A DNA stretch of 64,000 nt from Pseudochrobactrum kiredjianiae (GTDB lineage: Bacteria; Pseudomonadota; Alphaproteobacteria; Rhizobiales; Rhizobiaceae), in NCBI RefSeq assembly GCF_030362795.1, contig NZ_JAUCBM010000001.1, positions 744,001 to 808,000 on the forward strand. Direction: 5' to 3'. The notes under the pieces were generated by a model that saw only the letters and a program-made list of their open reading frames with translations, was not told the DNA's origin and searched no databases. Position numbers and translations under genes: made by a program. Below, piece by piece: positions 1 through 64,000 of this stretch (its first letter is position 1; the number at the start of each line of letters is the position of its first letter).

Positions 1-2
1 CG

Positions 3-2453
3 GATGCTGCTCTGAGTACACCGCCGCAGGTAGGCGATATCATCACCTTTGGTTTTGAAGTCCGCAACACCGGCAATGTGACGATTGAGAACATTCGCAT
101 TGAAGATCAGGTGGCAGGCGTTGTTGTTCACAACACCTCCGGCTGGACTGGTCCGCTTGAAGCGGGTGCTGAGAATACTGATGCCTTTACAGCGACCTAT
201 GCGCTGACACAGGACGATATTGATAAAGGAAACTTTGCCAATACCGCCAAGGTTATCGGTAGCAGTGTCGGCGGTACGCCGGATGATGTGACGGACATTT
301 CCGGTACTGATATTGATAATGACACGCCGACAGAACAGACGTTCGACAAAGTGACCGGCCTGAGCATTGTCAAATCGGAAACCCATGTTCTGAGTACACC
401 GCCGGTGCCGGGCGACCTGATCACCTATAGTTTTGTGGTGATCAATACCGGTAACGTCACACTGACAAATGTGGTTGTGACCGATCCGCTTCCTGATCTG
501 GATATGCCGGAAACGACAATTGCGACATTGCTGCCGGGTGCTGCCAATGCAGTCACGCTGACAGCGACCTATGCAATCAAGCAGGCTGATATCCAGAAGG
601 GTGAAGTTAAAAACAAGGCCAGTGTAACCGGTATCTATACCGATCCGAACACCAAAGTGCCTGAGACTGTGCCGCCGGTTGAGTCCAACGAGATTGTTGT
701 GCCTCTGGATCAAGTGCCTGCGATCGCGGTGGTGAAATCGGCTGTCTCTGCCCTGACAGAACCTGCGGAAGAAGGTCAGGAGATCACCTATACATTTACC
801 GTCACCAATACCGGTAATATGGAACTGATCGATGTGAAGGTTGAAGACCCGCTGCTGGGCATCAATCCGTCATCGTTCGATGCCGGTGATCTGGCACCGA
901 ATGAATCGAAAACATTCACAGCCGTTTATGCCATCACGCTTGCAGATATCGACAATGAGAAGGTTGTTAATCAGGCAACGGCGACCGGTACCTATGATGA
1001 CGGTTCAGGACCAAAAACCACGACAGATTTGTCGGGTCCGGATATTCATACGGATGAACCGCTGATCGTGCCGGTTGTGCCTCCGGTACCGGAACTGAAA
1101 ATCATCAAAACCGGTACATGGCTTGATGATAACGGCAATGGTTATCCGGAAGTCGGTGAGAAAGTTGAATTCACCTTCAACATCACCAATACCGGTAATG
1201 CAGTCCTGTTCAATGTGACGCCTGCTGATATCGGTCCGAGCTTTAACAACAAGCCTGCGACCGGCAAGCTGTCAGCGTTCACACCTGATCCGGTTGAACT
1301 GAAACCGGGGGCTTCGCAGAAGTTCGCTGCAACTTATGTTCTGTCGCAGGACGATATTGATGCAGCCGCCGGTATTGTCAGCGCTGTCACCAATATTGCG
1401 ACCGCTAAAGGTAATGTACGCAACGGCAAGGAATATGAATCGCCGGAAAGCGTGGCGAAAGTCACACTGCCTGCGACCGAGCCGAATGATGTCACCATTA
1501 CCAAGCAGGCAATGCTGCGTCAGATCAAACGTGGTGAGCGTGTGCCTTACATCATCCGCGTTGAAAACAGCTCGACCAGCAATGCCGGTCCGGTCAATGT
1601 CATCGACACCATGCCTGCAGGTTTCCGCTATGTGGAAGATTCCGCAACGCTGGACGGCAATCCGTTTGTGCCTGTGGTCAATGGTCGTCAGATCCGCTTT
1701 GACAATCTGCCGCTGGGACCAAAATCCACGCTGGAAATCCGCGTCGATCTGCTGGCACTGAGCACAGCGGGACCAGGTAAACACACCAACGTAGCCTCTG
1801 TCACCGACAGAACCGGCACACCGGTTGCCAAAGATGCAAAAGCGGTTGTCGAGATTGTTGCGGAACCTGTGTTCGACTGTGGCGATATCGTCGGCAAGGT
1901 CTTCGATGACAAAAACCGCAACGGTTATCAGGATGAAGGCGAGCCGGGTCTTGCAGGTGTGCGGATTGCCACCGTCAAAGGCTGGCTGGTGACAACCGAT
2001 GAACATGGCCGTTTCCATGTTGCCTGTGCGGCTCTGCCGGATCAGCGTATCGGTTCCAACTTCATCATGAAGCTTGACCCGCGCACCCTGCCAAGCGGCT
2101 ACCGCCTGACAACGGAGAACCCGCGTGTTGTCCGCCTTACCGCCGGTAAAATGACCAAGCTCAACTTTGGTGCTGCCATCGGCCGTGTCGTTCGCCTTGA
2201 TGTGAAGGGTGATGCGTTTGAAGCAAACAGCACAGAACTCAAGCGTCGTTGGGCTGACAATATCAGCAGCCTGATCGCCGTATTGCGCAAGGAGCCATCG
2301 GTTCTGCGACTGAGCTATGTCGATGCAAACACCAAGCCGCAACTCGCGAAACAGCGGATCAAGCACTTGCGTGATCTGATTACAGAGCGCTGGCGCAAAG
2401 ACGGTGAGCATTACCAGCTCGAAATTGAAACCCGCTCAGAAGTGGGGAAATGA
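3..2453 (+). CDS. Large repeat surface protein (DUF11/DUF7507-like repeats, OmpA-like C-terminus), 5' end outside window
   Basis: The frame is open from the left edge, so this is the C-terminal 816 residues of a longer protein. Four repeats of about 120 residues (roughly nt 3-345, 354-700, 714-1070, 1101-1460) share the phrases 'TNTGN' and 'ATYA..Q.DID', as in DUF7507/DUF11 beta-sandwich repeats of surface proteins. A fifth, divergent DUF11 unit (nt 1485-1855) follows, then an SdrD-B-like segment (nt 1870-2060, 'GKVFDDKNRNGYQDEGEPG', a likely calcium-binding loop), then an OmpA-like end (nt 2205-2400) that may bind peptidoglycan. Only 4 bp separate it from the downstream beta-barrel gene, so the two are probably co-transcribed and work together at the cell surface. 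An adhesin or surface-layer role is inferred, not shown. Confidence 0.8.
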   Translation, partial: DAALSTPPQVGDIITFGFEVRNTGNVTIENIRIEDQVAGVVVHNTSGWTGPLEAGAENTDAFTATYALTQDDIDKGNFANTAKVIGSSVGGTPDDVTDISGTDIDNDTPTEQTFDKVTGLSIVKSETHVLSTPPVPGDLITYSFVVINTGNVTLTNVVVTDPLPDLDMPETTIATLLPGAANAVTLTATYAIKQADIQKGEVKNKASVTGIYTDPNTKVPETVPPVESNEIVVPLDQVPAIAVVKSAVSALTEPAEEGQEITYTFTVTNTGNMELIDVKVEDPLLGINPSSFDAGDLAPNESKTFTAVYAITLADIDNEKVVNQATATGTYDDGSGPKTTTDLSGPDIHTDEPLIVPVVPPVPELKIIKTGTWLDDNGNGYPEVGEKVEFTFNITNTGNAVLFNVTPADIGPSFNNKPATGKLSAFTPDPVELKPGASQKFAATYVLSQDDIDAAAGIVSAVTNIATAKGNVRNGKEYESPESVAKVTLPATEPNDVTITKQAMLRQIKRGERVPYIIRVENSSTSNAGPVNVIDTMPAGFRYVEDSATLDGNPFVPVVNGRQIRFDNLPLGPKSTLEIRVDLLALSTAGPGKHTNVASVTDRTGTPVAKDAKAVVEIVAEPVFDCGDIVGKVFDDKNRNGYQDEGEPGLAGVRIATVKGWLVTTDEHGRFHVACAALPDQRIGSNFIMKLDPRTLPSGYRLTTENPRVVRLTAGKMTKLNFGAAIGRVVRLDVKGDAFEANSTELKRRWADNISSLIAVLRKEPSVLRLSYVDANTKPQLAKQRIKHLRDLITERWRKDGEHYQLEIETRSEVGK

Positions 2454-2457
2454 AGCT

Positions 2458-5400
2458 ATGACGGACATTATTCCATCCATGAAACACCGTAATATCCGTC
2501 GTCTTGGCTTGCTTGCAGGCAGCGCCATGGTCACTCTGACCATGGCAACTTTGCCCGCTTTGGCTGCAAATTCTGCAGATAGCAGCAAGACGGAGCTTCA
2601 TTCCATTCGCGGTAAAAAGCTGGATGACCAGACTGTACGCAGTCTGGAAGTCGGCGAAAATACCGAGCGTGAATCTTTAAGCGACAGCGGCAACATTCCT
2701 TTTGCCATCAGTGTTGATGGTGAAACGGTTGAAGAAAGCACAGCACCGGCAAACGTGAAGAAAAACGACAAACCGGTTAAGCAGGCTGATCGTCAGCGCA
2801 AAACCGATGTTGATTTGCATGCGGTTGATATCCAGATCAAATATGACGGTCTGGAAAGCACACCTTTGCTGAATGTCTCCACTATGCCGGTGCGTCGCAG
2901 CTACCGTGCCGGTGAGACGGTCGAGTTTCTGGCAACGACCAACTATCCGGGTTTCGTAGAGCGTTCTGAAATCCGTATTTTCCATGATAATGACAGCAAG
3001 AAGACTGAGAAGCCTTTGGCTGTCGTTCCGGTCGGCACCAATGCAAAAGCTGGCTGGAAAATGCCGGCCGGTGACGATCTGCGCGATTTTACCTATGTGT
3101 TGCGCGTCTATGATGCCAAAGGCCGTTATGATGAGACTGTGCCGCTGACATTGAGCCGGACAGAAAAAGACTTCTCGTCCGAAAATAAAGTAACAGCTGT
3201 TGCTCCGGGCATGGGCGAAGATCGTACAGCTCTACGCAATATTCCTGTGCGCGGTGGTTCCGTTACGATTTATGGTCGTAATGTCCCGCAGCAGCATCAG
3301 GTAGAGGCTTTCGGGGAAGCTATTCCTGTTGACCGTGAACAGGCTTTTGTGGTGCAGCGCATTCTGCCACCGGGTAATCACGATGTTGATGTATCGGTGA
3401 ACGGCGTTTCCAAGGATAGTGGTCTGCATTTTAACCGTGATATTAATATTCCGGATAATGAATGGTTCTATGTCGCACTGGCCGATCTGACCGTTGGCAA
3501 ACGTACCGGCGATAAGAATATTGAGAGCGTGCGTCCGGGTGAATATGACAGCGTTTATACGCGCGGTCGCCTTGCTTTCTATCTGAAGGGCAAGATCAAA
3601 GGCGAATATCTGCTGACCGCTGCCGCTGATACGGCTGAGGATGATCTGGATCAGTTGTTCCGTAATTTCGGCAGCAAAGATCCGCGCCGTCTGCTGCGCC
3701 GCCTCGATCCGGATGATTATTATCCGGTCTATGGCGATGACTCGACCATGGTTGAAGATGCACCGACAAACGGTAAATTCTATGTGCGTCTGGATCGCGG
3801 CGACAGCCATGTGATGTGGGGTAATTTCAAAACCCAGATCAAGGGCACAGAATTTATGCGGGCTGAACGTGCGCTCTATGGCGGGCAGGCAGTTTATCGC
3901 TCTGAAACCAGCACATCTTTCGGTGAACGCAACACGGAAGTGACCCTCTATGGTGCGCAGCCGGATACGCTGCCGCAACGCGAAGAGTTTCTTGCGACCG
4001 GCGGTTCAGCTTACTTTATGAAGCGTCAGGATATTATCGAAGGCTCGGAAACGCTCACCATTGAAGTACGCGATCCGGTAACCGGCCGTATGATCGAGCG
4101 CCGCACTCTGCGTGCCGGTGAGGATTATCGTTTTGATTATATGCAGGGCGTGGTTATTCTTACACGGCCTTTGTCCACATCGACGGCGACCAGTGATCCG
4201 GTGCGTAGCGGTGCATTGGGCGGCAATAAAATCTATCTGCTTGCGCAATATGAGTTTGAGCCGTCTGCCACTGATGTTGATGGTTTCAGCTATGGTGGTC
4301 GTGCGCAGCAATGGCTGAGTGATAAAGTACGTGTCGGTGTTACCGGCATGAATGAAACGACCGGTACAGCTGACCAGCAGGCTGGTGGTGCTGATATTCA
4401 GCTGCGCCATTCCGAAACCACCTTTCTGGAAGGTGAAATTGCTGTCTCGAAAGGGGAGGGCTTTGGTCTGAACCGTTCGACCGATGGTGGTTTGACCATG
4501 AGCAATACCGGCCCTGCCGGTAGCCGCGACCGAACCGCAACGGCATGGCGTATGCGTGGTCAGGTTGATCTGGAAGACCTGACAGACAATGGCGCCAAGG
4601 GTATTCTTGGTGGATATTATGAAAACCGTGAGGCCGGTTTCTCTTCGCTTTACGATCAGGTGCAGGTCGATAAACAGCTCTGGGGATTGCATGCCGATCT
4701 GGAATTGCGTGAGCGCACCAAGCTGAAACTGACCTATGACGATTTTAAAGATGATGATGGTCAGATCAAACGCGAAGGCAAGTCCAGCATCAGCTATGAG
4801 CTGGATCAGTATTGGAAACTGTCTTTCGGTGTCTCCTATACCGAACTGATGTCACCAACTGCCATTAAATCCGGCAAACACGGTTATGATGGCTCGCGCC
4901 TTGATGGTGGTGTGCGTGCGGATTATCGCCTGAGCGATGATTACCTGTTCTATGGTTTCGGTCAGGGGACGATGAGCCGTTCGGGTGATATTGACCGTAA
5001 TGACCGTATCGGGCTTGGTACAGAGATCAAACTGACCGATAAAGTCGGCCTCACCGGCGAGCTGTCCTATGGGACTCATGGCGTCGGCGGTCTGGCAGGC
5101 CTGACCTATGATCCTAATGCCGATGACCATTATTATATCGGTTATCGTCTTGATCCGGATCGTGCGTTCGACCTCAACCGTATCTATGATCTGAGCGGTC
5201 GTGATAAAGGCGCGATTGTTGGTGGTGTGAAACGTCGTATCGATGATGTTGCTTCTGCTTATGTCGAAAACAGTTACGATATGTTCGGTCTGCGCCGTTC
5301 ACTCACTCAGACCTATGGTGTTGTCTATACGCCGGATCCGGTCTGGACAGTCAATGCCGGTTTTGAATCCGGCCGTATTCACGACAACACACTCAATTCG

Positions 5401-6204
5401 GGTGGTCTTGAAAATTCGGACTTTGACCGTTATGCGCCATCGCTGGCCGTTGGTTATAAAGATGAAGAAGCCGGCATTGATGCGCGTATGCGTGGTGAAG
5501 TCCGCATTGAAAATTCTGAAGACGGCACGCGCGATCAGAATACCTATCTGCTGGCCGGTGGCGTTTCATGGAAAACCAGTGAAGACTGGCGTGCATTGGC
5601 GAATTTCGATGCGGTTATTTCTGACAGTAATTCGTCCCTCACTTCCGTGCAGAATACGGATTATGTGGAAACGTCCCTCGGCTATGCCTATCGTCCTGTT
5701 GAAAATGATCGTCTGAACGCGCTGTTCAAATATTCATGGCTCTATGACATGCCGGGCAATAACCAGCTTGTCAGCGGCTCAACGCGTGATGTTTATGCTC
5801 CGGCGCAGCGCAGCCATATTCTCTCGGCAGATTTTACCTATGATCTGGTGCCATGGCTGTCGGTTGGCGCGAAATATGGTTTCCGTATCGGCGAAGTGAA
5901 ATACCGGATTGCCGATAATGCAGGCACTTTCCAGCCTTATTGGCAGCGTTCATCTGCTCACCTCGGCATTGTGCGGGCAGATCTGCATATTGTGAAGGAA
6001 TGGGATGTGCTGGTTGAGGGCAAGGTGATGCATATGCCGGAAGCCGACACCACAGACTTCGGTGCTCTGACTGCGGTGTACCGCCATGTCGGCAATAATT
6101 TCAAAGTGGGTGTCGGCTATAATTTCGGCCGCTTCTCCGACGATTTGCGCGATCTGACCATGGATGACCGCGGCGTCTTCCTCAATATGGTCGGCAAGTT
6201 CTGA
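2458..6204 (+). CDS. Large outer-membrane beta-barrel protein, partner of the upstream repeat protein
   Basis: This 1248-residue protein begins at an ATG 4 bp after the previous stop, with GGGGA about 10 nt upstream; a second ATG at 2479 would give a tighter signal peptide. The N-terminus has a basic stretch (MKHRNIRR) and a hydrophobic run ending ALA-AN, a type I signal. Residues about 130-350 look like beta-sandwich domains. From about residue 350 onward, alternating aromatic/polar strands with Asp/Gly-rich turns run to the end. The last residue is Phe (MVGKF), the usual C-terminal signal of Gram-negative outer-membrane barrels. I see no TonB box or clear plug domain. It may export, anchor or display the upstream repeat protein; that link rests on gene adjacency only. 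Confidence 0.72.
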   Translation: MTDIIPSMKHRNIRRLGLLAGSAMVTLTMATLPALAANSADSSKTELHSIRGKKLDDQTVRSLEVGENTERESLSDSGNIPFAISVDGETVEESTAPANVKKNDKPVKQADRQRKTDVDLHAVDIQIKYDGLESTPLLNVSTMPVRRSYRAGETVEFLATTNYPGFVERSEIRIFHDNDSKKTEKPLAVVPVGTNAKAGWKMPAGDDLRDFTYVLRVYDAKGRYDETVPLTLSRTEKDFSSENKVTAVAPGMGEDRTALRNIPVRGGSVTIYGRNVPQQHQVEAFGEAIPVDREQAFVVQRILPPGNHDVDVSVNGVSKDSGLHFNRDINIPDNEWFYVALADLTVGKRTGDKNIESVRPGEYDSVYTRGRLAFYLKGKIKGEYLLTAAADTAEDDLDQLFRNFGSKDPRRLLRRLDPDDYYPVYGDDSTMVEDAPTNGKFYVRLDRGDSHVMWGNFKTQIKGTEFMRAERALYGGQAVYRSETSTSFGERNTEVTLYGAQPDTLPQREEFLATGGSAYFMKRQDIIEGSETLTIEVRDPVTGRMIERRTLRAGEDYRFDYMQGVVILTRPLSTSTATSDPVRSGALGGNKIYLLAQYEFEPSATDVDGFSYGGRAQQWLSDKVRVGVTGMNETTGTADQQAGGADIQLRHSETTFLEGEIAVSKGEGFGLNRSTDGGLTMSNTGPAGSRDRTATAWRMRGQVDLEDLTDNGAKGILGGYYENREAGFSSLYDQVQVDKQLWGLHADLELRERTKLKLTYDDFKDDDGQIKREGKSSISYELDQYWKLSFGVSYTELMSPTAIKSGKHGYDGSRLDGGVRADYRLSDDYLFYGFGQGTMSRSGDIDRNDRIGLGTEIKLTDKVGLTGELSYGTHGVGGLAGLTYDPNADDHYYIGYRLDPDRAFDLNRIYDLSGRDKGAIVGGVKRRIDDVASAYVENSYDMFGLRRSLTQTYGVVYTPDPVWTVNAGFESGRIHDNTLNSGGLENSDFDRYAPSLAVGYKDEEAGIDARMRGEVRIENSEDGTRDQNTYLLAGGVSWKTSEDWRALANFDAVISDSNSSLTSVQNTDYVETSLGYAYRPVENDRLNALFKYSWLYDMPGNNQLVSGSTRDVYAPAQRSHILSADFTYDLVPWLSVGAKYGFRIGEVKYRIADNAGTFQPYWQRSSAHLGIVRADLHIVKEWDVLVEGKVMHMPEADTTDFGALTAVYRHVGNNFKVGVGYNFGRFSDDLRDLTMDDRGVFLNMVGKF

Positions 6205-6230
6205 TCTGTTGACAGAATATTGAAACAGGA

Positions 6231-6264
6231 ATGCCCCGTATTGCTAAATACGGGGCATTTTTAT
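6231..6264 (+). terminator. Rho-independent terminator after the beta-barrel gene
   Basis: A 10-bp perfect stem, ATGCCCCGTA (6231-6240) with TACGGGGCAT (6249-6258), has an 8-nt loop and a T-rich tail. It lies between two convergent genes and ends the outer-membrane operon; the stem could also slow transcription from the other side. Confidence 0.85.
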
Positions 6265-6284
6265 TGAAGAACAGACTAGCTTGT

Positions 6285-7364
6285 TTAGTCCGCCAGCAGT
6301 GTGTGGAAGCCGGTAATGCGTAGCAAATGGGCGCGCCATTCGGCAATGGCCTGATAATTATTCACATACCACCGCAAAGCTGAATAGACCTGATTGAAAG
6401 CGCCGACTGACATCATCAGGCCACCAAAATTCAGATCACCGGAAAAATAGATCGGTGCAGCCGCCAATATCGGCACGACAATAGCCATCCAGCCAAAACC
6501 GGATGAAATCCATGTGAGATTGGTCTCAGTCAGGATGAGTTTTTTGACACTGAGATAGAGGCTCTGAAATTTCTCGCGCAAAAAACTGATTTTCCGCTCG
6601 CTATCATCCACTGTCGGGTAATTGTGGTTCTCACTGACAATCGTGACCAGTGCGGAGCGAAATTCGGCTTCCTGTGCTTCACGCGCTGCATTGAGCCGAA
6701 CCAGTCCGCGCCCGACCCACTTGCTCAGCGCTGAAGCGAGGCCAACATAGAGAAACGCTGCCCAGACCATATAGCCCGGGAGTGAAAACGAATAACCATT
6801 ATAATGAAAGACAAAGCCTTCCGAGACATTCCATAAAATACCGACAAAGCTGAGCAACAGGATCGTCGATTGAATAAAGCCGATTGTCAGACCTGTCGTG
6901 GAATCTGCGAGCTGTCTGGTATCCTGATGGATACGCTGATCCGGATTTTGCGCATAAAAATCTGTTTTATCGAGCTTGGATGCTTTATTGCCATGTAACC
7001 AGCAATCAATCAGATTTTTGACAATGGCTTTGCGCATCATCACAGACAGGATTTGCTGGAACCAGTTTTGCGCGACATTGAGGATCAGCAATCCGGCAGC
7101 GATAAAGACAAAAATCTGCAACTGCCGGATAAATTCAGGCACGTTGCGCTGCTCAATTGCATTGTAAAACGGCACATTCCACTGATTGAGCGTGACCTGT
7201 CCGTAAGCGGTTGCCAGCAAGATGAATAGCAAACCTGCGGAGAGTGCAGCAAGTTTAAGAAACTCATCGGAGGAGTTCAGCAATCTGCGCAGAATGCCGA
7301 CCTGTTTTAAAAATGGGATTTCCGGCAGATGAGGGTCTTGCTGAGGGTCATGAGGAACTGGCAC
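6285..7364 (-). CDS. ABC_membrane_2 (YddA/BacA-like) transporter membrane domain without ATPase domain
   Basis: The 359 residues match the membrane half of the YddA/ABCD-like family: several hydrophobic segments, the phrase 'LNQWNVPFYNA' near residue 60, 'NPDQRI.QD' near residue 140, and a conserved cytoplasmic stretch 'NHNYPTVDDSE'. Family members of this type usually run about 550-600 residues and end in a nucleotide-binding domain. Here the frame stops at the expected junction ('RITGFHTLLAD'), and no Walker A or LSGG motif occurs downstream, where only a terminator is present. It may be a proton-driven SbmA/BacA-like transporter for peptides or cofactors, or a degenerate ABC exporter. The long intact frame argues against recent decay. 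Confidence 0.72.
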   Translation of the reverse strand: MPVPHDPQQDPHLPEIPFLKQVGILRRLLNSSDEFLKLAALSAGLLFILLATAYGQVTLNQWNVPFYNAIEQRNVPEFIRQLQIFVFIAAGLLILNVAQNWFQQILSVMMRKAIVKNLIDCWLHGNKASKLDKTDFYAQNPDQRIHQDTRQLADSTTGLTIGFIQSTILLLSFVGILWNVSEGFVFHYNGYSFSLPGYMVWAAFLYVGLASALSKWVGRGLVRLNAAREAQEAEFRSALVTIVSENHNYPTVDDSERKISFLREKFQSLYLSVKKLILTETNLTWISSGFGWMAIVVPILAAAPIYFSGDLNFGGLMMSVGAFNQVYSALRWYVNNYQAIAEWRAHLLRITGFHTLLAD

Positions 7365-7467
7365 CGGAATGACCTCTTACAGCTGTTGATGTATCGCTCT
7401 GGGAGCATCTTAAACGTAATAGAATTTTCTGTACTGTTCCAGAGTGGTCGTTGAAAAAAGCAGTTAC

Positions 7468-7500
7468 AAAAAAATCCCCCGCGTAATCATTACACGGGGG
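7468..7500 (-). terminator. Rho-independent terminator after iaaA
   Basis: Read on the minus strand, a GC-rich stem (CCCCCGTGTAAT paired with ATTACGCGGGGG, one G-T/A mismatch) is followed by a run of seven or more T. It closes the rpiR-gsi-iaaA operon. The rest of the 7365-7528 gap holds no gene. Confidence 0.85.
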
Positions 7501-7528
7501 AGATACGATTATCGGATTGTAAAAAGTA

Positions 7529-8470
7529 TCAGTCTTCTTTGCCGTAAATGCCGGTATGGATGACGCCATCTGCACCGCACCATGCGCGATACATTCCAGG
7601 GCTGTTGAACGGCAGCTCGATATTGCCTTTGGCATCAACGGCGATAAGGCCGCCGGAACCGCCAAGTTCACCAAGTTCCTGCACTACATCGCCTGCAGCC
7701 TGTGCAAGGCTCTGGCCTGCCCAGCGCATACGTGCATCAATTTCGTGGCCGACTGCCCAGCGGATGAAATATTCGCCGTGACCGGTGGCGGAAATCGCCG
7801 CAGTTTTATCATCTGCCCATGTACCGGCACCGATCACAGGGCTGTCACCCACGCGACCCGGTGTTTTAGCGGTCATGCCGCCGGTGGAGGTGGCAGCAGC
7901 AATATGGCCGTGCTTGTCGAGCGCAACCGCACCGACTGTGCCGTGCTTACGTGCCGGATCACCATCATCGGCAAGACCGAGACGGCGGCGTTCCATTTCC
8001 GCTTTCAGCGCATCAAGACGTTGCTGGGTGCCGAACCATTCCGGTTCCATCATTTCCAGACCGGCATTTTCACAAAAACGCTTGGCACCGTTGCCGGCGA
8101 GAAACACATGCTCAGTCTGTTCCATCACGGCACGTGCTGCCAGCACCGGATGGCGCGGGCCGCAAATACCGGTGATCGCACCGCAGGCACGGGTCGCGCC
8201 GTCCATCACAGCAGCATCCATCTCATGGGTGGCATCGGTGGTGTAAACCGCACCGCGACCGGCATTGAACAGCGGATTATCTTCGAGCGCCATAACCGCA
8301 GCAGTGGCTGCATCCAATGCGCTGCCGCCTTCGTTAAGAATTTTCAGACCAGCTTCGAGGCAGGCTTTAAGACCTGCATGATAGGCGGCTTCACGCTCCG
8401 GTGTCATATTGGATTTCAGGATCGTGCCTGCACCGCCATGGAGTGCAATTACAGGGGTAGTTTCAGACAT
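7529..8470 (-). CDS. iaaA: Isoaspartyl peptidase / L-asparaginase (Ntn hydrolase)
   Basis: This 313-residue Ntn-hydrolase precursor cleaves isoaspartyl dipeptides and asparagine. The N-terminus 'VIALHGGAGTI' is the family start motif, 'NPLFNAGRGAV' lies near residue 65, and the autoprocessing and nucleophilic Thr is in HGTVG at residue 178, matching Thr179 of E. coli IaaA (321 residues). The start was set at 8470 because TGAGGA sits 6 nt upstream; an in-frame ATG further upstream would add residues with no family match. It is the last gene of the gsi operon, as in E. coli where iaaA and gsiABCD are also together. That suggests peptides taken up by Gsi are hydrolysed here. Confidence 0.93.
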   Translation of the reverse strand: MSETTPVIALHGGAGTILKSNMTPEREAAYHAGLKACLEAGLKILNEGGSALDAATAAVMALEDNPLFNAGRGAVYTTDATHEMDAAVMDGATRACGAITGICGPRHPVLAARAVMEQTEHVFLAGNGAKRFCENAGLEMMEPEWFGTQQRLDALKAEMERRRLGLADDGDPARKHGTVGAVALDKHGHIAAATSTGGMTAKTPGRVGDSPVIGAGTWADDKTAAISATGHGEYFIRWAVGHEIDARMRWAGQSLAQAAGDVVQELGELGGSGGLIAVDAKGNIELPFNSPGMYRAWCGADGVIHTGIYGKED

Positions 8471-8504
8471 AATATTCCTCAGATATTGAAAGGCTGACAT
8501 GAGA

Positions 8505-8528
8505 ACGCCGTCTCAGTTGAGACGGCGT
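8505..8528 (-). other. Intercistronic hairpin between gsiD and iaaA
   Basis: An 11-bp perfect stem (ACGCCGTCTCA with TGAGACGGCGT) and a 2-nt loop sit in the 65-bp gap between gsiD and iaaA. There is no long T run, so it is more likely an mRNA-stability or attenuating hairpin than a full terminator. Confidence 0.6.
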
Positions 8529-8535
8529 AACTTCA

Positions 8536-9420
8536 TCAGTCAGAGCGCAGTTTCGGATCCAATGCGTCGCGCAGACCGTCACCAAACAGGTTGAAACCCA
8601 GAACGGTCACGAAAATCGCAATGCCCGGAAACAGGGTCAGATGGTCGGCCACACCCATATAGGAGCGTCCGTCAGCCAGCATGGCACCCCATTCAGGGCT
8701 TGGCGGTTGTGCGCCCAGACCGATGAAGGAGAGGGAGGCCGCGGTCAGAATGGATGTCCCGATACGCATGGAGAAATAGACGATCACATTCGGCAATGTG
8801 CCAGGCAGAATGTGGCGCAGCATAATCACGCGATCTTTCACGCCGATCGCACGGGACGCATCCACATAAACAGTGCGCTTGAGCTGCAATGTTGTACCAC
8901 GGGCAAGACGGGCAAAAACCGGAATCGAGAAGATCGCAACTGCATAGATCACGTTAGTGATGCCAGGTCCGAGAATAGCGATAACGGCAATCGCCAACAG
9001 GATACCCGGAAAGGCCAGCAGCAGATCGCACAGACGCATCACGGCAGAGTCAATCCAGCGGCCATAATAGCCGGAGATGATGCCGAGCGAAACACCGGCA
9101 AGCGCACCGAGTGTTACGGAAAGGAAGCCGACGGATAGTGAGATCCGTGCACCCCAGATGATACGGCTGAAAATATCGCGGCCATAGGTGTCTGTGCCTG
9201 CCCAGTGGGCGGCACTCGGGCCTTGCAGCACGGCATTATAATCCGGAATGGTCGGATCATACGGCGCAACAAATGGCGCAAAGACGGCCATCAGAACGAG
9301 AGTGATGATGAAGATAAGCGCGATTACAGCCACTTTTTGCTTTTTAAAGCGGCGCCAGAATTCAGCCAAAGGCTTGCGCATTTTTTCGGTGGGTTCCACC
9401 ACAACAGTTGTCGCACTCAT
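8536..9420 (-). CDS. gsiD: Peptide/glutathione ABC permease GsiD-like
   Basis: The 294 residues form a DppC/OppC/GsiD-type inner-membrane permease. An N-terminal extension with one membrane segment (about 30-50) precedes '[24 protein letters not shown]', a hallmark of this subfamily, then the BPD_transp_1 region with the EAA-like loop '[21 protein letters not shown]'. The start overlaps the gsiC stop by 4 bp (ATGA), so translation is coupled. It pairs with GsiC to form the pore for the GsiB-delivered substrate. Confidence 0.9.
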
Positions 9421-10337
9421 TTGTAGCGGATCTCCGGATTTGCGAAGGCATACAGCACATCAACCAGCATATTGATGAAAATGAACTGCAGCGAGAACAA
9501 CAGGATCAGCGCCTGAATGACCGGATAGTCACGATAGGAAACTGAATCGACCAGCAGACGACCAAGACCCGGCCATGAGAACACGCTCTCAACCACAATC
9601 GAACCGCCGAGCAGGAAGCCGAATTGCAGACCGACCATGGTGATGATCGGGATCAGCGCATTGCGCAGCGAGTGTTTCCAGATCACACGGCGTTCCGGTA
9701 CACCTTTGGCGCGCGCAGTGCGGACATAATCTTCACGGGCAATTTCTATGAAGGAAGAGCGGGTGAAACGTGCCATGATTGCCGCAACACCAAGGCCAAG
9801 CGTAAAGGACGGCATGATGAAATGCTGCCAAGTGCCGTAGCCGCCGGTCGGGAACCAACCGAGATGCACGGAAAACAGATTGATAAGCAGAAGGCCGAGC
9901 CAGAAAGGCGGAAAGGAAATCCCGGAAACCGCAATAATCATCCCCGCATAATCCGGCCACTTACCGCGTTTAACAGCGGAGATAACCCCGATCAGCAGGC
10001 CGAGAGCCGTGGACCAGAGCATGGCGAATACGGTGAGCCATACGGTCGGCATCAGGCGGGAGCCGATTTCTTCGGCAACAGTACGGCGGGTTTTCAGCGA
10101 GATGCCGAAGTCGCCCTGTACTGCACGGCTGAAGTAAGTGACAAACTGCTCAGGCAGCGGCTTGTCGAGGCCGAGTGAGGAGCGTACGGCGGCAACGTCT
10201 TGCGGGCTGGCATCAGGACCTGCAACAAGACGGGCAGGATCGCCGGGCAACATATGCACAAAGGCAAAAACGCAGACCATCACCATCAAAATGACGGGGA
10301 CAGTGGCCAACAGCCGTTTGATCAGATAGGCAAACAT
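9417..10337 (-). CDS. gsiC: Peptide/glutathione ABC permease GsiC-like
   Basis: This 306-residue DppB/GsiC-type permease starts '[16 protein letters not shown]', the standard N-terminal membrane anchor. It carries 'MLPGDPARL' near residue 35 and the EAA loop '[24 protein letters not shown]' near residue 195, and ends '[13 protein letters not shown]', typical of DppB. The start at 10337 is preceded by AAGGAAA at good spacing; frame upstream of it has no family match. It follows gsiB after an intercistronic hairpin. Confidence 0.92.
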
Positions 10338-10358
10338 GGATTTCCTTTCTGAAAAACT

Positions 10359-10385
10359 GTGCTGACCGCATAAAGCGGTCAGCAC
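10359..10385 (-). other. Hairpin between gsiB and gsiC
   Basis: An 11-bp perfect inverted repeat (GTGCTGACCGC with GCGGTCAGCAC, 5-nt loop) fills the gap after the binding-protein gene. Such hairpins commonly protect the upstream mRNA or partly terminate, giving more binding protein than permease. It has no strong T tail. Confidence 0.65.
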
Positions 10386-10401
10386 TCGCTTTCAGATACG
10401 A

Positions 10402-11931
10402 TTATTCAGAGAATGCAGCTTCTTCAAGCAGGAAGCCGCGGTCAGGCAGCATGTAAACGCCTGAGAGGGTTTTGCTTTTAGCTGAAATATTCTGGTTTTC
10501 ACCGAGGAAGATCCAAGGTGCACCTGCCCATGCAACTTTCTGTGCTTCCGCATAGAATTCCGCACGTTTTGCAGGATCTGCCGTGCTGATCGCGCCCTCG
10601 ATTGCAGCGTCAACTTTCGCGTCTTTATAATAAGCTACGTTGAACATTGCAGGCGGGAAGCTCTGGCCGTAAAGCAGCGGACGAATGCCCCAGTCAGCAT
10701 CACCGGTCGAAGCTGACCAGCCGCCATAATACATCTGGACGCTTGCATCTTCTGGCTTTTCAACAGCCCAGATTTTCTGTGCAGCAACACCGGCTTCAAG
10801 CGGCATTACATTCACCTTCACATTGATCTGCGCCAGCTGCTGCTGGATGAACTGAACGGCGCGGATGGCTTCTGTATTGGAGCCTGACCAGATTTCAGTT
10901 TCAAAACCGGCTTCGAGGCCAGCTTCTTTCATCAGCTCTTTGGCTTTATCGACGTTAAAGTCGTAATTGCCGGCTGTAACGTGGAAAGCCAGATTTTTCG
11001 GAATGATCGAGTCTGATGGTTCGCACAGATCATTGTAAACGATTTTACAATAGGTCTTCTTGTCGACAGCATAGTTCAATGCCTGACGAACGCGCACATC
11101 ATCAAAAGGTTTTTTCAAAGTGTTGAGTGCAACATAATACTCAACAATCGACGGGCTTGCGGTTACTTCTACATTCGGGTTCTTTTCCGCAACGACCATC
11201 AGTTCCGGCGGGAAGGAAGGAATGAACTGAGCTTCGCCGGTCTGCAACATAGCAAAGCGGGCACCGGATTCCGGTACGGAACGGATGGTCACGCCGTCAA
11301 CTTTCGGCAGGCCTTCTTTCCAGTAGGTGTCGTTTTTCACGACTTCCAATGTGTCCGCACCCCAATGTTTAAACTTGAACGGGCCGGTGCCGACAGGATT
11401 ACGGTCAATGTCCTTGCCGAATTTTTCCAGAGCGGCAGGCGAAATCATCATCGCACCCGGATGAGCAAGAGACGGGATCATCGCACCGAAAGGCTCTTTG
11501 AGGATCAGCTTAACAGTCGTTGCATCAACGACCTGTACTTCCTTGACCATGGATACGAGGCTGCGGCGGGACAGTTTGTTGTCCGGATTAGCAAGGCGGT
11601 CAATATTGGTTTTAACCGCTGCTGCGTTGAAGTCAGTGCCATCGTGGAACTTTACACCTTCACGCAATTTAATCGTGAATTCGGTGGCATTGTCATTGGC
11701 TTCATAGCTTTCGGCCAGAAGCGGAACAAGTTTCATATCTTTATCAAAGCCGAACAGACCCTGATAGATCAGGCGGATCGAAGTCTGCGACAAGGTATCG
11801 TTGATATTTGTCGGATCCAGACCGGTCAGGTTATTCGGAATGGCAACGGTGAGGGACTTCGCCCAGACAGTGCCTGGCAGCATGACAGCAGCAGCGAGTG
11901 CGGTTGACAGCAGAATTGACTTCAGTTTCAT
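10402..11931 (-). CDS. gsiB: Periplasmic glutathione/peptide-binding protein GsiB-like
   Basis: This 509-residue SBP_bac_5 family protein has a signal peptide of about 26 residues (MKLKSILLSTALAAAVMLPG, cleavage after VWA-K). Typical motifs follow: 'LTVAIPNNLTGLDP', 'TEFTIKLREGVKFHDGTDFNAAAVK', 'NPVGTGPFKFKHW', and 'DVRVRQALNYAVDKK'. The length equals that of E. coli GsiB (512). The start at 11931 has GGAGAG just upstream. It lies between the double ATPase and the two permeases, the normal gsi order. Glutathione as substrate is inferred from gene order; dipeptides are possible. Confidence 0.9.
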   Translation of the reverse strand: MKLKSILLSTALAAAVMLPGTVWAKSLTVAIPNNLTGLDPTNINDTLSQTSIRLIYQGLFGFDKDMKLVPLLAESYEANDNATEFTIKLREGVKFHDGTDFNAAAVKTNIDRLANPDNKLSRRSLVSMVKEVQVVDATTVKLILKEPFGAMIPSLAHPGAMMISPAALEKFGKDIDRNPVGTGPFKFKHWGADTLEVVKNDTYWKEGLPKVDGVTIRSVPESGARFAMLQTGEAQFIPSFPPELMVVAEKNPNVEVTASPSIVEYYVALNTLKKPFDDVRVRQALNYAVDKKTYCKIVYNDLCEPSDSIIPKNLAFHVTAGNYDFNVDKAKELMKEAGLEAGFETEIWSGSNTEAIRAVQFIQQQLAQINVKVNVMPLEAGVAAQKIWAVEKPEDASVQMYYGGWSASTGDADWGIRPLLYGQSFPPAMFNVAYYKDAKVDAAIEGAISTADPAKRAEFYAEAQKVAWAGAPWIFLGENQNISAKSKTLSGVYMLPDRGFLLEEAAFSE

Positions 11932-11950
11932 ATGTCTCTCCTTACACATA

Positions 11951-13828
11951 TTACTTAAAATCGCCGATCGGGTGGCGGGCTACAAAATGGCCGGGTTCCA
12001 CCTCAACCAATGGTTTGACAACAGGCATATCGTCGGGCTTGCGCACCGGACTTGGGATTTCGCCCTCAATCAGCGGTCTGTTGCGATCACGTCGTGACGG
12101 ATCGGCAATTGGCACTGCAGAGAGCAGGCGACGGGTATAGGCATGCTGCGGATTTTCAAAAATCTGACGGCGTGGGCCGATTTCAACGATCTGACCAAGA
12201 TACATCACGGCAACACGGTGCGAGACGCGCTCAACAACTGCCATGTCATGGCTGATGAAAATATAGGACAACCCGCGTTTTTCCTGCAATTCCATCATCA
12301 GGTTGATGACCTGCGCCTGAATGGAAACGTCGAGCGCTGCCACAGCTTCATCCGTAATCAGGATATCCGGATCACCGGCAAGGGCGCGGGCAATGCAGAT
12401 ACGCTGGCGCTGGCCGCCGGAGAACTGATGCGGATAGCGGCGTGCATGTTCCGGCTGCATGCCGACATCGCGCAGCAATTGCATCACACGGGCTTCAATC
12501 TCATCGCCCTTGGCGAGGCCGTGGGTAATCAGCGGCTCGGCAATGGAAAAGCCGACGGTCAGGCGCGGATCGAGTGAGGCAAACGGATCCTGAAACACAT
12601 ATTGAATTTTGCGGCGAATGCTAAGTTTCTCCGCGCCGCTCAGCTTGAAGATATCTTTGCCGCGATAGTGTACAGAGCCGGAAGTGGCTTCCTGCAACAT
12701 CATTAGCGTGCGGCCGGTGGTGGATTTACCGCAACCGGATTCACCGACGAGCGCCAGTGTTTCGCCCTGACGCAGATCAAAATTGACCTGCTCTACAGCA
12801 TGAACACGACCGGTCAGCTTGGAGAAAAAACCCCGCCGGATATCAAAACGGGTAACCAGATTTTGCACTTTCAGCACTGGTTCAGCGGATTTGATCGTAT
12901 CTTGCGGCGGCGATATTTCAAATTCAGCAGGTTTGCCGTCGGCATGATCGGCTTTAAGCATCGGGAAGCGACGCGGCAGATCTTCACCATTGAGCGCACC
13001 AAGGCGTGGTACGGCGGCCTGCAAAGCGCGGGTATAAGGATGCTGCGGTGCTTTGAAGATATCTTCAACCGTGCCTTCTTCCACTTTTTCACCATGGCGC
13101 ATAACGAGAACGCGGTCAGCCACTTCTGCCACCACACCCATATCATGGGTGATGAACAGCACGGCCATGCTCATCTCTTCCTGCAACAGGCGGATAAGAC
13201 GCAAAATCTGTGCCTGAATGGTCACGTCAAGCGCTGTGGTCGGCTCGTCGGCGATCAACAGTTTCGGCTTGCAGGACAATGCCATTGCTATCATCACACG
13301 CTGGCGCATACCGCCGGATAGCTGATGCGGGTGACGATCGAGCAGGCGGGCGGCGTCCGGAATGCGGACTTTTTCCAACATGCGCAGGGCTTCAGCGCGA
13401 GCTTCTGCGGCTGAGCAATTCTGGTGCAGGCGCACGGCTTCGGCAATCTGTTCGCCAACGGTAAAAACCGGATTGAGCGAGGTCATCGGCTCCTGAAAGA
13501 TCATGGCAATATCATTGCCGCGAATTTTTTCCATCGCCTTCAGCGAGTATTTGGTGAGATCGGTGGTCACGCCGTCATTGCCGGTAAAATGAATGCCGCC
13601 TTCGGTGATCTTGCCGCCGCCGCTTTCCACCAACCGCATAATAGCCAGCGAGGTTACGGATTTACCCGAACCGGATTCACCGACCACGGCCAGTGTTTCT
13701 CCGGCTTTAATCTCGAAAGACAGATTCTTAACCGCACGGAATGTGCTTTCATCACCTTTGAAATCAACGCTGATATTCTCAACACGGATAACCGGTGCTG
13801 CTTGCGGGTTACTCGGCTTCACTGACAT
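11951..13828 (-). CDS. gsiA: Double-ATPase ABC protein GsiA-like
   Basis: The 625 residues contain two complete nucleotide-binding domains fused in one chain, as in GsiA (about 620 residues). The first has GESGSGKS near residue 45, LSGGMRQR and [11 protein letters not shown]. The second has GESGCGKS near residue 350, FSGGQRQR and [11 protein letters not shown]. Each is followed by an oligopeptide C-terminal segment ('[12 protein letters not shown]', '[12 protein letters not shown]'). The start at 13828 lies 20 bp inside the end of the rpiR gene and has GAGGA upstream, indicating translational coupling. It powers GsiB/C/D uptake. Confidence 0.92.
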
Positions 13829-14720
13829 CCGTGGTCCTCGTCTTGGACTGCGGATGAGTTTTATCATCCGCATAAAAATAGGGCATAAGAAAGCGTGTTC
13901 GTGCAACAGCATCGGACACGCTTTGATGATGAGCCGCCAGAATGGCGAGAATGGTTTCAAAAGCGGCAATTGCCGCAATACCGGAACTGTGCAGAACCGG
14001 ATGTTCTGCCGGAATGAAAATCTGTTCGTGGCTGAGCGCAGCGAGCGGTGAATGAGTGCCGTCAGTAATCGCAATACAATAGGTGCCGCGACCGCGCGCC
14101 ATTTTCATAAAATCGACTGTAGCCTGCGAGTAGCGCGGCAGTCCCATCGCAATCAGCAGATCTTCAGGGCCGAGACCGGCGATTTTTAATGCCACACGTT
14201 CCATGCCGCAGTCGCCAGTCAGCATGACTTGAGCGCGGCTGAAAGGCAGCAGCCTGTCGGCAAAAAGTTGCAGGAGATTGCCGCTGACGCCAAAGCCTAA
14301 AAAGGCAATACGTTGCGCATTGAGAATGCGCATGGCTGCGCTCTCCCAGACCGGATTGTCGGCCTGCTGTGCTACGTTTTTTAACAGTTCAAGGGCATTG
14401 GCAAAGGAGTCTTCCACCACGCGTTTTGGCGGATTATGACGGGCGCGATCGACATTTTCGACCGGCTTCAGCAGAGCCTGATAGCCCTGAACCGCATGCG
14501 TGCGAAACTCGGTATAACCATTGAGGCCAAGGGCTTTGACAAAGCGGGTAATCGTTGCTGTTGAGGTTTCAGTCGCTGAAGCCAGCTCTTCAATACCCAT
14601 TGTGGCAACGGGAAAAGGATTGGTCAGCACATAATCAGCAATCTTCTGCTGATTAATAGTCAAACGTATCCACTGTGCTTCGATCAGCGCCGGCAGGTTC
14701 AACGATTCTTTCCCCCTCAA
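13809..14720 (-). CDS. RpiR-family transcriptional regulator (HTH + SIS domain)
   Basis: This 303-residue regulator has an N-terminal HTH_6 domain (about 5-80: '[16 protein letters not shown]', '[22 protein letters not shown]') and a C-terminal sugar-isomerase (SIS) domain (about 120-260: '[21 protein letters not shown]', '[22 protein letters not shown]'). It is the first gene of the gsi operon and probably its regulator. The proposed start is TTG at 14720, with GGGAG about 4 nt upstream; a second TTG six codons further in, behind GAGGGGGAAAG, is a real alternative. An RpiR regulator on a peptide/glutathione importer is not the E. coli arrangement. Confidence 0.85.
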
Positions 14721-14810
14721 ATCTCTCCCGAAAAAATTCTTATCAAAAATGATTCCATATGAAAATCTTTTTCATATCGTGTGACAAAATATCTTTTCTA
14801 TATAGCAGAA

Positions 14811-14850
14811 TAAAAATAGGCCGCTGTTCCGGTCAGAGGAGCAGCGGCCT
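14811..14850 (-). terminator. Terminator after the MocR-type gene
   Basis: On the minus strand, AGGCCGCTG pairs with CAGCGGCCT (9 bp, 15-nt loop) and is followed by ATTTTTATT. It lies between the MocR-type gene and the rpiR promoter region, so it insulates the gsi operon. Confidence 0.75.
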
Positions 14851-14892
14851 GAGGCGGGGAATTCGTAAGGAAATGATAATCTTGTTATAGTT

Positions 14893-16329
14893 TCAGGGCT
14901 TTGAACGAACCAGCATCTGGATAGAACGGGATAATTCTGCCTCATTCAGACTGGCAAAACCCAGACGAAACGCATTTGTTGCATTGGCTTTATCCAGTTC
15001 AAAATGCGCACCTGCTAAAACAGAGAGGCCAGATCGGGATGCATTTTCAGCCCATTGCTGAGCATCAAGACCGCGATTGAGCCGGAACCAGACGGCCAGA
15101 CCACCGGCGGGTAATGAAAACCGTCCGCAATCACCGAGCAAATTATTCAGTTGTCCGGCCAGAAAATCGCGCCTTGCATGATAAATCCGGCGGGCTTTGC
15201 GTGCATGGCGTTTAATCGTACCATCCGCCAGCAGATCACTGAGTGCCAGTTCCAGCGGCAGGTCGCCTTGCCGGTCAATCGCCTCACGATGGCGGATCAT
15301 GCGACGGAGAATATCTGCGGGCGCAACTGCATAGCCAATGCGAATACCGGGCGCCAAAACTTTGGACAGGGAGCCGAGATAAATGATCGGCAGTTCTTTG
15401 CCGGAGCGCGCGATCAGCGGCAGAACAGGGCGACCGTCATAGCGGTATTCATTATCATAATCATCTTCGATAATCACCAGACCATAGCGCTGAGCGATAT
15501 CAAACAGCCGCAACCGTCTGGCAGCTCCCAGCGTGACTGTTGTCGGATATTGATGATGCGGCGTCAGGTAAACGGCTCTGAGGTACGGTTCCTGTTGAGC
15601 AAGCTTTTCAAGTGCATCCACATCAATGCCGCCGTCATCAACCGGCACACCAAGAATATCGGCGCCTGCTGCACGAAAGGCTGACCATGCCAGCGGATAA
15701 CCGGTACGTTCCACGGCGATTTTAGTGCCGGGCTCGACCACCGCTTTTGCCGCCAGAAACAAGGCCATCTGGCTGCCTCTGGTGATCATAATATCTTTTT
15801 CAGTGGCAACAAGTCCGCGCTCGACATTGAGATAGGATATGAGCGTTTCCCGCAGCGATCTGTTGCCGGACGGATCGCTCTGAGCACTGCCAAGGATAAA
15901 ATTAGTGTTGGTCAGCGCACGGCGAAAAGCTTGGGCAAAGGCGGTTGTCGGCAGCAATCGTGCATCCGGTGCGCCGTCAGAGAATTTGAGCGCAATGTAA
16001 GGCATGTTATTATTGACCGGTAGAGGTTGCTGCGTTGTGGTTGCGTTTTTACCCTGTGCTGAAACATCCGGCAGATCACGGGCGACGAAAGTGCCGCGTG
16101 ATGGTTCCGCTGCCAGCCAGCCTTGCATCGTTAGTTCATGATAGGCTGCATCAACTGTGTTGCGATTGAGTTTGAGGGTTTGAGCCAAAGAGCGCGTGCC
16201 GGGTAAGGGTGAACCCGGTTTCAGGCGGCCACGTTCAATCTCACCGATAATCGAGCGGGCAAGCGCCAGAAAAATCGGCTCCCGATCTCTGGCAAAAACT
16301 TCAAGGGCAAATGCGGTGCTTTTTCTCAT
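14893..16329 (-). CDS. MocR/PdxR-type regulator (GntR HTH fused to aminotransferase-like domain)
   Basis: This 478-residue fusion has an N-terminal winged HTH (about 10-75: 'PIFLALARSIIGEIERGRLKPGSPLPGTRSLAQTLKLNRNTVDAAYHEL') and a class I/II aminotransferase fold ('LTPHHQYPTTVTLGAARR', 'IIEDDYDNEYRYDGRP', and the PLP Lys in 'YLGSLSKVLAPGIRIGY'). Members use PLP or a PLP adduct as effector, and PdxR controls vitamin B6 synthesis. The start was chosen at 16329 because it puts the HTH at the usual distance; an upstream ATG at 16389 has no clear ribosome site. No pdxS/T or other obvious target lies next to it. Confidence 0.87.
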   Translation of the reverse strand: MRKSTAFALEVFARDREPIFLALARSIIGEIERGRLKPGSPLPGTRSLAQTLKLNRNTVDAAYHELTMQGWLAAEPSRGTFVARDLPDVSAQGKNATTTQQPLPVNNNMPYIALKFSDGAPDARLLPTTAFAQAFRRALTNTNFILGSAQSDPSGNRSLRETLISYLNVERGLVATEKDIMITRGSQMALFLAAKAVVEPGTKIAVERTGYPLAWSAFRAAGADILGVPVDDGGIDVDALEKLAQQEPYLRAVYLTPHHQYPTTVTLGAARRLRLFDIAQRYGLVIIEDDYDNEYRYDGRPVLPLIARSGKELPIIYLGSLSKVLAPGIRIGYAVAPADILRRMIRHREAIDRQGDLPLELALSDLLADGTIKRHARKARRIYHARRDFLAGQLNNLLGDCGRFSLPAGGLAVWFRLNRGLDAQQWAENASRSGLSVLAGAHFELDKANATNAFRLGFASLNEAELSRSIQMLVRSKP

Positions 16330-16434
16330 CACAAACCTAAACTGGTATGGGGCCTGAACTGATAAAGGTAATGACATTGCCTGCCGCATGATAGCGGTTT
16401 GCAGATGATGACGGAATACGAATTTGGACGCTAC

Positions 16435-17112
16435 TCAGCCTTGCAGACGGCGCGACCAGTCTTCAACCTTGCGCGAAGCAAGACGTTTGATCGCATAATC
16501 CCGCCAGTTCTGCGCCAGATGTTCGAGTTCTGCCATCACTGATAATTCTGCCAAGTTCATCGTATCAACATAGAGCAGATGCCATGCTTTGCGAATTGTC
16601 CATTCCGGCGAGGGACGCTCAATCCGTTGCAATGTGTCACCGGCTTTGACATTGCCTTCCTGCAATACACGATAATACCAGCCGGTGCGGCCGCTGCGTT
16701 GCACGCGCAAAGCCATATCACCGGTGTCAAAGCGGATATTCAGCTTCCAGCAAGGCTGGCGTCCCTGACTGACCTGAATAACAGCATCACCGGCCTGAAA
16801 AATATCGCCGATTGCCACTGTTTCTTCAGTCAGTCCGGTGGTGGAGAGATTTTCACCGAATGCACCGGCATGGTTCAGAATAGTGCGTTCACCGATTTCC
16901 TGTTTCCAGCCGTCATAATGGTCATAGGCATAATGATGAACGGCTTTTTCCGGCCCGCCGTGATTTTTGCGGTCGCCTTGCGCGTCTTTGATAAAGCCTT
17001 CACTTCCGAGCCAATTTTTGCCGGTGGATGGCAGCTTGTTAATCGCGCTGGGCGCGGCACGCGGCCCCAGCGGGGCGATAGAACCGGTTAGTATTGTATC
17101 AATGACTGTCAT
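16435..17112 (-). CDS. YiiM-type MOSC domain protein
   Basis: The 225 residues match the YiiM family, a MOSC domain plus a C-terminal three-helix part, which act in molybdenum-cofactor-dependent N-hydroxylated-base reduction in E. coli. Visible motifs: 'DRKNHGGPEKAVHHYAYDHY' (about 45-65), 'GAFGENL' (about 83-89), and the Moco-binding Cys in 'VSQGRQPCWKLNIRF' (near residue 120). The C-terminal part is helical ('AWHLLYVDTMNLAELSVMAEL'). It is a single gene on its own, between the MocR-type gene and tRNA-Cys. Confidence 0.9.
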   Translation of the reverse strand: MTVIDTILTGSIAPLGPRAAPSAINKLPSTGKNWLGSEGFIKDAQGDRKNHGGPEKAVHHYAYDHYDGWKQEIGERTILNHAGAFGENLSTTGLTEETVAIGDIFQAGDAVIQVSQGRQPCWKLNIRFDTGDMALRVQRSGRTGWYYRVLQEGNVKAGDTLQRIERPSPEWTIRKAWHLLYVDTMNLAELSVMAELEHLAQNWRDYAIKRLASRKVEDWSRRLQG

Positions 17113-17142
17113 GAGCTGAATTCTCTGAAGTACAATGTAAAC

Positions 17143-17182
17143 CCATCTCTGACCAATAGACGTCGCTATTGGTCAGAGATGG
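17143..17182 (-). terminator. Long perfect hairpin overlapping the tRNA-Cys 3' end
   Basis: A 17-bp perfect inverted repeat has arms at 17143-17159 and 17166-17182 and a 6-nt loop. The promoter-proximal arm begins with the tRNA's own CCA end (17180-17182). It probably terminates the tRNA transcript and marks the site of 3' processing, although there is no long T run. Confidence 0.65.
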
Positions 17183-17253
17183 AGGCCGACCTTGGATTTG
17201 AACCAAGCTGTACGGATTTGCAATCCGTTGCGTAACCGCTCCGCCATTCGGCC
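17180..17253 (-). tRNA. tRNA-Cys (GCA anticodon)
   Basis: The minus strand folds as a 74-nt cloverleaf. The acceptor arm GGCCGAA pairs with GTCGGCC apart from the last pair; the anticodon loop TTGCAAA (window 17217-17223) sits on a 5-bp stem ACGGA/TCCGT; the T-arm has GGTTCAAATCC. The discriminator base is U73 before an encoded CCA, the known identity element for cysteinyl-tRNA synthetase. Confidence 0.96.
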
Positions 17254-17326
17254 TGATCTGAAGATACTTAAAAAGGTTGCAAAATCCGGGAGGATATTTG
17301 TTGAAACCGTCTCCTGAATAGGGCTG

Positions 17327-17352
17327 AACCGGATCAAATGAATGATCCGGTT
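17327..17352. other. Hairpin downstream of the LysR gene
   Basis: AACCGGATCA (17327-17336) and TGATCCGGTT (17343-17352) form a 10-bp perfect stem with a 6-nt loop, 36 bp beyond the LysR stop. The T-rich side is on the plus strand, so its role as the LysR terminator is uncertain. Confidence 0.5.
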
Positions 17353-17387
17353 TGTATAATTTTACTAGGCCGGTATGAAGTCTAAAC

Positions 17388-18344
17388 TCAGCGATAAGTG
17401 CGTTCTTCCAGTGATGTATTGCGCAACATTTCGGCCATCATCCGTATAAAAGCAGCCTCTGCAGGATTGAGACTGCGGCGCGGATTATAGACAAAATGAA
17501 TATCAATCGCGGGCAGATCATCCTGTGGTGGCAAAGTCCAGAGCAGGCCTGCATCCACTTCACGGCTGGCAATATGAACCGGCAGGGCACCGATCCCCAG
17601 CCCCTGAATAATCATCCGGCTGACTTCCGGCAGATTGGCTGAAACACCGCGTGGTTCGGAGTGTAGATGAACCCGTTCACGCAATTGCCGCACCAGAAAC
17701 AGCGGGCCGTTTTCAATTTCCGTCTGGAAGGAAACTGACTGTTTGCCGGAGAGGTCTTCTGGTTTGATATTTGTACGGCCGAACAGCTCATGACTGATAC
17801 CGCAGAACAGGCCGAAAAACTCGCGATAGAGAATGCTTGCCTCTAGTGAGGGGTCATCCTCACGCATCAGACACACACCGAAAGTGGCCTGATTTTGCCG
17901 GACACGGCTCAGAACATCGGCACTTTCAGTCACAGCAATCGAATAGGTTGCTTCGGGATAAGTCCGGCTGAACTGCTGCAGGATCGCATCAAAATGCGGG
18001 CAGGTGACATGGCTGGTCATAGCAATGGAAATATGGCCGGTGACCAGGCTTTCTGCAGCGGCCATCAGGCTCGGAATACGTGAAATCGAGCCAAAGAGCA
18101 GGTGGCTTTCGCGATAGAGCGTTTCGCCCGCTGTGGTCAAGGCAAAATGGCCGGGTCTGCGGTCAAGCAACCGTTTTTCAACCGTGTCTTCAAGGCGTTT
18201 GAGCGCACTGCTGACGGTGGGTTGGCTCAGGTTCAGAAATTCTGCCGCACGGGTGATACCGCCCTGTTCCACAACGATGGTGAAAGTGCGCAACAGGTTC
18301 CAGTCCAGCCGCCATAAAAAGCGTTCTTCATAGGTGCGCATCAT
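17388..18344 (-). CDS. LysR-family regulator, divergent to the CoA-transferase operon
   Basis: This 318-residue regulator has an N-terminal winged HTH ('LDWNLLRTFTIVVEQGGITRAAEFLNLSQPTVSSALKRLE', about 15-55) and a LysR substrate-binding domain of periplasmic-binding fold. It is transcribed away from the CoA-transferase genes across a gap of about 150 bp, the classic LysR arrangement, so it likely controls that operon in response to a pathway metabolite. The start was set at an ATG preceded by AGGA; an adjacent in-frame ATG at 18341 is equally possible. The C-terminus is rich in Pro/Asn-Pro-Arg, as in other LysR proteins. Confidence 0.88.
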   Translation of the reverse strand: MMRTYEERFLWRLDWNLLRTFTIVVEQGGITRAAEFLNLSQPTVSSALKRLEDTVEKRLLDRRPGHFALTTAGETLYRESHLLFGSISRIPSLMAAAESLVTGHISIAMTSHVTCPHFDAILQQFSRTYPEATYSIAVTESADVLSRVRQNQATFGVCLMREDDPSLEASILYREFFGLFCGISHELFGRTNIKPEDLSGKQSVSFQTEIENGPLFLVRQLRERVHLHSEPRGVSANLPEVSRMIIQGLGIGALPVHIASREVDAGLLWTLPPQDDLPAIDIHFVYNPRRSLNPAEAAFIRMMAEMLRNTSLEERTYR

Positions 18345-18493
18345 TAATCCTATCAATGATGATGATTATGTTTATCTGTTTGCGCTATGGTTGCCGCAGT
18401 GTCAAGATTTGTCAAGAAAGCCGTTTTGAAGCTTTTGAGCGAGGGGCAAAGGTGGCGTTTACGCGCCTTTGTAGCAATAACTGGATGGTCTGA

Positions 18494-19186
18494 ATGACAC
18501 TACCCGACAAAATCGGTCTGATGGAGGACGCGATCTCTGAAATCAGGGATGGCGCTGTGGTGATGCTGGGTGGTTTCGGAGTGCCCGGAACGCCGTTTTG
18601 CCTGATTAAAGAGCTGGTGCGGCAGGGTGCGCGTGGCCTGACAATCATCAAAAATGATGCCAATGAAGCCGGTATGGGGGTCGATTGGCTGCTTGAAAAC
18701 GGGCAGGTGGAAAAGCTCATTGCCAGCCATATCGGGCTGAACCCCACTGCCGTGCAGCTGATGAATGAAGGTCGCATCAAGGTTGAATTTGTGCCGCAGG
18801 GTATTCTCGCTGAGCGTATCCGTGTGGCTGGTGCCGGTCTGATGGGTTTTGTAACTGATATCGGTATCGGCACGCCTTTGGCCGAAGGCAAACCGCAGAT
18901 CACGATCGGCGGTGAGACAGGTGTGCTGGAGACGGCGCTGAAAGCAGATTTTGCACTGCTCCATGCCGAAAAATCTGACCCGTTCGGCAATCTGCTCTTT
19001 GCTGCAACAGCGCGCAATTTCAATCCGCTAATGGCTATGGCTGCCGATAAAACCATTGTTGAAGCAGAACAGGTTGTGCCGTTCGGGCAGATTGCACCAG
19101 ACGCTGTGCATTTGTCCGGTGCCTTTGTGGATCATGTGGCGGAACTGGGCGAATTGCCGGAGGTCTATGATGTCATCAGACGCTAA
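18494..19186 (+). CDS. 3-oxoacid CoA-transferase, subunit A
   Basis: This 230-residue alpha subunit (AtoD/PcaI/ScoA type) transfers CoA from succinyl-CoA or acetyl-CoA to a 3-oxo acid. Motifs: 'DGAVVMLGGFGVPGTP' near residue 20 (the glycine-rich CoA loop) and 'GGETGVLETAL.ADFALLHAEKSDPFGN' near residue 135-165. Its end overlaps the start of subunit B by 17 bp. The neighbouring thiolase suggests breakdown of a 3-oxo acid to acyl-CoA fragments, but the true substrate (acetoacetate, 3-oxoadipate or other) cannot be told from sequence. Confidence 0.9.
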   Translation: MTLPDKIGLMEDAISEIRDGAVVMLGGFGVPGTPFCLIKELVRQGARGLTIIKNDANEAGMGVDWLLENGQVEKLIASHIGLNPTAVQLMNEGRIKVEFVPQGILAERIRVAGAGLMGFVTDIGIGTPLAEGKPQITIGGETGVLETALKADFALLHAEKSDPFGNLLFAATARNFNPLMAMAADKTIVEAEQVVPFGQIAPDAVHLSGAFVDHVAELGELPEVYDVIRR

Positions 19187-19826
19187 AGAACGGATGCTGT
19201 GCCGTGCAGCCAAAGATATCTTGTCAGGTATGACTGTCAATTTAGGTATCGGCCTGCCGACAGAAGTATTGCAATATGTGGCGGCGGATATGCCGGTTTG
19301 TCTGCACTCGGAGAATGGTATTGCCGGTGTGGGGCCAAGCCGCTCCTATGACGAAGCCGACCGTAATCTGATTGACGCCGGTGGTGCTTATGTTTCCAGA
19401 GTAGCAGGCACGGCATTTTTTGACAGTGCTGTAAGCTTTTCCATTGTCCGTTCAGGGCGGTTGGATTTGACCATGCTTGGCGCTTTTGAAGTAGCTGCGA
19501 ATGGCGATCTCGCCAACTGGATCATTCCGGGGAAATTCTCTCCCGGCATGGGCGGCGCTATTGAACTGGCGCAAAAAGCCCGTCAGGTTGCCGTGGTGAT
19601 GATGCATACTGACCGCAAAGGTAATCCGAAAATTCTGCCGCAATGTACTTTGCCGCTGACCGCTAAAGGACGGGTAAACCGGATTTATACGGATATGGCA
19701 TTGTTTGACGTGCGTGACGGTACATTGCATCTGGTTGAAATTGCAGATGGTGTCAGCCTCGATGAACTCAAAGCTGCAACGGCGGCGGATTTCACCGTTC
19801 CTGATCACGATCTACCGGTATTTTGA
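19170..19826 (+). CDS. 3-oxoacid CoA-transferase, subunit B
   Basis: This 218-residue beta subunit carries the catalytic glutamate in the SENG motif ('CLHSENGIAGVGP', Glu48), which forms the glutamyl-CoA thioester. 'MTVNLGIGLPTEV' near residue 21 and 'IPGKFSPGMGGAIELAQ' near residue 112 are family signatures. The start is the ATG at 19170, inside the end of subunit A, with CCGGAGG 7 nt upstream. It forms the heteromeric enzyme with the upstream subunit. Confidence 0.92.
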   Translation: MSSDAKERMLCRAAKDILSGMTVNLGIGLPTEVLQYVAADMPVCLHSENGIAGVGPSRSYDEADRNLIDAGGAYVSRVAGTAFFDSAVSFSIVRSGRLDLTMLGAFEVAANGDLANWIIPGKFSPGMGGAIELAQKARQVAVVMMHTDRKGNPKILPQCTLPLTAKGRVNRIYTDMALFDVRDGTLHLVEIADGVSLDELKAATAADFTVPDHDLPVF

Positions 19827-19834
19827 GGCACACC

Positions 19835-21124
19835 ATGAGCATGAATGAAACATCCGTCCTCCATGCTGTTGATGCGGTTTTTGACCGTGAAATCGCGTTC
19901 CTTTCTGAACTGGTAAAGCACCCGTCTGTGCGGGGGGAAGAGCAGTCGGCACAGGATTTTATGGCACGGGAGCTGGCAGCCGGCGGCTATGAGGTGGATC
20001 GCTGGGAAATTGATGTCAATGATATTGCCGGTATGCCGGGCTTTTCACCGGTAATCGGCAATTATGATAATGCGGTCAATGTTGTCGGCACATTGCGCAG
20101 CCGCACCCGACGCGGCCGCAGTCTTATTCTCAACGGCCATATTGATGTTGTGCCGGTGGGGCCGCTGGATATGTGGAAACGCCCGCCTTTCGAAGCCTAT
20201 ATTGATGATGGCTGGATGTATGGCCGTGGTGCCGGTGATATGAAGGCCGGTCTGGCTTCTAATCTGTTCGCCATTGAGGCACTGAAACATCTCGGATTGA
20301 AACCTGCGGCGGATGTGTTTTTCCAGTCGGTGGTGGAAGAAGAATGCACAGGCAATGGCGCGCTCGCCTGTTTGCAGCGTGGCTACCGCGCTGATGCCGC
20401 TTTGATCCCTGAGCCTTTTGCCGAGAAGATTGTCTCATCACAGGTCGGCGTTTTGTGGTTCCAAATCCGTCTTAAAGGTCTGCCGACCCATGTGGCCTAT
20501 GCAGGCAGTGGCGCCAATGCGATTGAAGCGGCAATTCCGCTTTTTGCAGCGCTGCACGATCTGGAAAAACAGATGAATGCGCCGCAATGCCGTCATTATG
20601 ATTTTGCCTGCCACGACCATGCGCTGAACCTCAATATCGGTAAGATTGAAGGCGGTGACTGGGCAAGTTCAGTTCCGGCATGGTGTGTGTTTGACGTGCG
20701 CATGGGGTTGTTTCCGGGGCAGAGCATTGACGAACTGAAACAGCGCATTGAACAGGCAATTGCGGAAGCAGCTAAAAGCCATGCCTTTCTGGCGCAGAAC
20801 CCGCCGGAGATTGTCTATAACGGCTTTGCGGCGGAAGGTTATTCGCTGGATGAGGACAAACGTCCTGTGGCGCGTGAGGCACTGGACGCCCTTGGCCGTG
20901 CGCACAAATTTGTCTCCGGCCAGGAACTGGAAAAAGAGGCGATTACCGCCACGACGGATGCGCGTTTCTTTGGGCTTTATGCGGATACGCCTGCATTGGT
21001 CTACGGGCCGAAGGCCGAGGCCATTCACGGATTTAATGAGCGGGTTGATCTGGAATCCGTTCGCAGAATAACGCAGTCCACGGCACTGTTTATTGCCGAT
21101 TGGTGCGGTGTTGAGGAGCTTTGA
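19835..21124 (+). CDS. M20-family deacylase (ArgE/DapE-like)
   Basis: This 429-residue zinc metallohydrolase belongs to the ArgE/DapE/ACY1 group, which removes acyl groups from amino acids. Metal and catalytic motifs are intact: 'LNGHIDVVPVG', 'GRGAGDMKAG', the catalytic Glu pair in 'SVVEEECTGNG', and a late His in 'AIHGFNERVD'. A dimerisation 'lid' domain lies in the middle ('GLPTHVAYAGSGANAIEAAI'). The start was put at 19835, where GAGG lies 6 nt upstream. Its place between CoA-transferase and thiolase suggests that an N-acyl amino acid enters the pathway, which is unusual for a ketoacid operon. Confidence 0.85.
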   Translation: MSMNETSVLHAVDAVFDREIAFLSELVKHPSVRGEEQSAQDFMARELAAGGYEVDRWEIDVNDIAGMPGFSPVIGNYDNAVNVVGTLRSRTRRGRSLILNGHIDVVPVGPLDMWKRPPFEAYIDDGWMYGRGAGDMKAGLASNLFAIEALKHLGLKPAADVFFQSVVEEECTGNGALACLQRGYRADAALIPEPFAEKIVSSQVGVLWFQIRLKGLPTHVAYAGSGANAIEAAIPLFAALHDLEKQMNAPQCRHYDFACHDHALNLNIGKIEGGDWASSVPAWCVFDVRMGLFPGQSIDELKQRIEQAIAEAAKSHAFLAQNPPEIVYNGFAAEGYSLDEDKRPVAREALDALGRAHKFVSGQELEKEAITATTDARFFGLYADTPALVYGPKAEAIHGFNERVDLESVRRITQSTALFIADWCGVEEL

Positions 21125-21130
21125 TTGACT

Positions 21131-22309
21131 ATGCGTGATGCTGTAATTGTTTCCACTGCCCGCACCCCGATCGGCAAGGCCTATCGTGGAGGTTTTAATG
21201 CCACACAGGGGCCGGTACTGGCTGCCCATGCGGTCAAAGCCGCGATTGAACGTGCCGGTCTTGAAGGCGGCGAAATACAGGATTTCACCCTTGGTTGCGC
21301 TCTGACGCAAGGCACAAGCGCGGTCAATGCGGGGCGGCATGTGATTTTTGCGGCAGGCTTGCCGGATCATGTGCCTGCGGCGACGATTGACCGCCAATGC
21401 GCGTCCGGCCTGTCTGCCATTGCTGTTGCGGCAGGGCAAATCCGGCAGGGCGATTATGATGTGACGATGGCGGCGGGTATGGACAGTATCTCGTTGGTGC
21501 AGAACGACAAATGGAACAGCTCGCATTATCGCATCGCGGCGATCCGTGATGGCTATTACATGCCGATGATCGCTACGGCTGATCTGGTGGCACGCCGCTA
21601 TACTATTTCGCGCGATGCTCAGGATGCCTATGCACTGAGCAGCCAGCAGCGCACAGCCGCAGCGCAAAAATCAGGGCTTTTTGCCGATGAGATTGTGCCG
21701 GTTCGGGCTGAAAAATTACAGAAAGATGCGGTGAGCGGAGAAGAAAGCAAGGTCAGTGTTATTCTGCAGCAGGATGAATGCAACCGGCCTGAAACCAGTC
21801 TTGACCGCTTGGCAAGTTTGGCACCGGTGCTAAGTGAGGATTCCACAATTACAGCTGGTAATTCGTCACAATTATCCGACGGGGCATCGGCCTGTGTGCT
21901 GATGTCGGCGCAAGCCGCTGCCGCGCGGGGACTGACGCCGCTGGGAATTTTTCGCGGTATGCAGACAATCGGTTGTGCGCCGGAAGAAATGGGTATCGGT
22001 CCTGCACTGGCTATACCGCAATTGCTGAAACATCACGGTCTGACCATGGATGATATTGATCTGTGGGAGATTAATGAAGCTTTTGCTTCCCAGCTTGTCT
22101 ATTGCCGTGATCGTCTGGGGATTGATCCGGAAAAGCTCAATGTGAATGGCGGGGCGATTTCCATCGGCCATCCTTATGGTATGAGCGGTGCCCGTATGGT
22201 AGGCCATGCGCTGCTTGAAGGCAGAAGACGTGGTGCCCGTTATGCCGTGGTCAGCATGTGTGTTGGCTGGGGTATGGGTGCGGCAGCACTGCTGGAAATC
22301 ACTGGCTAA
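21131..22309 (+). CDS. Acetyl-CoA acyltransferase (thiolase)
   Basis: This 392-residue thiolase cleaves a 3-oxoacyl-CoA. The nucleophilic Cys90 is in 'DRQCASGLSA', the 'NEAFA' motif is near residue 317, and 'GGAISIGHPYGMSGAR' near residue 340 carries the catalytic His. The last motif reads 'CVGWGMGAA', where CxGGGxG is usual; the catalytic Cys is kept. The start is the ATG at 21131, 6 bp after the M20 stop. It would convert the CoA-transferase product to acetyl-CoA plus acyl-CoA. Confidence 0.93.
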   Translation: MRDAVIVSTARTPIGKAYRGGFNATQGPVLAAHAVKAAIERAGLEGGEIQDFTLGCALTQGTSAVNAGRHVIFAAGLPDHVPAATIDRQCASGLSAIAVAAGQIRQGDYDVTMAAGMDSISLVQNDKWNSSHYRIAAIRDGYYMPMIATADLVARRYTISRDAQDAYALSSQQRTAAAQKSGLFADEIVPVRAEKLQKDAVSGEESKVSVILQQDECNRPETSLDRLASLAPVLSEDSTITAGNSSQLSDGASACVLMSAQAAAARGLTPLGIFRGMQTIGCAPEEMGIGPALAIPQLLKHHGLTMDDIDLWEINEAFASQLVYCRDRLGIDPEKLNVNGGAISIGHPYGMSGARMVGHALLEGRRRGARYAVVSMCVGWGMGAAALLEITG

Positions 22310-22333
22310 AGTGCCGTAGAAACGGGAGGAAAT

Positions 22334-22831
22334 ATGGCTGTGACGGAAAAGAGTGATTTATCATTCCGCCTTGCTGTGCGCGAAGATTGCCCTGCAATTC
22401 TGGCTGCTCTGAAGCTGCTGGCACAGTCCATCGGTGTCAGCGAGCGTTGTGAAAGCACATTGCAGGATCTGGAAATGCATGGCTTCGGTGATAAGCCGCA
22501 ATTTACGGTCATGCTGGCAGAGACAGACGGCAAAATGGCCGGTATGTGTCTGTATTTTCCGATGTTTTCGACATGGCTCGGCAAGCCCGGCCTGTATATT
22601 CAGGACATTTATGTCCATGAAGGTTGTCGTAACGCGAAAATCGGCGAGAAATTGCTGCGCCATGTCAGCCGCATCGGACGCGATGAAGGCTATGCCTATC
22701 TGCGGCTGACTGTGGATGAGGGCAATGAGGGTGGGGCGCGTTTCTACAGCAATCATGGTTTTATCCGATCTGATGATGAATATATCTACAAGCTGATCGG
22801 TCCGGCTTTTGATGCTTTCTGTGATGCTTGA
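22334..22831 (+). CDS. GNAT-family N-acetyltransferase (SSAT-like)
   Basis: The 165 residues show the GNAT fold: beta-strand 'FRLAVREDCPAI', then 'GMCLYFPMFSTWLGKPGLYIQDIYV', which resembles the spermidine/spermine acetyltransferase stretch 'FSTW.GKPG.YL.D.YV', then the acetyl-CoA loop 'R..KIGEKLL' and 'FYSNHGF'. It acetylates a small amine or amino acid with acetyl-CoA. It follows the thiolase by 24 bp with AGGAG upstream and is probably the last gene of this operon. Confidence 0.85.
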   Translation: MAVTEKSDLSFRLAVREDCPAILAALKLLAQSIGVSERCESTLQDLEMHGFGDKPQFTVMLAETDGKMAGMCLYFPMFSTWLGKPGLYIQDIYVHEGCRNAKIGEKLLRHVSRIGRDEGYAYLRLTVDEGNEGGARFYSNHGFIRSDDEYIYKLIGPAFDAFCDA

Positions 22832-23518
22832 TTAGGTGCCATCTTTGAAAGACATGACGTCGAGCAGAAACTGGCAGGCACTTTGGATTTCGTCTGTCAG
22901 AAAAGCCTGTGCGGCATCAATATCGCCGCCTTGCAGCGCATGAATGATTTCACCGTGACGATGGGGAGCACGGCTGGCGCTGGCACTGAGTAAAGCCCAG
23001 CGGGCTTCCCAGAAAAACGGACTGCGGCGCAACCAGAGGCTTTCGATAAAGCTCAAAAGCAATTGCGAACGCGATGCACGGTAAAGTGCCAGCATAAAAT
23101 CCGTATCTGCCTGCCTTACACCTGCCGGATCACCGGCAAGGCGTGCAGCTTCATGCGAGGCAACAAGCGCATTGAGCTTTGTATAATCAGATGCCGTCAG
23201 ATGCGGGGCTGCCAGCCGGAGTGCCAGAGGCTCCAGCTGTAACCGCATCTGCGTGAGTTCCTGAAATTCCTGACGGGTGAGGCGTGGCACCAGTGCGGTG
23301 CCTGAGGCTGTGGTATCAAGCGCCCGCTCATTGACGAGGCGGCGCAGTGCTGCCCGCACCGGCATCGGGCTAAGCGATAAAGTTGCACAGACCCCGCGAA
23401 TGGATAGTTTATCCGCAGGCGAAAAAGAACCGTCAATTATTGCCTGTTTGATGCGCTGATAAGCTTCTTCTTCCAGCAGGCCGGAGGCAGGTTGAGGTGT
23501 CTTGTTCTTATCAGGCAT
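22832..23518 (-). CDS. GntR-family regulator (FCD effector domain)
   Basis: This 228-residue protein has an N-terminal GntR winged HTH ('EEEAYQRIKQAIIDGSFSPADKLSIRGVCATLSLSPMPVRAALRRL') and an all-helical FCD domain ('LTQMRLQLEPLALRLAAPH'; a metal-binding type 'D..FMLALYRASRS', 'APHRHGEIIHAL'). Its stop abuts that of the convergent GNAT gene. The next gene on the same strand is the class III aminotransferase, so the two form a unit read 24877 to 22832. The start is uncertain by up to 13 codons; no strong ribosome site is visible. Confidence 0.87.
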   Translation of the reverse strand: MPDKNKTPQPASGLLEEEAYQRIKQAIIDGSFSPADKLSIRGVCATLSLSPMPVRAALRRLVNERALDTTASGTALVPRLTRQEFQELTQMRLQLEPLALRLAAPHLTASDYTKLNALVASHEAARLAGDPAGVRQADTDFMLALYRASRSQLLLSFIESLWLRRSPFFWEARWALLSASASRAPHRHGEIIHALQGGDIDAAQAFLTDEIQSACQFLLDVMSFKDGT

Positions 23519-23569
23519 GATTATCATCCGTTTCAGGCTGCGGGATTTCTCCCGCAATAATCTGAGTAT

Positions 23570-24877
23570 TTAGTGCATCAGAGCCGCTCTGGATGCAACA
23601 AACTCTTCAACCGCATTGGTAAAGCGAGCCAAGTCCTGATCTGTCACCGGCAGGCTCAGCGCTGTCATGCCGCGACGGGCAATATAGATGCCGGCATCAA
23701 GCATATCAAAGAAGAACAATTCTTTCAGTGCTTCTTCCCGCGCATCTGATGGATAGGGTGCGGTTATATCACCTGTACGGAAATGCGGTGTTGCCAATGA
23801 TCCCAGCCCTGCAAACTGCAATGGTACATTTGCAGTCCGGCATATCTGGTTGAGCATCTGGCGCAGGTTTTCGCCTTTTTCATACAGAGTGTCAGCCGCC
23901 TGTGCTGTGAAAATATCCCGCATTGCGGTGATGCCTGCTGCCATGGTCATGACATTATTGTTGAATGTTCCCGCATGAGAGACCTTGGAGGCAAATAAAT
24001 CCATGATTTCCCGTGTCCCGCCAAAGGCACCGAAGCTCATGCCGCCGCCGATATATTTGCCGAGCGTGGTCAGGTCAGGCCGGATATCCAGCCGCTGCTG
24101 CATGCCGCCGCCGCTCATGCGTGAGGTCATCACCTCATCGAAAATCAGTAAAGCGCCGGTTTCCCGTGCTGCTTTGGCAATGGCAGTGAGGAACTCTTTT
24201 TGCGCCGGAATACAGCCGCCGCTGCCCAGCATCGGTTCCACAATAACCGCGGCCAGCTTGTCACCTGCCGCACGGATTGCGGCAACCGTTCCTTCCGTAT
24301 CATTATAATCACACAGATGAACGGGAAAAGGTGCGGTAATCGGGCTGCTGCCGCTGACCGGAAAATAGAGCAGACTGCCGTGATAACCACCGCGAAAGGC
24401 AATAATATCGGTGCGGCCGGTGGCAACGCGGGCAATACTCAACGCAATCAGATTGGCCTCGGTGCCGCTATTGGTGAAACGGATTTTATCAACAGACGGA
24501 AAGCGGGCACATAAAATCTGTGCCAGTTCCTGTTCAGCCTCACCCACTGCCGCCAGACTAATACCTTGTGCCATAGCCTGATGCAGTGCCTGATGAATGC
24601 GCTGTTCTGTATGGCCGAAAAGACCGGCCGTATATTCACCGCACAGGTCGAGATAATCGTGGCCGTCAACATCGCGCAAATAGGCACCTTCACCGCTGGC
24701 CATAGCGGTGGGGAAAGGCGCATAGGACAGCACTGTGCGGGTGTTTCCGCCGGGCAAAACCTCCAGAGCCTGTTGGTGTAATTGCTGACTGCGCGGCCGT
24801 TTTTGCGTGTATTTTTCCCGTACCTCGTCAAGCGCTGTTGCCAGAGAACTATTATGTCCGGTGGTAGTGATTGTCAT
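23570..24877 (-). CDS. Class III aminotransferase (GSA-aminomutase-like)
   Basis: This 435-residue PLP enzyme resembles glutamate-1-semialdehyde aminomutase and related omega-aminotransferases. Motifs: 'VLPGGNTRTVL' near residue 41, 'FTNSGTEANLIALSIARVATGR' near residue 133, 'LIFDEVMTSR' near residue 245, and the PLP-binding Lys in 'LTTLGKYIGGGMSFGAFGG' near residue 272. It lies upstream of the GntR gene on the same strand. The substrate is not clear; amino-acid importers nearby point to an amino acid or omega-amino acid rather than haem synthesis. Confidence 0.87.
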   Translation of the reverse strand: MTITTTGHNSSLATALDEVREKYTQKRPRSQQLHQQALEVLPGGNTRTVLSYAPFPTAMASGEGAYLRDVDGHDYLDLCGEYTAGLFGHTEQRIHQALHQAMAQGISLAAVGEAEQELAQILCARFPSVDKIRFTNSGTEANLIALSIARVATGRTDIIAFRGGYHGSLLYFPVSGSSPITAPFPVHLCDYNDTEGTVAAIRAAGDKLAAVIVEPMLGSGGCIPAQKEFLTAIAKAARETGALLIFDEVMTSRMSGGGMQQRLDIRPDLTTLGKYIGGGMSFGAFGGTREIMDLFASKVSHAGTFNNNVMTMAAGITAMRDIFTAQAADTLYEKGENLRQMLNQICRTANVPLQFAGLGSLATPHFRTGDITAPYPSDAREEALKELFFFDMLDAGIYIARRGMTALSLPVTDQDLARFTNAVEEFVASRAALMH

Positions 24878-24902
24878 TTTATGATCCCATTAATATAATT
24901 TT

Positions 24903-24912
24903 TGTGATCACA
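24903..24912. promoter_or_regulatory. Candidate GntR operator upstream of the aminotransferase
   Basis: TGTGATCACA is a perfect 10-bp palindrome 26 bp upstream of the aminotransferase start, in an AT-rich promoter-like stretch (24885-24930). GntR/FCD regulators often bind short palindromes of this kind, and the GntR gene is in the same transcript. This is a prediction from position and symmetry. Confidence 0.5.
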
Positions 24913-25325
24913 TTTTATGTATTTTGAGATATTGTCAAGAGGCGCAAATCTGAGAAATCGTTTGCGCGTTACACATTGGCGACGGTAATTCCTGCCATTG
25001 ACGTTATTTATTTCCATAAAACGCAGCATTATGTTTTGCTATAAATGTTCCTGAGGCCGGACAATGTCTGTCTCAAGATCCGGTTGAGGAGCCGGATTAA
25101 CGGAACGTGATAATAAAAAAATACGGCTCTGTGACTGATACCGGAGCCGGAACGGGGCAATTATATTCGCCTTACAGCCAATGATTTTCTTTGAAATCCG
25201 CGATGAGCATCATGCGGAAATAATGTCTGTGAGCCTAAGCTACGCAGCAGCAATCTTGCTGTGTCTTTTTCAAAGGAAAATCATGTCTGCAGGTACCGGC
25301 AACGACCGGATAAAAGAGGTGGAAC
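24913..25325. other. Intergenic region between divergent aminotransferase and binding-protein genes
   Basis: I find no convincing gene in this stretch of about 410 bp. It should hold promoters for both directions. One inverted repeat is visible (CGGCTC 25124-25129 with GAGCCG 25144-25149). AAAGAGGTGGAAC just before 25326 is the ribosome site of the binding-protein gene. Confidence 0.5.
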
Positions 25326-26093
25326 ATGAAATTGAAACTGATCACTTTGCTGGCGGCGGGAACCGCTTTGTTCGCCGGTCAGGCTCTGGCTGAAAAGATT
25401 AATATTGCGGTCGAGGGGGCTTATCCGCCGTTCAGCTATGTTGATAATGCGGGCAAGCCGGTAGGCTTTGATGTCGATATTGCCGAGGCGCTGTGTACGC
25501 AAGCGAAACTCGATTGCAATATTGTGACGCAGGAATGGGACGGGCTTATTCCGGGGCTGAATGCGAAGAAATATTCGGCCATTGTCGCATCGATGACAAT
25601 TACTGATGAGCGTCGTCAGGTCGTGGATTTCACCGACAGCTATTACCGTTCGCCGGTACGTTTTATGGCGGCTAAAGGTGCTGAATTCGACTTCGCCAAA
25701 GGTGGTCTGCGTGGCAAAGTCATCGGCGTGCAGAGCGGTACAGTTTATGACAAGTGGCTTGCGGAAACCTATCCCGATGCTGAGGTTCGTAGCTATCCCT
25801 CCACAGAAGAGCATAATGCCGATCTGATGTCCGGCCGCGTTGATCTGGTTGTGACCGATGCTCTGGCATTGCTCGGTGGTTTTCTGCAAACTCCTGAGGG
25901 GAAAAATTATGATCTGACAGGGCCTGATCTGACCGATCGCAGGCTGATTGGTGATGGTGTGGGGATCGCAGTGCGGAAGGGTGATGATACTCTGCGCGAG
26001 ACGCTCAATAAAGCGATTACGGCCATTCGTGCTGATGGTACCTATGACAAGATCAACAAGAAATATTTCCCGCTCGATATTTTCGGGCGTTAG
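25326..26093 (+). CDS. Amino-acid ABC transporter substrate-binding protein (orphan)
   Basis: This 255-residue SBP_bac_3 protein has a signal peptide (MKLKLITLLAAGTALFAG, cleavage after ALA). Motifs: 'EGAYPPFSYVDNAGKPVGFDVDIAEALC', 'EWDGLIPGLNAKKYSAIVASMTIT', and 'VDLVVTDALAL'. The fold matches LAO/His/Arg-binding proteins. A terminator and a dispersed repeat follow, and no permease gene is attached. It may supply the permeases at 27304-29405 alongside the second binding protein. Confidence 0.9.
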   Translation: MKLKLITLLAAGTALFAGQALAEKINIAVEGAYPPFSYVDNAGKPVGFDVDIAEALCTQAKLDCNIVTQEWDGLIPGLNAKKYSAIVASMTITDERRQVVDFTDSYYRSPVRFMAAKGAEFDFAKGGLRGKVIGVQSGTVYDKWLAETYPDAEVRSYPSTEEHNADLMSGRVDLVVTDALALLGGFLQTPEGKNYDLTGPDLTDRRLIGDGVGIAVRKGDDTLRETLNKAITAIRADGTYDKINKKYFPLDIFGR

Positions 26094-26206
26094 AGCATTT
26101 CCAGCAAAAGTGTGAAGCGCCTTCGAGGGGAAATCAGTTCGCTGGACTGATTTCTATTCCCTCTTAGATGCGTTGGATAATGCGATAAAAACAAAAAGTA
26201 GAGCAT
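26093..26206. repeat. Dispersed intergenic palindromic element, copy 1
   Basis: It begins right after the stop codon with AGAGCATTTCCAGC and contains a 9-bp stem, GAAATCAGT (26130-26138) with ACTGATTTC (26146-26154). The copy at 30814-30930 shares its layout: AAAAGTG.GAAGCGCCTTCG, GGAAATCAGTTCG, GATGCG..GGATAATG, AAAAACAAA. It has the character of the small mobile palindromic repeats of Rhizobiales intergenic regions. Confidence 0.8.
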
Positions 26207-26219
26207 TAGTTGAAGAGGC

Positions 26220-26270
26220 AAGGCGGTGCATGGAGCCTGAATTGGTGTCCATGCATCGCCTTTGTCGTTT
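26220..26270 (+). terminator. Terminator after the orphan binding-protein gene
   Basis: A 15-bp stem (arms 26220-26234 and 26248-26262, one G-T pair) with a 13-nt loop is followed by TGTCGTTTTTGG. Between it and the next gene at 26438 lies about 170 bp of AT-rich sequence that probably carries the second operon's promoter; no gene is seen there. Confidence 0.75.
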
Positions 26271-26437
26271 TTGGTTGTGATAACGGTTAAATTGTATCGC
26301 CGTAGAATGCTTTTTCACATTGATGAAATTTATATTTAATATTCTAACTATCTATTTGAATAATGATGCCATCTGCGCGACCATAATATCAAGAAGAAGA
26401 ATTCTCAAGAATTCAGGGAAAATGGGAGCGGGTTTTC

Positions 26438-27226
26438 ATGTTTCATACTATCTCACGCGCAGCATTGCGCACTGCATTTGTTGCGGGACTTTTCTGTGGT
26501 GCTGCATCGCCGGTTCTGGCAGATGATCTGGCCACAATTAAAGAAAACGGCACTTTCAGCGCTGCCATGTCCGGTCAGTATCCGCCTTTCAGCATGGTGG
26601 ATGAAAAAAACGAAGTGATCGGCTTTGATGTCGACATCACCAACGAGATCGCCCGCCGCCTCGGTGTGAACGGCAATGCCGTTACGACAACATGGGACGG
26701 TATTATTCCGGGTCTGCTGACCAAGAAATATGATGCGATTATCGGTTCTATGGCGATCACAGAAGACCGCCTGAAAGCTGTTGATTTTGTCGGTCCTTAC
26801 TATCACGACGGTCGCGGTATTTTCGTTCTCGATAAATCCGAGGCTAAAGGGCTGGATGATCTGAAGGACAAAGTGATCGGGGTCACCCTTGGTGAAACCC
26901 ATGAAAAATGGGCGCGTGAGCAGGGTGGCTGGACAATCCGCACCTATAAAGGTCTGCCGGAGCTGATCATGGAGCTGAAGGCCGGTCGTGTTGATGCTGT
27001 GGTCGTCGACTATATCGCACTCCTGACGGTGATTAAACAGACAGCCGACCCGATCCGTATGCTGGATATCGCCAATATCGAAGGCGCACAGATTGGTATC
27101 GGTATTGCCATTCGCAAGAACAATCCGGAGTTGAAAGCAGCAATGCAGAAAGCGCTGGATGACATGATGACTGACGGCACCTATGAGACGATTTCCACCA
27201 AGTGGATCGGTCGGGATATTCGTTGA
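26438..27226 (+). CDS. Amino-acid ABC transporter substrate-binding protein
   Basis: This 262-residue SBP_bac_3 protein has an N-terminal signal (cleavage about residue 28, after VLA). Motifs: 'SGQYPPFSMVDEKNEVIGFDVDITNEIA', 'TWDGIIPGLLTKKYDAIIGSMAIT', 'VDAVVVDYIALL', and 'NPELKAAMQKALDDMMTDGTYETISTKWIG'. It is the first gene of an operon with two permeases, an ATPase and an aminotransferase. It shares a family, but only moderate similarity, with the orphan protein at 25326. Confidence 0.92.
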   Translation: MFHTISRAALRTAFVAGLFCGAASPVLADDLATIKENGTFSAAMSGQYPPFSMVDEKNEVIGFDVDITNEIARRLGVNGNAVTTTWDGIIPGLLTKKYDAIIGSMAITEDRLKAVDFVGPYYHDGRGIFVLDKSEAKGLDDLKDKVIGVTLGETHEKWAREQGGWTIRTYKGLPELIMELKAGRVDAVVVDYIALLTVIKQTADPIRMLDIANIEGAQIGIGIAIRKNNPELKAAMQKALDDMMTDGTYETISTKWIGRDIR

Positions 27227-27303
27227 TATAGGCCGTTAAAATCTGCCACTAAAACCTGCTTGCCTGACCTGAAATATGGTCAGGCCGTATGCCGGAGGTG
27301 ACG

Positions 27304-27951
27304 ATGGATATCGCACTGATCCAAAAAACTTTCCCGTATTTTGCACAAGCTGCATGGGTGACAATTCTTGTCTCTTTGTTGGCGCTGGTGCTGGGGCTTG
27401 CACTGGCCAGCTTGTTGACGATGATGCGGCTTTCACAAAGCACCATGCTGCGTTTTCCTGCTATTGCTTATATTAGCCTCTTTCGCGGTACACCCTGCCT
27501 TGTGCAGCTGTTTCTGCTCTATTTCGGCGGCGCGCAGATCGGGATTAATCTCTCGCCTTTTACCGCCGGTTGGATCGGGTTGGGATTGAACATTGCCGCC
27601 TATATGTCGGAATCCATGCGTGGTGCCATTATCGCGGTTGACCGCAGTCAGAGCGAAGCTGCACGCAGTATCGGCTTTGGCCGTGCCCGAACGATGGTGC
27701 TGATTATTCTGCCGCAGGCCGCGCGTCTGATGATCCGCCCTTTGGGTGTGAATATTGTAGCGCTGATTAAAGGCTCGGCGCTGGTCTCGGCTATCTCGGT
27801 GATCGATCTGACCTATACGGCACAGCGCTATATCAGCGCGACCTATAAGCCGTTTGAAATCTTCACGGTGGCTGCATTCTTCTACATGGTCATCATTATT
27901 ACTGTCACCATTGTACTGCGTTGGCTCGACCGGCGTTTTGTCATCGCTTAA
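27304..27951 (+). CDS. Amino-acid ABC transporter permease 1
   Basis: This 215-residue HisM/HisQ-type permease has the N-terminal membrane segment 'WVTILVSLLALVLGLALASLLTMMRLS', 'YISLFRGTPCLVQLFLLYFGGAQIG', and the EAA-type loop 'QSEAARSIGFGRARTMVLIILPQAARLMI'. The start is the ATG at 27304, with a near-perfect ribosome site GGAGGTG 5 nt upstream; an ATG five codons earlier lacks one. It forms a heterodimer with the next permease. Confidence 0.92.
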   Translation: MDIALIQKTFPYFAQAAWVTILVSLLALVLGLALASLLTMMRLSQSTMLRFPAIAYISLFRGTPCLVQLFLLYFGGAQIGINLSPFTAGWIGLGLNIAAYMSESMRGAIIAVDRSQSEAARSIGFGRARTMVLIILPQAARLMIRPLGVNIVALIKGSALVSAISVIDLTYTAQRYISATYKPFEIFTVAAFFYMVIIITVTIVLRWLDRRFVIA

Positions 27952-27963
27952 AGGGGGAGAGAG

Positions 27964-28623
27964 ATGGAAGGTTTGGATTTCTCAGTCCTCGTCCCCTATA
28001 TACCGTTGCTGTTGCAAGGGGCTTTGTGGACGGCAGTTATCACCGTTCTGGCTGGTCTGCTGAGTTTTGGCGGCGGTGTGGTTTTCGCAGTGCTGCTGCT
28101 CTATGCGCCTTGGTTTGTGAAAGTGCCGGTTGCCGGTTTCATGTGGCTGTTTATGGGCACGCCGCTGTTGTTGCAGCTGTTTTTGATCTATTTCGGACTG
28201 GTACAGATCGGTATTGATATTCCGGCACTCTGGGCAGGGATCATCGGTCTGGGGCTGCATTATGCGGTTTATAATGCCGATATCCTGCGTGCCGGTATTG
28301 CCAGTATCGACAAAGGCCAGTCTGAAGGTTCGCGCAGCATTGGTTTCGGGCGTTTTCAGACCCTACGCTATATTGTGGTACCGCAGGCCGTGCGTGTAAC
28401 CCTACCGCCGATTGCCAGCAATATGATCGCACTGCTGAAGGAATCTTCGCTGGTCTCGATCATCGGTATCGCTGAACTGGTTAATGCCGCGCAGCTTGGC
28501 ATTTCTTCCACTTTCCGCCCGTTTGAATTCTATATTGCCGTGGCGGTTCTCTATTATCTGCTAAATCTTGTGCTTGAAGGTGCCATTGCGCTTATCGAGC
28601 GGCGTGTGGAGACGACACGATGA
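27964..28623 (+). CDS. Amino-acid ABC transporter permease 2
   Basis: The 219 residues have the same architecture as permease 1: 'WTAVITVLAGLLSFGGGVVFAVLLL', 'FMWLFMGTPLLLQLFLIYFGLVQIG', 'QSEGSRSIGFGRFQTLRYIVVPQAVRVTLPP'. The start follows GGGGGAGAG, 12 bp after permease 1, and its stop overlaps the ATPase start by 4 bp. The last 10 residues are basic, as at a cytoplasmic end. Confidence 0.92.
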   Translation: MEGLDFSVLVPYIPLLLQGALWTAVITVLAGLLSFGGGVVFAVLLLYAPWFVKVPVAGFMWLFMGTPLLLQLFLIYFGLVQIGIDIPALWAGIIGLGLHYAVYNADILRAGIASIDKGQSEGSRSIGFGRFQTLRYIVVPQAVRVTLPPIASNMIALLKESSLVSIIGIAELVNAAQLGISSTFRPFEFYIAVAVLYYLLNLVLEGAIALIERRVETTR

Positions 28624-29405
28624 TAAAATCGGGGATACAACAATCCGGTCAAGCGCCGATGGTGCGTGTGGTCAATGCGCATAAGTCCTACGGAGCGCTG
28701 GAAGTTCTCAAAGGCATTGATCTCTCTGTTGATAAAGGCAAAATCTTTGCGCTGATCGGACCGTCCGGCTCCGGTAAAAGCACATTGCTGCGCTCGATCA
28801 ATCAGCTGGAAACGCTCAATCAGGGTGAGGTCTGGCTGGAGAATGAACGGGTGAACCGCGATATTCAGGGGCTGGCCTATGAGCGGCACATCAATCATAT
28901 CCGTCAGCAGATGGGCATGGTGTTCCAGCATTTTAACCTGTTTCCTCATTTGAGCGTGCTGGGCAATATCACGCTGGGACCGATCAAGCTCAAAGGTATG
29001 AGCAAAGCGGAAGCCCGCGATCTGGCAATGGATCTGCTGGCAAAAGTCGGCCTTTCGGATAAAGCCGATGTTTTTCCGTCACGTCTTTCCGGCGGTCAGA
29101 AGCAGCGTGTTGCCATCGCCCGTGCGCTGGCGATGAAGCCGAAAGTGATGCTTTTTGACGAAGCCACATCAGCGCTTGATCCGGAACTGGTGGATGAAGT
29201 GAATGCGGTGATGAAGCAGCTTGCAGCAGAACATATGACCATGCTGATTGTGACTCATGAAATGCGCCTTGCCGATGAGGTTGCGGATTTTGTGCTGTTC
29301 ATGGATGGCGGGCGTGTTGTGGAGCAGGGGCCGCCGTCGCAGCTTTTCCGTAATCCGGAGCAGGAACGTACCCGTCAGTTTTTACGCAAACATCTTGCTG
29401 CCTGA
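28620..29405 (+). CDS. Amino-acid ABC transporter ATPase
   Basis: This 261-residue nucleotide-binding protein is of the GlnQ/HisP type: Walker A 'GPSGSGKST' near residue 50, Q-loop 'MVFQHFNLFPHLSVLGNITLGPIKLKG', signature 'LSGGQKQRVAIARALAMKPKVMLFDEATSALDPEL', and switch His in 'MTMLIVTHEM'. Its start overlaps permease 2 by ATGA. It drives uptake with the two permeases and the binding protein at 26438. Confidence 0.95.
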   Translation: MIKSGIQQSGQAPMVRVVNAHKSYGALEVLKGIDLSVDKGKIFALIGPSGSGKSTLLRSINQLETLNQGEVWLENERVNRDIQGLAYERHINHIRQQMGMVFQHFNLFPHLSVLGNITLGPIKLKGMSKAEARDLAMDLLAKVGLSDKADVFPSRLSGGQKQRVAIARALAMKPKVMLFDEATSALDPELVDEVNAVMKQLAAEHMTMLIVTHEMRLADEVADFVLFMDGGRVVEQGPPSQLFRNPEQERTRQFLRKHLAA

Positions 29406-29445
29406 AACAGTCAGCCTATTCGGTAATTATTTGAAAGATCAGATC

Positions 29446-30810
29446 ATGATGCCAGACAAAAGCGAAGCCGTTAAGCCTTCCCACCTGTTCTACCAGTCAC
29501 GCACAAGACGCCCTTTGGCGACCCATGCGGAAGGGATTTATATCTGGGATGAATCCGGCCGTCGCGTGATCGACGGCTCCAGCGGTGCGATGGTGGTTAA
29601 TATCGGCCATTCCAATCCGAATGTGCTGGCTGCGATGAAAGCGCAGATGGATAAGGCGACTTTTATCTATCGTCTGCATTTTGAGAATGAGCCGGCGGAA
29701 GAACTGGCACGTCAGCTGGTACGCCGTATGCCGGAAGGCATGGATAAAGTGTTCTTTGTTTCCGGTGGTTCGGAAGCGGTTGAATCTGCAATCAAGCTTG
29801 CACGGCAATGGGCGGTCGCAACCAAGCAGGCCAGCCGCTGGAAGGTGATCTCACGTTTTCCTTCCTATCATGGCGCGACATTCGGCGCGCTTTCGGTAAC
29901 CGGTTATGATGCACTGACAGCACCTTTCACACCGATGGTGCCGGACATGCCGAAGATTGGTGCGCCGACAGCCTATCTCGACCGCGATAATCTGACCTAT
30001 GAAGACCGCGGTCTGAAATATGCAGATCAGCTGGAGGAGAAAATTCTGGCTGAAGGTGCGGATTCTGTTCTGGCCTTTATCATGGAGCCGATTGGTGGTG
30101 CTTCAACTGGCGCGCTGGTTGCGCCTGACAGCTATTACGGGCGCATTCGTGAGATTTGCGACAAATACGGTATTCTGCTCATTCATGACGAGGTGATGAG
30201 CGGTGCAGGGCGCACGGGCAAATATCTCGGTGGCGATCACTGGAATTGCCGTCCGGATATTATTGCCATGTCTAAAGGGCTGGGCGCAGGTTATGTGCCG
30301 CTCGGTGCAATGATCGCATCAGACCGTATTGTGCAGCCGGTGCTGAGTGCCGGTGGTTTTGCCCATGGCTATACCTATGCCGGTAACCCGCTGGCCTGTG
30401 CGGCAGGTCTGGCGGTGCTGGAAGAGATTGACCGGCTTGATCTTCTGACCAATGCCACTGTGATGGGCGAGCGGATGAAGCAGGGACTGCTTGATCTGGC
30501 GGAAATCTTTCCGTTTATTGGTGATGTGCGCGGTAAAGGTCTGTTGCTGGCTGCGGAATTTGTTGCCGATAAGAACACGATGGCACCACTGCCTGCCGCT
30601 CTCAATGCTTACCAGCATATTGTCGAGATTGCCTATAAACGCGGACTGATCATTTATTCCCGTCGTTCACGCGGCGGTGTTGAGGGGGATCATTTCCTGA
30701 TTTGTCCGCCGATGATTATCACAGCGGATGAAGTTGATCTGATCCTGTCGATTATTAAAGACAGTCTGGAAGAACTGGCACAGATGTTGGATTTGCCTGT
30801 TAATCGCTAA
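29446..30810 (+). CDS. Class III aminotransferase
   Basis: This 454-residue omega-aminotransferase has 'HAEGIYIWDESGRRVIDGSSGAMVVNIGHSNP' (about 26-57), 'VFFVSGGSEAVESAIKLARQW', 'FPSYHGATFGALSVTG', 'LLIHDEVMSGAGRTGKY', and PLP Lys in 'IIAMSKGLGAGYVPLGA'. The start was set at the first of two tandem ATGs after the ATPase stop. It lies in the transporter operon and just before the succinate-semialdehyde dehydrogenase. A role in turning an imported omega-amino acid (GABA, beta-alanine or similar) into a semialdehyde is inferred. Confidence 0.87.
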   Translation: MMPDKSEAVKPSHLFYQSRTRRPLATHAEGIYIWDESGRRVIDGSSGAMVVNIGHSNPNVLAAMKAQMDKATFIYRLHFENEPAEELARQLVRRMPEGMDKVFFVSGGSEAVESAIKLARQWAVATKQASRWKVISRFPSYHGATFGALSVTGYDALTAPFTPMVPDMPKIGAPTAYLDRDNLTYEDRGLKYADQLEEKILAEGADSVLAFIMEPIGGASTGALVAPDSYYGRIREICDKYGILLIHDEVMSGAGRTGKYLGGDHWNCRPDIIAMSKGLGAGYVPLGAMIASDRIVQPVLSAGGFAHGYTYAGNPLACAAGLAVLEEIDRLDLLTNATVMGERMKQGLLDLAEIFPFIGDVRGKGLLLAAEFVADKNTMAPLPAALNAYQHIVEIAYKRGLIIYSRRSRGGVEGDHFLICPPMIITADEVDLILSIIKDSLEELAQMLDLPVNR

Positions 30811-30813
30811 ACT

Positions 30814-30930
30814 ATAGCATTTGCGAGCCAAAAGTGCGAAGCGCCTTCGCAGGGAAATCAGTTCGCCGGACTGATTTCTTTTCCTGCTGCGATGCGTCGG
30901 ATAATGTGTAAAAACAAACAGTTACAGCGG
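30814..30930. repeat. Dispersed intergenic palindromic element, copy 2
   Basis: Same layout as 26093-26206, with the stem GAAATCAGT (30854-30862) / ACTGATTTC (30870-30878) and the shared flanks. It starts 3 bp after the aminotransferase stop, just as copy 1 starts at a stop codon. Confidence 0.8.
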
Positions 30931-30963
30931 TTCCAACGTTTCAGTCTTAACTAGAACCGCTGT
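30924..30963. repeat. Inverted repeat joined to the dispersed element
   Basis: ACAGCGGTTC (30924-30933) and GAACCGCTGT (30954-30963) are a perfect 10-bp pair with a 20-nt loop, abutting copy 2. It looks like a second part of the same composite element. Confidence 0.6.
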
Positions 30964-30977
30964 AAAAGCAGATAAAT

Positions 30978-31010
30978 AAAAACGGGGCGGTTTTTCCGCC
31001 CCGTTTTTAT
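30978..31010. terminator. Bidirectional terminator between convergent genes
   Basis: A 13-bp stem with A-run and T-run flanks (AAAAACGGGGCGG with CCGCCCCGTTTTT, 5-T loop) lies between the aminotransferase and gabD stops. Because both flanks are A/T runs, it should work on both strands. Confidence 0.9.
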
Positions 31011-31016
31011 TTGATC

Positions 31017-32474
31017 TCAGAGACCGCCGAGGCTCAGATATTTCATATTTAGGTAATCATCGAGACCGTGGACAGAGCCTTCACGCCCCATACCGCTTTC
31101 TTTGATGCCGCCGAATGGTGCGACTTCTGTGGTGATGATGCCTTCATTTATGCCGACCATGCCATATTCCAGTGCTGAAGAAACACGGAATGACCGTGCC
31201 AGATCGCGGGTGTAAATATAGGCAGCAAGGCCGAATTCTGTGGCATTAGCGGCAGCGATGGCTTCTTGCTCTTCTTTAAAACGGAAGAGGACGGAAAGCG
31301 GGCCGAAGGTTTCTTCCCGTGCAACCAGCATATCCGCAGTGGCATCTGCAAGAACGGTCGGCTCATAGAAGGTATGCCCAAGTGCATGGCGCTGACCGCC
31401 GGTCAATGTGCGCGCACCTTTGGCAAGGGCATCGCGGACATGATGTTCAACCTTCTCAACAGCCGCTTCATTAATCAGCGGCCCCTGTTCAGAACCGGCA
31501 TCAAAACCATTGCCGACTTTCAGTGTTTTCACCCGTGCGGCATATTTCTCGGCGAAAGCCTCATAAATACTGTCCTGAATGTAGAAACGGTTGGTGCAAA
31601 CGCAGGTCTGGCCGGAATTGCGATATTTGGCAGCCAGTGCGCCTTCAACTGCGCGGTCAAGATCTGCATCATCAAAGACGATGAAAGGTGCATTGCCGCC
31701 GAGTTCCATCGACAGGCGTTTCATCGTGTCGGAGGACTGGTTATAGAGCAGTTTGCCGACGCGGGTGGAACCGGTGAAGGTGATTTTTTTGACCATCGGG
31801 CTGGCGGTCAGCTCGCCGCCGATCTCAACCGCATCACCGGTAAGGATATTGACCACTCCGGCCGGAATGCCTGCTTTTTCAGCCAGAAGACCCCATACAA
31901 GGCCGCAATATGGGGTAAATTCGGCAGGTTTGACAACGATGGTACAACCGGCAGCCAGTGCAGCGCCGAGTTTACGGGCAATCATTGACAGCGGGAAATT
32001 CCACGGGGTGATGGCACCAACCACACCAATCGGCTCACGGGTGACGAGAAGACGGCGGTCTTTCCACGGGGAAGGGATGATTTCACCATTCACGCGGCGT
32101 GCTTCTTCCGCAAACCACTGAATATAAGAGGCGCTGATCGCGACTTCGCCCTTGGCTTCAGCCTGTGGCTTTCCCTGTTCAAGGGTGAGCATCTGCGCCA
32201 GCGGTTCGGCATTTTCACGGATGATACGGGCAAGCTCCAGCAGTAATGTTGAACGCTCGGCAGCAGTTTTGCCGGACCAGTCAGGAAATGCCGAGGACGC
32301 GGCAGCAATCGCACGGGCAGTCTCTGCTTTACCGGAAAACGGAATGGTGCCGATGGTTTTTCCGGTGGCCGGATCGGTCACATCCAGTGTTTTGCCACTG
32401 TCAGCCTGCACCCATTCGCCGCCGATCAGGTTGGCTTCCCGCAACCAGCCGGATTTCTTGATAATTTCCAACAT
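31017..32474 (-). CDS. gabD: Succinate-semialdehyde dehydrogenase, NAD(P)-dependent
   Basis: This 485-residue aldehyde dehydrogenase oxidises succinate semialdehyde to succinate. Motifs: 'GVVGAITPWNFP' near residue 150, 'FTGSTRVGK' near 233, catalytic Glu257 in 'MELGGNAP', and catalytic Cys291 in 'NSGQTCVCTNRF', where the second Cys also occurs in GabD. Length agrees with E. coli GabD (482). The start was set at 32474, with GGGAAG 7 nt upstream. It is divergent from the IclR regulator, with a perfect palindrome between them. The convergent omega-aminotransferase upstream in the window fits GABA-type catabolism. Confidence 0.9.
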   Translation of the reverse strand: MLEIIKKSGWLREANLIGGEWVQADSGKTLDVTDPATGKTIGTIPFSGKAETARAIAAASSAFPDWSGKTAAERSTLLLELARIIRENAEPLAQMLTLEQGKPQAEAKGEVAISASYIQWFAEEARRVNGEIIPSPWKDRRLLVTREPIGVVGAITPWNFPLSMIARKLGAALAAGCTIVVKPAEFTPYCGLVWGLLAEKAGIPAGVVNILTGDAVEIGGELTASPMVKKITFTGSTRVGKLLYNQSSDTMKRLSMELGGNAPFIVFDDADLDRAVEGALAAKYRNSGQTCVCTNRFYIQDSIYEAFAEKYAARVKTLKVGNGFDAGSEQGPLINEAAVEKVEHHVRDALAKGARTLTGGQRHALGHTFYEPTVLADATADMLVAREETFGPLSVLFRFKEEQEAIAAANATEFGLAAYIYTRDLARSFRVSSALEYGMVGINEGIITTEVAPFGGIKESGMGREGSVHGLDDYLNMKYLSLGGL

Positions 32475-32502
32475 TCTTGTCTTCCCATCTTTCATTATTA
32501 TT

Positions 32503-32520
32503 CGTTCAATATATTGAACG
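32503..32520. promoter_or_regulatory. Candidate IclR operator
   Basis: CGTTCAATATATTGAACG is a perfect 18-bp palindrome in the 109-bp gap between divergent gabD and iclR. A looser related stretch, GTTCGATATACTGTATAG, follows at 32523-32540. IclR-family proteins bind palindromes of about this size, so the site may repress gabD and autoregulate iclR. Confidence 0.7.
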
Positions 32521-32583
32521 ATGTTCGATATACTGTATAGTATTGACGATAATGATCAACGTCAAGAAAAAGGCTGCTTCCTC

Positions 32584-33372
32584 ATGACCAAAGAAGATGT
32601 GCCCGCAAACAAGCCTGCAGCACCTGCTGTACAACGGGCCGCGCTGCTTCTGGATATGATTGCTATGAGCGATGAGCCGTTGACTGTCAGCGGCCTTGCC
32701 CGTGAATTAGGTTTGGCCAAAAGCTCGGTGCATGGTCTCTGCAACACGCTGGCCGATCTTGGTATTCTCGACCGTCGTAATAGTGGCTTTGTCATGGGCG
32801 GCCATGTGATGTTGTGGGCGAATGCTTTCGTCAACAAGTCGGATATGGTGGCGGAGTTTTTCCGGCTCTGGCAGGGGCAGCATGATCTGAAAAACGAGAC
32901 GGCAACGCTGACAATTCTCGACGGACAGGATGTAGTTTACATCGCGTCCCAGCATGGCTCGGTGCCGCTTGGCATCACCTTTCGCATCGGTATGCGCCTG
33001 CCTGCTGCTTTCACGGCAACCGGCAAAGCCATTCTCAGCACCATGCCGCAAGAGGCTGTGGAGCAGATTTATGCCACTGGCCTGCCGGAGGCGCTGACTG
33101 AGCATACAGTTCAGACCATGCCGAATTTATTAAGTGAGTTGGAAGATATCCGTGAGCGGGGCTATTCACTGGATAACCAGCAGGTGCGTGAGGGCATGTT
33201 TTGTTTCGGCGCGCCGGTATATGATTTCAGCGGCAATCTTGCCGTTGGCGGTATTGCCTTCAGCATCAATGCTTTGCAGATGGATAAAGCGAGAGAGCAG
33301 GAACTGGGTGCGGCAGTCATCCGTTATGCGCGGGCATTGTCGCATAATCTTGGCTCGAACAATCTGAGCTGA
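32584..33372 (+). CDS. IclR-family regulator
   Basis: This 262-residue regulator has the HTH_IclR domain ('AVQRAALLLDMIAMSDEPLTVSGLARELGLAKSSVHGLCNTLADLGILDRR', about 17-70) and the C-terminal effector GAF-like domain ('RLPAAFTATGKAILSTMP', 'RGYSLDNQQVREGMFCFGAPVYDFSG'). The start was set at 32584, giving a normal N-terminus; an upstream in-frame ATG would extend it into the operator region. It is divergent to gabD and probably controls it. Confidence 0.9.
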   Translation: MTKEDVPANKPAAPAVQRAALLLDMIAMSDEPLTVSGLARELGLAKSSVHGLCNTLADLGILDRRNSGFVMGGHVMLWANAFVNKSDMVAEFFRLWQGQHDLKNETATLTILDGQDVVYIASQHGSVPLGITFRIGMRLPAAFTATGKAILSTMPQEAVEQIYATGLPEALTEHTVQTMPNLLSELEDIRERGYSLDNQQVREGMFCFGAPVYDFSGNLAVGGIAFSINALQMDKAREQELGAAVIRYARALSHNLGSNNLS

Positions 33373-33402
33373 TTGCTACGCATGGGTGTAATACGTAGCA
33401 AT
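33372..33402. terminator. Hairpin between convergent IclR and flavoprotein genes
   Basis: ATTGCTACG (33372-33380) pairs with CGTAGCAAT (33394-33402) over a 13-nt loop, inside the 44-bp convergent gap. T tails are short, so efficiency is uncertain. Confidence 0.6.
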
Positions 33403-33416
33403 CATTTGGCGCAAGT

Positions 33417-35468
33417 TTAGCGGTAGATATCCATATTCGCTGCCGGTGCGCTCAGAAGTTCACGAGCATAGCTGTGGCCTGCGTGATTGGCCGCAGCAAT
33501 AATGCCTGGTGCTAGGCAGTCACCAATGCGTTGCACCGTTTCAATGCCGTGATCTGCCCATTGATCTTTGACTGCAATCAGCTGATGCCAGAGCGTATCT
33601 GTCGCAATGCGGGATGTGACAGGCACCAGAGTTGCACAATCGATTACGCGCGTGCTGCCGGAATAGACACATTCAATGGTCAGTGTATCGGCTGTACGCC
33701 CTGCCAGCTGATGCAGAGGAATGATGTCCACACCGAGATCAATCAGACGCTTCTGAATACGTCTCTGTTCCAGCGTATGCTCCGTCCATGGTGCAACAAT
33801 CGGGGTCGGGGTGACAAAGACCACCTTATGACCGGCATTGGCGACCAGTTCTGCCAAAACGCTGCCCATATAGTAACGGTCATCATCAAAGACCACGACC
33901 GGCCCTTGCGCGGTGATCGCTGCCGCACCCGAGGAGAGCAGAGCTTCCACGCCAACAGTTGCGCCTTGGGTGAGGAATTCCAGCGGCTTGCGGTGAACAC
34001 GGCCAACACCGTCATCACGCCATTTCGAACCGGTGGCGAGTGCAATATGCGGAATACCGTAAGAGAGAATGTCTTCGGCAGTCAGCGGACTGTCCAGATA
34101 CATCTGGGCATTCGGCATTTGCTGTAATTGCCCCACACGCCAGTCACGTACACGGCCATAGGTGGCCAGTCCCGGCAGGCGACATTCGCGGGCAATGCGA
34201 CCGCCCCATTCCTGTCCAGCTTCGGCAAGCATCACATCCGCGCCGCGCTTGGCAAGACCACGCGCTGCTTCCAGACCGGCTGGGCCACCGCCGACAACCA
34301 GCACAGAAGGTGCGTTGTCAAAGGCAGGCATTTTCTCCGGATGCCAACCTTTACGCCATTCTTCTCCGGTGGTCGGGTTCTGTGTGCAGCGCAGCGGCGC
34401 AACGATATTGTCGCTCGCGGTACAGATATTGCAGCCGATACATTCACGAATATCGTCAATACGGCCTTCTTTGATTTTCTGCGGTAGAAAAGGATCGGCA
34501 ATTGAAGGGCGCGCTGCACCAATCAGGTCGAAGATACCTTTCTTCACCACACGCACCATGGCATCCGGCGAGGTATAGCGCCCCACGCCGACAACAGGTT
34601 TGGTGGTCAGCGGTTTAACGAAGGAAACGAAATCTTCCTGAAAGCCTTCTTGCGAGAAACGTGCTGTCTGGCTGTCATTCGACCAGTTGGAGAGATTGAC
34701 GTCCCACAGATCCGGCTCATCGGCGAGTGCTGCAACCACGTCACGACCTTCGCCGTCATGCTGCAAACCGTCTTTGCCGAGAAATTCTTCTACGGCAAAG
34801 CGAATGGCAATCGCACAGGTATCACCCACGGCATCGCGCGTATCGGCCAGTACCTCACGGAACAGCCGCAGGCGGTTTTCAAGACTGCCGCCATATTCAT
34901 CGGTGCGCGTATTATAGCGTTGCAGCATGAAGTGCTGCAGCAGGGTCATATCATGACCGGCATAGACATAGATAATATTGAACCCCGCGCGTTTGGCGCG
35001 TAGTGCTGCATCACGGTGCCATTTGCGAAACTCGGCAATATCCGCTTTATCCATGCCGCGTGCCTGTACTGGATCTTCCACATCAACCATCGCATCCGAC
35101 GGTGCATAAGGAGCAATGCGGCTCAGGCGGTTGGCGGTGTGAATACCATTATGCGCCAGCTGAATTGCGGCAAGGCTGCCATGAGACTGGATTTTCTCGG
35201 TCAGTACCTGCAAGCGCGGAATGTCTTTATCATCCCAGATACGCCCCTGATTGGAGGGCGAAATATCGGAGGACGGGTGAATTTCCGTTTCCTGTGTTGA
35301 GACCACACCCCAGCCGCCTTCTGCTTTCATGGCGCGCATATGGATATCAGCATCGGGATAACGATGCCCCATGCCGCTGCAATGCGGCACCTGATAAAAG
35401 CGGTTCGGGGTGGTGACAGGGCCGATTTTTACCGGCTCGAAGAGAATATCGTAACGGGGATCACGCAT
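33417..35468 (-). CDS. Trimethylamine-dehydrogenase-family flavoprotein (probable N-demethylase)
   Basis: This 683-residue protein has a flavin TIM barrel, a 4Fe-4S site and an ADP/NAD-binding C-terminal half. Like trimethylamine dehydrogenase it has Cys30 in 'VPHCSGMG' (the covalent FMN site), Tyr169 and His172 in 'YVYAGHD', Asp265 in 'NWSND', and the iron-sulfur cysteines 343/346/349/361 in 'CIGCNICTASDNIVAPLRC'. Two of the three aromatic residues that hold trimethylammonium appear replaced (Glu at 60; no Trp near 353), so the substrate probably differs: dimethylglycine, N-methylproline or another N-methyl amino acid. It ends a transporter operon under a BetI-like regulator. The start is the ATG at 35468; upstream ATGs have no better ribosome site. 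Confidence 0.88.
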   Translation of the reverse strand: MRDPRYDILFEPVKIGPVTTPNRFYQVPHCSGMGHRYPDADIHMRAMKAEGGWGVVSTQETEIHPSSDISPSNQGRIWDDKDIPRLQVLTEKIQSHGSLAAIQLAHNGIHTANRLSRIAPYAPSDAMVDVEDPVQARGMDKADIAEFRKWHRDAALRAKRAGFNIIYVYAGHDMTLLQHFMLQRYNTRTDEYGGSLENRLRLFREVLADTRDAVGDTCAIAIRFAVEEFLGKDGLQHDGEGRDVVAALADEPDLWDVNLSNWSNDSQTARFSQEGFQEDFVSFVKPLTTKPVVGVGRYTSPDAMVRVVKKGIFDLIGAARPSIADPFLPQKIKEGRIDDIRECIGCNICTASDNIVAPLRCTQNPTTGEEWRKGWHPEKMPAFDNAPSVLVVGGGPAGLEAARGLAKRGADVMLAEAGQEWGGRIARECRLPGLATYGRVRDWRVGQLQQMPNAQMYLDSPLTAEDILSYGIPHIALATGSKWRDDGVGRVHRKPLEFLTQGATVGVEALLSSGAAAITAQGPVVVFDDDRYYMGSVLAELVANAGHKVVFVTPTPIVAPWTEHTLEQRRIQKRLIDLGVDIIPLHQLAGRTADTLTIECVYSGSTRVIDCATLVPVTSRIATDTLWHQLIAVKDQWADHGIETVQRIGDCLAPGIIAAANHAGHSYARELLSAPAANMDIYR

Positions 35469-35587
35469 TATATTTATCCATGGTTCAGGCATAGTCCGGC
35501 TGTGCGCAGCTTTGGGGAGCTTCGCCGGTATGGAGTGCAATTCATGAGTTAGCGGGGCAGTCAGGTGAAAATGATCTGGCTGGCGGG

Positions 35588-36400
35588 TCACACACCTTTC
35601 ACAGGAATGCGCCTTTCAAGGAAACGCAGTCCGGCAACCAGTATGAAGGTCAAAAGCAGATAAACGGCTGCCAGCAGGAGCAACGGCTCATAGGTCAGCA
35701 ACGTCTCCTGCCGCACTTTGGTAATCACGCCGTAGACGTCAATCACCGTGATGGTCGCAACCAGTGGCGTGGCTTTGAGATGCAGCACAGTTTCACCGGT
35801 CAGGGTTGGCAAAGCGCGGTAGAAAGCACGCGGGAACCAGATACGGCGGAACATTTTCCAGCGCCCCATGCCGAAGGCATGGGCAGCTTGCAGTTCACCG
35901 GACGGTACACCGGCAAAGGCGCCGCGCATCACTTCGCCCTCATAGGCCGCAAAAGAGACGGTCAGTGCGAAGACACCATAAGGCCATGCTTCACGCAGAT
36001 ACGGCCAGAGAAAGGATGAGCGGATGCCCGGTATCATCGGAAACAGCGAACCCAGACCATAATAGAGCAGCCATAATTGCAGCAGCAGCGGCGTGCCGCG
36101 GAAGATCGTGCAGAAGGTTGCGGCAGGGGCTTTCAGCCACCACGGACCTGTTACCTGCACAATGCCAAGCGGCAGAGCCAGCATGAAACCGATAATGACA
36201 CTGCTGAACAACATAGCCAGCGTGACACCGACACCCGATGCAAGGCGCGGCAGATAGCGCGGCACCCAGTCCCATTCGCCAAAGACTAAAGCTGCGATGA
36301 TCATGGCAGCAAAAATCAATAGCAGGATAATGCGGTGCGGTTTGAACCAGCTATCCGCTGCGGTGCCGGACAAGGACGGGGCTGTTAAACTGTTTTCCAT
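35588..36400 (-). CDS. Amino-acid/betaine-type ABC permease 2
   Basis: This 270-residue HisM/OccM-type permease has an N-terminal cytoplasmic stretch and a first membrane segment at about 33-52, then 'LASGVGVTLAMLFSSVIIGFMLALPLG', 'FCTIFRGTPLLLQLWLLYYGLG', and 'GELQAAHAFGMGRWKMFRRIWFPRAFYRALP'. The start at 36400 has GGAGG upstream and lies 1 bp from the stop of permease 1. It is followed by the flavoprotein after about 120 bp. Confidence 0.9.
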   Translation of the reverse strand: MENSLTAPSLSGTAADSWFKPHRIILLLIFAAMIIAALVFGEWDWVPRYLPRLASGVGVTLAMLFSSVIIGFMLALPLGIVQVTGPWWLKAPAATFCTIFRGTPLLLQLWLLYYGLGSLFPMIPGIRSSFLWPYLREAWPYGVFALTVSFAAYEGEVMRGAFAGVPSGELQAAHAFGMGRWKMFRRIWFPRAFYRALPTLTGETVLHLKATPLVATITVIDVYGVITKVRQETLLTYEPLLLLAAVYLLLTFILVAGLRFLERRIPVKGV

Positions 36401-36401
36401 G

Positions 36402-37133
36402 TCACACAGCCTCCGGCAGGCCACGACGGGCGCGTTTTTCAATCAGGCGAATGACGATAGTCGAGAGCAGGGTAATGGCGAGATAGAGCGCGCCGGCAGT
36501 CAGGAAAAACAGCATATAGGCTTTGGTTGCGCCCGCCGCCTGTCTGGTAGCCAATGTCAGTTCCGTAAAGCCGACAACCGCGAGCAGGGCTGTATCTTTG
36601 GTTGCAATCAGCCAGAGATTGGACAAGCCGGGAATGGCAAAAGGCAGCATGGCCGGCAAAGTGATACGGCGCAGAATTTTCAACGGCGGCATACCAAAAG
36701 AGCGCGCGGCTTCAATCTGTCCCGGCGCGATAGACTGGATAGCCCCGCGAATGACTTCCGTTGAATAGGCGCCTTGTACCAGTCCGATGACGATAATACC
36801 TGCCACAAGTCCGCTGATATCAACGGAGCCATAGCCCATGGTCGCCAGCATAGTATTGAGAAATTCCGTGCCTGCATAATAGAGAATCAGGATCAGAACC
36901 AGTTCGGGAACACCACGGATAACTGTTGTGTAGACCTCCAGAAGATCACGGAGTACCGGCCCGCCATAGAGCTTTCCCATCGCACCGAAAATGCCGAGAA
37001 ACAAACCCAGAGCATAACCGCCGACAGCGATCTGCAATGTATTGGCAAGCCCTGCCAGCAACACACCGCCCCAGCCGGGTGGTGAATAGGCAAGCAGATC
37101 CCAATTGATCAGCGAAGGGACGGTGATATCCAT
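36402..37133 (-). CDS. Amino-acid/betaine-type ABC permease 1
   Basis: This 243-residue HisQ/OccQ-type permease has 'LLAGLANTLQIAVGGYALGLFLGIFGAMGKLYGG', 'YTTVIRGVPELVLILILYYAG', and the EAA loop 'QIEAARSFGMPPLKILRRITLPAMLP'. The last residues are basic ('RLIEKRARRGLPEAV'). It follows the binding-protein gene by 89 bp. Confidence 0.9.
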   Translation of the reverse strand: MDITVPSLINWDLLAYSPPGWGGVLLAGLANTLQIAVGGYALGLFLGIFGAMGKLYGGPVLRDLLEVYTTVIRGVPELVLILILYYAGTEFLNTMLATMGYGSVDISGLVAGIIVIGLVQGAYSTEVIRGAIQSIAPGQIEAARSFGMPPLKILRRITLPAMLPFAIPGLSNLWLIATKDTALLAVVGFTELTLATRQAAGATKAYMLFFLTAGALYLAITLLSTIVIRLIEKRARRGLPEAV

Positions 37134-37222
37134 GTTTCAGACCTTTAGAAATAGTTCACTCTGGGACTGTGGCCGGAGCGGCGCAGGGCTATTTCGCAAT
37201 GCAACCACTCCGGTTTTCAATC

Positions 37223-38017
37223 TCAGTCGCCGAAGACGTCGTAGGTGAAATATTTCTTGGCGAGGGCTTCATATTCGCCGTTTTCACGAATGGTCTTGAT
37301 CGCGGTATTCATCTTTTCGCGCAGGGCATCATCACCTTTGCGCAGACCGATACCGACACCTGGCCCCAGAATTTCAATATCCGGCGCAGGGTTGCCTTTG
37401 GCATCGCAGCAGGACTGACCAATATCCGTTTTGAGGAAGTCTGCCATTGCGCCTGCATCGGCCATAACTGCATCCAGACGACCGGCAGCCAGATCATTAT
37501 TGGCTTCGTCCTGTGTCTGATATTCTTTCAAAGTTGCGCCTTTAGGCACAAAATGCTTTTCAACATAGCTCTGATGAATGGTCGAAACCTGTACACCGAC
37601 AGTTTTGTCAGCCAAGCCCTCGGCATTCGGCTCAAACTTGATATCCTTGGTGCCGATGATCATTGGCGGGATACTGTAATATTTGTCGGAGAAATCGATC
37701 TTCTTCTGGCGTTCCGCAGTGATCGACATCGAGCCCATAATCATATCAATCTTGCCGCTGGTCAGTGCCGGAATAATACCGTCCCATGCGATTGGTGTGG
37801 TTTCGCATTCAAGCTTGGCGGTTTTGCAGAGCAGACCTGCCAGATCGACCTCAAAACCATGCCACTGGCCGGACGCATCCGGATAATACATTGGCGGATA
37901 AGGTTCGGCACCGACAGCCACTTTCAGCGTCTGCGCCTGCGAAGGCAGAGTTGCGGCCAGTGTGATGGCCAGACCGGCGAAAACGGCGGTGGTGATTTTT
38001 TTGCTAAAGCTTTTCAT
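37223..38017 (-). CDS. Amino-acid/betaine-type ABC substrate-binding protein
   Basis: This 264-residue SBP_bac_3 protein has a signal peptide (MKSFSKKITTAVFAGLAITLAATLP, cleavage after SQA). Motifs: 'GAEPYPPMYYPDASGQWHGFEVDLAGLLC', 'AWDGIIPALTSGKIDMIMGSMSIT', 'GRLDAVMADAGA'. The extra cysteine pair ('DIGQSCCDAKGNPAPD') is a mid-protein insertion also seen in octopine/nopaline-type binding proteins. It lies between the ATPase and the permeases of one operon. Confidence 0.9.
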   Translation of the reverse strand: MKSFSKKITTAVFAGLAITLAATLPSQAQTLKVAVGAEPYPPMYYPDASGQWHGFEVDLAGLLCKTAKLECETTPIAWDGIIPALTSGKIDMIMGSMSITAERQKKIDFSDKYYSIPPMIIGTKDIKFEPNAEGLADKTVGVQVSTIHQSYVEKHFVPKGATLKEYQTQDEANNDLAAGRLDAVMADAGAMADFLKTDIGQSCCDAKGNPAPDIEILGPGVGIGLRKGDDALREKMNTAIKTIRENGEYEALAKKYFTYDVFGD

Positions 38018-38056
38018 TTGTTCCCTCTTTTATTGTTTATGCAATTATCTCTGTAA

Positions 38057-38830
38057 TCAGGCATCAACGGTACTGATGAACTTTTGCAACCGTTCCGATT
38101 TCGGGTTGCCGAACACCTCTTCCGGCGTGCCCTGTTCTTCAATCAGCCCGCCATGGACAAACACCACTTTGGACGCAACTTTGCGGGCAAACTTCATCTC
38201 GTGGGTGACAAGAATCATTGTGCGGTTTTCACGCGCCAGATCGGTGATCACGGCCAGTACTTCGCCCACCAGTTCGGGATCCAAAGCCGAGGTTGGCTCG
38301 TCAAACAGCATCGCGAGCGGCTGAATAGCGACTGCGCGGGCAATCGCTGCACGTTGCTGCTGACCACCGGACATAAAGCCCGGATATGTATGGCGCTTTT
38401 CATAAAGACCGACACGGCGCAGAATGGTTTCTGCCTCTGCAATCGCCTGATCCTTAGGGACGCCCAGCACATGCACAGGCGCTTCGATCACATTTTCCAG
38501 CACCGTCATGTGCTGCCAGAGATTGAAACTCTGAAACACCATGCCAAGACGGGAGCGAATACGCTGCACCTGCTTACGATTGGCCGGAACCTGTCCCTGT
38601 GCGCTATGACGCATTTTGATGGTTTCGCCATGAATGGCGATATCGCCTGAGGTCGGGATTTCCAGCATATTGATACAGCGCAGCAGCGTGGATTTGCCGG
38701 AGCCGCTGCCGCCGATAATGGCAACCACATCACCGGTTTGTGCTTCCAGCGACACACCTTTCAGCACTTCCAACGCGCCGTATTTCTTATGCAGATTACT
38801 GATGGATATGGCGCTTTGTGTCTGGAACAT
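38057..38830 (-). CDS. Amino-acid/betaine-type ABC ATPase
   Basis: This 257-residue HisP/OccP-type ATPase carries Walker A 'GGSGSGKST' near residue 38, 'GMVFQSFNLWQHMTVLENVIEAPVHVLG', 'SGGQQQRAAIARAVAIQPLAMLFDEPTSALDPELV', and the switch His in 'TMILVTHEM'. It is the first gene of the operon ATPase, SBP, permease, permease, flavoprotein. A GGGAG lies directly against the start codon, with AAGGA 10 nt further up, so initiation may use the latter. Confidence 0.92.
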   Translation of the reverse strand: MFQTQSAISISNLHKKYGALEVLKGVSLEAQTGDVVAIIGGSGSGKSTLLRCINMLEIPTSGDIAIHGETIKMRHSAQGQVPANRKQVQRIRSRLGMVFQSFNLWQHMTVLENVIEAPVHVLGVPKDQAIAEAETILRRVGLYEKRHTYPGFMSGGQQQRAAIARAVAIQPLAMLFDEPTSALDPELVGEVLAVITDLARENRTMILVTHEMKFARKVASKVVFVHGGLIEEQGTPEEVFGNPKSERLQKFISTVDA

Positions 38831-39067
38831 CTCCCGTTCGTCCTTATCTTTATGAGGTCTTCTATAGGGTAAAAATCAGCATTTACGCGCTTGCTGTCAG
38901 GCAAAGCGTATGAAAACGGCACGAAAGGCCGGTCTTGTGAGGTGTGATTGCTGATTATCGGCAGAGTGATTAGTTGGTCAGAAGTTCCTCATTGTTCCCC
39001 GTTGTCACCTTCCTGTTGTGTTTTTATTGCGGAGGGTGATCTTTGCTTGTTTTTTGAGGCTATACAT
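38831..39067. other. Divergent promoter region of the amine operon
   Basis: No gene is seen here. The stretch runs from the ATPase start to the TetR operator and should contain the operon's promoter. Confidence 0.5.
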
Positions 39068-39093
39068 TTGCATAGTGCTATGCAAGTGCATAG
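39068..39093. promoter_or_regulatory. Candidate TetR/BetI operator with a third half-site
   Basis: TTGCATAG-TG-CTATGCAA (39068-39085) is an 18-bp palindrome with perfect 8-bp arms. A third half-site, TGCATAG, follows at 39087-39093 in direct orientation. It lies about 80 bp upstream of the TetR gene and 240 bp from the divergent transport operon. Confidence 0.7.
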
Positions 39094-39174
39094 TTTGTGA
39101 AAAATCGCTGGTAAAGTGTCGTGTTTTGTCACACCTATGCAGCGGATGCAGCAAGCAAGGAGTATCAGGAAATA

Positions 39175-39795
39175 ATGTCGGGTTTATACAGGCATGCACC
39201 GGAGGGAGATCGCCGGCAGGAGCTGATTGAGGCAACGCTGGAATGTATTGCTGAGCTGGGCATTCAGTCGACGACGGTTCGTGCTGTGGCTGCTAAAGCG
39301 GGGGTAAGTAACGGCCTGATCCGGCATCACTTTGAGAATAAAGCGAATTTGATTGTTGCAGCCTATCGCAGAACGATGGAACTGATCACTGAGGCAGCAT
39401 TAGAAGTTCTGGCTTCGAAAGAGGGGACGCCGCATCAGCGTCTCAACCGGTTTGTGCGTGTGGCTCTGGGCGGGCAGGCTTCGGAATACCGGATGATTTC
39501 TCTCTGGGCGACATTCATCAGCCAGATCGGCGTTAATCCGGTTATTGCATCCCTGCGCAGTGAGGAATATCTCAGCTTTCGCCGCGCCACAGAAGCCCTG
39601 ATTGCTGAAGTCTTTGCTGCGGAAGGCCGTAATCCCTCGACTGAAGAGGTCGAGAAAATGGCTATTGTTGCCAATGCGGTGCTTGATGGTTTGTGGATTG
39701 AAGCCTGTCTGGATGAAAGCGGTAAAACCGTTGAGCAGATGATCGATCTCGGCATCAGCTCTTTTGAGACGCTGATGAATGTGAAGCTGACCTGA
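39175..39795 (+). CDS. TetR-family regulator, BetI-like
   Basis: This 206-residue regulator has an N-terminal TetR HTH ('RRQELIEATLECIAELGIQSTTVRAVAAKAGVSNGLIRHHFENKANLIVAAYRRTME', about 11-67) and a C-terminal BetI-type domain ('YRMISLWATFISQIGVNPVI', 'ANAVLDGLWIEACLDE'). BetI represses choline and betaine genes, which fits the divergent amine/betaine operon. The start was set at 39175 with AGGAA 5 nt upstream; extending to 39121 would add 18 residues not typical of the family. Confidence 0.88.
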   Translation: MSGLYRHAPEGDRRQELIEATLECIAELGIQSTTVRAVAAKAGVSNGLIRHHFENKANLIVAAYRRTMELITEAALEVLASKEGTPHQRLNRFVRVALGGQASEYRMISLWATFISQIGVNPVIASLRSEEYLSFRRATEALIAEVFAAEGRNPSTEEVEKMAIVANAVLDGLWIEACLDESGKTVEQMIDLGISSFETLMNVKLT

Positions 39796-39817
39796 TTGCC
39801 ATCAGCGCTTTTATAAA

Positions 39818-39862
39818 ACCGGAGCCATTGATGGGATGAGCTTTCCCTTCAGATGCTCCGGT
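39818..39862. terminator. Hairpin between convergent TetR and phosphoribosyltransferase genes
   Basis: ACCGGAGC (39818-39825) pairs with GCTCCGGT (39855-39862) over a long loop with further partial pairing. It fills the 76-bp convergent gap; the T tail is weak. Confidence 0.55.
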
Positions 39863-39871
39863 CGTTATAAA

Positions 39872-40558
39872 TTATCCGGCGATTGTCCAGCCGCCGTTTT
39901 CACCGTGTTCCAGCATCGGTGTGGTGAAACAGCCGCGTGTCATCTGGGCAAATTCAGTGCCAAGTTGCTCAAGCGGTGCACGCCAGCGCTGGGTTTGCAG
40001 CATTGCCGCACCGATAACGACGGGCTTGAATGCACGGGAATTCAGCAGATTGAGCGCAGCCACAATCGACGTGCCGCTGGAGATCACATCATCCACCAGA
40101 GCAATGCGGCGGCCGTCAAGCAGCGGCAGCATACGCGGGTCGATATAGAGCCGTTTGATCTGATCCGGTGTGGTGATGGAAGACAGCGGAACTGACAGTT
40201 CTTCCTCATACCAGAATTTGCGCGAGGTACCCAAAGGCACATAGCGGCTATGGCCGAGTTTACGCGCCACTTCACTGGCAAGGGTCAGACCCAGTGTCGG
40301 CAGGCCGACAATCACATCCGGTTCAAATGCTTTGAGTTTCACGGCCAGATCATCGGACAAGGCATCAACCACATCAAAGGCAGCCTGATTGACGATCAAC
40401 GATGCCAGTGCATGTTGTTTATCCGAGAGCGGGCGGATCGGCAGTTGCAACTGACGACCATCATCCAGCGTGGCTGGAAAGAAAGTCTCATGCACGCCCT
40501 GCACATCAAAGGTTTCAGGTGCATAGAGCTTTTGCCAGAATTCATGCGATTGCATCAT
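39872..40558 (-). CDS. Phosphoribosyltransferase
   Basis: This 228-residue type I PRTase has the PRPP-binding motif 'RIALVDDVISSGTS' at about 151-164 and a ligand-site loop 'PDVIVGLPTLGLTLASEVARKLGHSRYVPLGTSRKFWYEEELSV'. It would join a purine base to PRPP. It is the last gene of the nucleoside operon, and its start overlaps the M20 stop by 17 bp with GGGAG upstream. The substrate (adenine, hypoxanthine or xanthine) is uncertain; hypoxanthine made by the nearby adenine deaminase is a natural candidate. Confidence 0.87.
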   Translation of the reverse strand: MMQSHEFWQKLYAPETFDVQGVHETFFPATLDDGRQLQLPIRPLSDKQHALASLIVNQAAFDVVDALSDDLAVKLKAFEPDVIVGLPTLGLTLASEVARKLGHSRYVPLGTSRKFWYEEELSVPLSSITTPDQIKRLYIDPRMLPLLDGRRIALVDDVISSGTSIVAALNLLNSRAFKPVVIGAAMLQTQRWRAPLEQLGTEFAQMTRGCFTTPMLEHGENGGWTIAG

Positions 40559-41723
40559 GGTCTCCCGACAATTCCTGCTCCACAAGGCGCGTCCAGAAAC
40601 GTACGCCGTGTTCAATGGCATCGTCATTGAAGTCGTAAGCGGTATTGTGGTGCAGGGCACCGTCGACAGCAGGGCCATTGCCGAGCCAAACATAGCAACC
40701 CGGTGCTTCACCGGCGAAGAAGGCGAAATCATCACCCGCAGTGGAAGGCGGGAAGCTGGTGCGCACTTTGCTGCCAAACACATCCTGTGCGGCACGTAAT
40801 GCGCGTGCTGTGGCGTCGGCATTGTTGACGACCGGCGGGATACGACGGATAAAATCATACTCAGCAGCAATGCCATACATCATCGCAGTACCCTGCGCGA
40901 GGCGGCCGATTTCCTGCTCAAGCTGGTCACGGACATGCGGGGTATAAGCACGGGCTGTGCCGCCGATTTCCACAATATCCGGAATAACATTAAGCGCCTT
41001 CGGGTCACCGGCCTGTAAAGAGCAGGCGCTGACGACTGCCGGTTGTAACGGATCAACCACGCGGCCGATAATCGTCTGTAATGAAGCGATGAAAGTTGCG
41101 GCTGCCGTGACCGGATCTTTACCGAGATGCGGTTTTGCACCATGGGTGCCGGTGCCGCGGAAAGTCACACGCCAGCTGTCGGAAGAGGCAAGCTGCGGGC
41201 CTTCAACCACGGCGATTTCATCAGGATCAAGACCCGGCATATTATGCAAGCCATAGACCGCATCGCACGGAAACAGGTTGAACAATCCTTCTTCAACCAT
41301 GCGCTTGGCGCCACCGCGACCTTCTTCTGCAGGCTGGAAGATGAAATGCACGGTACCTGAGAAATTACGGCTTTTTGCCAGCGCACGGGCTGCTCCGAGC
41401 AGAAGCGTGGTGTGACCATCATGGCCGCAGGCATGCATCTTACCGGCGAATTTTGATTTATAAGGACGATCCGCCATTTCCGGCATTGCCAGTGCATCCA
41501 TATCGGCGCGCAGGCCAATGGTGCGGGTGCCGTTACCAATTTGTAAAGTGCCGACCACGCCAGTGCCGCCAAGACCGCGATGAATGGTGATGCCTGCCTC
41601 TTCCAGAAGTTTGGCAACAATATCCGAGGTGCGGGTTTCTTCAAAACCGAGTTCAGGATGCGCATGCAGATCACGGCGCAACGCGGTCAGAAAAGCAATA
41701 TCGTCGAGGATAGGATCAGTCAT
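40542..41723 (-). CDS. M20 amidohydrolase (hippurate/IAA-amino acid hydrolase type)
   Basis: This 393-residue zinc amidohydrolase has 'DLHAHPELGFEE' near residue 20, 'RADMDALAMPE' near 72, metal ligands in 'KMHACGHDGHTTLLLG' (Cys99, His101, His104), and catalytic Glu in 'QPAEEGRGGAKRM'. It cuts N-acyl amino acids or similar amides. In this nucleoside operon the true substrate is unknown; N-acylated nucleobases or an amide-linked precursor is a guess. It overlaps the phosphoribosyltransferase and lies 5 bp from ade. Confidence 0.87.
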   Translation of the reverse strand: MTDPILDDIAFLTALRRDLHAHPELGFEETRTSDIVAKLLEEAGITIHRGLGGTGVVGTLQIGNGTRTIGLRADMDALAMPEMADRPYKSKFAGKMHACGHDGHTTLLLGAARALAKSRNFSGTVHFIFQPAEEGRGGAKRMVEEGLFNLFPCDAVYGLHNMPGLDPDEIAVVEGPQLASSDSWRVTFRGTGTHGAKPHLGKDPVTAAATFIASLQTIIGRVVDPLQPAVVSACSLQAGDPKALNVIPDIVEIGGTARAYTPHVRDQLEQEIGRLAQGTAMMYGIAAEYDFIRRIPPVVNNADATARALRAAQDVFGSKVRTSFPPSTAGDDFAFFAGEAPGCYVWLGNGPAVDGALHHNTAYDFNDDAIEHGVRFWTRLVEQELSGDHDAIA

Positions 41724-41728
41724 AGGTA

Positions 41729-43510
41729 TTACTCTGTCACTTGCAAAATAGGGGAGGCCAGCACTTGTCCGGTTTTAACATCGGCAATGCCCTGATCGGT
41801 CTGGTGCGGGCCGGCATTGCAGGCCAGAGTTGCACCAAAACAGGCTTTGAAAATGAGATAAGGCGGCTGCCAGTCAACCACATCATCCATAGCTGTGCGC
41901 AAAGCGGCAAACTGTGCGGCGACATCGGCCAGCGATGCTTCTGATACCAGACCGGAGACCGGCAGTGGCAGCAGGGCAGTGACTTTGCCACCGAATGCAA
42001 CAGCCATGCCGCCACCGGCAGCAATCACCGCATTGGCTGCGAGTGCCATATCTTCTTCATTGCCGCCGAAAACTGTGAGATTATGGCTGTCATGGGAAAC
42101 TGTGGTGGCGAAAGCACCGCGCCAGCTGCCCCATTCACGCAGGAAACCAACGCGCGGCTTCGCTTCTGCGCGGCCATGGCGATGGGCAACGGCAATCATA
42201 GTTGCACCTTGTGGTGGAACCACAAAACCATTGGCGACTTCCGTTTCCGCTTGTCCCCATTGGGTAAAGCGTGGGCGGTCAATGGTTGCCACAACAACAC
42301 GCTTGGCATCACTGCGAATACGGAAATCATCGGCGCTTAAAGCACCGATCTTCATAGATTGCAGGAACTCACCGGCGCTGGTGCTGGTGAGGGCATGTGC
42401 GAGAACGCCATTTTCAGCAGCTACGGTACCGTTGGTCAGCACTGTCTTTGCAGTGAAGTCGGACAAGTTGTCGAAGATCACAATATCCGCACGGCGGCCT
42501 GCTGCAATCAGACCGAGGTCATCGCGGCCAAAGCGGCGTGCTGCATTGAGCGTTGCCGCCTGCAATGCCCATTCCGGTTTCATGCCGTAGCGCACCAAGC
42601 GGCGCACCACATCATCAAGACCACCGGCATTGAGCAGATCATCAGGGAACACATCATCCGTGCAGAGTGTCACCGTCTGCGGCAAATGGCCGAGACGGTT
42701 CAGTTCCTGCACAAATTCCGGCAACAGATGGTCGTGGGACCCGCGCATCTCAATCGTCAGACCGGCACGCAGTTTTTCCATCAGATCTTGGCCGGAAACC
42801 AGTTCATGATCGGAGGTTACACCCGCAGCCATAAAGGCCGCGAGATCAGAGCCGGTGAGGCTGCGTGCATGGCCGCAAACCGGCTTGCCCGCTGCCAGCC
42901 CCGCATGGACAATGGCACTCATTCGCGGTTCACCGTCAATGACATTGCGCATGGTCATGACCTCGGCAATGCCGCCGATTTCAGTCCGCGCCAGCAGGTT
43001 ATTCAGCACGTCAGCGTCAAAGTCCGCTCCGGCCAGTTCCAACCCTGGTGCGGAGGGCACGCAGGAAGGTGCCAGCATAATGGTACGCAGCGGCAGATCA
43101 CGGGTTGCCGCGATTGCCCAGTCAACACCGGCTACGCCATGCACATTGCCGAATTCATGCGGATCCCAGACAATGGTTGTCACACCACGCGGGACTACAG
43201 CTTGTGCATAGGTGGCAGGGGTGATCATCGAGCTTTCAATATGCATATGCGTATCGATCAGACCCGGCGTGATATAACCGCCTTTGGCATCAATGATTTT
43301 GGCTGCGTCCTTGCGGCTGTCCGGTGCATGAACGGAGGCAATCAGGGCGCCGGTGATGCCGATATCGGCACGGCGATGCTCTCCGGTCACCATATCAATG
43401 ATAGTGCCGTTGATGATCAGACAGTCAAACGCTTCCGCACCGCGTGCCGCAGCTGTTGCATGCAGGCGCAGTTCAGGGGAACTCAAATCAAAGGGTTCTG
43501 CACGTGTCAT
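41729..43510 (-). CDS. ade: Adenine deaminase
   Basis: This 593-residue Ade-family enzyme deaminates adenine to hypoxanthine and ammonia, with a metal centre. Motifs: 'GGYITPGLIDTHMHIESSMITP' (HMH at 88-90), 'GVTTIVWDPHEFGNVHGVAGVDW', 'PVCGHARSLTGSDLAAF', 'VSHDSHNLTVFGGNEEDMALAAN', and the C-terminal Gly/Ala-rich domain. E. coli Ade is 588 residues. It overlaps the nucleoside hydrolase gene by 4 bp, so bases freed by the hydrolase are processed here. Confidence 0.93.
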   Translation of the reverse strand: MTRAEPFDLSSPELRLHATAAARGAEAFDCLIINGTIIDMVTGEHRRADIGITGALIASVHAPDSRKDAAKIIDAKGGYITPGLIDTHMHIESSMITPATYAQAVVPRGVTTIVWDPHEFGNVHGVAGVDWAIAATRDLPLRTIMLAPSCVPSAPGLELAGADFDADVLNNLLARTEIGGIAEVMTMRNVIDGEPRMSAIVHAGLAAGKPVCGHARSLTGSDLAAFMAAGVTSDHELVSGQDLMEKLRAGLTIEMRGSHDHLLPEFVQELNRLGHLPQTVTLCTDDVFPDDLLNAGGLDDVVRRLVRYGMKPEWALQAATLNAARRFGRDDLGLIAAGRRADIVIFDNLSDFTAKTVLTNGTVAAENGVLAHALTSTSAGEFLQSMKIGALSADDFRIRSDAKRVVVATIDRPRFTQWGQAETEVANGFVVPPQGATMIAVAHRHGRAEAKPRVGFLREWGSWRGAFATTVSHDSHNLTVFGGNEEDMALAANAVIAAGGGMAVAFGGKVTALLPLPVSGLVSEASLADVAAQFAALRTAMDDVVDWQPPYLIFKACFGATLACNAGPHQTDQGIADVKTGQVLASPILQVTE

Positions 43511-44433
43511 GATTTGGCTGCCTCTGTTCTGAGGGTATCGAGAATAATGCCGAGAATGGCCTCCGCATCGCCGTCAGCTGCATAGGCAGCATTGAATGTG
43601 GCATGGCTGGAACGCGTTTCTACCACAGTGCGGCCGCGTGTCAGCGAGCCGCAAAGTTCCGCACCAATGAAAGCCCTGTCAAAACGCACGAGATCAGGAC
43701 GGGCAAAAGCCACAGCTGCCGCCGGATCATAGAGCGCCATGGCAGTACGGCCACGCGAGATCGCAATATTGATAAAGCCGCCGGTCATATCGGCAATCAA
43801 AGCGGCATTGGCACCACCAGCTGCACGGATCGGATGCACATCATCCGGTGTGGCCAGAATCTTACGGCAGAAATCAAGCTCCACCATTTTCAGCGGCAAC
43901 TCATGAGCAAGCACGATCGCCAGCGCTTCCGGATCGGCCAGAGCATTAAATTCGGCTGAGGCCGTGTGGTTGCCTTTGCCAACGCCGCCGCCCATCCAGA
44001 CGAGCTCGTCAATCCGTGCTGCCAGATCAGGGCGTGCCAGTGCCAGCGCGGCAATATTGGTGAGGGGGCCAAGTGCAAGAACGCGTTTGGTGCCGCAGGT
44101 ATTTTCAAGCCAGTGGCACAGGGCGGTGAAGGCACAGCCCTGTGTATTATCTTCACAGACAGGCAGGTTCAGGCCGAGTGTCGGAATGCCGGTTTCACCG
44201 AGAATTCCGGCGGCAGTTTCAATCTCCGCCAGAACCGGTTTGTGCCGCCCGCGATAGATCGGAAAATCCCAGCCGAAAACCTGTGTCGCTCCAGCCGCAT
44301 TGCGGCAGACCTGACCAAGCTCCGTATTTCCGAAAACCAGAGACACACCGTCGATTTCAAGACCCAGATGTTTCACCACCAGAATGGCGGCGATATCATC
44401 AAAGCCCATATCCGTATCAATCCAGACACCCAT
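43507..44433 (-). CDS. Nucleoside hydrolase (IunH-family)
   Basis: This 308-residue IUNH protein splits a nucleoside into base and ribose. The calcium-binding N-terminus 'VWIDTDMGFDDIAAIL' carries the conserved Asp cluster (Asp8, Asp12, Asp13), and 'LALGPLTNIAALALARPDL' and 'VWMGGGVGKGNHTASAEFNALADPEA' are family signatures. Near residue 236 'ALYDPAAAVAF' has Tyr where His-Asp is common, which may alter substrate choice. It is the first enzyme gene after the transporter in the operon and overlaps ade by 4 bp. Confidence 0.88.
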   Translation of the reverse strand: MGVWIDTDMGFDDIAAILVVKHLGLEIDGVSLVFGNTELGQVCRNAAGATQVFGWDFPIYRGRHKPVLAEIETAAGILGETGIPTLGLNLPVCEDNTQGCAFTALCHWLENTCGTKRVLALGPLTNIAALALARPDLAARIDELVWMGGGVGKGNHTASAEFNALADPEALAIVLAHELPLKMVELDFCRKILATPDDVHPIRAAGGANAALIADMTGGFINIAISRGRTAMALYDPAAAVAFARPDLVRFDRAFIGAELCGSLTRGRTVVETRSSHATFNAAYAADGDAEAILGIILDTLRTEAAKS

Positions 44434-44441
44434 GCTGCAAT

Positions 44442-45464
44442 TTACTCCCGTTCCAGAATTGCCGCCTGATCAACTGGCAGATCAAAGGCAACCTCATCGC
44501 CCAGTGTATAGGCAGGCAATGTGGCATCAACATCCGCTTTGACAGAGCCGAATGGTGTTTCCAGCACATATTCACGGGTGTTACCGGCAAATGCGGCGCC
44601 GCGCACAATACCTTTGAGCGGGCCGGTACCAAGCGTGACGATCTTTGGACGGAACGCCAGACCGGCAGCTTTTGGCAGTGGTGCATTGAGCGGCACTTCA
44701 CCACTTTCGGAATAGAGTTTGCCGTCGCGGATCGCATAGACATTCTCGAAACCGACAAAATCCGCGACAAAACGCGATGCCGGATGATTATAGATTTCTT
44801 CCGGTGTGCCGATCTGTTCAATCGCACCGGCACGCATCACCACGATACGGTCAGCCAGCGCCAGCGCTTCTGCCTGATCGTGGGTTACGAAGATCATGGT
44901 GACGCCGGTTTCCTGCTGCACGCGCTGCAATTCGGTGCGCATGTCGAGACGCAGACGTGCATCCAGATTGGACAGCGGCTCATCCAGCAGCAGCACTTTC
45001 GGCTCCATCACCATCGAACGGGCAAGGGCAACACGCTGCTGCTGACCACCGGACAATTCCGGTGGCTTACGGTCAGCGAATTTGGCCAGACCAACGGATT
45101 TCAGGCCGCTTTCGACCTTCTGGCGCAGTTCATCACCCTTGATACCTTTGAGTTTGAGACCGAAGGCAACATTGTCGAACACGCTCAGATGCGGGAACAG
45201 CGCATAGGACTGAAATACCAGCCCGATTTCGCGCTTATTGGCAGCAACACGGGTAATGTCTTTGTCGTCAAGACGGATAGTGCCGCCTGCCACATCCATC
45301 AGGCCTGCAATCGCACGCATGGTGGTGGTTTTGCCGCAACCCGAAGGGCCGAGCAGCGCCAGCAACTCACCTTTGTTGATCGTGAGATTGAGTTTATCCA
45401 CGGCTGTGGTGTTGCCGTAGCGCAGTGTCAGCTGGTCGAGAGTAAGAAAGGCTTGATCAGACAT
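44442..45464 (-). CDS. PotA-type ABC ATPase
   Basis: This 340-residue spermidine/putrescine-type ATPase carries 'LLGPSGCGKTTTMRAIAGL' near residue 35, 'VFQSYALFPHLSVFDNVAFGLKLKG', 'LSGGQQQRVALARSMVMEPKVLLLDEPLSNLDARLR', and switch His in 'FVTHDQAEALALADRI'. A TOBE domain fills the C-terminus. It starts 8 bp inside the end of the permease gene (translational coupling). Its partners are the PotB/PotC/PotD-like genes upstream. Confidence 0.92.
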   Translation of the reverse strand: MSDQAFLTLDQLTLRYGNTTAVDKLNLTINKGELLALLGPSGCGKTTTMRAIAGLMDVAGGTIRLDDKDITRVAANKREIGLVFQSYALFPHLSVFDNVAFGLKLKGIKGDELRQKVESGLKSVGLAKFADRKPPELSGGQQQRVALARSMVMEPKVLLLDEPLSNLDARLRLDMRTELQRVQQETGVTMIFVTHDQAEALALADRIVVMRAGAIEQIGTPEEIYNHPASRFVADFVGFENVYAIRDGKLYSESGEVPLNAPLPKAAGLAFRPKIVTLGTGPLKGIVRGAAFAGNTREYVLETPFGSVKADVDATLPAYTLGDEVAFDLPVDQAAILERE

Positions 45465-46254
45465 AGCGGGAGAATCCTAGGAAACGTTCTGCGAGAAGGA
45501 CAATGCCCATGGACAGAAAAGCAAGCAGAGAGGAGAGGGCGGCGATGGAAGGGTCAAAAACGATTTCCATATAGCCCAGCATATCGATTGGCAGGGTGCG
45601 GACACCTGGACCGGAGAGGAACAGCGACACCGGCACCTGATTGAAGCTGGTGACAAAGCCGAGAATGAAAGCGGAAAGAATACCGCCTTTGATATTCGGC
45701 ATCACCACGCGGAAGAATGCACCGGCGCGCGAGCAGCCGAGCAGCACAGCCGCTTCTTCCATGTCAGAGCGCAGATTGTTGAGGCTGGCAGACACCACAC
45801 GCACCGCATAAGGCAGCACCAGTGCCGTATGTGCCAAAAACAGTGCCAGCGTGATCGACATGCCAACCGGCACCACGAAATAACGCAAGAGTGCCAGACC
45901 GACGATGATACCCGGCACAATGATCGGCGAAGAGACGATCGTGCGCACAGTTTCAGAAAACGGCATGTCATAGCGTGCCATCGCATAGGCTGCCGGTACA
46001 CCAAGTGCTAAAGCCACCAGAGTACCGCCGATCGCCAGAACCATGGAGGTGACGAAGCTCTGCTGGAAACTCTCGATGGTAAAGACCTTATAGACCCATT
46101 TCAGCGAGAAACCCTGTGGCGGGAATGCCAGTGTGTCACCAGCCGAGAAAGAGGCGGCAACGATGATGAGAAACGGGCCGATCAGAAAGACAATGACGAG
46201 CCAGAGAACCAGATTGGCCGGATTAATCAGCCGTGAAAGCAAATTCGTGTTCAT
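45457..46254 (-). CDS. PotC-type ABC permease
   Basis: This 265-residue permease has the PotC pattern: N-terminal membrane segment 'LVLWLVIVFLIGPFLIIVAASFSAG', 'PAAYAMARYDMPF' near residue 87, and the EAA loop 'MEEAAVLLGCSRAGAFFRVVMPNIKGG'. The start overlaps the potB-like stop by 4 bp (ATGA). Confidence 0.92.
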   Translation of the reverse strand: MNTNLLSRLINPANLVLWLVIVFLIGPFLIIVAASFSAGDTLAFPPQGFSLKWVYKVFTIESFQQSFVTSMVLAIGGTLVALALGVPAAYAMARYDMPFSETVRTIVSSPIIVPGIIVGLALLRYFVVPVGMSITLALFLAHTALVLPYAVRVVSASLNNLRSDMEEAAVLLGCSRAGAFFRVVMPNIKGGILSAFILGFVTSFNQVPVSLFLSGPGVRTLPIDMLGYMEIVFDPSIAALSSLLAFLSMGIVLLAERFLGFSRYV

Positions 46255-47078
46255 TTTTTGCCCTTCACTGTCGCAATACGCTTCAGAAGAATATTAGCGG
46301 CAAAACTCATCACGACGAGAATGAGTGCGATAACGCTGGCCGCAGCAAAATTATTGGATACGGTTACATGCTGATAGAGCAGTGTTTCCAGCATCAAAAC
46401 CTTGGAACCACCAAGAATGGCCGGTGTGATATAGGCGGTGAGCGAACCGGTGAAAACCAGTGTACCACCCACAACCAGACCCTCTTTGGTCAGCGGCAGA
46501 ATGATTTTCCAGAAAACGGTAAACCAGCTGGCACCGAGCACGCGGGCTGCAGGCACCACATCTTTCGGCAGGTTTTCCAGCGCACTGATCAGCGAGATCA
46601 CCATCAGTGGCAGAAACAACTGCAGCAGACCGATGAAGATCGCGGTTTCAGTGAACAGAATACGCAGCGGCGCATCGCTTAAGCCCACAGCCTGCAAGGC
46701 CTGATTGATAATACCGGTGCGGCCGAGAATAACGATCCACGCATAGGTACGGGCAACCGGCGAGATCATCATCGGCAGCATAATCAGACCGATCATCCGG
46801 CCTTTGGAATTGGCAGGCAGGCCGACAATCGCCCATGCAGTGGCATAGCCGATAATCGCGGCGACAACGGTTACTTCCAGTCCCAGCCGCAGGGTACGCC
46901 AGAACACTGTGCGGTTCATCGGCTCGGAGAAGAAATCAATCCATGGGGCAATTGTCCATCCTTCTGTCGATCTGAAACCTTCAGACAGCAGAAGAATAAC
47001 TGGGACGAGGAAGACAAGTGCCGCGAAAAGCGCTGCCGGCAAGGCCAGCCACATGGCTTCGGTGCGGTTGTTGAACAT
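46251..47078 (-). CDS. PotB-type ABC permease
   Basis: This 275-residue permease carries 'LALPAALFAALVFLVPVILLLSEGF' at the N-terminus, 'GYATAWAIVGLPANSKGRMIGLIMLPMM', and the loop 'PKDVVPAARVLGASWFTVFWKIILPLTKEGL'. It is the first permease gene, separated from the binding-protein gene by a 210-bp gap that holds a terminator and two inverted repeats. Its own promoter may lie there. Confidence 0.92.
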   Translation of the reverse strand: MFNNRTEAMWLALPAALFAALVFLVPVILLLSEGFRSTEGWTIAPWIDFFSEPMNRTVFWRTLRLGLEVTVVAAIIGYATAWAIVGLPANSKGRMIGLIMLPMMISPVARTYAWIVILGRTGIINQALQAVGLSDAPLRILFTETAIFIGLLQLFLPLMVISLISALENLPKDVVPAARVLGASWFTVFWKIILPLTKEGLVVGGTLVFTGSLTAYITPAILGGSKVLMLETLLYQHVTVSNNFAAASVIALILVVMSFAANILLKRIATVKGKK

Positions 47079-47104
47079 AAGCTTTCCTATAAGACAGGTG
47101 GCCT

Positions 47105-47150
47105 ACAGCATAATTCCTTAAATTTGAAACAATTTAAGGAATTATGCTGT
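47105..47150. repeat. Perfect 20-bp inverted repeat
   Basis: Arms at 47105-47124 (starts ACAGCATAATTCC) and 47131-47150 are perfect reverse complements with a 6-nt loop. The AT-rich sequence and perfection indicate a dispersed palindromic element rather than an operator. Confidence 0.75.
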
Positions 47151-47161
47151 AAATATAGTGT

Positions 47162-47207
47162 GTTAGAGCGACCTTTGTGCGCCCGAGAGGGCGCCCGGCG
47201 CTCTAAC
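47162..47207. repeat. Nested inverted repeat with GC-rich core
   Basis: GTTAGAGCG (47162-47170) pairs with CGCTCTAAC (47199-47207), and an inner stem GCGCCC/GGGCGC (47179-47184, 47189-47194) lies within. It abuts the previous palindrome and probably belongs to the same repeat family. Confidence 0.65.
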
Positions 47208-47228
47208 CGGAGGCGGGATAATGCATCA

Positions 47229-47270
47229 AAAAAGAAAGCTGCCCGTGAACTGAAAATGTTACGGGCAGCT
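47229..47270 (-). terminator. Terminator-like hairpin after the PotD-like gene
   Basis: On the minus strand AGCTGCCCGT (47261-47270) pairs with ACGGGCAGCT (47237-47246) and is followed by TTCTTTTTTG. It sits 19 bp past the PotD-like stop and could make most transcripts end there, with readthrough into the permease genes. Confidence 0.75.
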
Positions 47271-47288
47271 GCTGTTATTGTGGCCGGA

Positions 47289-48308
47289 TTACTGGCCGAT
47301 TTTGGCGTTCCATTCTTTCAGCCATGTGTCACGGTTGTCGAGAACGACATCGGACGGAATGAGCTGAAGGCTTTTAGCGGTTTCTTCGCCATAGGTAATG
47401 TTATTGGCAACTTCGTCAGAGACCTTAACTTCCTTATTGGCAGGGCTGTCGACCAGCTTTTCAGCAATTTTGGTCTGAATTTCTGTAGAGAGCCAGAAAT
47501 CCATGAATTCCAGAGCCAGATCACGGTTCTTGGTATCCTTGGCAACGACCATCACATTCATACCGCCGGTCTGGCCTTCTTTCGGTGTTGCCCAGCCGAG
47601 CGGCAGGTCAAGCTTGGTGAAAGGAGCCCAGGAGAAACGGCCGATTGGCGCTGCCCAGATTTCTTCCTGCTGCATCAGCTGCACGAGCTGCGAGGATTTG
47701 ACATAGAAAGTCACGATATCATCGGACTTTTCACCAACAGCAGCAATGGCGTTTTTCAAATCCGCTTCATTATGACCGAGGGATTTTTCCAGCATGTAAA
47801 GTGCTGTCGGACCCTGATTGGTGGTCACATTCGGGAAAGCAATATGCGGTGCATATTCAGGTTTCAGAAGGTCTGCCCAGGATTCGATTTTCATCTTGTC
47901 GGTGCGGTAGACGATAGATGTCGCGTAGAATGTGTAGCCAACGCTCATGCCGTCTTTGTTCGGGTCTTTGGCAATGTCATAAAGCTTGTCGAAGTTGGAC
48001 AGCTTGGCTGTGTCGATCTTTTCGATCAGACCGGCACGCGATGCCTGCAGCGCATCCGCCATGGAAACAACAGCCATATCCACAACCGGATTGGCTTTAT
48101 TGGCTTCCATTTTGGCCAGACGCTCTACGCTGTTGCCGGTTTCAACAACCAGTTTACAGCCGCATTTTTCTTCAAAAGGCTTGTAGAGGATTTCTTTGAA
48201 ATCATCCTGCGCAAAAGCGTAAACCGAAATGGTCAGTGTCTTGTCAGCGGCGTAAGACGCTGTGGTCAGAAGCGCCAGTGTGGATGCGGCGATGAGTTTC
48301 TTCAGCAC
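47289..48308 (-). CDS. PotD-like ABC substrate-binding protein
   Basis: This 339-residue SBP_bac_8 type protein has a signal peptide (VLKKLIAASTLALLTTASY, cleavage after AYA/YAA) and phrases 'YKPFEEKCGCKLVVETGNSVERLAKM', 'GYTFYATSIVYRTDKMKIESWADLLKPEY', 'MNVMVVAKDTKNRDLALEFMDFWLS'. The GTG at 48308 is chosen as start because AAAGGA lies 8 nt upstream; the longer frame to 48356 has no ribosome site. Substrate prediction: nucleoside or base, from the neighbouring salvage enzymes, not polyamine. Confidence 0.87.
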   Translation of the reverse strand: MLKKLIAASTLALLTTASYAADKTLTISVYAFAQDDFKEILYKPFEEKCGCKLVVETGNSVERLAKMEANKANPVVDMAVVSMADALQASRAGLIEKIDTAKLSNFDKLYDIAKDPNKDGMSVGYTFYATSIVYRTDKMKIESWADLLKPEYAPHIAFPNVTTNQGPTALYMLEKSLGHNEADLKNAIAAVGEKSDDIVTFYVKSSQLVQLMQQEEIWAAPIGRFSWAPFTKLDLPLGWATPKEGQTGGMNVMVVAKDTKNRDLALEFMDFWLSTEIQTKIAEKLVDSPANKEVKVSDEVANNITYGEETAKSLQLIPSDVVLDNRDTWLKEWNAKIGQ

Positions 48309-48310
48309 TT

Positions 48311-49369
48311 TTAAAGTCCTTTTGCGGAAGTGGATGAGGATAGAATAGAACGGCATGTTTGGCGGGCAATCAGCGTCATTGGCACACGGGATGTGCCGAA
48401 TGTCGGCACCGGCCCTTTGCGGCTTTCACTTTTGCCTTCAATAGCTTGCACCAGTGAGGCAATGGCAATTTCACCGATACGCGGCAAGTCCATACGCACG
48501 GTGGACAGAGCAGGCGTAATGCCTGACGCCCAGAACAGGTCATCAAAACCAATAACACTGACATCATCCGGCACACGGTAACCACTGTGATAAAGCTCGG
48601 TCATCGCACGCAGGGCATGCACATCAGACACGGCAGCAATGGCCGTTGTGCCGGATGTAATTTTCTCATTCAGGCCGAGATGGGCGCCTTTGCCGAATTC
48701 AGCCTCGTGATGTTCGATCCACAGAACATCAATTTCTGTTTGTTTGCCTAATCCTGCACGAATACCGCCCAAACGGTCATTCTGCACGATAGAGGCCGGA
48801 TTTTTACCGATCAGCAGCACTTTGCGGTGTCCGCCGGACACCAGATGCTGGCCAACCAGCTCGCCGCCCTGCCAGTGATCCGCCGCAACCGTATTGCCGG
48901 GCGTTGAAGGGCTGTCGATCACCGCAACAGGAATATCCAGATCCGCAATGCGGGTGCCAAGGCGCGGTACAATCACCAGACCATCGACACCATATTCAAT
49001 CAGACGATTAATCGCTTCAGTCTGAAGACTGACATTTCCGCGGGAATCCGCAATCAGAATACCATATCCGGCTGCCGCTGCCGCTGCTTCAATCGCCTGT
49101 GCGATTTGCGGAAACAGAGGATTGGCAATATCAGGCAAAACCAGTCCCAGCACACTGTTGCGCCCTGTACGCAAAGCCCGTCCTGTATGGCTCGGGACAT
49201 AGCCCATCTGGATAGCTTTTTCTTTAATGCGGGAAATGAGACTGGCAGAAACCCGTCCTTTTCCGGACAGGGCATTGGACACAGTTGCAACCGACACACC
49301 TAGGGCTTTAGCGACATCGCTCAGATTGGGTGTCTGTTTAGGTTGCAAGGTGTCGGACATCGAAACCAT
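48311..49369 (-). CDS. LacI-family repressor
   Basis: This repressor of about 352 residues has an N-terminal LacI HTH with hinge ('NLSDVAKALGVSVATVSNALSGKGRVSASLISRIKEKAIQMGYVPSHTGRALRTG', about 14-68) and a periplasmic-binding effector domain ('VLGLVLPDIANPLFPQIAQAIE', 'DGLVIVP', 'RVPDDVSVIGFDD'), like PurR. It is the first gene of the nucleoside operon, 2 bp from the PotD-like gene, with a candidate operator just upstream. The start is uncertain; 49360 and 49390 are alternatives. Confidence 0.87.
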   Translation of the reverse strand: MVSMSDTLQPKQTPNLSDVAKALGVSVATVSNALSGKGRVSASLISRIKEKAIQMGYVPSHTGRALRTGRNSVLGLVLPDIANPLFPQIAQAIEAAAAAAGYGILIADSRGNVSLQTEAINRLIEYGVDGLVIVPRLGTRIADLDIPVAVIDSPSTPGNTVAADHWQGGELVGQHLVSGGHRKVLLIGKNPASIVQNDRLGGIRAGLGKQTEIDVLWIEHHEAEFGKGAHLGLNEKITSGTTAIAAVSDVHALRAMTELYHSGYRVPDDVSVIGFDDLFWASGITPALSTVRMDLPRIGEIAIASLVQAIEGKSESRKGPVPTFGTSRVPMTLIARQTCRSILSSSTSAKGL

Positions 49370-49372
49370 CTT

Positions 49373-49388
49373 GATTAAACGATTAATC
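49373..49388. promoter_or_regulatory. Candidate LacI-family operator
   Basis: GATTAAACGATTAATC is a 16-bp near-perfect palindrome (7 of 8 base pairs) with a central CG, the usual form of LacI/PurR operators. It overlaps the translation start region of the LacI gene, consistent with autoregulation of the whole operon. It could also encode the N-terminus if an earlier start is used. Confidence 0.55.
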
Positions 49389-49636
49389 ATCTCCCGATAC
49401 GGATTCTCGGGCGGAGAGTCAATCAGGATAATCACCTTGTCATGATTCAGACACAGTTTATGCAATCAGGACTTGCCACTGATTTTGGCGGGATGCCGGA
49501 GGGGGCTTACATGAGCAATGCCGCCAGCAATTTGTTTTGACTGGTAATTTTACTGGCAGATAAGTAGTGAAACCGATGAATGGCGCGCTTTTAACGGGGA
49601 AAACGTCGTGCGGAAAAAACAATGAAACCGGATGAT
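49389..49636. other. Intergenic region upstream of the LacI operon
   Basis: I see no gene here. The stretch is expected to contain the lacI promoter, on the minus strand, and the region downstream of the Cds1-like gene. Confidence 0.5.
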
Positions 49637-49685
49637 TAAAAAGTGCGGAGCAGGTGTTCGGGGGTGATTAAACGCCACCTGCTCC
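49637..49685 (-). terminator. Terminator after the Cds1-like gene
   Basis: On the minus strand GGAGCAGGTG pairs with CACCTGCTCC (49647-49656 / 49676-49685), followed by GCACTTTTTAATC. It ends the PLP-enzyme gene. Confidence 0.78.
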
Positions 49686-49744
49686 GGAGAAAAAGCAAAC
49701 GCACAGAAATGTGGTGCTGTGAGTCTGCGGCTGTTTCGAGTAAA

Positions 49745-50848
49745 TTATTCTGGCATCAGCTGTCCCTGATGGAAGAAGGCGCGCAGTTTTTGCAGGTGCG
49801 GTTCAATGTCAAAACCGTTGTCTTTAATCCAGCTGTCATTGAGATAAGTGGAGCGATAACGATCACCGTGGTCGCAAAGCAGTGTTACAACTGAACCGGT
49901 TTCTCCACGGCGGATCATATCGGAAATCAGATGCGCACAGGCCCAGATATTAGTGCCGGTAGAGCCGCCACAGGTGCGGCCAAGAATTTCACCGATGACG
50001 CGCTGGGCAGCGAGGCTGGCTGCATCAGGCACCACGACCATGCAATCCACGACTTTCGGTATGAAAGACGGCTCAACGCGCGGGCGGCCAATGCCTTCGA
50101 TCATCGAAGTGCAGCAAGGAATTTCCGTAACAGAACGATCCATAAAGTGCTGATGGAAGATAGAGCCGGAAGGATCGGCTACACAAAGGCGGGTGTCCAG
50201 CGCACGGTAGCGGATATAGCGCCCGAGTGTTGCGGAGGTGCCGCCGGTGCCAGCGCCGGTTACAATCCAGCGCGGGTTCGGATGTTCTTCGCGCTGCATC
50301 TGGCTGAAAATGGAGTCGGCAATGTTGTTGTTGCCACGCCAGTCCGTTGCGCGTTCCGCATAGGTGAACTGGTCCATATAATAGCCGCCGGTATCTTCTG
50401 CGACCTGACGGGCGGCATCATAAACGCTTTTCGGATCATCAACGAGATGCGGACGCCCGCCGTAAAATTCAATCGCTGCAATCTTCTCCGGCGAGGTGGT
50501 GCGTGGCATCACTGCCACAAATGGCAAGTTGAGCATACGGGCGAAATAGGCTTCGGAAACAGCGGTTGAACCGCTGGAGGCCTCAACGATTGTGGTGCGC
50601 GGGCCGACCTTGCCGTTACAAATGGCGAAGAGAAACAGCGAGCGGGCAAGACGGTGTTTCAGGCTGCCGGTCGGGTGGCTGGATTCATCTTTTAAATAGA
50701 GCGCAATGCCGTTGAATTTCGGTAGGTCAACACGGATAAGATGCGTATCAGCAGAGCGGTTGAAATCCGCTTCAATGATTGCAATAGCACGGTGGCGCCA
50801 ATCCATATGACATTCTTCGGTATGGCCACACTGAATAATCTGACTCAT
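49745..50848 (-). CDS. PLP-dependent cysteine synthase-like enzyme (Cds1-type)
   Basis: This 367-residue fold-type II PLP enzyme has PLP Lys in '[18 protein letters not shown]' near residue 64, '[27 protein letters not shown]' near residue 89, '[15 protein letters not shown]', and '[20 protein letters not shown]'. The '[14 protein letters not shown]' phrase is typical of the Cds1 cysteine desulfhydrase group (mycobacterial Cds1, about 350 residues), which makes H2S, pyruvate and ammonia from cysteine. It is a single gene with GGGGAA before the start. A cysteine-synthase-like reaction cannot be excluded. Confidence 0.83.
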
Positions 50849-50980
50849 ATATTCCCCTCTGTCTGAAACAGACCAACTGAATCAACTGCCGTATATTTTT
50901 GCATATTCTGATGTGATTTTAAAAAAATCTTTTATTCCTGATGCAGGATTTGGATTGTTTTACCCTTCGTCCTGCTCCCC

Positions 50981-51062
50981 GCTGGGGTAAACTCTGTAAA
51001 ACTAAAGCACTGTTTATCTTGCGCAAAGTGAAAACCCGCAAAGCAGTGCAGTTTCCCCCAGC
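50981..51062. other. Structured inverted-repeat element upstream of the CMD operon
   Basis: An outer stem, GCTGGGGTAAACT (50981-50993) with AGTTTCCCCCAGC (51050-51062), 12 of 13 pairs, encloses an inner stem, GCACTG (51007-51012) with CAGTGC (51044-51049), and a palindrome TTGCGCAA (51020-51027). It lies in the 415-bp gap before the ten-gene operon. It could be an RNA leader, small RNA or repeat. Nothing else gene-like is seen in 50849-51263. Confidence 0.5.
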
Positions 51063-51114
51063 CGCATATGTGCCTCGAGGAATTTATGAAATGAGCTGTT
51101 TTCCATTTTGGTGG

Positions 51115-51144
51115 TTGACAGCCTTAACTGACGGTGACAGGTTA
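51115..51144 (+). promoter_or_regulatory. Possible promoter of the CMD operon
   Basis: TTGACA (51115-51120) is followed about 19 nt later by GGTTAT/GTTATT (51140-51146), a weak -10 match with somewhat long spacing. It lies about 120 bp upstream of the first gene of the operon. Low confidence because the -10 fit is poor. Confidence 0.35.
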
Positions 51145-51263
51145 TTTGAAAAATGAATAAACGGCAATACTTCATCCGTAAAGTAACTATATCTCGCCGG
51201 ACAGTGTGATCTGTCTGTTACCTGATTGAAATGCTTTTGCTGAAGCAATGTCTGGGGAACGTA

Positions 51264-51767
51264 ATGAAACAATCTGCTTTGGAAGCCGTGAGCCTTTGGC
51301 TCGCCGGTAATGTTGAAGATGTGCCGCCTTTTGCGGCGCTCGTCGCCCGTCAGGATGTGTTTGTCATGACACGTCAGGCGCAGGATGCGGTGCTGAAGCC
51401 TGCGGATGCCGGTGCGTGGCCGCATGCATTGCGTGCAGCTTTTGCCGCCCGTATCGCGGCAGCAAATGACAATCCTTATCTCGGCGCGCTTTATGTTCAG
51501 GCTGCTGCCGGTTCAGACTATGCTGATCTCGCGCAGAGTAACTATGTGCCTGCCGATGCTGTGCAGCAAAAAGTCGTGGCTTTCATGGATAAAGTTGCCA
51601 ACAAGACCAAAGATGTCGGTGCAGACGATATCGCTGTTTTGCAGCAGGCCGGTATTGCCGATGCTGATATTGTGCGCCTGTGCGAACTGAATGCTTTTCT
51701 TGCCTATCAAATCCGCGTGGCGTCCGGCCTCGCATCTTTGGCTGAAGCTGACGGGGAGCAGAACTGA
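51264..51767 (+). CDS. CMD-domain protein (Avi_7170-like)
   Basis: The 167 residues resemble carboxymuconolactone-decarboxylase-fold proteins of the Avi_7170 type, which pair with an AhpD-like partner. No CxxC redox motif is present (the only Cys is in 'RLCELNAFLAYQIRVASGL'), so alone it is probably not peroxidatic. The start was set at 51264, with GGGGAA upstream. It overlaps the next gene by one base (TGATG). The family assignment rests on recalled gene neighbourhoods and should be searched. Confidence 0.72.
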   Translation: MKQSALEAVSLWLAGNVEDVPPFAALVARQDVFVMTRQAQDAVLKPADAGAWPHALRAAFAARIAAANDNPYLGALYVQAAAGSDYADLAQSNYVPADAVQQKVVAFMDKVANKTKDVGADDIAVLQQAGIADADIVRLCELNAFLAYQIRVASGLASLAEADGEQN

Positions 51768-52339
51768 TGAGCGAGATCATTCACAAATTCACGAAAACGG
51801 TTCCTGAATGGCGTCCGCGTGTGAAGCCGGTCGTGCTGGCGGAAGCTACACCCGAGCAGCTGGATGCACTGAAAGTGACACCATCCAACACCAAAGTATC
51901 TGATTATGTGCTGGTACTGGCGCATGATCCGGAAAGCCTGAATGTGCGCTCACCGCTGTTCAATACAGTGATGTATGGCAAAGGCGGTCTGGGGCGTGCA
52001 GAGCGTGAGCTTGGCGCATTGGGCGCATCGGTTGTCAATCGCTGTATCTATTGTGCAGCCGTGCATGCCCAGCGTCATGCGCAGCTCAGCCGTGATGAGA
52101 GCGTAACCGACAAGCTGTTCCTTGATGGCGAGAAGGCGAAACTTGATCCTAAAAATCAGGCGATTTTCGATTTTGCGCTGAAGCTGTCGCAGTTTCCGCC
52201 GCAGACAAATGCAGAAGATGCACGCCGGTTGCAGGAGCAGGGGCTGAACAAGGAAGAGGCCGTTGATCTGGTGCTGTCTACTGCCATGTTCGGCTGGGCA
52301 AATCGCCTGATGCATGTGCTGGGCGATCCCGTCAAATAA
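51767..52339 (+). CDS. Alkylhydroperoxidase-type CMD protein (Avi_7169-like)
   Basis: This 190-residue CMD/AhpD-like protein has the redox motif CIYC (Cys93-x2-Cys96) followed by His100 in 'RCIYCAAVHAQRHA', the AhpD active-site arrangement. It should reduce peroxides or a reactive organic intermediate. Its start overlaps the upstream CMD gene by one base. LysR follows after 63 bp. It probably detoxifies a product of the downstream monooxygenase-like protein, which is inferred from context. Confidence 0.8.
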   Translation: MSEIIHKFTKTVPEWRPRVKPVVLAEATPEQLDALKVTPSNTKVSDYVLVLAHDPESLNVRSPLFNTVMYGKGGLGRAERELGALGASVVNRCIYCAAVHAQRHAQLSRDESVTDKLFLDGEKAKLDPKNQAIFDFALKLSQFPPQTNAEDARRLQEQGLNKEEAVDLVLSTAMFGWANRLMHVLGDPVK

Positions 52340-52402
52340 CTGAATTCACCATCGTAGAGCCTGACCACTAATGCTGCCTGAACAGGCTGGCAGGGAGAGA
52401 TT

Positions 52403-53389
52403 ATGCGCAATTTAAAGGCGCTGGAAGCCTACTTGGAAGTTGCAACTTTAGGTAGCGTCACCGCCGCTGCCAAACGGTTGCAATTGTCCCAGCCTTCCGT
52501 CAGCCGGATTATTCAGGATCTGGAACGCGATCTCGGCCAGAAGCTTTTTGTCCGTGTCGGGCAGCGTCTGGCGCTGACCCAGCAGGGCATGTTGTTACGT
52601 GATGATGTGGAGCGGGCATTGGCCGGTGTTGCCGAGGTTTGGGAGCGCGCGCAGGAAGTGGCCAATTTACGAACACGGCCGGTGCGCATTGCCTGTATCT
52701 CGGCGCTGGCTTTTGGTCTTGTGCCGCATGCATGGGCATCCCTCAGCCATTCCGTTGGAGCAGAAGGTGCAAGACGTATCGCTATTCAGACGGATACGCC
52801 GGAGCGGGTGCGCAGTTCAGTTCTCTCGAACGATGCGGATATCGGTGCGACAAGCCTGCCATTACAGCATCGCGATCAGACAACCCACTGGTTCGGCAGT
52901 GCGCCCTGCGTGCTGGCTGTGCGGGCTGATGATCCGCTGGCGAAAGAGCAGGGGCCAATTCCGCTCTCGGCTATCAAAAGCCGTACATTGGTGGAAATGT
53001 CCAACCGTCGCGGTCTGCCCGCCCGTATCCGCCAGACTTTGAAAAATAATCATATCGAGACCGGCGGGCTGATCCGTACCAACTCAACCATGAATGCACT
53101 GGCGCTGATCCGTGCCGGTGCGGGTGGTCCTGCGGGAACCGTCGGTGTGGTTGAGCCGGTTACCTCTGCCGGTACGCCACTGGACGGTATTGTCACTTTG
53201 CCGCTGGAGCTGGATATTCCCTATAGTTTTGGTGTGATCAGTCACAATGCCACGCAGTTAAGTGAGACAGCAGCAGAACTGATCACCGCTCTGGAACAGG
53301 CCGCCCATCTCCTGGTGCAGGGTTTCAAACTTCACACGCCTGATGAACATCAATCGCTGATTACCCAGCTTGCATTGCTGGAGGACTGA
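52403..53389 (+). CDS. LysR-family regulator (inside the operon)
   Basis: This 328-residue regulator has the LysR HTH 'NLKALEAYLEVATLGSVTAAAKRLQLSQPSVSRIIQDLERDLGQKLFVRVGQRLALTQQG' (about 3-62) and a substrate-binding domain. Unlike most LysR genes it is not divergent: it lies within the operon, 2 bp before the flavoprotein. That makes feedback control likely. GGGAGA lies upstream of the start. Confidence 0.88.
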   Translation: MRNLKALEAYLEVATLGSVTAAAKRLQLSQPSVSRIIQDLERDLGQKLFVRVGQRLALTQQGMLLRDDVERALAGVAEVWERAQEVANLRTRPVRIACISALAFGLVPHAWASLSHSVGAEGARRIAIQTDTPERVRSSVLSNDADIGATSLPLQHRDQTTHWFGSAPCVLAVRADDPLAKEQGPIPLSAIKSRTLVEMSNRRGLPARIRQTLKNNHIETGGLIRTNSTMNALALIRAGAGGPAGTVGVVEPVTSAGTPLDGIVTLPLELDIPYSFGVISHNATQLSETAAELITALEQAAHLLVQGFKLHTPDEHQSLITQLALLED

Positions 53390-53391
53390 CC

Positions 53392-54849
53392 ATGACAAAA
53401 TTTCCCTCATCGCTTGAAGAACTCAACAGCCTCGTTGCCCGTGATCTGGATTATCTGACATTACCGGCTAAAGAATGGGTGCCGCTGAAACAGATCGGTG
53501 GCGAAACACTGCTGGATGTGGCGATTATCGGTGGCGGCATGGCAGGCCTGTCAGCTGCGGCATCGCTGAAACATCTTGGTATCCGCACGGTTATTTTTGA
53601 TGCACGCCCTCACGGTTTTGAAGGCCCTTGGGCAACAACAGCGCGCATGGAAACCCTGCGCTCACCAAAGAGCCTTACAGGACCGGCGATTGGAATTCCG
53701 TCTCTGACATTCCGTGCATGGTTTACAGCACAATTCGGTGAAGCCGAATGGGATGCCCTCGATAAAATTCCGCGCCTGCAATGGATGGATTATCTGCGCT
53801 GGTATCGCGATGTTCTCAATATTGAACTGCGCAATGATCATCGCATTACACTGATCAAGCCGGAAGCTGACCACACCGTGCTGGAGCTGGAAACCCCGCA
53901 AGGCAGCCAGACTGTCCGCGCCCGTCACGTGGTGCTGGCAACCGGACGCGATGGTCTCGGGGGGCCTTATGTGCCGGAGATTATCCGCACTCTGCCGAAG
54001 CAGTTCTGGGCACATTCGTCGGATGAAAATGATTATAGTGCGTTGAAGGGCAAATCGGTTGCCGTTATCGGTGCCGGTGCATCGGCGATGGATAGTGCGG
54101 CAACGGCTTTGGAAGCTGGTGCGGCGCGTGTCGATCTGCTGATCCGCCGCAAAGATATTCCGCGGATTAATCGTGGTAAGGGCATGGGTAATCCGGGCTC
54201 AGTCTATGGCATGCAAAATCTCGATGGCCGCACCAAACTGGTAATCTACAGCTATATCGGTGCGGAACAGGTGCCGCCGCCGCGTGCCAGTGTGCTGCGC
54301 GTCAGCCGCCATAACAATGCATTCTTTCAGCTGGGCGCTTCCCTTGAGAGTATCGTGGTGAAGGGTGACAAGATCGAGATCACCACGCCACAGGGACGCA
54401 GACAATTCGACTTCCTGATCGCTTCCACCGGTTTTCAGATTGACTGGCGCCAGAAAGCCTTCCTGTCGGAAATCGCCAGCAAAGCCCGCACATGGGAAGA
54501 GCGTCTGGCACCGCTGACCGGCAATGAGGATCGCTCATTGACTGAGGCACCGGATCTCGGACCATCTTTTGAATTCCTGCCAAAAGCGGGCGTGGAGGCA
54601 GAGGGTCTGTCCCGTATCCATTGCTTCTGCTATCCGGCCATGATGTCTCATGGCGGTGTATCCGGTGATATTCCGTCGATCAGTGAGGGCGCAGCCCGTC
54701 TGTCAACGGGCATTGCCGCCACGCTGTATCATGAGGACATCGACCAGCATTTTGCCAATGCCAAAAGCTATTCAGAGCCGGAAGTCTTCGGGGACGAATG
54801 GGTTGAAGCAGATAATTATGACCAGACTGATCTTGAGGCGCTGGTATGA
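53392..54849 (+). CDS. FAD/NAD(P)-binding monooxygenase-like protein
   Basis: This 485-residue flavoprotein has two Rossmann motifs: 'AIIGGGMAGLSAAASL' for FAD near residue 45 and 'VAVIGAGASAMDSAATAL' for NAD(P) near residue 223. The 'ATG' strand 'VVLATGRDG' lies between them and 'LIASTGFQ' lies near residue 345, as in flavin-containing monooxygenase-type enzymes. It may hydroxylate or oxygenate the imported substrate. Its stop overlaps the permease start by 4 bp. Confidence 0.82.
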   Translation: MTKFPSSLEELNSLVARDLDYLTLPAKEWVPLKQIGGETLLDVAIIGGGMAGLSAAASLKHLGIRTVIFDARPHGFEGPWATTARMETLRSPKSLTGPAIGIPSLTFRAWFTAQFGEAEWDALDKIPRLQWMDYLRWYRDVLNIELRNDHRITLIKPEADHTVLELETPQGSQTVRARHVVLATGRDGLGGPYVPEIIRTLPKQFWAHSSDENDYSALKGKSVAVIGAGASAMDSAATALEAGAARVDLLIRRKDIPRINRGKGMGNPGSVYGMQNLDGRTKLVIYSYIGAEQVPPPRASVLRVSRHNNAFFQLGASLESIVVKGDKIEITTPQGRRQFDFLIASTGFQIDWRQKAFLSEIASKARTWEERLAPLTGNEDRSLTEAPDLGPSFEFLPKAGVEAEGLSRIHCFCYPAMMSHGGVSGDIPSISEGAARLSTGIAATLYHEDIDQHFANAKSYSEPEVFGDEWVEADNYDQTDLEALV

Positions 54850-55826
54850 ATTTCACTGTCTGGCTCATCAAACGATTAGCTCAGGCGGCGGTCGTTCTGC
54901 TGATTATGTCGGTCATCGTGTTTCTCGGCCTGCATATGATCGGCAATCCGGCAGATATTCTGCTGGCACCCGATGCAACGCAGGTCGACCGCGCAGAGCT
55001 GATTGAACGCCTCGGCCTCGATCTGCCGGTCTGGCAGCAATATTGGTTGTTTCTGAAAAGCGCTTTGCAGGGCGATCTGGGCAATAGCTTTGTCTATAAT
55101 ACACCTGCGGTGACGCTGATCCTGCAACGCCTGCCAGCAACGCTGGAACTGGCCGTACTGGCAATGATCTTTGCGGTGTTTATCGGTATTCCGCTCGGTC
55201 TTTTTGCTGGGCTTAAACCGGAAAACCCGTTTGCCAAGCTGATCACAACCGGCAGTATTCTGGGCTTTTCCCTGCCAACTTTTTGGGTTGGCCTGCTGCT
55301 GATTATGACCTTTAGCGTCTCGCTCGGGCTGTTGCCTGCCAGCGGACGCGGCACAACCGTGCGGATTTTCGGCGTGGAGTGGTCATTCCTGACCCTCGAT
55401 GGTCTGCGCCATATGCTGCTGCCGGCAATCAATCTGGCAATGTTTAAAGTCTCGCTGGTTATCCGTCTCACCAATGCCGGTGTGCGTGAGGTGAAATCGC
55501 TGGATTATGTGCGTTTTGCCCGCGCCAAAGGCCTGTCGCCTTTGCGTGTTGTGCGCCGCCATATCCTGCGCAATGTTATGATCCCGCTGGTCACTGTGCT
55601 TGGTATTGAATTCGGTTCGACTGTCGCTTTCGCGGTGGTAACCGAGAATATTTTTTCATGGCCGGGTGCCGGTAAGCTTATCCTCGATAGTATCAACGCG
55701 CTCGACCGCCCTGTGGTTGTTGCCTATCTGATGGTGGTTGTGACGTTGTTTGTGACGATCAATCTTATCGTGGATATTCTGTATCGTGTGCTTGATCCGC
55801 GTGTCAGAACGGAGGCGGCCGTATGA
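54846..55826 (+). CDS. Peptide-type ABC permease (DppB-like)
   Basis: This 326-residue permease starts 'MNFTVWLIKRLAQAAVVLLIMSVIVFLGLHMIGNPADIL', as in DppB, with 'DYVRFARAKGLSPLRVVRRHILRNVMIPLVTVLGIEFG' near residue 220 and the end 'VDILYRVLDPRVR'. It starts 4 bp inside the flavoprotein gene and ends overlapping the next permease by 4 bp, so the genes are translationally coupled. Confidence 0.93.
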   Translation: MNFTVWLIKRLAQAAVVLLIMSVIVFLGLHMIGNPADILLAPDATQVDRAELIERLGLDLPVWQQYWLFLKSALQGDLGNSFVYNTPAVTLILQRLPATLELAVLAMIFAVFIGIPLGLFAGLKPENPFAKLITTGSILGFSLPTFWVGLLLIMTFSVSLGLLPASGRGTTVRIFGVEWSFLTLDGLRHMLLPAINLAMFKVSLVIRLTNAGVREVKSLDYVRFARAKGLSPLRVVRRHILRNVMIPLVTVLGIEFGSTVAFAVVTENIFSWPGAGKLILDSINALDRPVVVAYLMVVVTLFVTINLIVDILYRVLDPRVRTEAAV

Positions 55827-56722
55827 CCATGTCTCTCACCAAACCACCGCGCTCACCAATCGCAGAAAATATCCGCATGTTCCTGCGCTCGCCGCTTGCC
55901 GTTTTCGGGCTGGCTTTGTGTGTGCTGATTGCCGCCGCCGCTATTTTTGCGCCGCTGATCGCACCGCAGAACCCCTATGATATGATGGCGATTGACGTGA
56001 TGGATGCACGTCTCGCACCGGGTGAAACCAATATGACGGATGGTTATACCTATCTGCTCGGAACTGACGGGCAGGGGCGAGATCTGTTCTCGGCTATTCT
56101 CTATGGCCTGCGCACCAGTCTGGTTGTCGGCATTGGTTCTGCCACTATTGCCGGCGTGATCGGCATTGTGCTCGGGCTGGTTGCGGCCTATGCAGGCGGC
56201 AAAACCGATGCACTGCTGATGCGTCTGGTCGATCTGGTCATGTCGCTGCCGTCTATCCTCGTGGCACTCTTGATGCTGGCTTTCTTCGGTCGTGGTGTCG
56301 GCAATGTGGTAATCACACTGGTGCTGCTGGAATGGGCTTATTATGCCCGTACCGCCCGTGGTCAGGCACTGGTGGAAAGCCGCCGCGACTATGTGGAATC
56401 TGCCCGCGGGCTTGGCCTGTCGCCGCTCAGAATTCTGCTTGGTCATATTCTGCCGAATTGCATGCCGCCGCTGATTGTTATCGGTACATTGCAGATCGCC
56501 CGCGCGATTACACTGGAAGCTACGCTGAGCTTTCTTGGCCTTGGTGTACCGGTGACAGAGCCTTCGCTTGGCCTGCTGGTGTCCAATGGTTTCCAGTATA
56601 TGTTGTCGGGTGATTACTGGATCAGTTTCTTTCCGGGGCTGGCTTTGCTGATTTCGATCGTGGCTATCAACCTCGTGGCCGACCGCCTGCGTGATGTGTT
56701 TAATCCGAGGGCTTTATCATGA
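55823..56722 (+). CDS. Peptide-type ABC permease (DppC-like)
   Basis: This 299-residue permease has the DppC N-terminal extension, 'YLLGTDGQGRDLFSAILYGLRTSLVVGIGSATIAG' near residue 74, and the EAA loop 'RDYVESARGLGLSPLRILLGHILPNCMPPLIVIG' near residue 190. An insertion before 'YLLGTDGQ' (residues about 58-73) contains 'APGETNMTDGYT', longer than in GsiD and possibly a periplasmic loop. Overlaps are ATGA at both ends. Confidence 0.92.
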   Translation: MTMSLTKPPRSPIAENIRMFLRSPLAVFGLALCVLIAAAAIFAPLIAPQNPYDMMAIDVMDARLAPGETNMTDGYTYLLGTDGQGRDLFSAILYGLRTSLVVGIGSATIAGVIGIVLGLVAAYAGGKTDALLMRLVDLVMSLPSILVALLMLAFFGRGVGNVVITLVLLEWAYYARTARGQALVESRRDYVESARGLGLSPLRILLGHILPNCMPPLIVIGTLQIARAITLEATLSFLGLGVPVTEPSLGLLVSNGFQYMLSGDYWISFFPGLALLISIVAINLVADRLRDVFNPRALS

Positions 56723-57711
56723 GTGAATTGCTGCTGGATGTCCGTAATCTCTGCACGAGATTTTATACTGATGCCGGTGTGCTACATGCGGTTGAGGATG
56801 TGTCTTTTACGCTGCGTGCTGGGCAGACCATGGGGCTGGTCGGAGAATCCGGCTCCGGCAAATCGGTGACAGGTTTTTCGATTTTGGGGCTGATTGACCG
56901 GCCGGGTCGCATCGTGTCTGGTGAAGTGCTGTTCAAAGGACAGGATATTACCAAACTGTCAAAGAAACAGCTGCGCCATTTGCAGGGCAACCGTATTGCA
57001 ATGGTGTTTCAGGACCCGATGATGACGCTCAATCCGGTGCTGCGTATCTCCGAGCAGATGATTGAAGCACTGCAGGCGCATGAGAAAATCTCCTATACTG
57101 ATGCCCGTCAGCGTGCCCGTGATGTGCTGGGTGCAACCGGTGTGCCAAGCCCTGAAAGTCGTCTGGATGCCTATCCGCATCAATTATCCGGCGGTATGCG
57201 CCAGCGTGTGGCATTGGCAATTGCGATGCTCAATAAGCCGGATCTGATTATTGCTGATGAGCCGACAACGGCTTTGGATGTGTCGATCCAGTCGCAAATT
57301 CTGGCGGAAGTGCAGGGATTGGTCAAAGCCACCAATATGGCGCTGATCTGGATTACCCATGACCTGTCAGTGGTGGCCGGTATCGCCGACACTTTATCGG
57401 TGATGTATGCCGGACGTATTGTTGAAACCGGCCATGTCGGTGCTGTGCTTGATCAGCCACGCCATCCATATACCGCAGGATTGATCGGCAGCCTGCCCGG
57501 CAATGCGGAACCGGGCACCCGCTTGCAGCAAATTCCGGGACTGGCACCGAATATGTTCCATCCGCCGAAAGGTTGTGCTTTTGCCGCTCGTTGTGGCTCG
57601 GCAACGGATGCTTGCAATGTACAGCCGGAATTTACCGGAACAGAGGATCATCGCTATCGCTGCTTCCATCCGGTTACGCTGAATAGCAATATGCAGGAGC
57701 TGCGGCCATGA
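56719..57711 (+). CDS. Peptide-type ABC ATPase (DppD-like)
   Basis: This 330-residue ATPase has '[19 protein letters not shown]' near residue 37, 'AMVFQDPMMTLNPVLRI', '[41 protein letters not shown]', the switch His in 'WITHDLSVV', and the C-terminal oligo_HPY segment with four cysteines 'GCAFAARCGSATDAC...HRYRCF', a likely 4Fe-4S site known in this family. Confidence 0.93.
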   Translation: MSELLLDVRNLCTRFYTDAGVLHAVEDVSFTLRAGQTMGLVGESGSGKSVTGFSILGLIDRPGRIVSGEVLFKGQDITKLSKKQLRHLQGNRIAMVFQDPMMTLNPVLRISEQMIEALQAHEKISYTDARQRARDVLGATGVPSPESRLDAYPHQLSGGMRQRVALAIAMLNKPDLIIADEPTTALDVSIQSQILAEVQGLVKATNMALIWITHDLSVVAGIADTLSVMYAGRIVETGHVGAVLDQPRHPYTAGLIGSLPGNAEPGTRLQQIPGLAPNMFHPPKGCAFAARCGSATDACNVQPEFTGTEDHRYRCFHPVTLNSNMQELRP

Positions 57712-58751
57712 CCAGTAACAATCATGATATTACTGCTCAGCAACCAATTGTTCTGCAAATGCAGAATATTGAAAAGCGTTTTGGCGGCGGTGGTTCTGCC
57801 TTAACAGAGCGTATGGGGTTGTCACGCCCGCGCCCTGTTGTGCACGCGCTGGATGGTGTGAACCTGACCATCCGCGCCGGTGAATTTGTCGGTCTGGTTG
57901 GCGAATCCGGCTCCGGCAAGTCCACGCTCGGTCGTATTGCAGCCGGTTTGATGGCACCAAGCAGCGGCGAGGTTAAGGTCTATAATAAAGCACCATCACG
58001 CGAGAATAAAACACATCTTGATGTGCAGATGATCTTTCAGGATCCGCAGGCCAGTCTCAATCCGCGCAAACGTATTGATAAGGCTGTTGGCGAGGCCCCG
58101 CTGATCCATGGCCTGACGAACCGCGCAGGCATTGATGAGTATGTCAGTGCGCAGCTGCGCCGCGTCGGGCTTGATCCGGCAATCCGCACCCGTTTTCCGC
58201 ACCAGTTTTCGGGCGGTCAGCGGCAGCGCATCAGTATTGCCCGTGCTCTGGCGCTTAATCCGCGTTTTCTGGTCTGTGATGAATCCATTGCCGCACTGGA
58301 CGTTTCTATTCAGGCGCAAATCCTCAACCTGTTTATGGACCTGCGCGAAGAGCTTGATCTGACCTATCTGTTTATCAGTCATGATTTGCGGGCGGTGCGC
58401 CATGTCTGCGACCGCGTGCTGATCATGTATCTGGGCAGAGTGGTGGAGGATGCACCGGCGAAGGAGTTCTTTGCCCGCCCGAACCATCCTTATACGAAAA
58501 TGCTGCTGTCCGAAGTGCCGGATCTCTCGCAGCGCGGCAAAGCCTATTCAGCGATTAAAGGGGAAATTCCAAGCCCGATTAATCCGCCGAAGGGCTGTCA
58601 TTTCCACCCGCGCTGTCCGCTTGCTTTTGACAAATGCCGCCTTGAGCGCCCTGCATTGAAGCAGGTCGGTGAGCAGCATTTAAGCGCCTGCCACCTCAAT
58701 GATAACCCTTCATTTATTGATAAAGCCGCCCCATTGGAGTTAACCGCATGA
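57708..58751 (+). CDS. Peptide-type ABC ATPase (DppF-like)
   Basis: This 347-residue ATPase has '[19 protein letters not shown]' near residue 64, 'MIFQDPQASLNPRKRI', '[41 protein letters not shown]', the switch His in 'FISHDLRAV', and the cysteine-bearing C-terminus 'GCHFHPRCPLAFDKC'. It starts at the ATGA overlap with DppD-like and ends in another ATGA overlap with the binding-protein gene. Confidence 0.93.
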   Translation: MTSNNHDITAQQPIVLQMQNIEKRFGGGGSALTERMGLSRPRPVVHALDGVNLTIRAGEFVGLVGESGSGKSTLGRIAAGLMAPSSGEVKVYNKAPSRENKTHLDVQMIFQDPQASLNPRKRIDKAVGEAPLIHGLTNRAGIDEYVSAQLRRVGLDPAIRTRFPHQFSGGQRQRISIARALALNPRFLVCDESIAALDVSIQAQILNLFMDLREELDLTYLFISHDLRAVRHVCDRVLIMYLGRVVEDAPAKEFFARPNHPYTKMLLSEVPDLSQRGKAYSAIKGEIPSPINPPKGCHFHPRCPLAFDKCRLERPALKQVGEQHLSACHLNDNPSFIDKAAPLELTA

Positions 58752-60316
58752 AAAATTTACTTGCTGTCCTTGTTATGACCACCAGCCTGTTTTCTGCCAG
58801 TGCTATGGCAGAAGAACTGCGTATCGGTTTTGCGGATCCGTTGTCATCCATTGATCCGCAACTGAACAACCATGCCGGTGACCATTCTGTCGCCCAGCAT
58901 TTCTGGAGCGGCCTGACCGGCAAAGACGCCATTAATATGCAGCCGGGTGTTGCCAAGACATGGCGCAATATTGACCCGCTGACATGGGAATTTACCCTTT
59001 TTGACAATGCGGTCTGGTCTGACGGTCAGCCGGTGACTGCTGCGGATGTGGCTTTCTCCTATGACCGTGCCCGCGATGTGCCGGGCAGCGTTGCCAGCGT
59101 CAAAGGTTTTATCCGTACAGTTGATAAGGTCGAGATCAAAGATGACCATCATCTGCTGGTCAAAACCACTGTGCCTGATCCGCTGCTGCCGGTCAGCCTT
59201 TCCAGCCTCTACATTGTCAGCAAGCATGTCGGTGAGAAATCAACAACGGAAGATTACAATAGCGGTAAGGCCATGGTGACCAACGGCGCCTATAGCTATG
59301 TCGGCTACACACCGGGTGACCGTGTGCTGATGAAGCGCAATGAAACCTATACCGGCGACAAGCCTGAATGGGATACGGTTACCTATCGTTATATTGCCAA
59401 TCCGGCAGCGCGTACCGCTGCCTTGCTGGCTAAAGATGTGGATGTGATCGACAAAGTATCTGTTGCCGATATTTCCAAACTGGAAAAGTCGGAAGGCGTA
59501 AAAGTCTATGCCTATCCGGGTTTACGTGCGTTGATCATGCAGCCAAGCTTTAGCACGCAGCCGTCCAAATATCTGACCGACAAAGCCGGTAATCCGCTGA
59601 AGGAAAACCCGCTGCTGAATCAGAAAGTGCGTGAAGCGCTGACACTGGCGATCAACCGTGAAGCACTGGTGAGCCGTATCATGCAGGGTGGCGCAACGGT
59701 TGCGAACCAGTGGATGCCGGAAGGTACATTCGGTTATGACACGGATACGAAAGACATTCCGTTCGATGCCAAAAAAGCCAAGGAACTGCTGACAGAAGCA
59801 GGCTATCCGGATGGTTTCAAAATGACAATCCATGCGCCAAGCGACCGTTACCCGCAAGGCCCTGAAACCGCACAGGCTCTGGCTCAGTTCTGGACACGTA
59901 TCGGCGTGGAAACACAAGTAGAGGTCGTACCTTTCTCGGTTTATTCCGGCAGCGCCAACAAAAACGAATATGCCATGACCATGATCGGTTGGGGTAATGG
60001 CACCGGCGAGGGCACCTATGCCATGACCTCTATTCTGGCAACGCCGAATAAGGAAAAAGGCGTTGGTGCATCCAACTGGGGTCACTATAGCAGTGCCGAT
60101 CTCGATAAGGCTCTGGCTGAGGCAACGTCAGAATTTGACAATGCCAAGCGTGAAGATGTTATCCGCGGTGCGGTGAAAACCGTGATGGGTGATGTCGGTA
60201 TTATGCCGCTCTTCCATTATAAAAATATCTGGGCATCGCGCGATGATCTGAAAGTTGTGCCGTGGAACAGTGACCGTACCGTTGCGATGCAGGTCAGCAA
60301 AATCAAAGCTGACTGA
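58748..60316 (+). CDS. Peptide-type ABC substrate-binding protein
   Basis: This 522-residue SBP_bac_5 protein has a signal peptide (MKNLLAVLVMTTSLFSASA, cleavage after AMA) and phrases 'GFADPLSSIDPQLNNHAGD', 'WEFTLFDNAVWSDGQPVTAADVAFSYDRARDVPG', 'VTNGAYSYVGYTPGDRVLMKRNETYTGDKPEWDTVTYRYI', and 'NQKVREALTLAINREAL'. It closes the ABC block as the fifth component after two permeases and two ATPases. The substrate is unknown; a hydrophobic or modified small molecule is as likely as a peptide. Confidence 0.92.
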   Translation: MKNLLAVLVMTTSLFSASAMAEELRIGFADPLSSIDPQLNNHAGDHSVAQHFWSGLTGKDAINMQPGVAKTWRNIDPLTWEFTLFDNAVWSDGQPVTAADVAFSYDRARDVPGSVASVKGFIRTVDKVEIKDDHHLLVKTTVPDPLLPVSLSSLYIVSKHVGEKSTTEDYNSGKAMVTNGAYSYVGYTPGDRVLMKRNETYTGDKPEWDTVTYRYIANPAARTAALLAKDVDVIDKVSVADISKLEKSEGVKVYAYPGLRALIMQPSFSTQPSKYLTDKAGNPLKENPLLNQKVREALTLAINREALVSRIMQGGATVANQWMPEGTFGYDTDTKDIPFDAKKAKELLTEAGYPDGFKMTIHAPSDRYPQGPETAQALAQFWTRIGVETQVEVVPFSVYSGSANKNEYAMTMIGWGNGTGEGTYAMTSILATPNKEKGVGASNWGHYSSADLDKALAEATSEFDNAKREDVIRGAVKTVMGDVGIMPLFHYKNIWASRDDLKVVPWNSDRTVAMQVSKIKAD

Positions 60317-60327
60317 GGAACTGGCTG

Positions 60328-61605
60328 ATGTTGCAAATCTCTGTTGAACCAGCCGTAGCGCTGATTGATGTGGAGCGCCGGATTACGATATCCGGCGCTA
60401 AGCCACAGGGCAAAGTCACGGTCAAAACACTGACAAAGCGTGCCGGTCATGACTGGACGAGTGAGGCGGTTTTTGAAGCCGATGCACAAGGCGTGATTGA
60501 CCTGACCCGCGATGCACCTGTGTCCGGCACCTATCAGGGTGTCTCAGCTATGGGGCTGATCTGGTCGCAAAATCATGGCGGGCAGGGCATGTTGCCGCTG
60601 TTCCATCAGGATTTGTCACAGGCGCTTGAAACAACAATCACAGCAAGCTCCGGTGATGACAGCAGTGATGCATTGCTGGTGCAAACTCTGATGGCAGAAG
60701 GTGTGACCCGTGAGGAAGTGCGGGTGAACGGTCTTGTCGGCACGCTTTATCGCGCTGCTGGCAGTGAAGCACGACCGGCTGTGATGATCATGAACGGTTC
60801 CGGTGGTGGTGTGAATGAACCGCGTGCGGCGCTTTATGCGTCCCGTGGCTATCATGCGCTGGCACTTGGTTATTTCGGTGCAGAAGGTTTGCCAAAATAT
60901 ATTTCCAACACACCGCTGGAGTATTTTGAAAAAGGGCTGGACTGTTTGCGCGAAGCTGTGAAACCGAAAGATGATTTCGTGGCGGTCAGCGGTCAGTCAC
61001 GGGGCGGCGAGTTGGTGCTGTTATTGGGCGCTACCTACCCGCAGAAAGTCTCTGCGGTGATCGGCTATGTGCCGAGCGCATTTATGCATGGGGGGCAGGC
61101 GGCTGCCGATCCTGCCTTGGGTCGTGACGGGCCTTGCTGGCTCTATCAGGGCAAGCCGCTCACCCATATCTGGGATAATAACCGCTTTGCGAGCTGGAAG
61201 CCGTATGATGACGGGCCGCAGCCACGCCGCAACAGCGCTGCAATGCGTACCGCACTTGCCGATCCTGAAGCTATGCGCAAAGCGCGTATTCCGGTGGAAA
61301 AAATTGCAGGGCCGGTGATGCTGATCTCCGGCGGTGATGATGGTGCATGGCCGTCAGATTATTATTCACTGCTGGTGCAGTCGAGCCTTCTGGCCGCCAA
61401 TCATGCTTTTCCGGTGGCGTGGTATAATCATCCGGAAGCAGGACATTCCATCCTGTTCCCTTATGTGCCGGCTACGCAGATTGTTCATGCACATCCGGTC
61501 AATGGCAATCTCACGACAATGGGCGGCGAACCTGATGTGAATGCTGAGGCCAATGCCGCATCATGGCAGGCTGTGTTACAATTTTTAAAACAGGCAACGG
61601 CTTAA
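60328..61605 (+). CDS. BAAT/acyl-CoA-thioesterase-like hydrolase
   Basis: This 425-residue alpha/beta hydrolase has an N-terminal beta-sandwich ('ISVEPAVALIDVERRITISGAKPQGKV', about 1-120) and a C-terminal catalytic domain, the two-domain plan of BAAT/ACOT enzymes. The nucleophile is Ser224 in 'SGQSRGGELV' (Ser, as in thioesterases, rather than the Cys of BAAT). The acid is probably Asp in 'SGGDDGAWPSD' and the His in 'HPEAGHS'. It is the last gene of the operon, 11 bp after the binding-protein gene. An ester or thioester bond in the imported compound is the likely target. Confidence 0.85.
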   Translation: MLQISVEPAVALIDVERRITISGAKPQGKVTVKTLTKRAGHDWTSEAVFEADAQGVIDLTRDAPVSGTYQGVSAMGLIWSQNHGGQGMLPLFHQDLSQALETTITASSGDDSSDALLVQTLMAEGVTREEVRVNGLVGTLYRAAGSEARPAVMIMNGSGGGVNEPRAALYASRGYHALALGYFGAEGLPKYISNTPLEYFEKGLDCLREAVKPKDDFVAVSGQSRGGELVLLLGATYPQKVSAVIGYVPSAFMHGGQAAADPALGRDGPCWLYQGKPLTHIWDNNRFASWKPYDDGPQPRRNSAAMRTALADPEAMRKARIPVEKIAGPVMLISGGDDGAWPSDYYSLLVQSSLLAANHAFPVAWYNHPEAGHSILFPYVPATQIVHAHPVNGNLTTMGGEPDVNAEANAASWQAVLQFLKQATA

Positions 61606-61622
61606 AACGTCGATTAAACAGA

Positions 61623-61660
61623 AAAGGCGCAGTGTCGGATAACACTGCGCCTTTGTTTTA
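61623..61660. terminator. Terminator between convergent operons
   Basis: A 13-bp perfect stem, AAAGGCGCAGTGT (61623-61635) with ACACTGCGCCTTT (61642-61654), a 6-nt loop and a TGTTTTA tail. It stands between the hydrolase and the arginase-like gene and ends the ten-gene operon. The A-run on the other side may let it serve both directions. Confidence 0.85.
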
Positions 61661-62464
61661 CTTAAACAGCGGGGTGATGATCTCTTCGAGAACCGCAAGT
61701 GCTGCATTATTTGCAGCGGCATCATCGCCTGCTTCAAATTCGGCCAGTTCAATACCGGCAATCTTGTCCTGCGGCAGGGCGGCGAACACATCACGCAGCT
61801 GCTGTGGCATCAGACCATCTGCCACTTTATATGCAGCCGGAATGAAATCAGGCTCCATCACATCCCAGTCGACATGCACCCAGATTGGTGCATCACCGAT
61901 AGCCTGCAAAACCGTTTCAGGGGTGGTTTGGGCAGGGGCAATAATCCGGATACCGGCTTTTGCCAGCATTGCAGCTTCTTCTTCATCAATATCACGACCG
62001 CCGATGATGATAACCTGTTCAGGGCGCAAACCTGCACCATGGCCGCTGTCCCACAAACCGCTGGCGGCAGCGACAACCATGCCGCCGAGATAGCCGGAGC
62101 CGGTGGTCTCTGGCGTATTGAAATCACCGTGCGCATCAATCCAGAGCAGAACACTGTCCGGTCGCTCACGCGCAACAACCGGCAGGCTTGCCAGACTGGC
62201 AGAGCAGGTATTGGCAACGAGCACCGGTATCTGATTGTTTTTGAGTGTGGCGTCCAGAGCGTCGCTGATGCCGTTTAATGTGTCACGCGCTTGCGGCAGG
62301 CTGACGGACCAGTCATCAGTGACGACCGGTGAAAGAGAGCCGATTGTTGTTACAGGAGCAGAGGTGAGTTTCTCTACCAGTTTTGCTGTCAATGCCGCAC
62401 CCGGAATTGCGCCTACGGTGCGATCGGCAATGCGACCCTGTGAAAGAATAATATTATAGGCCAT
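61658..62464 (-). CDS. Arginase-fold (ureohydrolase family) protein
   Basis: The 268 residues keep the second and third ureohydrolase metal motifs: 'DAHGDFNTPETT.SGYLGGM' (Asp, His, Asp ligands) and 'HVDWDVMEPDF' (Asp, Asp). The first motif, usually GGDHS, reads 'VANTCSASLASL', so the His ligand is replaced by Cys and GGD by ANT. Arginases run about 300 residues, so this is a short member. The change may mean one altered metal site, a different substrate, or loss of activity. A terminator on either side suggests a single-gene unit. Confidence 0.78.
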   Translation of the reverse strand: MAYNIILSQGRIADRTVGAIPGAALTAKLVEKLTSAPVTTIGSLSPVVTDDWSVSLPQARDTLNGISDALDATLKNNQIPVLVANTCSASLASLPVVARERPDSVLLWIDAHGDFNTPETTGSGYLGGMVVAAASGLWDSGHGAGLRPEQVIIIGGRDIDEEEAAMLAKAGIRIIAPAQTTPETVLQAIGDAPIWVHVDWDVMEPDFIPAAYKVADGLMPQQLRDVFAALPQDKIAGIELAEFEAGDDAAANNAALAVLEEIITPLFK

Positions 62465-62510
62465 GCCAACTCCCGCTTTATGCCTGTTTGATTGGACAGT
62501 TAGAGCGCAT

Positions 62511-62546
62511 GCGAAAAAGTAGCAACCGGCTTTAACGCCGGTTGCT
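62511..62546 (-). terminator. Terminator after the second GsiA-like gene
   Basis: On the minus strand AGCAACCGGC pairs with GCCGGTTGCT (62521-62530 / 62537-62546), followed by ACTTTTTCGC. It ends the double-ATPase gene 15 bp downstream of its stop. Confidence 0.85.
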
Positions 62547-62560
62547 TGTTGATGTGTGAA

Positions 62561-64000
62561 TTAATGCCACTCATCGCCCCATTGTTGCACATAGTGGTCA
62601 GGTCCCGCTTCCAGCATCTGGCGAACAGGCGGTTGATAATCCATAGCGCGTACAGGGCTTTTCAACTCATTAACTTTGAGCTTCGGCTTGGAGCCGCGTG
62701 TTGCAGGATCAGGCACCGGCACCGCTGATAGCAGGCGCTTGGTATAAGGATGCTGCGGATTGCTGAAAATGCTTTCCCGTGCGCCGATTTCAACAATTTC
62801 TCCCAGATACATCACGGCCACACGGTGACTGATCCGCTCCACTACGGCCATGTCATGGGAGATGAAGAGGAAGGCCAGATCAAGCTTGTCCTGTAATTCC
62901 AGCATCAGATTGACAACCTGTGCTTTGATGGAAACGTCGAGCGCAGACACGGCCTCGTCAGCAATAATGATCTGCGGATCAAGTGCCAGTGTGCGTGCAA
63001 TACAGATACGCTGACGCTGCCCGCCGGAAAATTCATGCGGGTAGCGGTCATACATAGCCGGATTAAGCCCGACCTGATTCAGCAATTCTTTGGCTCTTTC
63101 CCGTGCTTGTGAGGCACTGGCCAAACCATGCACGATCATCGGTTCTGCAACAGCTTCACCGATTTTCATACGCGGGTTAAGGCTGGCAAAAGGATCCTGA
63201 AAGATCAGCTGCATCTGACGACGCTTATCGCGAAACTGCGACTGGCTGATACCAAGAATATTCTCGCCGTTGAGAAGAATTTCACCGGATGTCGGCTCAT
63301 TCAGCCGGATGATCGAGCGGCCGGTGGTGGATTTGCCGCAACCGGATTCCCCGACGAGCGACAGGGTTTCCCCTGCTTTAATCGCGAAGGAGACATTCTC
63401 AACGGCATGAACCCGTCCTGCCGGTTGCCGGAACAGGCTCTTTGGCAGATCGAAATATTTACGCAGATTGCGAACTTCGAGAACGGTTCTCGGTTCTGCG
63501 GTACTGGTTTCCTGTTTTGCAGAAGAATGATCTTCCTCCGCGGGTTCCACCGGCAAGCCTGTGCTGCGATCAATCTCAGGGAATTTTAGCGGTGCGCTTT
63601 CCCCTTTCATTGAGCCGAGTTTCGGCACCGCAGACAACAAAGCACGGGTATATGGATGCTCCGGTGCCGCAAAAATATCGGCTGTGTCTCCGGTTTCAAC
63701 AATATTACCGTGCAGCATCACGATGGTACGGTCTGCGATTTCTGCCACTACACCCATGTCGTGGGTGATGAAGAGCACAGCCATGCCTTCTTCTTTTTGC
63801 AGCTCTTTGATCAGATCAAGAATCTGCGCCTGAATAGTCACGTCCAGCGCCGTGGTCGGCTCATCGGCGATCAGCAGTTTTGGTTTACAGGCTAGCGCCA
63901 TGGCAATCATGACACGCTGGCGCATCCCGCCCGAGAGCCGGTGCGGATAATCTTTGACACGTGTTGCCGCAGACGGAATCCGCACACGCTCCATCAGATG
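62561..64000 (-). CDS. Double-ATPase ABC protein GsiA-like, second copy, 5' end outside window
   Basis: The visible 480 residues or so include the end of the first nucleotide-binding domain ('[33 protein letters not shown]', switch His in 'FITHDMGVV') and a complete second domain (GESGCGKS, '[20 protein letters not shown]', '[33 protein letters not shown]'). It has the same fusion as gsiA (11951-13828), but the linker between the domains (residues about 130-175) is rich in Glu and Ser. It belongs to a second Gsi-type importer whose other genes should lie to the right of the window. Confidence 0.9.

Follow-up and report, generated by a model that had tools for sequence, protein, structure and literature searches.

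The ten co-directional genes at positions 51264–61605 of the window (the whole stretch of 64,000 nucleotides that was analysed, from a genome of the genus Pseudochrobactrum) form a real and widely conserved set, which probably takes up a nitrogenous compound for oxidation by an FAD enzyme and a two-protein partner. What was an anonymous operon can be placed in a broad family of modular, so far uncharacterised catabolic units that occur in Alpha-, Beta- and Gammaproteobacteria, in some cases on plasmids. No description of the ten-gene set was found in the literature covered, which consisted of titles and the first parts of abstracts, with subscription journals mostly outside.

Organization of the operon

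All ten genes lie on the forward strand, and the junctions given in the earlier note are confirmed, with a one-base overlap at 51767 and four-base overlaps at 54846, 55823, 56719, 57708 and 58748; the intergenic gaps measure 63 bases before 52403, 2 before 53392 and 11 before 60328. The profile families also bear out the gene content proposed there. The pair of CMD-like genes, CMDa (51264–51767) and CMDb (51767–52339), is followed by a LysR-type regulator (52403–53389; PF00126, PF03466) and by an FAD/NAD(P)-dependent monooxygenase-like protein (53392–54849; PF13738, PF13434). The five-part Dpp/Opp-type importer comprises permeases B (54846–55826; PF00528, PF19300) and C (55823–56722; PF00528, PF12911), the ATPases D (56719–57711) and F (57708–58751), both with PF00005 and an oligo_HPY tail (PF08352), and a solute-binding protein of the SBP_bac_5 family (58748–60316; PF00496, 270.3 bits). 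The last gene encodes a BAAT/ACOT-type thioesterase-like hydrolase (60328–61605) with the domains PF04775 (Bile_Hydr_Trans) and PF08840 (BAAT_C).

Gene 1 has an alternative start at 51231, while the ATG at 51264 is preceded by GGGG six bases 5'. On the 5' side, a block on the forward strand (51056–51230) is identical in three Pseudochrobactrum genomes, with 175 invariant columns in their alignment, and the intergenic region is variable in its left part; this conserved block is a possible control region. On the 3' side lies a terminator-like hairpin of 13–14 pairs (61623–61654, forward strand, found on both strands), to be judged by the total for the scanned region, which has 25 sites of this kind against 16.3 ± 3.7 in shuffled sequences. 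Rfam families at gathering scores were not found between 44000 and 64000.

Conservation of the FAD enzyme and the CMD pair

The neighbourhood comparison that the earlier note called for shows the genes conserved together, with the same order in Gemmobacter and Bosea and, in Burkholderiales, with the CMD genes at the opposite end; the idea of one uptake-and-oxidation unit is borne out in that it recurs in other genera. A CMDb gene lies near the FAD gene in 116 of the 159 loci scanned, a non-random collection in which 80 loci came from the best matches of one relative search, close relatives are included, some loci are short and some genomes occur twice (L049 is G001, L054 is G005). One locus, L154, carries the label without CMD since it was cropped, its CMDb lying 10 kb away.

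More even samples were taken from the phylum (398 genomes) and from the class (289 genomes). In the phylum sample, a TIGR04030-type match within 10 kb accompanies 13 of the 14 FAD places that score at least 645 bits, the window's own genome included, as against none of the 14 places at or below 560.3 bits. In the class sample CMDb was present at two of the 18 FAD places viewed (the window's own and G466) and absent at 16; these 18, out of 22 places, are made up of 16 plus the own locus and G337 (as L156), the other four being left out. On a tree of the FAD proteins the presence of CMD clusters with six changes, a number as low as this occurring in none of 500 shuffles, and the importer label, for rows with a single importer type, likewise gives six changes. 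It is a quick tree of 90 of the 159 loci, with SH-aLRT support only, long branches for L048, L044, L175 and L209, and an outgroup that does not fall on one side of any branch. CMDb was not found near some close relatives of the FAD gene, namely L101, L102 and L144 (56–59% identical) and L155 and L178 (43–46%); L119 also lacks it, but this locus is cut by a contig end. Judged by these sequence comparisons, the FAD enzyme, CMDa and CMDb are the portable core of the conserved set.

The importer near this core may be of the Dpp type, as in the window, or of the Pot, amino-acid or Liv type, as labelled by homologues within 10.5 kb of the FAD gene, among which unrelated neighbours are possibly included. 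The Ser-Asp-His triad of the BAAT-like protein lines up with that of human ACOT2 (3hlk). Among CMD-positive loci, the BAAT gene was confined to those with a Dpp importer, with 48 of 57 such loci having it and none of the other 59. The Dpp importer and the hydrolase, which the earlier note listed among the parts of the operon, are by their distribution not defining but exchangeable accessories, so that the ester- or thioester-containing substrate proposed there rests on one accessory gene.

The two oxygenases and the CMD pair

The FAD protein matches PF13434 with 59.5 bits (cut-off 21.3). Its structure model (pLDDT 84.1) was used for a fold search, in which 49 of the 50 matches listed are amine or amino-acid N-hydroxylases, the best with a TM score of 0.67 by query and an rmsd of 4.1. 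The predicted fold is thus N-hydroxylase-like, and N-hydroxylation of an amine is a putative activity. An in-frame TGA in three FAD relatives was considered as a selenocysteine codon and turned out to be an ordinary stop at the gene end.

CMDa lacks a CxxC motif, and no Pfam family matches it at E ≤ 0.001; it scores 53.5 bits with TIGR04029 (cut-off 100.75) and 29.5 with TIGR01926, the peroxidase-related CMD family (cut-off 81.8). CMDb belongs to Pfam CMD, passes TIGR01926 with 187.6 bits and stays below TIGR04030 (148.1 against 233.15). Of the proposal that the pair is of the Avi_7169/7170 type, the relatedness therefore stands and the membership does not: both proteins fall below the cut-offs, and the pair is one of a group that goes with the FAD enzyme. 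The pattern E-x11-CxxCxxxH, which we take to be the AhpD motif, is present in CMDb of all 116 CMD-positive loci. CMDa was recognised by ORF calling as a separate gene in 78 of these loci and as a fusion with CMDb in 22, with neither recognised in 16; some fused lengths are too long because the ORF caller uses the first start. No CxxC occurs in the 22 fused CMDa halves, and two apparent CxxC motifs in CMDa fall outside the domain. The AhpD motif of CMDb is intact, but its pairing and occasional fusion with a cysteine-poor CMDa suggest a dedicated complex. For the orphan CMD pairs this offers a role that can be tested, that of an obligate hetero-complex.

A related CMD pair accompanies an unrelated FMN oxygenase, TIGR04027. 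In the phylum sample all 14 TIGR04030 matches above cut-off adjoin a TIGR04027 gene within 0.8 kb. The absence of a luciferase-like partner from the window's set is corroborated, since TIGR04027 was not found in its own genome at E ≤ 1e-30. One Liv importer type occurs both with the FAD core and with the TIGR04027-CMD combination, being common to FAD-type loci and 6 of the 14 TIGR04027-CMD loci scanned. The best match of its binding protein adjoins TIGR04027 in five of five genomes, at 63–64% identity, among 34–49 homologues per genome of which the next by score reach 28–29%. The same importer beside either oxygenase suggests that two non-homologous enzymes, the orphan TIGR04027 monooxygenase and the window-type FAD protein, have the same function. 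It is possible, if still doubtful, that CMDa-CMDb is a new two-subunit enzyme of the CMD superfamily, with catalytic cysteines in one subunit only. Such an enzyme would process what a flavin oxygenase directly produces, and it would be served by two unrelated oxygenases (FAD N-hydroxylase-like or FMN luciferase-like), both acting on one imported compound that is perhaps derived from cysteine.

Sulfur genes near the operon

A gene that the earlier note did not mention, and with it a hint of cysteine, lies divergent from the operon on the reverse strand (49745–50848). It encodes a Cds1-family L-cysteine desulfhydrase PLP enzyme (NF052478, 553.2 bits, E 2.7e-166, below the cut-off of 600) and is 382 bases away from the ORF start at 51231 and 415 from 51264. 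Gemmobacter (L051/L056) and one Rhizobium (L183) likewise have a Cds1 gene next to the operon. In total, 6 of the 116 CMD-positive loci (three genera) and none of the 43 others have Cds1 near the FAD gene; for the remaining 110, none turned up within about 10 kb. At E ≤ 1e-100 Cds1 occurs in 14 of the 289 class genomes, and only in the window's own does it adjoin the FAD gene, the two being on different contigs in G702. In L183 one strand carries the FAD gene, Dpp permeases and ATPases, an S/N-oxide reductase (bisC family, 769.3 bits, below the cut-off of 1017.55), CMDa, CMDb, a RidA-type protein and Cds1. A SufS-like enzyme is encoded in four CMD-positive loci, two of which also have a sulfur-dioxygenase-like gene whose match is below cut-off (519 against 625 bits). 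The sulfur genes that adjoin the core in R. etli are missing from Rhizobium strains Pop5 and NXC14, so that this link may be incidental. Taken together, the adjoining genes give a hint of a cysteine-derived food source. The idea of a thiazolidine/5-oxoprolinase substrate gained no support from the literature searched for it and is not put forward.

Possible function

We tentatively prefer, at less than even likelihood, the reading that the operon takes up a cysteine-derived compound, oxygenates it and breaks it down. The Dpp-type ABC importer would take up a small nitrogenous compound, which the FAD enzyme, with its N-hydroxylase-like fold, may oxygenate at nitrogen, sulfur or a neighbouring carbon. 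CMDa and CMDb would act together as a single hetero-complex, with the cysteines of CMDb reducing or resolving an unstable peroxy, N-hydroxy or sulfenic product, and the BAAT-like hydrolase could release an acyl group. The product would be cysteine, to be split by the adjacent Cds1-family enzyme; L-cysteine desulfhydrases convert cysteine to sulfide, pyruvate and ammonia. Importer and hydrolase may have been swapped between species to fit different carriers of the same chemical group. Confidence in the cysteine reading is lowered because the TIGR04027-type loci scanned (L191–L205) contain no Cds1 or SufS-like match. Furthermore, in place of cysteine genes some Pot-type variants carry threonine dehydrogenase, glycine C-acetyltransferase and an opine-dehydrogenase-like gene, and other variants have hydantoinase genes, which makes other products possible.

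It is plausible, without being probable, that the core oxidises a nitrogen heterocycle or an amine (urate- or hydantoin-like, a polyamine or opine-like) as nitrogen source, the cysteine genes being incidental and opine-dehydrogenase-like, hydantoinase or hydrolase genes finishing species-specific substrates. This would agree with the predicted fold of the FAD protein and with the opine-dehydrogenase-like gene in 27 of 116 CMD-positive versus none of 43 other loci; the hydantoinase gene hyuB is found in 3 of 116 and 4 of 43, respectively. The Sinorhizobium meliloti unit SMb20278–SMb20285 is, in the accessible part of its description, under nitrogen-regulator control (PMC3596328). More distant FAD relatives have a hydroxyisourate hydrolase gene nearby (L041) or overlapping (L210), but these are 37–39% identical to the window protein, fall outside the CMD clade of the tree and are without a CMD gene in their scanned loci, and urate-pathway genes are absent from the ten operon genes and their annotated neighbours. 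Cds1, the RidA-type protein and the S/N-oxide reductase in one run with the core fit sulfur better.

The model of the earlier note, in which an imported ester or thioester is hydrolysed by the BAAT-like protein and oxidised, with the AhpD-like protein removing by-product peroxide, is improbable. The aligned catalytic residues of the hydrolase and the motif of CMDb agree with it, yet for 68 of the 116 CMD-positive loci, a few of which are on short contigs, no BAAT gene was found while the FAD-CMD core was retained, and CMDa is kept and sometimes fused despite having no cysteines. To our knowledge, well-coupled flavin monooxygenases need no dedicated peroxidase, which also counts against it. Very improbable is a stress-defence module, removing a toxic amine or peroxide and travelling with transporter genes by chance: besides the AhpD-like motif, a MATE efflux gene adjoins the core in L174 and L188, but importer genes are its usual neighbours in the 159 loci, and the CMD pair keeps one and the same importer with either type of oxygenase. 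Under the preferred cysteine reading, cysteine derivatives are a candidate substrate class open to immediate testing in laboratory strains.

Comparison with known systems

The set TIGR04027/04028/04029/04030 (KPN_01858 monooxygenase, KPN_01854 binding protein, Avi_7170/Avi_7169 CMD pair) resembles the operon in combining an importer, a flavin oxygenase and a CMD pair. The oxygenase of the operon is an unrelated FAD protein, and besides CMDa and CMDb its binding protein stays below cut-off (79.1 bits against 468.5 for TIGR04028), so that the suggested check against the KPN_01854 model turned out negative. In Bacillus subtilis, operons for salvage of S-substituted cysteine (CmoJ, YxeK) also join an importer to a flavin monooxygenase that frees cysteine; they differ in having luciferase-type enzymes, an N-acetylation cycle and no CMD pair. 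The N-hydroxylating monooxygenases PvdA, KtzI and SidA share the predicted fold and PF13434 with the window FAD protein, which is 15% identical to them and is encoded beside an importer and a CMD pair.

In S. meliloti, the eight genes SMb20278–SMb20285 are described, in the part of the source available, as one expression cluster with a LysR regulator, an importer, an FAD-type oxidoreductase, a hypothetical protein and a CMD protein (PMC3596328). Unlike in the window, the importer is of the Pot type, and the same part names no BAAT-like hydrolase. The gene order of S. medicae locus L176 matches this cluster, which looks like an equivalent unit by gene order and partial description rather than by the sequence of strain 1021. 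HpyO is, according to the accessible text, an FAD- and NAD(P)H-dependent flavoprotein urate hydroxylase (PMC4562309). Those relatives of the window FAD protein that adjoin urate genes, as HpyO would, may be HpyO by their gene context, whereas the window protein stands elsewhere on the tree, together with its CMD partners.

Organization of the operon in Pseudochrobactrum

Inspection of open reading frames and junctions confirmed the ten plus-strand genes, with their junctions, that an earlier note had described at 51264–61605, in a genome of 4.46 Mb. They encode a CMD-like protein without a CxxC motif (CMDa), an AhpD-like protein (CMDb), a LysR regulator, an FAD/NAD(P) monooxygenase-like protein (FAD protein), permeases B and C, ATPases D and F, a binding protein (SBP) and a BAAT-like hydrolase. 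The identical gene order is found in genome G001 and the same-genus G005, at 94–100% identity. The operon is also present, in Pseudochrobactrum gene order and with 95–100% protein identity, in public record JAHREI010000001.1, titled Bacillus subtilis SK6B4, a genome that looks mislabelled.

Just upstream of the first reading frame, 175 alignment columns (51056–51230) are invariant across three Pseudochrobactrum genomes, the remaining intergenic part being variable; this stretch, which contains TTGACA at 51115–51120, is a possible regulatory region. Convergent with the operon is a minus-strand arginase-family gene (61658–62464), scoring below both the arginase and agmatinase cut-offs and found, among the loci scanned, in the same genus only. 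Divergent from the operon is a gene of the Cds1 L-cysteine desulfhydrase family (49745–50848; 553.2 bits, cut-off 600). It is adjoined by minus-strand genes for a PotD-like binding protein (69.3 bits against a cut-off of 582) and a LacI-type regulator (47289–49465), probably an importer system of their own.

A constant core with exchangeable parts

In a non-random set of 159 loci, which includes close relatives, CMDb was encoded near the FAD gene in 116 and absent nearby in 43. The constant part across loci is the FAD protein with CMDa and CMDb. All 116 CMDb proteins keep E-x11-CxxCxxxH, and the CMDa copies recognised, 78 separate and 22 fused, have no CxxC within the domain. The fusions (Achromobacter, Candidimonas, Cupriavidus, Azospirillum, a Variovorax plasmid and four genomes of family f64), together with the constant pairing, argue for CMDa and CMDb forming one complex.

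The full set occurs in the window's order in Gemmobacter and Bosea, and as LysR-FAD-B-C-D-F-SBP-BAAT-CMDa-CMDb in Achromobacter, Herbaspirillum, Pandoraea and Comamonas; Advenella and Paenalcaligenes have the latter order without a recognised LysR gene. Elsewhere the core is accompanied by a Pot-type importer (L035–L040, L142, Agrobacterium L174, Sinorhizobium L176, Pararhizobium L188), an amino-acid-type importer (Pantoea L131, Thioclava L129, Rhizobium tumorigenes L132, R. etli L133) or a Liv-type importer (Azospirillum L134, Burkholderia L136, Paraburkholderia L189, L147), and 39 of the 116 CMD-positive loci have neither any of these three types nor the window's Dpp type by the labels used. 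Of these 116 loci, 48 have the BAAT gene and 27 an opine-dehydrogenase-like gene, never both in one locus.

The window, Gemmobacter and Bosea FAD proteins are nested in a mostly burkholderial clade, which suggests an old horizontal transfer. FAD-CMDa-CMDb from a contig labelled Saprospiraceae (Bacteroidota; L114), where a TctC gene accompanies it, also falls in this clade, perhaps through a binning error.

The FAD protein and its relatives

The AlphaFold model of the FAD protein (mean pLDDT 84.1, built from 36 sequences; residues 80–91 of low confidence) gave amine N-hydroxylases (ornithine, lysine and other) as 49 of the 50 Foldseek matches listed, the best at TM 0.67 and 15% identity. Relatives at 37–39% identity have urate genes nearby: L041 lies near hydroxyisourate hydrolase and OHCU decarboxylase genes, and L210 overlaps a hydroxyisourate hydrolase gene, as expected for HpyO (PMC4562309). 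The CMD-linked proteins occupy a separate part of the tree. On a pTi plasmid (L175), a relative (35%) is found in a run with two luciferase-like monooxygenases, a Dpp-type importer and an acyl-CoA dehydrogenase-like gene, in which CMD genes were not found. A second recurrent FAD cluster (L178, L155, L183) comprises HCCA-isomerase-like, membrane dipeptidase and carboxylesterase genes and a Pot-type importer, with no CMD pair in L178 and L155.

Two oxygenases and a shared importer

Across 398 evenly sampled genomes of the phylum, 23, counting the window's own, had FAD matches (E≤1e-60), at 28 places in all. Thirteen of the 14 places scoring at least 645 bits had a TIGR04030-type match (E≤1e-30; Avi_7169 CMD protein) at most 10 kb away, G435 being the exception, and none of the 14 at or below 560.3 bits had one within 10 kb. 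In the class sample (289 genomes), CMDb was present at two of the 18 FAD places inspected, the own one and G466. The 28 TIGR04030 matches in the phylum sample were divided equally by the cut-off: 13 of the 14 under it were beside FAD (exception G364), and of the 14 over it none was, all lying within 0.8 kb of a TIGR04027 luciferase-like monooxygenase gene. This split by cut-off and oxygenase neighbour points to two CMD pairs, found with two unrelated flavin oxygenases. One genome (G374) has an over-cut-off TIGR04027 gene without CMDb.

Six of the 14 TIGR04027-CMD loci (L195–L199, L201; one genus, g64) have a Liv importer that shares 61–75% identity with its counterpart in the FAD-type Azospirillum locus. 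Five such genomes encode 34–49 binding-protein homologues each, of which the TIGR04027-adjacent one is best (63–64% identity), the next by score reaching 28–29%. Read most simply, the two oxygenases would share one imported compound as their substrate. PMC7194016 lists KPN_01858, after which TIGR04027 is named, as higher in Klebsiella under iron limitation.

A possible cysteine-derived substrate

In two Gemmobacter species a Cds1-family gene is again divergent from the operon, with an Lrp-type regulator in between. The run in Rhizobium WYJ-E13 is FAD, B, C, an unassigned stretch, D, F, an S/N-oxide reductase, CMDa, CMDb, a RidA-type protein and Cds1; in the related Microvirga locus L187 an M24 peptidase separates C from D. 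RidA clears 2-aminoacrylate produced by cysteine desulfhydrases. With Cds1-type genes present in 14 of the 289 genomes sampled from the class, chance is an unlikely explanation for their adjacency to the core in three genera. In R. etli and R. tumorigenes the core is adjoined by a SufS-like enzyme (also in L035 and L142), a sulfur-dioxygenase-like protein and an annotated sulfite exporter. However, Cds1 is absent within about 10 kb from 110 of the 116 CMD-positive loci, the R. etli-type sulfur genes are absent in Rhizobium Pop5 and NXC14, the TIGR04027-type loci scanned (L191–L205) showed no Cds1 or SufS-like gene, and some Pot variants have threonine dehydrogenase and glycine C-acetyltransferase genes in place of cysteine genes, all of which counts against a cysteine link. 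With modest confidence, our best guess is that the substrate is a cysteine-derived compound.

Comparison with described gene sets

In S. meliloti (PMC3596328), the eight genes SMb20278–SMb20285 form a single expression cluster on which glnD and glnBglnK mutations have an effect, and comprise LysR, a potFHIG-like importer, a pyridine nucleotide-disulphide oxidoreductase, a hypothetical protein and a carboxymuconolactone decarboxylase. The operon is a real, conserved and uncharacterised gene set; its parts are ordinary, and what is unusual is that importers and oxygenases are swapped as modules around a paired, putative CMD complex.
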